Shown in pieces: positions 1 to 23,549 of a DNA stretch of 23,549 nt. The first letter of the stretch is position 1; every line of letters begins with the position of its first letter. The notes under the pieces were generated by a model, which was not told the origin of the DNA, searched no databases, and saw only the letters and a list, made by a program, of their open reading frames with translations. The position numbers were made by a program, and so were the translations under genes. The DNA comes from a virus, in the IMG/VR virus record IMGVR_UViG_3300036791_000244, positions 1 through 23,549 of that record. One strand, given 5' to 3'.

Positions 1-75
1 GGAGGCGCTTAGGATCGGGTAAATCAGGCCGCCGCGGCATTCCTCAATGAGCCCCCGAAAGGAGGGGAAGCGCTA

Positions 76-354
76 ATGCCGCACGCCAGAAAGTCGCCCA
101 AGAAACCGCGGCCGCTCGATCAGGACGTCTATTCGATCGAGGTCTTTTGCGAACGCATCGGGATCAGCATCCCGCACTATTACAAGATGCGCGAAGAGGG
201 GAAGGCGCCGCGCGAGATTCACCTCGGCAATCGCAAGCTCATCACAAGGGAAGCCGCGACCGAGTGGCGCGCTGCCCGCGACCGCGAAGCCCGCGAGCGC
301 GAGGAGCGCGAAGCCCGCGAGCGCGAGGAGGGCGCCAAGCCGTCAGCAGCCTAA
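76..354 (+). CDS. Small helix-turn-helix DNA-binding protein (excisionase/AlpA-like)
   Basis: The 92-residue product probably binds DNA as a small phage regulator or excisionase-like factor. Residues about 19-67 form a compact MerR/excisionase-type winged helix-turn-helix: a first helix (IEVFCERIGIS), a recognition helix (IPHYYKMREEG) and a beta-wing ending in GNRKLITREAATEW. The C-terminus (about 70-86) is a highly charged helix built from a repeated REAREREE unit, which could be a dimerising or DNA-contacting tail. A strong Shine-Dalgarno (AAAGGAGGGG, 58-67) precedes the ATG. The reading frame stays open upstream to 13, but no better start is seen there. It is the first complete gene of the left cluster and is followed by a hairpin, so it may be its own transcript. 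The fold is clear from the pattern, but the regulatory target is unknown. Confidence 0.75.
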   Translation: MPHARKSPKKPRPLDQDVYSIEVFCERIGISIPHYYKMREEGKAPREIHLGNRKLITREAATEWRAARDREAREREEREAREREEGAKPSAA

Positions 355-360
355 AAGAAA

Positions 361-382
361 GCCCCGGCGGGCATGCCGGGGC
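361..382 (+). terminator. GC-rich hairpin after the helix-turn-helix gene
   Basis: A perfect 8-bp stem (GCCCCGGC / GCCGGGGC) closes a 6-nt loop just after the stop codon. It is preceded by AAAAGAAA and followed by only two T residues. It looks like a compact phage terminator, but the weak T tract makes it leaky at best. Confidence 0.5.
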
Positions 383-421
383 TTCAGTTGGAGGTTATCC
401 AGCAAAAAAGGAGTCGACGGA

Positions 422-1105
422 ATGGTGGACAGCCCATCGACCGCGGCCACTCTAATCCTCAAGACGAGCGAAGGTCAACCCGCGCGGCGCTGCGGCGGCT
501 GCACGCTTTGCTGCAAACTCCTGCCGATGTCCAAGGCGGCGGAAGAGAAGTTGATGGGCGGGCACGCGGATGCGCTTGCGGCCGCGCTCAGAGGGCGCGT
601 GACGACCACAGCGATCGACAAGCCGGCGGGCGAGCGCTGCCCGCATCAGCGCCACGGCAAAGGCTGCGCGATCTACCACGCGCGGCCGAATAGCTGCTTT
701 TACTGGAATTGCCGGTGGCTCGTCGGCGATGACACCGCCGACCAGAGCCGGCCCGATCGCTCGCACTACGTCATCGATATCATGCCGGACTTCGTCACCA
801 TGAGCGACAGCACCGGGGCGCGCGGCAATGTCGAGGTCGTGCAGGTATGGATCGATCCTGACTATCGGGACGCGCACCGCGATCCGGCCTTGCGCGCCTA
901 TCTGGCGCGGCGCGGAGAGCAGGGGATCGTCGGCTTGATCCGCTACGGCAGCCGCAGCCCTTACGACCTCGTCTTGATCCCGCCGGCCATGACCTCCGAT
1001 CGACGTTGGATCGAGAAGCGCGTCGACAAGGTCGCGCCCGAGCGGACGGTCGTAGATCGCATCGCGGGCATTGCCAGCGCGACGCACAAGGCAAAGTTTG
1101 ATTGA
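422..1105 (+). CDS. YkgJ-type cysteine-cluster protein
   Basis: This 227-residue protein has the signature of the YkgJ/UPF0153 family, proposed to bind zinc or an iron-sulphur cluster. Residues C24, C27, C30 and C31 form CxxCxxCC. They are followed by C73, C82 and the family-typical block GCAIYHARPNSC (C92), plus C97. About 115 residues without a recognised motif follow and end in a basic tail. The start has a good ribosome site (AAAAAAGGAG) 8-9 nt upstream. The biochemical role of the family is not established. In a phage, a metal- or cluster-binding protein could act on host metabolism or modify another protein, but that is speculation. The family assignment is reasonably secure from the cysteine spacing and the IYxxRPxxC motif. 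Confidence 0.75.
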   Translation: MVDSPSTAATLILKTSEGQPARRCGGCTLCCKLLPMSKAAEEKLMGGHADALAAALRGRVTTTAIDKPAGERCPHQRHGKGCAIYHARPNSCFYWNCRWLVGDDTADQSRPDRSHYVIDIMPDFVTMSDSTGARGNVEVVQVWIDPDYRDAHRDPALRAYLARRGEQGIVGLIRYGSRSPYDLVLIPPAMTSDRRWIEKRVDKVAPERTVVDRIAGIASATHKAKFD

Positions 1106-1116
1106 GAGGGGCCGCG

Positions 1117-1302
1117 ATGACAGAGCGACAAGACGCAATAGCAGACCATGCCTATGCTTGTGGAATGCGCCATGTTTTGGCAGTGGTCGAGCAGGCTTGC
1201 ACCGTAAATGATCGCCAAGCGGTCGAGGACGTCGCGCAGGCAGCGGAGCGGCTTAGAAGTGCATCGCTGAGCGTGCTGCGTTTGATTGAGAGGAGCGCAT
1301 GA
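1117..1302 (+). CDS. Small helical hypothetical protein
   Basis: The 61-residue product is predicted to be all-helical, with heptad-like Leu/Val/Ala spacing through residues 20-58, and has no recognisable domain. I chose the ATG at 1117 rather than an upstream in-frame TTG at 1102 because GAGAGGGG lies 6 nt before it and it starts just after the previous stop codon. Its stop overlaps the next start (ATGA at 1299-1302), so the two are probably translated together. Function unknown. Confidence 0.55.
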   Translation: MTERQDAIADHAYACGMRHVLAVVEQACTVNDRQAVEDVAQAAERLRSASLSVLRLIERSA

Positions 1303-1625
1303 GAACCTATCGAGGATGGCGCGACGGCCGCGGCGATTGCCACGTCATCGTGCACGAGGGCCATGAGCTGCCGCGCTCGCTCGATCTGCGGCTCGATCTC
1401 GACAACCATTCGCCCACCGGCTTCAATTGGGGCTATGGCGGATCGGGCCCGGCACAGCTTGCGCTCGCGCTCCTGGCCGACGCGCTCGGAGATGATAGGC
1501 AAGCCGCGCGGCTGCATCAGATTTTCAAGCGCTCGGTCGTCGTCTGGCTCAAACGCGACGCATGGGAAATGACTGACGAGGAAATAAAGTTTTGGGCGAT
1601 GGTGAAGCGGAGCTTGGCCGGATGA
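1299..1625 (+). CDS. DUF6166 domain protein
   Basis: The 108-residue protein matches the DUF6166 pattern across its length. It has an N-terminal YRGWRDG, a central SPTGFNWGYGGSGPAQLALA followed by LLADALGDD, and a C-terminal W..D.WEMT segment. The family is common in phages, plasmids and mobile islands, and its function is not known. The conserved GYGGSGPAQLA loop-helix looks like a binding or active site, but I cannot name a ligand. It overlaps the genes on both sides by 4 bp (ATGA), which suggests translational coupling within the left cluster. Confidence 0.8.
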   Translation: MRTYRGWRDGRGDCHVIVHEGHELPRSLDLRLDLDNHSPTGFNWGYGGSGPAQLALALLADALGDDRQAARLHQIFKRSVVVWLKRDAWEMTDEEIKFWAMVKRSLAG

Positions 1626-2065
1626 GCTTCTCGCCGACTCCGCTTATCGACAGACCACTGGTCGACATCGTCGCGCGGCTTGCGATTATCGCGCGCAGCG
1701 CCATCGTGCGGAAGATTCAGACCGAGCTTGCCTTCCGCCTGCCGCAAAGCCGCAAGCCGCTCGGCCATATCGTGCTGACGCGCGACGAGGCGCTTCAGTT
1801 GATCGCCGATATTTTAGGAGAGGAGGAGAAAGACACGATGAGCACCAATCAGACACACGAGCCGCTGCTTCAGTTTTTCGAGTTCGAGCATCTCAAGCCC
1901 GAGCTGGCCGAAGTTAGCAAGCCCTTCAGGTTCCTGGCAGATGAGATCGTGGCGACGCTGCCGCGCAATCCCGAGCGCACGGTCGCGCTGCGCAAGCTGC
2001 TCGAAGCGAAAGATTGCGCCGTGCGCGCCAAAGTTTTCAAGGCCGAAATCAAGACCCAGGAATGA
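1622..2065 (+). CDS. Two-part small protein with Acb2/Tad1-like C-terminal hairpin
   Basis: The reading frame from the ATGA overlap at 1622 gives 147 residues in two parts. Residues 1-70 are a predicted helical segment (IDRPLVDIVARLAIIARSAI onward) of unknown function. Residues 73-147 form a separate unit that has its own ATG at 1838 and its own strong ribosome site. The second unit looks like the short two-helix hairpin described for phage Acb2/Tad1 proteins, which sequester the cyclic oligonucleotides used by CBASS and related immune systems. I therefore suspect either an in-frame fusion of two former genes or one gene with two products. The Acb2/Tad1 match rests on pattern only: aromatic-rich start, LPRNPERTVALRKLLEAKD turn-helix, Ala-rich end. 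Confidence 0.5.
   Translation: MSFSPTPLIDRPLVDIVARLAIIARSAIVRKIQTELAFRLPQSRKPLGHIVLTRDEALQLIADILGEEEKDTMSTNQTHEPLLQFFEFEHLKPELAEVSKPFRFLADEIVATLPRNPERTVALRKLLEAKDCAVRAKVFKAEIKTQE
1838..2065 (+). CDS. Internally initiated 75-aa helical hairpin protein (Acb2/Tad1-like candidate)
   Basis: This is the same frame as the longer ORF, begun at an internal ATG that follows an unusually strong Shine-Dalgarno stretch (AGGAGAGGAGGAGAA, 1816-1830). Residues 12-38 (FFEFEHLKPEL..VSKPFRFLADEIV) form helix 1. Residues 44-66 (RNPERTVALRKLLEAKD..VRA) form helix 2, joined by a short Pro-containing turn. Small proteins of this form recur in tailed phages, and some are annotated as Acb2/Tad1 domain proteins that bind cyclic di- or trinucleotides. 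An alternative is an uncharacterised phage hairpin family with similar composition. It may be the principal product of the locus. Confidence 0.4.
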   Translation: MSTNQTHEPLLQFFEFEHLKPELAEVSKPFRFLADEIVATLPRNPERTVALRKLLEAKDCAVRAKVFKAEIKTQE

Positions 2066-2172
2066 TGACAAAACGTGAAAAGCGGCTCGTGGCTCGGGCA
2101 TGGTGGCGGCTGCACAGAGGCCGCAAGTGGCTCGCTGCGCTGATCTGGCTCGACCGGCGGGGCATCCTATGA
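2062..2172 (+). CDS. Tiny basic, Trp-rich ORF
   Basis: The 36-residue ORF begins at tandem ATGs that overlap the preceding stop (ATGA at 2062-2065) and ends in an ATGA overlap with the next gene (2169-2172). The peptide is strongly basic with four Trp residues (WWRLHRGRKWLAALIWLDRR) and could form an amphipathic helix. The overlap spacing on both sides is the main support that it is translated, possibly just to couple its neighbours. Function unknown. Confidence 0.4.
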   Translation: MMTKREKRLVARAWWRLHRGRKWLAALIWLDRRGIL

Positions 2173-2363
2173 AGGACGGCAAAGCGGAAATTCTCGATGT
2201 GAAGCTTGAGGCCGGCATGATCTTGCGAGTGACTGCCGCTGATCGTGAGTCCCGCGACATCTACATCCGCCTCACGCGCGCTCTGGCAGCGCCCGGAACC
2301 ACGTTCGAAATCGTGAGCGATACGGTCGTGCGATGCATACCGCCGGGAGCGAGAGCATGCTGA
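2169..2363 (+). CDS. Small hypothetical beta-rich protein
   Basis: The 64-residue product alternates polar and hydrophobic residues (AEILDVKLEAGMILRVTA, then DIYIRLTRAL and TFEIVSDTVVRCI), which suggests a small beta-sheet fold. I start it at the ATG at 2169, which overlaps the previous stop, rather than at an upstream ATG at 2100 that lies inside the previous ORF. It contains no motif I recognise. It overlaps the next ORF by 7 bp. Confidence 0.5.
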   Translation: MKDGKAEILDVKLEAGMILRVTAADRESRDIYIRLTRALAAPGTTFEIVSDTVVRCIPPGARAC

Positions 2364-2476
2364 AGCGGATTTGGTGCCGTCTGTTTCACGGCAGATACAC
2401 GACTCGAATTCCGATCTACCATAGCTGGAAACACACGTGCTCGAAGTGCGACCGCTCTTGGATGGTCTACGAGTAA
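2357..2476 (+). CDS. Tiny CxxC protein
   Basis: A 39-residue ORF begins inside the end of the preceding gene (ATG at 2357, previous stop at 2361-2363) and stops 4 nt before the methyltransferase start. It carries HTCSKCDRSW (C28, C31), half of a zinc-ribbon knuckle, like the two zinc-ribbon proteins further along the cluster. It is too short for a stable domain on its own unless it dimerises around a metal. The close fit between its neighbours supports it as a real gene. Confidence 0.5.
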   Translation: MLKRIWCRLFHGRYTTRIPIYHSWKHTCSKCDRSWMVYE

Positions 2477-2480
2477 CGCC

Positions 2481-3068
2481 ATGCTTCCAGTGACGAGACA
2501 ATCCGAGCTTGACGTCCAGCCGATCGATTGGTTGGGGCTTCATCGCGAGTATCAGAACGTCGGCGAGATGGAAGTGCTGGCGGCGCTGGCGCGCTCGATC
2601 GAGGCGCGGAGCATGCTGGAGATCGGCTGCCGCGATGGCCGCACCGCGAAGTTGATGCTCCACAATGTGCCGACGCTAGAGCGCTACCTCGGCGTCGATG
2701 TCGAGCCCGGCTACGAGCCGCAGCTCGCGGGCCAGCGCGCCGAGATCGTCGCCGAGCCCGGCAAGCTGGCGCTCGGTGATCCGCGCTTCGAGCTAATCGT
2801 ACGCCCGCGCGGTTCGGCAGACCTAACGATCCACTTCGGCAAGGATCGCCGCTTCTTCGACATTTGTTACATCGATGGCGATCACAGCGCTGCGGTGGTG
2901 CGGCATGACAGCGAGCTGGCGCTCGTGTTGACGCGCGTCGGCGGCTTGATTGTTTGGCACGATCACGGCAACGCGACGGTCGAGGTTACCGGGGTCCTCG
3001 AAGCCCTCGCGGTCAATCTACCAATCCGATGGATCGAGCGGACGTGGTTCGCTTATCTTCGAGTGTAG
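2481..3068 (+). CDS. Class I SAM-dependent methyltransferase
   Basis: The 195-residue protein has the Rossmann methyltransferase motifs of the Methyltransf_24 type. Motif I is MLEIGCRDGRTA (about 45-56), an acidic residue after strand 2 lies in GVDVEP (D73), and the characteristic CYIDGDHS sits at 129-136. A conserved GGLIVWHDHGN follows at 154-164. Family members transfer a methyl group from S-adenosylmethionine to small molecules or sugars, and the IDGDHS/HDH acidic cluster often coordinates a metal. There is no DNA methylase motif (no DPPY or PC), so it is unlikely to be a restriction-type enzyme. Substrate unknown. It sits in the phage accessory cluster with a weak ribosome site. Confidence 0.85.
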   Translation: MLPVTRQSELDVQPIDWLGLHREYQNVGEMEVLAALARSIEARSMLEIGCRDGRTAKLMLHNVPTLERYLGVDVEPGYEPQLAGQRAEIVAEPGKLALGDPRFELIVRPRGSADLTIHFGKDRRFFDICYIDGDHSAAVVRHDSELALVLTRVGGLIVWHDHGNATVEVTGVLEALAVNLPIRWIERTWFAYLRV

Positions 3069-3077
3069 GGGGAACCA

Positions 3078-3311
3078 ATGCCAAAGGAAGAGGATCGCCT
3101 CGTCGCTATGATCGATGCCGGCCATTGCCCGGATTGCCGCTATCGCGGCTTCGTCCTCGGTCCGCGCGGCGGGATGTCAATCAATATTGAGTGCGGCAAC
3201 GTGCATTGCCGCGCTCGTTTCAACGTCGCATCAGGCTTCGGCAGCCATCACATACTCATGGCGCAACGCCTCTCCAAACAATCCGAGGGCGGCGCCGATT
3301 GGTCCGACTAG
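3078..3311 (+). CDS. Zinc-ribbon protein
   Basis: The 77-residue protein carries C17-x2-C20 and C39-x4-C44, framing a short beta-hairpin (YRGFVLGPRGGMSINIE). This is the typical arrangement of a one-zinc ribbon found in small phage proteins that bind nucleic acid or protein partners. A good ribosome site (AGGGGGAA) precedes the ATG. The next gene starts just 2 nt beyond its stop codon. Function beyond metal binding cannot be read from the sequence. Confidence 0.65.
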   Translation: MPKEEDRLVAMIDAGHCPDCRYRGFVLGPRGGMSINIECGNVHCRARFNVASGFGSHHILMAQRLSKQSEGGADWSD

Positions 3312-3313
3312 CA

Positions 3314-3535
3314 ATGTCAGTTGAGCCCGCAGCGCTCGATCGAAAAAAAGAGGCGGCCGAGCCTGAATATCAATATGATGGATATCGATTTGGTGGCATC
3401 GGCGAATTCGCCTGTCCCTGCTGCGGCATGTCGGTCAGTTGGGCGATGTTGGTTCCGTGCGATTTTCCGGCGCATCGACTGTATTACTGCAATCGCTGCG
3501 CTTGGGGGAACGAAGTGCCGAGCCGGTACCGCTAA
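3314..3535 (+). CDS. Second zinc-ribbon protein
   Basis: The 73-residue product has ACPCCGMS (C34, C36, C37) and YYCNRC (C59, C62), a C-x2-C...C-x2-C zinc ribbon with an extra Cys at 49. The first 25 residues are polar and charged. The frame is open back to 3191, but that region encodes the previous gene, so the ATG at 3314 right after the upstream stop is the better start. It is the last gene of the left cluster and is followed directly by a terminator hairpin. Confidence 0.6.
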   Translation: MSVEPAALDRKKEAAEPEYQYDGYRFGGIGEFACPCCGMSVSWAMLVPCDFPAHRLYYCNRCAWGNEVPSRYR

Positions 3536-3542
3536 AACAAAA

Positions 3543-3564
3543 GGCCGGCGATTTCTCGCCGGCC
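3543..3564 (+). terminator. Terminator-like hairpin ending the left gene cluster
   Basis: A perfect 9-bp stem (GGCCGGCGA / TCGCCGGCC) with a TTTC loop lies 8 nt after the last stop, preceded by AAAACAAAA. The following sequence has few T residues, so on the + strand it is a weak intrinsic terminator. Read on the - strand it is followed by TTTTGTTTT, so it may work bidirectionally and also end the membrane protein transcript. Confidence 0.65.
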
Positions 3565-3584
3565 TCTGCCTGAAGGAGGAGTCA

Positions 3585-3656
3585 ATGTCCGCGGCGCATT
3601 ATTGCCGCGTGTGGCAGTCCATTGCAAGAGCTGCACCGACTCGCGTCAGCGCATAG
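3585..3656 (+). CDS. 23-codon ORF with strong ribosome site (possible remnant)
   Basis: GAAGGAGGAG precedes an ATG and a 23-residue reading frame that runs into the 3' end of the oppositely oriented membrane protein gene. The ribosome site is as good as any in the cluster, but the peptide has no recognisable feature. It may be the start of a gene whose body was replaced when the convergent gene arrived. I consider translation possible but a functional product unlikely. Confidence 0.2.
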   Translation: MSAAHYCRVWQSIARAAPTRVSA

Positions 3657-4090
3657 ATGAAGCTCGGGATCGCGATGCCGAGGGCGATGCCCGCGGCCAT
3701 GAGGTAACCGTTAGGCGCTTGCGCACCGAAAGCCACCGCATTCATCACGGCCGATCCGCCGAGCGTGCCCGCGATATAGGGGCGCGCGAAGCGGGCGATC
3801 TTCCGGCGAAGCCGCTCGCCGACCGTGAGCTGTGCCAGCTCGACCGCGATGAAGCCGAGGTCGATACCGGCCGCCATCGCCCAGCTCTCCCAGGCCTCGC
3901 AGCTCGTCACGCCGGCGATGCCGTGTGCAAGATGCGAGAGCGAGAGAGCGGTCAGGGTCAGCGCTACGATGCCGATCCCGGCCGCGGTCGCTGCCTGCCG
4001 CCGCAGGGCCCGGTGAGCGCGGGTGGCGCGCCGGACGTTCTGGCGGGGCTTAGCAGACGGGCGGATTTCGAGTACATTGGAGTGAGCCAT
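3599..4090 (-). CDS. Four-helix integral membrane protein
   Basis: The 163-residue protein has a basic cytoplasmic N-terminus (1-32) followed by four predicted membrane helices at about 33-56, 70-91, 105-124 and 128-149, with a basic loop between helices 2 and 3 (GERLRRKIARFARP). Helix 2 contains an intramembrane acidic residue (GIDLGFIAVELAQ). The layout, with a short loop and AW..WAMAAGID before helix 2, recalls the DUF2637/SpdB-like membrane proteins of mobile elements, but I am not confident of that match. AGAAGGA lies upstream of the ATG. It is transcribed opposite to the left cluster from its own promoter and a long structured leader, so it is probably regulated separately from the tail genes. 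It could be a superinfection-exclusion or regulator-like membrane protein (inference). Confidence 0.65.
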   Translation of the reverse strand: MAHSNVLEIRPSAKPRQNVRRATRAHRALRRQAATAAGIGIVALTLTALSLSHLAHGIAGVTSCEAWESWAMAAGIDLGFIAVELAQLTVGERLRRKIARFARPYIAGTLGGSAVMNAVAFGAQAPNGYLMAAGIALGIAIPSFIYALTRVGAALAMDCHTRQ

Positions 4091-4147
4091 CGGAAGGGTC
4101 CTTCTTTCGATTGGTTAGGGGTCGCGCTCGGGTTACGACCGGACGCG

Positions 4148-4213
4148 GCCCCGCTTCTTGAGTAGCGGGATTGCTACCCGCGGAAAGGCGGCGCGCGCCT
4201 CTCGGCGGGTAGC
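4148..4213 (-). promoter_or_regulatory. Structured 5' leader of the membrane protein gene
   Basis: Two hairpins lie between the promoter and the ATG at 4090. The larger has 9-bp arms (GCTACCCGC 4173-4181, GCGGGTAGC 4205-4213) with an inner stem (AGGCG/CGCCT). The second has 6-bp arms (4150-4155, 4164-4169). A short ORF overlaps the larger hairpin. The arrangement suggests control at the RNA level, such as attenuation or coupled translation. No known riboswitch consensus is recognised. Confidence 0.4.
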
Positions 4214-4218
4214 AACAT
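4174..4218 (-). CDS. 14-codon leader ORF
   Basis: A very strong ribosome site (GGGAAGGAGGAG) lies 5-6 nt before an ATG that opens a 14-residue frame (MLLPAERRAPPFRG). Its coding stretch is almost exactly the large leader hairpin, so a translating ribosome would melt that hairpin. The peptide has several Arg and Pro codons, but no run of one amino acid as in classical attenuators. It ends 83 nt before the membrane protein ATG. Confidence 0.35.
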   Translation of the reverse strand: MLLPAERRAPPFRG

Positions 4219-4292
4219 TGATCTCCTCCTTCCCGTTACCGCGGCTTTTCAGGGCCGCCACTGTGTGGAATTCCCAGATCATCTATAATTAG

Positions 4293-4321
4293 AATATAGG
4301 TTGTATTCGCAGGGAATGCAA
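4293..4321 (-). promoter_or_regulatory. Sigma70-like promoter for the membrane protein gene
   Basis: On the - strand TTGCAT (4321-4316) and TATATT (4298-4293) are separated by exactly 17 bp, a good match to the -35/-10 consensus. This is an AT-rich patch that stands out in GC-rich DNA. The start of transcription would be near 4286, giving a leader of nearly 200 nt. The ATACC repeat array lies just upstream of the -35 element. Confidence 0.6.
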
Positions 4322-4323
4322 TA

Positions 4324-4380
4324 GGTATCTGCAATTATTTTCGAGATACCGAGATACCCGGTCAATACCCTGCAATACCC
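4324..4380. repeat. ATACC repeat array, probable operator
   Basis: GAGATACC occurs twice in tandem (4343-4350, 4351-4358), followed by CAATACCC twice (4363-4370, 4373-4380). An inverted copy GGTATCT (4324-4330) faces AGATACC (4344-4350) across 13 bp. The cluster lies directly upstream of the -35 element of the - strand promoter, where an activator or repressor would bind. The units are 8-12 bp apart, near one helical turn. The binding protein is unknown. Confidence 0.5.
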
Positions 4381-4382
4381 AT

Positions 4383-4429
4383 AAAAAAAGGACCCGGCGC
4401 AGGGGGGGTTGGGGGGGTGCGCCGAGTCC
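4383..4429 (-). terminator. Strong intrinsic terminator of the tail operon
   Basis: On the - strand a 12-bp stem with one mismatch (arms 4418-4429 and 4390-4401) is followed by seven T residues (4389-4383), a classic rho-independent terminator. The loop is unusual: seven C, two A, seven C in RNA, and seven G, TT, seven G on the + strand. It sits just beyond the last small gene of the late operon and would insulate the membrane protein promoter from read-through. Confidence 0.85.
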
Positions 4430-4495
4430 TCGCTTCGATCGAGTAGTGTGGTGCGGCCACGCGCTCGATCGAGCAGCCGGCCCGGGAACGGGAGT

Positions 4496-4738
4496 TCAAG
4501 GCCGGCGATCTACTATTAGCACTTTTCCGATTCGATACCAACGCCCGACGACATGATTTGTTTTAATCCAGACGCGTTCGCCGTCCGCTGCTTTGTCGAT
4601 CGAGATCGTCAGCTCCGGGATGAAATTCTCGCGCCGCGTGCTCGGCAGCCTCGGCGGCGGGAAACTGCTCGGCCGGACCATGCTGCGCAGCGCCGAGGTC
4701 GCGAGCGCGCGCGTCTGTTCGCAGAAGCGGCACGTCAT
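4496..4738 (-). CDS. Small hypothetical protein at the end of the late operon
   Basis: The 80-residue product starts with CxxC (C3, C6), has a basic Pro-rich middle (PSSFPPPRLPSTRR) and ends in a probable beta-rich segment (ELTISIDKA to GKVLIVDRR). GAGGTAGG precedes the ATG. It starts 3 nt after the stop of the tiny membrane protein gene. A competing frame at 4563-4787 has composition typical of a shadow frame, so I prefer this one. No family recognised. Confidence 0.45.
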   Translation of the reverse strand: MTCRFCEQTRALATSALRSMVRPSSFPPPRLPSTRRENFIPELTISIDKAADGERVWIKTNHVVGRWYRIGKVLIVDRRP

Positions 4739-4741
4739 GGC

Positions 4742-4864
4742 CTACCTCGTGTCGTAAAAGAGAAGCGGCCCGCCGACGTATCGCCAATAGATCGAGAAGG
4801 CGAGCGCGATCACGAGCGCCGCGTACAAGAAAAGAAAAAAGACGGTTCCGTTGCGATCAGGCAT
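4742..4864 (-). CDS. 40-residue single-span membrane protein
   Basis: The ORF encodes a short N-terminal stretch (MPDRNGT), one clear membrane helix (about 8-27, FFLFLYAALVIALAFSIYW) and a short C-terminal tail ending GGPLLFYDTR. Its start overlaps the end of the preceding gene by 8 bp, which suggests coupled translation. Single-span peptides of this size occur among phage lysis accessory proteins, but no motif identifies it as a spanin or holin. Confidence 0.6.
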   Translation of the reverse strand: MPDRNGTVFFLFLYAALVIALAFSIYWRYVGGPLLFYDTR

Positions 4865-5084
4865 GCGGCGGTTTGATCACAGCGGAGACCTCTTCGCAGG
4901 TCTGCCCGATATTTAGAAATCGCCCGTCCGTCATGAACAACAAACATTTCGCGCCCGGAGCAAAATGCTCATTCTTGCGCGGTGCGCGATAGGCGACGAT
5001 CTCGTCAGCGTTGACCTCGATCGACATGCCGTCCGTCGTCCGCAGCGTGACGAGATGCAGCGCGAGGACGAGAGCGAGAAGCAT
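4857..5084 (-). CDS. Small exported or membrane-anchored protein
   Basis: The 75-residue product has a hydrophobic N-terminal segment (MLLALVLALHLVTL), a likely uncleaved anchor or signal peptide, and then a soluble domain with two cysteines (C47 in GAKCLLFM, C62 in GQTCEEV) that could form a disulphide in the periplasm. I chose the ATG at 5084 because it overlaps the upstream stop as TGATG. A longer in-frame start at 5141 would sit within the upstream gene. There is no lipobox, so a spanin role is unproven. Confidence 0.55.
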   Translation of the reverse strand: MLLALVLALHLVTLRTTDGMSIEVNADEIVAYRAPRKNEHFAPGAKCLLFMTDGRFLNIGQTCEEVSAVIKPPHA

Positions 5085-5233
5085 CAGAGGTGCGCGGCGC
5101 CGAAGAGCAGGCTCGCGAAGTAGAGCGCAAGCGCAAGCCAACCGAGATGCACTGCGCCGATTTGCTGTATGCGCGTCGCCACCGCGGCGACGACAAAAGC
5201 GAAGACGAGTAAGATCAAACCAACGTTTGCCAT
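5084..5233 (-). CDS. 49-residue two-span membrane protein (holin-like candidate)
   Basis: Two predicted membrane helices (about 3-20, VGLILLVFAFVVAAVAT, and 30-47, LGWLALALYFASLLFGAA) are joined by a short polar loop RIQQIGAVH. The size and hairpin topology fit class II/III holins, but such proteins are not identifiable by sequence alone. No endolysin lies next to it in this window. AAGGAGAG precedes the ATG, and the stop overlaps the next start as TGATG. Confidence 0.55.
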   Translation of the reverse strand: MANVGLILLVFAFVVAAVATRIQQIGAVHLGWLALALYFASLLFGAAHL

Positions 5234-5235
5234 GA

Positions 5236-5502
5236 TCACTCTCCTTGCAGTTCTTTCAATCTCTTCTCCATCCGCTCGCGTTCGTCCGCGCCGCCGGGGC
5301 CACCGCGTTGCCATTCCAACGACGTGTAGGCCGGAGGCGGCGCCGTGAACACGTCGCCTCGCGACGTCATCACCACGATAGAGCCCGCAGTCTGCGACTC
5401 TGAGAGAGCGATAAAGGAGGGGGTCCAACAAACGGGACCGCCAGTCGGCGAAAGGAATATCGACGGCTCTTCGGGCGTCTCGGTTTTTGTTTTGTCGGCC
5501 AT
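5236..5502 (-). CDS. Small hypothetical protein downstream of the LamG gene
   Basis: The 88-residue product has a charged N-terminus, a central region with PSIFLSPTGGPVCWTPSFIA and GSIVVMTSRGDVFTAPPPAY, and a charged C-terminal helix (ERERMEKRLKELQGE). I start it at the ATG at 5502 because GGAGGA, overlapping the LamG stop, gives the correct spacing. It sits between the adhesin genes and the small membrane protein genes. No family recognised. Confidence 0.5.
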   Translation of the reverse strand: MADKTKTETPEEPSIFLSPTGGPVCWTPSFIALSESQTAGSIVVMTSRGDVFTAPPPAYTSLEWQRGGPGGADERERMEKRLKELQGE

Positions 5503-5506
5503 TTGA

Positions 5507-7633
5507 TCATCCTCCATAGGGCCCTGTCGCCGGCGTGAAGTTGCCGACGTACTGCGCTTGACCCTTGCTGATGCGAACCTCGTCGATGTAGCCGTTGAAA
5601 TAGTTTGTTTGTCCTGCACCCACGGCGAGCGTCCCGCCGGCGGCTTGAATCGTCCCGCTCGCGGTCCACGCCGCTTGCTGGACGCCGTCGTAGTAGGTCG
5701 TAAAGTTATTACCCATGCGCTGCACCGCGCGATGATGCCAAGCGTTCAAGGCGATCGGCCCCATCGACGCGGCGCTGGCGATGTCCCAACTGCTTCCGTT
5801 CGACGTGGCATAGAATAGAGCCGTCCCGCTGCCGCCATCCCATCCGGCGATCCACGGTGAAAATGTCACGCCCCAGGCGCGGGACATGGCCGGGTAGCCG
5901 CCGCCCGATGCAACTCTGTATTCCCACCAATCGAGCGTGAAGTTGCCGTTACCGAAATCCCAATCGGCGACGTTGCCGCCGTTGAGCCACCAACTGCCTC
6001 CGTTACCCTGGAAGCAGGAGGCGCCGAATTTCGAGATGGCGCCGGTCAGAGTGGCGCCGCCTCCCGTCGACCACGGCTTCGGATTGTTGATAGCGCTATC
6101 GGTGATCGTGGCGCTGCCGGCACCGGTGTCGAGATGCAGCAGCGACGTGGCATAACCGAAGAGCGTCTCATTTGGCCAGGACGGCGGCGCTCCAAGCGTC
6201 GGCCCGTAGGGCGCAGACGGCGGCGTGAAGTTCGCTTGCCATCGCGCCGTATCCGATATTCGAAACTCGTCGAAGAGGCCCGGGGTGACTCCCGTCGAAT
6301 CCGAATTGCCGCCGATGTCGAAGAGATCGTTATTGACCCAAAGCCCTCCGCTCAAGGCTGCCGAATTTTGCAGTACGCCGTTCATGTAGACGTAGATCGT
6401 TTGATTCCGCATCACGAGCGCAATGTGGGTCCACGCGTTGAGCGGGATTGTTCCGCAGGTAAGATTGTTGACTGCCCACGTCGAGCCGTCCAACGACATG
6501 TAGAGTGTCAGCACTCCGCTGTTGTCGAACAAAACAAACGGCGAATATGAAGTGGTCGTATTCCGTTTCGTAACGAGCCCGGCGAGGCCGGTAGTGAACC
6601 TGAAGTACCAAAAATCGATCGTCCAGTTCTGAGCATAGAAGTCAAAGTCAGTGCAGTTCCAGTAAGCTGCGCGCCCGGTGTTGGCTGTTGGTTGGAAGCA
6701 CGAAGCGCCAAATTTGAAGTTGCCAGTCGTGATTTGCGCGGCGGCGATGCCGGCCGGTTGAGGAATTCGCACGCCGCCGAGCCTGCCGCGCGCGTCGTCG
6801 TTGATCGTCGTGCTGGCGTTCGCGCCCTCGAAGTGCAGCAGCAGCGTCGTCGCCTCGTCATTGCCGCCGTTCAACACGCCCCAATATGGCTCGCGCGGCG
6901 GCGCGAACGCCCCGGAGTATCGCGCGGTCTGCGAGAATCGAAACTCGACGAGCGACCCGCTCCATGGGCTGTTGAGATTGTTGTTGTTGCCTAAGATCAG
7001 ACCCGTGCTGTCGTTGCGATAGGGCTGCGACGCGTTGGTCCACGTTGCTTGCTGCGCGCCGTCGAGATAGGTCGTCCAAGTGCTCCCCTTTTTTTGGACG
7101 GCGAGATGATGCCACGCGGTGATCGTGGCGGTCCCCATCGATTGCCCGGCCGCAATATCCCAGCTTGTCCCGTTCGAGCTGGCAAAGAATTGCCACGTGC
7201 CCGAATTCTGCTGGATGAGATAGGCGCCGAAGCTGTTGCTCTCGATCTTGGAAAGGACCGCGCCGACCTGCGACACGAACGGATAGACCCAAAGATCGAT
7301 AGTGAAATCGCCTGCCGGCCACACCCTCGCTTGCGCTGCGCCCGTTCCCTGCCGGCCGAGATAGTTGTTGCCAGTGACGCGCTGGTCGAACGTGCACGCG
7401 CGATGAAACCACGACGGGCGCACAGGACCGCCCTGGATCATGACGTTGCCGAGGGCGCCCCAACTATCGCCCGCGGCCGCGGCGCCGTCGTCGGTGATGA
7501 AATTCCCTGAAGTGGCAAGGTTCCATCCGCTCGGCTGCTTGAAATGCAGCAGGCTCGTCGTGAAGCCATCGTTGCCGTAGGTGACCGGCGGCGGCGTGCC
7601 GACCTTGCAGACAACAGTATTGCCCGGAAGCAT
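5507..7633 (-). CDS. Triple LamG (concanavalin A-like) virion adhesin
   Basis: The 708-residue protein holds three LamG-like jelly-roll units at about 26-250, 259-485 and 495-708. Each begins TSLLHF, TTLLLHF or TSLLHL, contains W[TH]H[LIR]A[VL] (AWHHLAVQ, AWTHIALV, AWHHRAVQ) and TTY.DG or IYVYMNG, and ends in the marker E[FV]R[FI]S..(A)..Y.F.PP..PY. Phage LamG proteins are thought to bind surface glycans. I start it at 7633, where ATG overlaps the preceding stop as TGATG, not at the upstream ATG at 7660 inside the previous gene. As the last large protein of the tail operon it probably decorates fibres or contacts host surface sugars. Confidence 0.85.
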   Translation of the reverse strand: MLPGNTVVCKVGTPPPVTYGNDGFTTSLLHFKQPSGWNLATSGNFITDDGAAAAGDSWGALGNVMIQGGPVRPSWFHRACTFDQRVTGNNYLGRQGTGAAQARVWPAGDFTIDLWVYPFVSQVGAVLSKIESNSFGAYLIQQNSGTWQFFASSNGTSWDIAAGQSMGTATITAWHHLAVQKKGSTWTTYLDGAQQATWTNASQPYRNDSTGLILGNNNNLNSPWSGSLVEFRFSQTARYSGAFAPPREPYWGVLNGGNDEATTLLLHFEGANASTTINDDARGRLGGVRIPQPAGIAAAQITTGNFKFGASCFQPTANTGRAAYWNCTDFDFYAQNWTIDFWYFRFTTGLAGLVTKRNTTTSYSPFVLFDNSGVLTLYMSLDGSTWAVNNLTCGTIPLNAWTHIALVMRNQTIYVYMNGVLQNSAALSGGLWVNNDLFDIGGNSDSTGVTPGLFDEFRISDTARWQANFTPPSAPYGPTLGAPPSWPNETLFGYATSLLHLDTGAGSATITDSAINNPKPWSTGGGATLTGAISKFGASCFQGNGGSWWLNGGNVADWDFGNGNFTLDWWEYRVASGGGYPAMSRAWGVTFSPWIAGWDGGSGTALFYATSNGSSWDIASAASMGPIALNAWHHRAVQRMGNNFTTYYDGVQQAAWTASGTIQAAGGTLAVGAGQTNYFNGYIDEVRISKGQAQYVGNFTPATGPYGG

Positions 7634-8748
7634 CAGGCGAAGTTCCCGGTGAAAAAGCACAGCACGATGCTGCTGCTGAGGCAGACATAAGAAAAGCAGT
7701 CGGTGGCGCCGGCGGTCGTCGTCAAAGTAGGCTTCGCGCCTCCCGGAAATTTATAAGCCGAGCCCCAGGTCGTGATCGTGCGAGAGCCGGTCGCGTCTTG
7801 CACCAAATAGATCACGCCTTTTTGCCCGGCCTTGGCGTTTGTTGGATTGGCCAGCGTCCTACCGGTCGCGCCCAGCGTCCAACTGAAGTCAATGCCGGTG
7901 TTGAAATCCGGTGTCACCGTCGCCGCGTCGGTGAGCGTCACCGGCGCCGCCGCCGTCCACACCGTGCTGCCTGACAAATATTTAAGCGCGGTGCCGTTTA
8001 GATATTGGGCGGCAGTCGCCTGTGCCGGAATGTTGTTGTCAACATATTGTTTGGTCGCTGCCTGAAGCGCGCTGCCGGGATCGGCATTGAGCGTCAAAGC
8101 GCCGGTCAGCGTACCGCCGGCAAGCTTCAGATAGCGCCCGTCCGAAATCGTGGCGCTGTAGACCAGCGTCCATGTCGGTGTCGATCCGGTCCGCCCGTAG
8201 GTGTTGCCGTCCGTTGGCGCTTCCGGGACGGGTCCCGGTGGTCCGGTCGGGCCGGTGGCGCCGGTCGAGCCGGTCGGGCCAGCGGGGCCGATCGGGCCAG
8301 CGGGGCCGATCAACGAAACGCCAGCCGGCCATGCGCCCGAGGCCTTCGGGCCGTAGAGCAAATTTGCGGCGGTGTCGATGTAGCTGTCACCGTCGACGCC
8401 GAGCGAGCTGCTCGGCGCGCCAGTGCCGTAATGCATCGTATTGCCCGGTGCGCCTGTCGGCCCGGTCGGGCCGGGCACGCCCGGATTGCCTTGCGGGCCG
8501 CTCGGGCCCGCCCCGCCTGCCGGCCCCTGCGGTCCTGCCGGTCCCGGCTGACCTGCCGGACCGACGCCGCCCGGCCCCATCGGCCCTTGCGGGCCGGGAG
8601 GTCCCATCGGTCCTTGTGCGCCAGTCGGACCGGCCGGGCCGATCGGTGCGACCGCCAAGACCTGATCTTCCGCCGTCGCGCTCTTGATGAGCGTGATGCG
8701 CGACGTGCCGCTCGACAAATAGAAACGCTCGCCGCCGCCGTTGCTCAT
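7633..8748 (-). CDS. Collagen-like tail fibre with two Gly-X-Y stretches
   Basis: The 371-residue protein has a short N-terminal domain (1-35), a Gly-X-Y collagen stretch (about 36-103), a spacer typical of phage collagen proteins ([16 protein letters not shown]), a second Gly-X-Y stretch (about 147-173), then a tail-fibre repeat ([17 protein letters not shown] followed by ATKQYVDN) and a C-terminal beta-rich tip (from about 265) with [13 protein letters not shown]. It should trimerise as a rod with a distal knob. It overlaps the LamG gene by TGATG and follows another collagen-like gene, so the two probably make related parts of the fibre assembly. Confidence 0.85.
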
Positions 8749-8763
8749 TTTAGGGTCTCGCGA

Positions 8764-9495
8764 TCAGCGCAAGCAGATATATCCGATGTACGCCGTTCCG
8801 CTCGGCGACCCGCTCTTCGTCCATTGCAGCGTGAAGCCGTCCGGGTCCAACGATTGAACCGCTCCGTTGATATAATTGCTGCCGTCGAGAGCGAGGAAGA
8901 TTGAACCGCTGCCCGTCGTATTCCATACGTTCGAGCCTCTACCGAGAGGATCGGGGCTCTGTGCGAAGGCGCGATCCCCCACTGACGCACTGCGGACGCC
9001 GATCGAGAAAGACACTTGCCCGTTGATGACGCCGAAGAGTAGGACGAGGTGCGGCTTGAATCCGATGCCGGTGATTGATTGAATCGCGCCACTCGCGTCG
9101 CCCACGTTCTTGCTGATGAGGCCGGTCTCCGACCCGTTGCCCCAAATCGTGTCGCCGTCCGCGCCCGAATGTTTGGTCAAAATCTGAGCAATCAAACCGC
9201 CCGCGGGCGAGCCCAGGCCGGCAGGACCTTGAAGCCCCTGCGGGCCGGTCGGGCCAGCAGCTCCGGTCGGGCCAGTCGGGCCGGCCGGGCCGGCCGGGCC
9301 CGCGGGGCCAGTCGGGCCAGGAGGGCCGTTTGGCGGCCCTTGCGGGCCTTGCGGCCCTTGCGGACCCGTCGCGCCCGGCGGGCCTGTACCGCCCGGGCCT
9401 TGCGGGCCTTGCGGCCCGGGAGGCCCCATCGGTCCCTCCGGCCCGGTTGGTCCCATGGGACCCACGCCCGAGAGCGTCAAGAGTTGATCGCTCAT
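8764..9495 (-). CDS. Collagen-like tail fibre/tip protein
   Basis: The 243-residue protein opens with an 11-residue N-terminus like that of its downstream neighbour ([11 protein letters not shown] against [12 protein letters not shown]). A Gly-X-Y collagen stretch covers about residues 12-98, with one interruption (PPNGPPG). A C-terminal beta-rich domain follows (about 100-243) with [21 protein letters not shown], and a final [11 protein letters not shown] and [10 protein letters not shown]. This C-terminal domain resembles receptor-facing domains of many phage fibres. Its ATG overlaps the upstream stop by 4 bp. No tail-fibre chaperone gene is present nearby. Confidence 0.8.
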
Positions 9496-9869
9496 CGCGT
9501 CGTGCCGAGCACGACGGTCGCCGTGCCTTCCCAGATGCGTTCCTGATAGCCGTTGGTCATATCGCGCACGAGATCGGAGACATAATCCCCTGGCATCAAT
9601 TGCGAGAGCATGTTGCGATCGAGCAAGATGGTGAAGGCACCGCCCGGCGCGTCGGTGATGGTGATTCCTTGCGTGTCTGAAGACGCGGCAACGAGCACCG
9701 TGTGATCACTCTCCTGCCGGCGAATCTCCATTTTGAGCGTCGAGCCGGTGAGATCGATCGGCGTCGTCGTCACGCCGCCGTCTGGCGACGTCGCATAGAG
9801 AAACGGCACGATCCAATCATCGTTTAATGCGATGTTCATCTGGCCGGTGTAGTAGGCCGGGCCCGACAT
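9492..9869 (-). CDS. Small beta-sandwich virion protein
   Basis: The 125-residue protein has the pattern seen in small phage tail-associated beta-sandwich proteins: [14 protein letters not shown], then [33 protein letters not shown] and [11 protein letters not shown], ending in [10 protein letters not shown]. Homologues in other phages are often found just before fibre genes and may link a fibre to the baseplate (inference). AAGGTGACGC precedes its ATG, and it overlaps the collagen-like gene by 4 bp. Confidence 0.6.
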
Positions 9870-9888
9870 GCGTCACCTTGTTTGTTTG

Positions 9889-11247
9889 TTAGGTATAGTA
9901 TTGGCCGCCGCTCGACGCGGAGCCGGCCACGGTGCCCGGGAAGTAGGAAACGCCGCCGCCGTAGCTGTCGATGATGCCGTTCGCTTGCGCGTACCACTTC
10001 GGGCCACTGATGTTGCCGCCGCCAGTGATCGTCGTGTATTTCATCTGCGCGATGCCGAGCGCGAGCGCTCCGATAAAGCCCGCTGAGAAACTGACTGGAC
10101 CGAGAACGTTGAGCGAAGGCCAGCTCGACGGAAATGCCGCCGGAAAACTGAGCAGGCCAGATAGCTGCGCATTCATGTGCGAGACTGCGTTTGCGCCAGA
10201 CTCGATCGTGATCGTGCCGCCCTGGAGGAACATCGATGAGCCACTGTCGCCGGACGAGATGTGATAACGCGCACACGGCCCGAAGCGAACATTCGCTAGG
10301 ATCGCGATGCCGCCATTTGATGATATGCCGTCGAGCTGACCGGCCCCGGTCGTGCAGCGAATACCGTTGTAGATGTAATAGCCTCCGGTCTGGAAGAAGC
10401 ACGAATAGAGATTTGACCCGGCAGGAATTTGGACGGTGACGTTTTGCGGATTGGCGGTGTTGCCCTGTATACCGACTTGGCCGCTTCCATTAAGCGGACG
10501 AAGCGAAACCGGTCCGGTATAGGTGCCGTCAGCAATGTTGATTGATTGATTGTAGCCGTTCATATTGTATTTCAGCACTTCGTCGCTGGCGCGCTGAATC
10601 GTCTTGAACGGTCCGACTTTCGCGGAGACAACAGTCGCCGAGGTGCCGTCGTAGTTGGTATCGTCGCCGGTCGTTCCGTTGACGTACCAATTCACGTTTT
10701 TCTGAAGCGACGGGATGCTGCCGCCGCTGGTCGGACCGCCAGAGGTGTTGCCCGGCTTCCCCGCGATGATCAGCCATTCCGTGCCATCGAAGAACAGCAA
10801 TATGACGCTGGCCGGAACAACGTCGCCGAGATCGACGGGGGTGAGATTCGGATTCATCACCGGCATGAACGCCGAGCCGTTGACGCTGAAGACCGTGCCG
10901 CCCTTCACCGAGTCGTATGCCGGCTTGAACCAAATCGCAGTGCCGGCCGGAGGCGGCATGATCGGCATCGACGGGATCGAGGCGCTCCATTGCGACGCGT
11001 TGCCGATATTTGTTGCCCATTTGAATTTGTTGTTGACGTCCATGATCTTCAGCATCTGCAAGAGCTGCGTCAGATCAGAATTCGTGCCGCCGAGCGCGAC
11101 CGCCGTGATGGCGTTCATGATCTCGCGCTGCGGATATTCGACCGCCGCCGCCGGCACGATCGAGCCCTGAATGCCAGCGCTCGGATTGCCGTCGATATAC
11201 GCCGCGTTCGGGTTGCTCGGTTGGTCGAATGGTTGATTGTATTTCAT
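9889..11247 (-). CDS. Beta-helix tail fibre/tailspike-like protein
   Basis: The 452-residue protein has an N-terminal attachment region (1-180) containing FDGTEWLIIAGKPGN. A linker leads to WYVNGTTGDDTNYDGTSAT (about 190) and PFKTIQRASDEV, the hallmark that opens right-handed parallel beta-helix domains of phage tailspikes. Residues about 230-440 are rich in short beta strands and turns (INIADGTYTGPVSLRPL, VGIQGNTANPQNVTVQIPAG, TITIESGANAVSHMN), consistent with stacked coils. Beta-helix spikes often bind or cleave polysaccharide, but I see no catalytic motif I can assign. It is the first of the adhesin genes after the baseplate. Confidence 0.75.
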   Translation of the reverse strand: MKYNQPFDQPSNPNAAYIDGNPSAGIQGSIVPAAAVEYPQREIMNAITAVALGGTNSDLTQLLQMLKIMDVNNKFKWATNIGNASQWSASIPSMPIMPPPAGTAIWFKPAYDSVKGGTVFSVNGSAFMPVMNPNLTPVDLGDVVPASVILLFFDGTEWLIIAGKPGNTSGGPTSGGSIPSLQKNVNWYVNGTTGDDTNYDGTSATVVSAKVGPFKTIQRASDEVLKYNMNGYNQSINIADGTYTGPVSLRPLNGSGQVGIQGNTANPQNVTVQIPAGSNLYSCFFQTGGYYIYNGIRCTTGAGQLDGISSNGGIAILANVRFGPCARYHISSGDSGSSMFLQGGTITIESGANAVSHMNAQLSGLLSFPAAFPSSWPSLNVLGPVSFSAGFIGALALGIAQMKYTTITGGGNISGPKWYAQANGIIDSYGGGVSYFPGTVAGSASSGGQYYT

Positions 11248-11262
11248 TGACGTTGCCTCGAT

Positions 11263-11940
11263 TTAGTAGGTAACGACCTCATCCCATTCGGTCGTCACCG
11301 CGAAGCTCCACGTGCCGGCTGCCGGCACGCTGGCGCGGATGACGAAGCCCTCGTTCTGGACGAGGTAAAGCGGATGCTGGTCCGGTTGCTTTTCAAACAA
11401 GGTCAGCGCCCCGGCGAGCGCCGTGTTGCCCGTGCCCGGACATGTCACGGGTAGCGAGTGCAGCGGATCAGGGTCGAGCGTCCGCGTTCCCGGAGAGAGC
11501 GCCGCCGTGTTCGCGTAGGTGATCGAGGCAAGCGACGCATTCATGCTGGTCCGCAGTTGGCCAGCATCCCCGCCGAGGCTTGCCGCGAGGCCGCCGCCGT
11601 CCTGCGCCGTGAACGCGCGCGCGGCATAGAGATCGAACGTCGCAATGCCCGCTGTGAACGCTGCTATCGACCATGCGCTCAATCTTATGCGGCGGATCAA
11701 GGCGAGCAGCGTTGCGGGATATTGGAACGCGTAGATCGGCGAGTTCGGAGCGAGCCCTGCGGCCATCACGCCCGACTTGCCGCAATGTTGAAACATCCCT
11801 CCCGTGCCGTAGTCGATCGGATAGCCCGAGGAGAGAATCATCGAGCGCAGAAATGAACCATCGCCGACCGACGAGAGATCGCGCATGCGGACAGTAAAGA
11901 GATTGCCGACGCCGTCCTTTATTTGTTTGTTGTCCGCCAT
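11263..11940 (-). CDS. Conserved virion-associated hypothetical protein
   Basis: The 225-residue protein contains GNLFTVRMRDLSSVGDGSF, MFQHCGKSGVMAAGLA and IYAFQYPATLLALIRRIRL, a pattern I recognise from many phages, where it sits between baseplate and fibre genes. The function is unknown. The mix of aromatic residues and short beta segments suggests a structural virion protein. It starts 1 nt after the stop of the gp48-like gene, in keeping with membership of the tail operon. Confidence 0.6.
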   Translation of the reverse strand: MADNKQIKDGVGNLFTVRMRDLSSVGDGSFLRSMILSSGYPIDYGTGGMFQHCGKSGVMAAGLAPNSPIYAFQYPATLLALIRRIRLSAWSIAAFTAGIATFDLYAARAFTAQDGGGLAASLGGDAGQLRTSMNASLASITYANTAALSPGTRTLDPDPLHSLPVTCPGTGNTALAGALTLFEKQPDQHPLYLVQNEGFVIRASVPAAGTWSFAVTTEWDEVVTY

Positions 11941-11941
11941 G

Positions 11942-12685
11942 TCACATCATCCCTAGCGCGAGATAACTGCTGTTGTAGGTCTGGCTGAAATCAAGCGCGG
12001 TGACTGCCGAGAAGTCATAGACGATGTCGGTATGTGCCGGCTTCCACCGATCGAGGACGCATTCCAAATCTTCCGGCGCGCTGATCGCGAGCAGACGGTC
12101 GACGCCGCATTCGGATTGACCAGTGCGAAAATAGGTGAGCCGCAGTGCGTTGACGTGAACCGTCCAGTAGTAGCGAATCTCTGGCGGCCCGAGCTGCCAC
12201 ATGTAGTGATCCGGCTCCTCGGGATTATCGAGGACCGAGCGCGTGTCGCCGACGCGGGAGATGCCGCACTGGTACGGCAGATATTCGGTGATCGTGATGT
12301 TGTAGCCGAGCGCCTCGGCAACATCGATAAAGAATTGCCGGCTTTGTCCGCCGAGCATCGTCATCTTGAGCACGAGCGCCGTGCGCCGTGCCTCGATCCC
12401 TTGCGGTGCCTTCACGCATGGATCAGGCAGGCCCCATGCGCGCTCCCAATCGGGCAGAAGCTCCGTCGTCTGGCGCGGATCGGATTCGATCTCCAACAAA
12501 TCGGCGGCACGGCTATCGACGAAGCCGTAATAATCAGCAAGACCTTCGACGCCGAGGACGAGCGTGCTTAGCGGATCGCGCGGCCATGCTTGCCCTTGCG
12601 GCAGCAACCGAAGCAAAGCTTGCGCGTAGTCGCTGCCGCCGCGCCTGACGTGACGGTCCGCCGGCAAGCTAAAAAGATCAGCCAT
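11942..12685 (-). CDS. Mu gp48-like baseplate protein (YmfQ/DUF2313)
   Basis: The 247-residue protein matches the YmfQ/DUF2313 family: YAQALLRLLPQGQAWPRD near the start (about 20-37), then DPRQTTELLPDWERAWGLPD (about 69-88), then RRTALVLKMTMLGGQSRQFF. It closes the baseplate assembly genes in Mu-like and P2-like phages (P2 tail protein I role). It overlaps baseplate J by 8 bp. The C-terminal region (about 140-247) has a WKPAHTDIVYDF segment, as is usual in this family. Confidence 0.85.
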   Translation of the reverse strand: MADLFSLPADRHVRRGGSDYAQALLRLLPQGQAWPRDPLSTLVLGVEGLADYYGFVDSRAADLLEIESDPRQTTELLPDWERAWGLPDPCVKAPQGIEARRTALVLKMTMLGGQSRQFFIDVAEALGYNITITEYLPYQCGISRVGDTRSVLDNPEEPDHYMWQLGPPEIRYYWTVHVNALRLTYFRTGQSECGVDRLLAISAPEDLECVLDRWKPAHTDIVYDFSAVTALDFSQTYNSSYLALGMM

Positions 12686-13808
12686 GCGCTAGAAGTTTCA
12701 TGCTCGTCGGGAGCGGGGAGGTGCTGTAGTAGATATCTCCCAAGGTCGCCATGTGCCCGGCGTCCGGCATCACGTCATCCTGCGTGCTCATGTCGAAGGA
12801 GATCACGCCGGCTGCCGCCATCACGGCCGCATATTTCCAGGCCGCGTAGATTGTTTGTCCGGGGCTCGCATAGGCGTAGAGCATCGCCTCGATCGAAGCC
12901 TCGATCGCTGCGCGCGTCGCCGACGTGTCGGGATTAAGATTGATGATCGAGAAATCGATCGGCTGCTTGAGCGGCGCGAGGACGTAACATTCCTTCACAG
13001 TGACCGGCCGCTTCGAATTGATGTAGTCGGCGACGGGCTGAATATCCTCGGGCAATGGAAACCCGCCATTGTCCGCTCTGAGGTCGTCCATCATAAATCT
13101 GACCGAGGCGGTTCCGATGCCCATCTCGTTGCCGACCGCCCACGCGCGCGTCACGCCCGGCACCGCGAGGGCCCAGGCTTCGTAATCGGTTGCGCAGCCG
13201 CCCATCGGCGGTTCGCGAATGCGGCGTAGGACGCGGGCGCGCAGCTCGTCGTCGGTCTCGGTGTCTGCGCCGCCTTCGAGGGTTACGACCGTTGCGGCGC
13301 CATCGACGCCGGCAACGATGTTGACCACGCTAAGCGTCGTTCCGAGGATGAGATTGCCGGCCGCTCCCGGGTCGAGCGCTTGGATCGGGGCCGGCGTCGG
13401 CAGGCCGCTCGGGTCGACCGTGACGTCCGCCGTCGTCGCGTAGCCGAAGCCGGTGCCGGAATAGAGAAGTTGCGTTCCGGTCGGAACAATGATGCCAATC
13501 CCGAGTCCGGTAAAGGTCGCCTCGCCGCTAGCGAAGGTCGCGAGCTTGCGCCCGGTCGAGCCGTCTGCATTGGTGAGCCAGATATTCCCGTGCCGATCGA
13601 GCCACTCGGCCTCGGCCGTGTCCGGCATGAGCTGGAGCGCGAGCCAATCAATGTATTGCAGCACGAGATGGCAAAGTGCGCCCATCGCATCGGAGAGGAC
13701 GCGCAGCACGGAGTTCGGCACGTTTGCGTCTGCGCCCGGGAGTCTTCCGGTGATCGCATCGCGCACGAGGCTGCGCACTTCCCGCAAAGTCGGCGTCGAC
13801 CATGGCAT
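12678..13808 (-). CDS. Baseplate J-like protein (Mu gp47 family)
   Basis: The 376-residue protein is a baseplate wedge component. The evidence includes DANVPNSVLRVLSDAMGALCHLVLQYIDWLALQLMP-type N-terminal helices (about 23-60), DTAEAEWLDRHGNIWL (about 61-76), GTQLLYSGTGFGYATTADV (about 105-123), ETDDELRARVLRRIREPP (about 181-198), and a long tail with TVKECYVLAPLKQPIDFSI. Wedge proteins of this family join the hub to the outer baseplate and fibres. The gene starts 3 nt after the gp46 stop. Confidence 0.9.
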   Translation of the reverse strand: MPWSTPTLREVRSLVRDAITGRLPGADANVPNSVLRVLSDAMGALCHLVLQYIDWLALQLMPDTAEAEWLDRHGNIWLTNADGSTGRKLATFASGEATFTGLGIGIIVPTGTQLLYSGTGFGYATTADVTVDPSGLPTPAPIQALDPGAAGNLILGTTLSVVNIVAGVDGAATVVTLEGGADTETDDELRARVLRRIREPPMGGCATDYEAWALAVPGVTRAWAVGNEMGIGTASVRFMMDDLRADNGGFPLPEDIQPVADYINSKRPVTVKECYVLAPLKQPIDFSIINLNPDTSATRAAIEASIEAMLYAYASPGQTIYAAWKYAAVMAAAGVISFDMSTQDDVMPDAGHMATLGDIYYSTSPLPTSMKLLAHG

Positions 13809-13811
13809 GAG

Positions 13812-14315
13812 CTACTCAATGATCCCTTGCCAGAGAATTTGATATTGCAGCTCGATCGCGGTCTTTGGTCCGCGGTAGAGCCGGATGAGAACATTGATGC
13901 GCTGCTTATCGACGCGCTCGACGTCGACGAACATTTGCGAGGCGATGCGCAAATCGATGAAGGGCTGCAACGCCTCCTTGATGTAGAATTGAATGCGCTG
14001 GAGCGTCGAGCCTTGCTGCGCGCTCGGCCCGGTGATTTTCTCGCGGGCGAGCAGCCAAAGCCGCGAGCCGATCGGCCAGCCGCCCCAAATCACTTCGGCG
14101 TCGAGATCGGCCCACCATCCCCGCCGATCCGTCGAATCAGGATCGGGCAGGATGTCCGTCGGCGCCGCGAGTCGATCAGTGCCAAGCGCGACGATGACCG
14201 CGGTCGCCAGAGCTTGCGTCTCATCGAGCGTTCCGTCATTGAGCAACAACCAATCAACCGAGACCTCCGTTTGATAGGGGAAGGTCCCGACTTGGACGAG
14301 GCGGACGTCGGGCAT
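13812..14315 (-). CDS. Mu gp46-like baseplate protein
   Basis: The 167-residue protein matches the phage GP46 family (T4 gp25-like role): LNDGTLDETQALATAVIVAL (about 27-46), then STDRRGWWADLD, a typical GSRLWLLAREK, and YIKEALQPFID. It is a small wedge or sheath-polymerisation starter of the baseplate. I chose the ATG at 14315 because it overlaps the spike stop as TGATG. A longer upstream frame (to 14435) runs inside the spike gene. Confidence 0.9.
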   Translation of the reverse strand: MPDVRLVQVGTFPYQTEVSVDWLLLNDGTLDETQALATAVIVALGTDRLAAPTDILPDPDSTDRRGWWADLDAEVIWGGWPIGSRLWLLAREKITGPSAQQGSTLQRIQFYIKEALQPFIDLRIASQMFVDVERVDKQRINVLIRLYRGPKTAIELQYQILWQGIIE

Positions 14316-15247
14316 CAACGACTCGCGAGCATCACGAAAGCATGAAAGGCATCGGTGATCAGCGCGTAGTTGATGCCGATTGATACGCCGAGGGCCAGGA
14401 TCAAGGCTCCGGTTGGCCATGGCAACGAGGACCATGGCATCTCGTCAGCCTCGGCCTCGGCAAGACTGCTGATGCGAGCATAGACGTTCGCAGATGGAAC
14501 GCATGCGCCGCCGGTGAAGACGCAAACCTTAGCAAACGAGTGCTTGTCTTTCCTGCCCCCGAGGTAGGTTTCCTGACCGATGCAGTGCACGTAACTGTCG
14601 CCGTCGCTCAGCATCAAATGCGCTTCGTTGCCCGAGAGCCGACTCTTATCTTTCGTGAGGTCGACGAATTGAACGGAATTCTGGCCGTCTTTATAGATCG
14701 GTTGCTGACCTTTTTGTTGTTGCCCGCTTGCGCCGCTCGTCCCTCCGCTTCCGCCCGAGGTATCGCGCGCGCTGCCGCTTCCGCCGCTCCCGCTTCCGCT
14801 CTGTTGCTGCTGCGCCGGCACGAGCTGCATGCGGGCGGTCTTGTTATCGGGCGCGGTCCAATAGCCTCCGTCCTGCGTCAGATGGAATTGTTGTTGATCG
14901 CTGCGCGTGCGAAACATCGCCACGTCGCCCTTCTGCAAGTTCTGCAAGCGATGCCGGCGATCGTCCATCACGCTACAGACTGGGAAAGACCGATTGCCGC
15001 CGCAGAAGGTGATAAAGCCTTCGGCGCCTCCGCTGATCTGGCCGTCCTGGCCCTTGTCGGCGTCCATGACGACGGACGTAAAACCGTAATTCTGCGGCGA
15101 CTCGACCTTCTGCCGCGTCTCGCCCTTCATAAAGTTGCCGGCCATCTCCTGCATGAGCTTGGAGTCGTCGACTCCGCTGATGACGCTGCGCGCGCCGCCG
15201 CCGACATAGCTGCGGAACGAAGTCTGAATCGGCGTCGCTCGGTGCAT
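14315..15247 (-). CDS. Mu gp45-like tail spike protein with hydrophobic C-terminus
   Basis: The 310-residue protein belongs to the Mu gp45 baseplate assembly/spike family, with an OB-like N-terminal part (about 50-113, FTSVVMDADKGQDGQISGGA, FPVCSVMDDRRHRLQNLQ, KGDVAMFR) and a beta-rich shaft. Two features are odd. A Gln/Ser/Gly linker spans about 146-181. The C-terminus (about 276-307, LPWPTGALILALGVSIGINYALI) is a predicted membrane helix. The membrane-puncturing tip is usually soluble, so the hydrophobic tail may act in the outer or inner membrane, or it may be an extra domain. The start is 3 nt after the hub stop. Confidence 0.8.
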   Translation of the reverse strand: MHRATPIQTSFRSYVGGGARSVISGVDDSKLMQEMAGNFMKGETRQKVESPQNYGFTSVVMDADKGQDGQISGGAEGFITFCGGNRSFPVCSVMDDRRHRLQNLQKGDVAMFRTRSDQQQFHLTQDGGYWTAPDNKTARMQLVPAQQQQSGSGSGGSGSARDTSGGSGGTSGASGQQQKGQQPIYKDGQNSVQFVDLTKDKSRLSGNEAHLMLSDGDSYVHCIGQETYLGGRKDKHSFAKVCVFTGGACVPSANVYARISSLAEAEADEMPWSSLPWPTGALILALGVSIGINYALITDAFHAFVMLASR

Positions 15248-15249
15248 TG

Positions 15250-16476
15250 CTATTCAAGCCAATCTGCCGGCAGCTCGGGCGCCTGCACGGATTGCGGCGC
15301 CGTTGCCGGTTGCGTGTTGAGCGAGCCGCCCTGATCGAGCGGCTTCGGCGCGGCCGGATTGGTCACGTCGAATTCGGAAACATTGTTGAGCAGCCACGGG
15401 ACGACGAGGTCGAGCGTCGTCTTCGTTCCCTGATTTGAATCTTGCGTGAAGGTCAACGTCTCGATCTTCATGACTTGCGTGATCATTGCGGACGGGCTGT
15501 AGACCTCGACATCGTCGCCGGCCTGCCAAAGCCCGGAGTTGTCCGGGTAGCGGAACCATCCTTGCACCTCGATGGTCGCGCGGACGATCGTGCCATCGTG
15601 CCATTTCTGCTCGTTGGCGGCGCGAAGGTGCAGCATCCCGCGGTCGATCGGCTGCTCGGTCGGCGTGAGCAATGGGCTGTAGTGCGATAGCCGTCCGGGC
15701 GCGATTGCTTCCTGCTCGGCCGCCATGGGCCCATTCATCTCATCGTGCCCCTGCTGCTGATTGCGCACGATGTACTCGTTAAACCAATTCTCGATGCTGA
15801 TGATCGCTTGGCAGCGCAGGATATTTTCGCCCTCGACGCAGCGCCCGGTGACCGGCGAGGTGTGATCGCCGATGAAGAGCATTTGGCCGTATTGGTTGCT
15901 GCCGACGATGACGCCGATATTGCGACCGAGCCGCTCGAAGAAATCCCAAATCGTTTCGCCCGGATTGATCTGCGCTTCTTTGAACGGCGTTTCGTTGATC
16001 TCGCCGACGTAGCAAGGTTTCGACTCGAACGGCGCGAGCACGCGCTCGACGATCTGCTTGTAGGTCATATTGTCGAAGTTGCCGTCCTTGTCGATGTGGC
16101 TCGCGCGCGCGGCGAACCAAGTCAGGCCGACGCCTTGCAGCGTGACGCCATGGCTGTTTGCATCGTACGCAGTTTGACGAATGAGGATGATGCCGGAGAT
16201 CGCGAGTTGCCCGCCGAGATAGATCGCGCATTCATCGCCCGGCTGAAACTGCGCTTGCGTCCAGTAATTCGGCACCGGCACGTCTTCGGCACAAACAAAT
16301 CTGAAGATCGGATAGGGCTCAGCCCAGCGAATTTGTACGTACACCGACTCCCAATTCTGGAAATCCATTCCGTTGACGCGGATCGTGGCCGTCTCACGCG
16401 GCCTGATTTGCGCTGGGGCCAGCTCGAAAAACTGTTGCCCTTCCGAAATGATGTTGCAGGTCGTCGTATCGGTCAT
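15250..16476 (-). CDS. Baseplate hub protein (Mu gpP/gp44-like)
   Basis: The 408-residue protein fits the tail hub family of Mu gpP/P2 gpD type: early ATIRVNGMDFQNWESVYVQI, then an FQPGDECAIYLGG strand, Y.QIVERVLAPF (about 140-150), PGETIWDFFERLGRNIGVIVG (about 172-192, the typical hub signature), and a C-terminal WFRYPDNSGLWQAGDDVEVY. The hub would sit on the spike and below the tube. It is followed directly by the spike gene and preceded, 2 nt away, by the second half of the gpN-like protein. Confidence 0.85.
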   Translation of the reverse strand: MTDTTTCNIISEGQQFFELAPAQIRPRETATIRVNGMDFQNWESVYVQIRWAEPYPIFRFVCAEDVPVPNYWTQAQFQPGDECAIYLGGQLAISGIILIRQTAYDANSHGVTLQGVGLTWFAARASHIDKDGNFDNMTYKQIVERVLAPFESKPCYVGEINETPFKEAQINPGETIWDFFERLGRNIGVIVGSNQYGQMLFIGDHTSPVTGRCVEGENILRCQAIISIENWFNEYIVRNQQQGHDEMNGPMAAEQEAIAPGRLSHYSPLLTPTEQPIDRGMLHLRAANEQKWHDGTIVRATIEVQGWFRYPDNSGLWQAGDDVEVYSPSAMITQVMKIETLTFTQDSNQGTKTTLDLVVPWLLNNVSEFDVTNPAAPKPLDQGGSLNTQPATAPQSVQAPELPADWLE

Positions 16477-16478
16477 CG

Positions 16479-17147
16479 TTACGCCGAGAGAGCGATCCCA
16501 GATGCCGGAGCAAAGGCGGGATGTACGATCTTGTTCTCCTGCCTGATCTCATCGCCGCGACTTCCGTCCGCGTAGAGCCGCTGCGCGAGGACGAGCGTCG
16601 GCATGGGAAACGCAAAGACGTATTGCAGCACCCGCGGCAGCGGACGTGCGGTGACGACCAGATGATGAATGATCGCCGCGTGCAGCTCGACCATCACGCG
16701 ATAGGTCATTTGATCCATTTCGTCGGCGGTTGATTCTTCGACATTGGCGAAGACCGCATTCATCTGATCTTTAAGCAGATCGACGTCCTCGCGGCTCGTG
16801 AAGCTTATGCCGGCGATGACGCGGCCCTCGGTGCTCAAGCAAAGCTCGATGATCGAGTTGGTGATCATGATCCCGCCGACCGTCTTCGGTGTCTCGTTGA
16901 AGACCTGAAGGCGAACCGCGGCGAGCTGTGGTTGCGAGATGCCAGCCTTGAAGGCGAGATCGAAGCAATTGGCGAGCGGCGGCCCGGCTTGATCATTCTG
17001 AATCAGCAGCTCGGCATTGACGCTCAAGGCGCCGCAAGCCGTGCGCACGTCGGAGCCGGCGCGCCCCTGCGACGGCATGAAGGCTAGCAGCGCCGCCAAA
17101 CTGCGCTGCATGATCGGTGCGGCTTCCTCTGCATCGATCTTTTGCAT
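16479..17147 (-). CDS. DNA circularisation protein, C-terminal half (Mu gpN-like)
   Basis: The 222-residue protein resembles the C-terminal half of the Mu gpN/DNA circularisation family. The match includes FDLAFKAGISQPQLAAVRL, EGRVIAGISFTSREDVDLLK, MNAVFANVEES.ADEMD, TARPLPRVLQYVFAFPMPTL and LAQRLYADGSRGDEIRQENK with VHPAFAPASG near the end. In related phages this is the second part of a single polypeptide of about 400-490 residues. I choose the ATG at 17147 because it overlaps the stop of the first half as TGATG, which suggests both halves are made in step. gpN belongs to the tail and baseplate of Mu. Confidence 0.7.
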   Translation of the reverse strand: MQKIDAEEAAPIMQRSLAALLAFMPSQGRAGSDVRTACGALSVNAELLIQNDQAGPPLANCFDLAFKAGISQPQLAAVRLQVFNETPKTVGGIMITNSIIELCLSTEGRVIAGISFTSREDVDLLKDQMNAVFANVEESTADEMDQMTYRVMVELHAAIIHHLVVTARPLPRVLQYVFAFPMPTLVLAQRLYADGSRGDEIRQENKIVHPAFAPASGIALSA

Positions 17148-17740
17148 CAGGGTTGACCGCCGCCGGGCCGCGGGATCAGGACGGGAGCGTGCGCGGCGAG
17201 GATGGCGGTCTGCTGCTCGAGTCCGGACATGACTTGCACGATGCGCGCTTTCGCGGCCAGCGATGCGGCCCGCAGCGCGTCGGTGCTCGAAAAGTCCTGT
17301 ATCCCGGGCGCGGCGCCGTATTCGACGAAGGTCATATCGAAGGTACAAAAGCCGCCGATCTTTTCCTCCTCGGTCCATCGATATTGCGGACAGACCACGG
17401 TGATCGGATCGATCGTCGGTAGTTGTAGGACGCCCGGGTCGATCGCCTCCAATTCATTGATCAAGGCATCGCGCGCGATTCGATAGTCGCGGCTGTAGAG
17501 CGTGATCCCGGTCTCGACCGGAAAGGTGATGCAATAGCCGCGCACGGTGAAGGTGCGGACGCGACGGCCCATGTCCTCGGAATAAGGGACGTCTTTTTTC
17601 GGGAATTCATGGACGACAATGCGGCGCCCGGATTCTTTGGCGCCCGCCTCGACATGAAACAGCGCCCCGCGAAAGGACGCTGGCAAAAGAGCGTCCCGCC
17701 AAGGGACGCTCGGCATTTTGATGATGCCGAAGCTGGCCAT
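17147..17740 (-). CDS. DNA circularisation protein, N-terminal half (Mu gpN-like)
   Basis: The 197-residue protein carries the DNA_circ_N domain (Pfam PF07157): WRDALLPASFRGALFHVEAG (about 14-33), GRRIVVHEFPKKDVPYSEDMG, RRVRTFTVRGYCI, ARDALINELEAIDPGVLQLP. The domain normally heads a longer protein, and here it ends after a short helical and Pro-rich tail (LIPRPGGGQP). The next gene carries the missing C-terminal half. The start codon at 17740 lies directly after the tape measure stop. Confidence 0.85.
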   Translation of the reverse strand: MASFGIIKMPSVPWRDALLPASFRGALFHVEAGAKESGRRIVVHEFPKKDVPYSEDMGRRVRTFTVRGYCITFPVETGITLYSRDYRIARDALINELEAIDPGVLQLPTIDPITVVCPQYRWTEEEKIGGFCTFDMTFVEYGAAPGIQDFSSTDALRAASLAAKARIVQVMSGLEQQTAILAAHAPVLIPRPGGGQP

Positions 17741-20581
17741 TTACTCTTGCATCTGCGCCAGCGAGCTAGCCGCCGGCTCCATTTGTTGTTGACGATTGAC
17801 CGAGACGCGTTTGAACAAGCCTTTGGCTCCGGCATCGACGCGCGTGCCGCGCGGCGCGTTGACGCTGACATTGAGGTCCGCGCTGCCGGTGACCGTGTGC
17901 GTCATCCCGCGATCGATCCCGGTGCGATCGGCGACCGCTGAATCGAGTATCTGATGGCGAATTTGATACTGGCCCGGACGCGTGCCGATGGTGATAGGCC
18001 GACTGGAGACGACGTCGCGTCCGTACTGACCAACGCCATGCTCCGGCCCTTCCGGATTGAATTGATTGGCGCCGACGCCGCGAAACCCGATTATCTCGCC
18101 TGACGCATTCTTAATCGGGACAGCTCCCGTGACGTGCGATCCCGTCGAGCCGACGCCAGTGCCTTGCCTTACGGCGATGTTGATCGCGTTTGGATCGCTC
18201 GAATATCCGGCACCTCCGACGCCGCCGAAATTATTCCAATTCGATGCCACCGCCGGATCACGGGGCGGAATGCCGCCGTGCTCCTTGACGACCGATGCCA
18301 TAAACTGTCCGCACGTCGCTTCGCTGAGGTTGATGCCGTGCGCCATCATGTAGGCGTGGATATTGTGAGGCTTGGCGCCGGCGAGCGTCATAGCCTCAAG
18401 ATCGGACTGGAAGTGAGACGGGACCGCGTTGCTTTGCGGCGGCATGCCGGGCGGCGCTCCGGCTGCTGTGGTGGGCGCCGAGAGCTGATGCTGGAATTTC
18501 GTGACCGCCCCGGGCCATTGGCGATTGGTGCCGCCGGGATCGTTGCGGGCGCCGACCGGTGCGTAGGTACGCGCCATGCCGGCGATCGTACCGCCGCCGC
18601 GCGCGTAGTTGCGCCCGATCGCTTGGCCGGCGGCGCTGATGCCCTCCCCGATCGAGGGAAAACTCGTGTACTTGCCGTGCTGAAATATTCCCGCTGGATT
18701 GAGCCGCGTCGCCAGCAGATGCGACTTGCCGCGACCAGTCTCCTCCGCCATGACAGCGGCCATCACGGACGGCGGTACGTTGTTGGCCTTTGCGGCGGCG
18801 ACGACGTTCTCGTACTCGCCGCCGAGGGGAGTGCCGGAGAACATCTTGTCGTAGGCCGCCCGGCTGAGATCGCCCTCATCTCCTGCGGCGCCGCCGCCGC
18901 CTCCGCCTCGCCTGACCGGTTCGCCAGTGATGCGCTGAGCCTGCGCAAGCGCGCCCATGCTGCGAAGATCGTACGGAACGCGGCCGGTCGAAGCGCCCCA
19001 CGCGCCGCTGACGCCGGCCGGCCCGGGCACGTTCTCGTCCGCACCCGGTCCGGTGCCGGGACCAACTCTTTCGGGCTCGCCAGTGAGGCGCTGAATCTGC
19101 GCCGCAACTGCGGGGTTGCGCGACCCATACGGGACGCGGCCGCCCGAAGCTCCCCATGCGCTGCCGGTGGCGCCCCAGCCGGGGAGATCGCCCATCGGGT
19201 TCGAAAGGCCGCTCATGCGCATGTTGCCGGGGAGCGTCAGGTAGTTGACGAGCTTTTTCATCTCGCCCGTCAATTCCTTCGTGACCTTTGTTTGCTCCTC
19301 GATCGAGCTGACGCCGTGCGCGGGCGTGACGGTCTCGCCCGCATGCAGCATGGCGTACATATCGCGCGTGACAATACCGCCGTGTTGATGCGGCGCGCCG
19401 AGGACCGGATAGTCCCCGTACATCTTCCGCAGCAAATCCCCTGTCGGCGTTCCCGAGGTGGCTGCCGCCGGAGGCTGCGGGGCCATTTGTTTGAACAGTT
19501 GAGATTTCTCGTGCGGGGCCGCGGGCGCGTTCGGCCCGATGCCGATCAGCTCCCAGAGGTTTCGCAGCTTCGCCGTCGCGTCATCGACCGCGGTCGAAAC
19601 CAGCTTCACCGCCTTTTCGACGCCCGCCAACACGGGTACGAGCGTCGCGATGGCGAGCCCGCCGATGTCATCCTTGATGTGCGTCCACTCCTGTCCGATC
19701 AAGGTCGTCAAGCGCCAGAATTCTTTCGCGTCATCGATTCTCTGCTGCGCTCTCTTATTCTCCTCGTCGTCCGTGATCCTGATCTGCTCTTTGAGCTTCC
19801 ATAGATTGTTGACGTGGAAAATCTGACTGTCGAAATTGCGGACCGCCTCCTCGCCGGCAGCTTTTGCGACCTGCGGATCGAGACCGGGGAACCGCCTGCG
19901 CGCCGCCTCCTCTGCGTTTCGTTTGACGAATTCATTGATCCGTTGCAGGTCCTGCATGCCCTGCTGCGCAGATTCGCGCGGCATCCTCCCAAGCAGCAGC
20001 TCCATTTCCTCTTTTTGCCGAGCATTCATGCTCGGAATGCCCTTGAGTGCCTCCTCTCTGACTTTGCTGAAGACGCGCGTCAGGTCGACTTGCGCTTCTG
20101 TGAAGCCGGTAATGTCTTGCGTGGCCTCCGCGGCGTTGGAACCGGCCCGCTCGTAAGCCTCACCCATTTCTCGGATTTGCGCCGCGGGCATTTGCGTCCG
20201 TTCCGCGACGTGACCCAGCTCTACTAATTTTGCTGAAAGCGGACTGAGCGAGTCGACCACTTTTTTGAGCCCGAGCCCGAGCGCGGCGAGGCCGATCACG
20301 AGGCCGCCAGCGCCGACGCCGAAAGCGGCAAAGGCCGCGGTGCCGCTGCGGATGCCGGTCACGAATTCCGGCACGACGGACTTCGCCGCCTTTTCCATCG
20401 TTGCCAGGAAAGGCGCAAAACCGCGCTGCACCTCGTCGACGCTGCGGCGGAAGCGATTCATGTTATCGCTGGCCTGCCCGCCGCCGATCTGCTGCATCGA
20501 CTGTTGTAGATTGCGCAAGCCCGCCGACGCGTTGTCGACGAGCGTGACGGTCAATCTTAGTTCGTCGGCTTCAGTCGCCAT
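17741..20581 (-). CDS. Tape measure protein with two predicted wall-degrading domains
   Basis: The 946-residue protein sets tail length. The N-terminus has helical, coiled-coil-prone sequence and a hydrophobic stretch (about 85-110, FAAFGVGAGGLVIGLAALGL) typical of tape measures. A low-complexity middle carries a tandem repeat (about 472-506 and 523-558, AWGAS.GRVPY). Residues about 583-700 resemble a glucosaminidase or lysozyme-like domain: VPPSVMAAVMAEETGRGKSH, LNPAGIFQHGKYTSFPSIGE, YAPVGARNDPGGTN. Residues about 737-850 resemble an NlpC/P60-like or related Cys peptidase: ATCGQFMASVV (C757) and GSHVTGAVPI (H816). Such domains would open peptidoglycan during DNA entry. The start overlaps the -1 frame chaperone by 11 bp. 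Confidence 0.85.
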   Translation of the reverse strand: MATEADELRLTVTLVDNASAGLRNLQQSMQQIGGGQASDNMNRFRRSVDEVQRGFAPFLATMEKAAKSVVPEFVTGIRSGTAAFAAFGVGAGGLVIGLAALGLGLKKVVDSLSPLSAKLVELGHVAERTQMPAAQIREMGEAYERAGSNAAEATQDITGFTEAQVDLTRVFSKVREEALKGIPSMNARQKEEMELLLGRMPRESAQQGMQDLQRINEFVKRNAEEAARRRFPGLDPQVAKAAGEEAVRNFDSQIFHVNNLWKLKEQIRITDDEENKRAQQRIDDAKEFWRLTTLIGQEWTHIKDDIGGLAIATLVPVLAGVEKAVKLVSTAVDDATAKLRNLWELIGIGPNAPAAPHEKSQLFKQMAPQPPAAATSGTPTGDLLRKMYGDYPVLGAPHQHGGIVTRDMYAMLHAGETVTPAHGVSSIEEQTKVTKELTGEMKKLVNYLTLPGNMRMSGLSNPMGDLPGWGATGSAWGASGGRVPYGSRNPAVAAQIQRLTGEPERVGPGTGPGADENVPGPAGVSGAWGASTGRVPYDLRSMGALAQAQRITGEPVRRGGGGGGAAGDEGDLSRAAYDKMFSGTPLGGEYENVVAAAKANNVPPSVMAAVMAEETGRGKSHLLATRLNPAGIFQHGKYTSFPSIGEGISAAGQAIGRNYARGGGTIAGMARTYAPVGARNDPGGTNRQWPGAVTKFQHQLSAPTTAAGAPPGMPPQSNAVPSHFQSDLEAMTLAGAKPHNIHAYMMAHGINLSEATCGQFMASVVKEHGGIPPRDPAVASNWNNFGGVGGAGYSSDPNAINIAVRQGTGVGSTGSHVTGAVPIKNASGEIIGFRGVGANQFNPEGPEHGVGQYGRDVVSSRPITIGTRPGQYQIRHQILDSAVADRTGIDRGMTHTVTGSADLNVSVNAPRGTRVDAGAKGLFKRVSVNRQQQMEPAASSLAQMQE

Positions 20582-20744
20582 CGTCGTCCCTGGAGCGCTG
20601 GCGCAGCTCCGCGATCTTCTTTGTCCAATAGACGTGAGTGAAGACGTCCGTCAGCGGCATCGAGAGAAAGGTCGCCGGCGATTGGTGATACCAGTGCGCG
20701 AGCCAGTAGCAATCGAGGACCAACATTTCCTCGTCGCCCTTCAT
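20571..20744 (-). CDS. Tail assembly chaperone, -1 frame extension
   Basis: This frame encodes a short protein with LDCYWLAHWYHQSPATFL and VFTHVYWTKKIAEL, a pattern recurring in the T-extension part of tail chaperones. It can be read in two ways. One is free initiation at the ATG at 20744, overlapping the 0-frame stop (ATGA). The other is a -1 frameshift at the T7 run (20774-20768) from the upstream chaperone gene, giving a fusion of about 196 residues. The second matches the known G/GT strategy of tailed phages. The frame ends within the start of the tape measure gene. Confidence 0.65.
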   Translation of the reverse strand: MKGDEEMLVLDCYWLAHWYHQSPATFLSMPLTDVFTHVYWTKKIAELRQRSRDDDGD

Positions 20745-21160
20745 TCCCACGCCTCCGATGAAGGAAGAAAAAAACGGAAGAGCTTCCATGCGATCGTCTG
20801 CCAATCGCGCGGATCGATCTGGTCGAGGATCGGAGTCAGCGTGCCGGAGAGGGCGCCGATCATGGCGTGCATTTTCGGCTCGTCGAAAACAAAGCGCCCG
20901 TTCTCGTCCATCTTGAGCGGGATGCCGACGCGGTTGAGATCGCCGCCGGTTGGTTGCCGGAGCGAAAGCTCGTGCAGCGTGCCGCGTGTCGGATCGTTGA
21001 TCGGCTTGTACTTGAGTTTGACGACCAACGGCCAGACCTCCGGCGGCAGCTCTGGCTTGGTGGGCGCCGGCGCCGGCGTCGTCGGCGGCTCGGCCGCCTC
21101 GACGAGTTGGAAGCCCTCGCGGAGTGGCTGGCCTTCGGCGATGTTTGTTGGTTTGTTCAT
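20741..21160 (-). CDS. Tail assembly chaperone (Mu gp41-like)
   Basis: The 139-residue protein is of the Mu gp41 tail assembly type. It has a low-complexity N-terminus (about 20-38, EAAEPPTTPAPAPTKPELPP), then a conserved core (VVKLKYKPINDPTRGTLHEL, SLRQPTGGDLNRVGIP, a typical DL-rich segment) and C-terminal DWQTIAWKLFRFFLPSSEAWE. It lies between tube and tape measure, as in Mu. It contains a T7 slip site 27 nt before its stop, so a fraction of product should continue in the -1 frame. Tail chaperones of this kind bind the tape measure during tail assembly. Confidence 0.8.
   Translation of the reverse strand: MNKPTNIAEGQPLREGFQLVEAAEPPTTPAPAPTKPELPPEVWPLVVKLKYKPINDPTRGTLHELSLRQPTGGDLNRVGIPLKMDENGRFVFDEPKMHAMIGALSGTLTPILDQIDPRDWQTIAWKLFRFFLPSSEAWE
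20768..20774 (-). promoter_or_regulatory. Slippery T7 site for -1 ribosomal frameshift
   Basis: On the coding strand the frame-0 codons are CGT TTT TTT CTT, so the last T of CGT plus two TTT codons form the heptamer T TTT TTT, a good X XXY YYZ slip site. A -1 shift continues as TCT TCC TTC into a 65-codon extension that ends inside the tape measure start. The position between tube and tape measure is where tail chaperone frameshifts occur. Mu itself is reported to use a -2 shift. Confidence 0.75.
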
Positions 21161-21164
21161 GCGC

Positions 21165-21533
21165 TTATCCCAGGTCGATCTCGGAGCAGGTCACGCCTTC
21201 CCAGCGGACGCGGACTTGCCCGTCGCGGGTGTTGGCGTCGAAGCCGGCCTTCGAGCAGGCCTGCCCGAGCGTGTACTGCTTCTTGTTGGCGAGCTGCGCG
21301 ACGACGGTGACGTTGACCTGATTCGCGAGGTCCGCGAGGTTGAGCGCGGGCACCGTCGAAATATCGCCCTCTATGTAGGGGACCCTCGGCAGTTCTTGGT
21401 AGCCGTGGATTCCGTCCTGCCCGGCGATCATCGTACGCTCGATCACTGATGGGCTGACGGTGAAGTTCCCGCGCAGCGCCATTTGGTTGCCATCGACCAT
21501 GCAAAGGGCGATGCCGGCAAATCTCTCTGCCAT
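21165..21533 (-). CDS. Tail tube protein (Mu gpM-like)
   Basis: The 122-residue protein has the Mu-type tail tube pattern (PF10618): start FAGIALCMVDGNQMALRGNF, then SVIERTMIAGQDGIHGYQEL, YIEGDISTVPALNLADL, and the C-terminal DGQVRVRWEGVTCSEI. It polymerises into the inner tube of the contractile tail. AGGAG lies 8-9 nt before the ATG. It follows the sheath gene, as expected. Confidence 0.9.
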   Translation of the reverse strand: MAERFAGIALCMVDGNQMALRGNFTVSPSVIERTMIAGQDGIHGYQELPRVPYIEGDISTVPALNLADLANQVNVTVVAQLANKKQYTLGQACSKAGFDANTRDGQVRVRWEGVTCSEIDLG

Positions 21534-21572
21534 GTTGGTAGCTCCTGATTAGGATGAGAAAGAACCGCCGGC

Positions 21573-23144
21573 TTAGACCGCCGGCAGCACACCGGTCACG
21601 CCGACCGGGCTCGGCGCGGTGATTAGTTGATCGACTCCGGTATCGTACTGGAGCCGGAATTGCGCCAGCACCGCGAAGATGCGGAGCTGATTGATGAGGT
21701 CCGGCGGGTAGAGCACGTTGACGCGGTTCGGGTCATTGGGGTCGCGCTCGACCAACAAGAATTTTCCAAAGTTGGCCACGTCCTCCACAAGACCGTTGAA
21801 CTCATCGAGCGCATATTGCGCCATCAGCTCGGCCTTGATGATGCCGGGCGTGACGATCGCCTGTCCGGGCCCGAAGCGCGTGCCATCGTTGGCAAGCTTG
21901 CAGCGGGCGAATTTGGTGGTGATCACAGCGCGCTGATTGCGCAACAGCTTCGCCAATGTCGCCAGCGTCGTGACCAACTCATACGCATCGTCTGGGTTGC
22001 CATATAGATTGAGCTGGTAGGTTGTTTGTTCGCGAGCGATCATGGGTTGATTGTCCGTGCCGGCCTTTTGGATCGCGAGGCCCGCCTCGGCTAGACCATT
22101 CAGCTCTATGAAGTCGAAGCGGCTTTGCAGTGGCGCGGACTTGATCTTGTTGAGCGACAACGTCTGCAACGGTCTCGCCGGATCGTTTGCCAAGGCCCGC
22201 TGCGCTTTTCCGACATAGGCCGCGGCCCATTCGAAATTGGGCGACGGGCTCGCGGTCTCGAAGGCCATGATCGACATGACGCCGGAATTGTTGGTCGCGC
22301 CGAAAGTGAGCAGTGGACTGTAATCGCCGCGCTTGGCCGAGAAGACATGGCCGAAGAGTTGGCGTTGCCAGCCCCATCGCCCGGTATCTGAGAAGCCATA
22401 CTCCTCTTCCCAATCCATGAGCGAGGTTGAGTCGGTATAAGGCATGGCGACGTACTCGAACGGCTGATCGCCGATGCTGCTGATCGCGGCGGTGAAATCG
22501 GGGACGCCCGCGCCGCCCGTGAGCATGCCGGTAGCCGGCAGAGTGAGCACGAGCCCGGGCGGCATGATCTCGCCGCCGATTGTGCCGTAATAATTCAGGA
22601 GGACAGTGATGTCGTTTCCGCTGATGCCTTTCCATAGCGCGGTGAGCGTGACGATATTGGTGGCCACGGTAGCGACCACCGGCAGATCGAAGGCTGCGTT
22701 GATCGCGTCGTGGATCGCAGTGGCGACTATCAACGCCGTATCGGTCGCCCCGACATTGACCGCTATATGATCGCCGGCAATGTAGAGATGGATCGTTCCC
22801 GCATCGGTGGGCGGCGTAGTGACCGTGATCGTTCCAGTCGCCGCGGTCGCTCCTACCGCCTCCGGCACCGGCAAGCCCCACACTTCATTGGCGAAGTTGT
22901 TGGCGAAGTAGGCACGGAACATCCGCGAAAGCTGCGAGCCCTGACCGAAGGCGGCGTCCGCTTGCGCTTGCGAGCCGATGGCGATCGGAACGTTCGGCTT
23001 AGCTTTGCCGATCGTGCTCAGAAAAACTCCGGTCAGCAGCGCGCGAAGCCCGAGCGTCGGCAGCCCCGCCATGCTCGGATCGACTTCGACCCAATACAAC
23101 GGAACCTTGATATCGGAGGGGATTTGCGAAAATGAGATCGGCAT
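21573..23144 (-). CDS. Contractile tail sheath protein (Mu gpL-like)
   Basis: The 523-residue protein matches the Mu gpL sheath family. It starts ISFSQIPSDIKVPLYWVEVD, has FAN.VWGLPVPEAVGATAATG, a predicted insertion domain (about 90-220), the central DWEEEYGFSDTGRWGWQRQL region, and a typical C-terminal region LVTTLATLAKLLRNQRAVIT and LAQFRLQYDTGVDQLITAP. It builds the contracting outer tail tube that drives the spike through the envelope. AGGAGAACG precedes the ATG. It is the longest conserved gene of the tail assembly block apart from the tape measure. Confidence 0.92.
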   Translation of the reverse strand: MPISFSQIPSDIKVPLYWVEVDPSMAGLPTLGLRALLTGVFLSTIGKAKPNVPIAIGSQAQADAAFGQGSQLSRMFRAYFANNFANEVWGLPVPEAVGATAATGTITVTTPPTDAGTIHLYIAGDHIAVNVGATDTALIVATAIHDAINAAFDLPVVATVATNIVTLTALWKGISGNDITVLLNYYGTIGGEIMPPGLVLTLPATGMLTGGAGVPDFTAAISSIGDQPFEYVAMPYTDSTSLMDWEEEYGFSDTGRWGWQRQLFGHVFSAKRGDYSPLLTFGATNNSGVMSIMAFETASPSPNFEWAAAYVGKAQRALANDPARPLQTLSLNKIKSAPLQSRFDFIELNGLAEAGLAIQKAGTDNQPMIAREQTTYQLNLYGNPDDAYELVTTLATLAKLLRNQRAVITTKFARCKLANDGTRFGPGQAIVTPGIIKAELMAQYALDEFNGLVEDVANFGKFLLVERDPNDPNRVNVLYPPDLINQLRIFAVLAQFRLQYDTGVDQLITAPSPVGVTGVLPAV

Positions 23145-23203
23145 GACGTTCTCCTATAAATATCCGCCTGTTCATGCCCGATCACAGCGGCAGGTTTGTT
23201 TGG

Positions 23204-23503
23204 TTACTGATGAGCAGCGCGATGCGGCGCCGGTCCCGGCGGAGGTTTGCCGCCGGCCTTGTCGCCTTCGCGCGTTACCGAGCCGTCGGCCAACCGTCGA
23301 CGCGTGAAGCGATCAAGCGGCCATTCGACCGAGCCGCTTGGAGGGAAGCGGATTCCGCTCGGATGCTTGAGCAATTTGCGCGTCGTCTCATCTTGTGGGA
23401 CGACGCGGACCGGCTCCCGCTTTGGCATCCTCTCTCTGAGCCATTCGTTTCGCGCGTCGATCATCTTCTTGCGCTGCTCCTGCGCGTCTATCTGCTCGGC
23501 CAT
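23204..23503 (-). CDS. DUF2635 protein (Mu gp38-like)
   Basis: The 99-residue protein carries the DUF2635 core (about 30-80, REPVRVVPQDETTRKLLKHP and WPLDRFTRRRLADGSVTRE), with an extended N-terminal charged helix and a Pro/Gly-rich end. In Mu-like phages the gene sits directly before the sheath, as here. Its function is not established, though it may help sheath or tail assembly. AAGGAGAGAAG precedes the ATG. It is the first complete gene seen of the late tail operon. The 46 nt to its right are the end of an upstream gene whose frame I cannot fix. Confidence 0.75.
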   Translation of the reverse strand: MAEQIDAQEQRKKMIDARNEWLRERMPKREPVRVVPQDETTRKLLKHPSGIRFPPSGSVEWPLDRFTRRRLADGSVTREGDKAGGKPPPGPAPHRAAHQ

Positions 23504-23549
23504 CTGACTTCTCTCCTTGTGCAGGGTTGAGAGTGAATTGAGTGGACGC

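Follow-up and report, generated by a model that had tools for sequence, protein, structure and literature searches.

A conserved T-run heptamer very probably directs −1 frameshifting in the tail assembly chaperone gene of a soil phage with a Mu-type tail

Comparative analysis of a 23,549-base virus record (the whole stretch, referred to below as the window) revealed a locus that is very probably subject to programmed −1 frameshifting, by which a tail assembly chaperone would be produced in two forms, a short one of 139 aa and a long one of 196 aa. We consider the frameshift to be programmed, and not a product of chance, because the relatives of this locus keep the slip site, its register and the −1 frame of the extension. 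The late genes of the window are located on the minus strand in the order found in Mu (sheath, tube, chaperone, tape measure, DNA-circularisation protein, gp44-like hub, gp45, gp46, baseplate J-like protein and gp48), and the features relevant to this analysis are as follows.

21573–23144, minus strand: tail sheath (Mu gpL analogue), matched by PF04984 (6.1e-10) and phrog_165 (8.2e-157).
21165–21533, minus strand: tail tube protein (Mu gpM analogue), matched by PF10618 Tail_tube (4.6e-25).
20741–21160, minus strand: frame-0 ORF of 139 aa, predicted tail assembly chaperone (gpE / gp41 / gpG analogue), from Pfam, PHROG, alignment and fold match.
20768–20774, minus strand: slippery heptamer T TTT TTT, seen in the sequence and kept among relatives.
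20741–20757, minus strand: GGAGG-N7-ATGA, a possible restart for the second ORF seen in the window only, with no ATG there in the other distinct loci.
20571–20768, minus strand: −1 frame extension (T-like domain) of 65 codons plus stop, from homologous extensions, codon-position changes and a profile match.
17741–20581, minus strand: tape measure gene, from weak matches to tape measure families phrog_8125 and phrog_2276, lytic tail protein matches and its position in the tail module.

The phage is a soil phage, and its host is probably Bradyrhizobium or a near relative, since the closest cellular relatives of the sheath are those of Bradyrhizobium prophages (63–72% identity; L074–L081) and a relative of the chaperone is present in both of the two Bradyrhizobium genomes searched. 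Several other features of the tail module were observed. The C-terminal half of the tape measure protein (17741–20581, minus strand) contains a glucosaminidase-like stretch (PF01832, 5.7e-6, under the curated cut-off) and a match of the tail-lysozyme type (phrog_1259, 4.6e-26). The tail genes end with a gene (5507–7660, minus strand) whose 717-aa product contains Laminin_G_3 (concanavalin-like lectin) stretches in three places and may be a receptor-binding protein; adjacent to it are two proteins with collagen-like GPxGPx repeats (7633–9495, minus strand).

The frame-0 ORF lies between the tail tube (21165–21533) and tape measure (17741–20581) genes, as expected for a chaperone of this family. 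Its product matched the Pfam family PF10109 Phage_TAC_7 ('E, or 41 or 14') with 26.9 bits (cut-off 25) and the tail protein family phrog_166 (2.2e-7), and it could be aligned with Mu gp41, SfV orf13 and P2 E; in NCBIfam, neither the chaperone nor the extension was matched. A structure model of the frame-0 protein, predicted from an alignment of the window and viral-contig loci, had a mean pLDDT of 85.5. No fold match to this model was found in the PDB. In a viral fold library the matches were tail and tape-measure chaperones (best match a tape measure chaperone, E 5e-3), whose weak E-values make them supportive only.

The original prediction placed a T7 run in the register T TTT TTT within the frame-0 chaperone gene, followed by a 65-codon extension in the −1 frame that ends inside the start of the tape measure gene, and it regarded the two ORFs as a chaperone pair joined by a −1 shift, as in lambda G/GT. 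The sequence elements were confirmed, and the reading as a joined pair is supported. The run is located near the 3′ end of the chaperone gene, at 20774–20768 on the minus strand, in the register CG[T TTT TTT] CTT. Beyond it, the −1 frame reads SSFIGGVGMKGDEEMLVLDCYW... for 65 codons up to a stop at 20573–20571, so that its 3′ end overlaps the tape measure start (ATG at 20581), and the predicted fusion comprises 131 + 65 = 196 aa. The run and the −1 frame are both kept by the relatives. Taken alone, a T7 run is weak evidence, as the window contains four of them against 1.31 expected from shuffling; the chance of T TTT TTN arising at the two Phe codons of the slip site, calculated from the codon usage of the window, is approximately 0.011.

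In order to assess the conservation of the site we used the sheath as a query, since scans for close relatives with the chaperone or the extension gave no matches. The sheath search yielded 56 viral contigs; together with the window, 45 loci contained both the chaperone and the extension, and 28 of these were distinct. In all 28 (window included) the extension lies in the −1 frame, and in 25 of them the corresponding Phe-Phe codons form T TTT TTN; the three others are L022 (C TTT TTT), L036 (T TTT TGG) and L054 (C CCA AAC). The conservation of the run in an alignment of related chaperone genes, which had been proposed as a check of the prediction, is thus borne out. The opposing outcome, in which close relatives lose the T7 run while the second ORF retains a start of its own, is the reverse of what we found, as the relatives keep both the run and the −1 frame.

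The GC-rich genes of the relatives normally prefer TTC for Phe. At the slip site, the Phe codons are TTT in 48 cases and TTC in six; elsewhere in the chaperone, tube and sheath genes the counts are 158 and 530, respectively. Codon usage predicts T TTT TTN in 1.4 of 26 loci, compared with 25 of 26 observed, although the loci are kin and these counts are therefore not independent events. A chance origin of the T7 run was rejected on the basis of this codon bias and the excess of observed over expected sites. In a wider set of loci collected around the window, a T6 or T7 run with a −1 extension was present in 145 of 167 distinct loci.

RNA polymerase can slip on homopolymer runs, and the −1 product could in principle be made by transcriptional rather than ribosomal slippage on the T7 run. 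We regard this as very improbable. In many relatives the heptamer has only six T residues and ends in C, G or A (49 TTTTTTC, 16 TTTTTTG and 14 TTTTTTA). Furthermore, loci that lack the T run often bear another heptamer of the X XXY YYZ type (C CCA AAG, G GGT TTT, A AAT TTT or C CCA AAC), which is not a homopolymer, and in these the extension keeps to the −1 frame, in agreement with tandem tRNA slippage. With respect to stimulators of the dnaX-like kind, single folds of the downstream RNA gave no consistent structure (z values of −0.36 and −1.50 for the window, scattered among the relatives), and no conserved Shine-Dalgarno-like element was seen by eye upstream.

Variants of the arrangement were noted in individual loci. 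Gilliamella prophages (L101, L103, L107, L112, L115 and L116) carry C CCA AAG in place of the T run, and their extension remains in the −1 frame. At the 3′ end of the L201 chaperone gene, A TTT TTT C is present at the slip position, yet the extension is in the +1/−2 frame, which could reflect either an assembly indel or a genuine change of frame. In Paraburkholderia phage IPK (L062) and Caballeronia cordobensis (L126) the Phe-Phe codons are TTC TTC, no slip site is present, and the second ORFs lie in differing relative frames (−1 and +1). The second ORF of these two loci may start at its own GTG (GTG GAC GA), and the frameshift looks to have been lost, consistent with the report that phage KS10 lacks the slip site (PMC2628397).

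The pattern of substitutions shows that the −1 extension evolves as a protein: when loci whose extensions share 60% identity or more were compared pairwise, the changes at codon positions 1, 2 and 3 numbered 202, 120 and 450, and this concentration at the third position indicates selection on the encoded amino acids. Nearly all extensions share a motif of the form LDCYxLAxxYHxxPxxFLxM. Profile comparison linked the extensions of the window group to those of the SfV group (96.8%) and the latter to the Mu group (93.9%), the direct match between the window and Mu groups being weaker (77.8%). The encoded domain is conserved, but a start codon specific to it is not.

An alternative entry into the second ORF is suggested by the window itself. 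An ATG (20744–20742) overlaps the TGA of the chaperone gene (20743–20741), and a GGAGG is located 7 nt upstream of it, which is a good spacing for a coupled restart. If this were the sole route, the T-like domain would be made as a free protein and the T7 run would be incidental. Such an explanation is scarcely credible, since among the 28 distinct loci the ATGA start is found in the window alone and the T run in 25. Four other distinct loci have an ATG at a different place, and in 10 of the 28 there is no ATG, GTG or TTG from 15 bases upstream of the slip site to the conserved domain. The −1 frame of six loci is closed by a stop just a few codons ahead of the slip site, and entry into this frame must consequently occur at or after the T run.

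The original prediction also held that both modes could operate, the frameshift yielding the fusion and the restart the free T-like domain. Both signals are physically present in the window, but the restart signal is not conserved, and the GGAGG may merely reflect coding, as L018 and L035 have GGAGGAGG at this position, which encodes Glu-Glu in frame 0. We therefore find no support for the dual mode and judge it unlikely. On the evidence of the compared sequences, frameshifting is the conserved route to the second ORF, and the restart is a possibility specific to the window.

A −1 shift in a Mu-type locus had been thought notable, given the −2 shift of Mu. The sampled loci do not bear this out. 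Among 245 distinct Mu-type sheath loci, gathered around two centres (the window and the sheath of Mu), so that the proportions are not population frequencies, and sorted by a simple classifier for which some G-run loci are ambiguous (e.g. GAG GGG CGA TAG), 154 have a T6/T7 run with a −1 extension, 52 a G run with a −2 extension, 15 other heptamers with a −1 extension, and 24 belong to none of these classes. Named phages with related sheaths fall into two groups: (i) Mu, Vibrio 1.028.O and Shewanella MuM16-2, with CGG GGG CGA and a −2/+1 extension, and (ii) SfV, ST64B, AH07, YeP1, PG1, PY223, DVM-2008, BgVeeders33, phiNP and YPCBV-1, with T TTT TTN and a −1 extension, as also in P2. The CGG GGG CGA site and the −2 frame extension typical of Mu are absent from the window, which has the T7 site and the −1 frame. 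In nine loci (L259, L264–L268, L270, L273 and L276) the chaperone gene ends in GAG GGG CGA TAG, and several of these have both other frames open; their extension looks to be in the Mu-type −2 frame, at a site unlike CGG GGG CGA.

A tree of sheath sequences (97 rows) grouped the window with the −1 loci L003 and L018. The −1/−2 label, assigned by hand from the sequences for a few loci, requires at least four changes on this tree, two of which are forced by well-supported branches; an earlier FastTree tree without the window, also with some hand-assigned labels, required five, three of them forced. It therefore seems that the shift has changed direction on more than one occasion in Mu-type tails.

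The site of the window is the usual arrangement for such tails and belongs to an already known kind, with no new mechanism, since T6/T7 sites with a −1 shift have been published for P2-like phages and are common in Mu-type tails. The lambda G/GT slip sequence, GGGAAAG, differs from that of the window. The comparison with lambda concerns the functional scheme, in which a short chaperone is accompanied by a rarer form extended by a −1 shift (PMC5009743). Gene E / E+E' of P2 shares with the window the PF10109 family, a position directly before the tape measure gene, the −1 direction (with an annotated site at the same place) and the T-run class of heptamer; it differs in having T TTT TTG (T6G) instead of T7, in its weak identity (24%) and in that the sheath and tube of the window are of the Mu/SfV type. 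Published T-run sites include T6G in P2, T7G in Smp131 and T7C in Stenotrophomonas and Xanthomonas prophages (PMC3931495). SfV, ST64B, phiNP and Pantoea AH07 resemble the window in having T TTT TTN, a sheath and a tube of the Mu type, and a −1 extension (unannotated in their records) that runs as far as the start of the tape measure gene; their frame-0 proteins are shorter (approx. 90–110 aa vs 139) and the sheaths are approx. 41–42% identical. Mu gp41 shares gene order and family, and its extension domain is weakly related (78% profile match), whereas its site is CGG GGG CGA and its extension lies in −2/+1 (−2 according to PMC5009743). A −1 shift in lambda and P2 and a −2 shift in Mu are given in that review (PMC5009743), and Xu et al. 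2004 is the source named for −1 '(or −2 in Mu)' in the paper on KS10 (PMC2628397).

From these comparisons we infer the slippage, its efficiency and a role in tail assembly. Most ribosomes would terminate at the frame-0 TGA and release the 139-aa short form. On T TTT TTT, a minority would move back by one base, each of the two tRNA-Phe pairing anew with UUU, and go on to produce the 196-aa form, which bears the T-like domain. If the lambda gpG/gpGT pair is a guide, the tape measure protein would be coated by numerous short and a few long copies, which would also recruit tube subunits.

The relevance of these observations is modest and concerns phage annotation and the evolution of recoding. 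In phages of this group the chaperone gene should be annotated with the 65-codon extension included; among Mu-type tails the −1 shift is common and the −2 shift concentrated near Mu. If, which is unlikely, the phage uses a newly arisen restart (SD-ATGA) beside the conserved frameshift and thereby also makes a free T-like domain, this could represent an intermediate toward lineages that seemingly lack a slip site, such as those of Burkholderiales (L062 and L126) and KS10 (PMC2628397).
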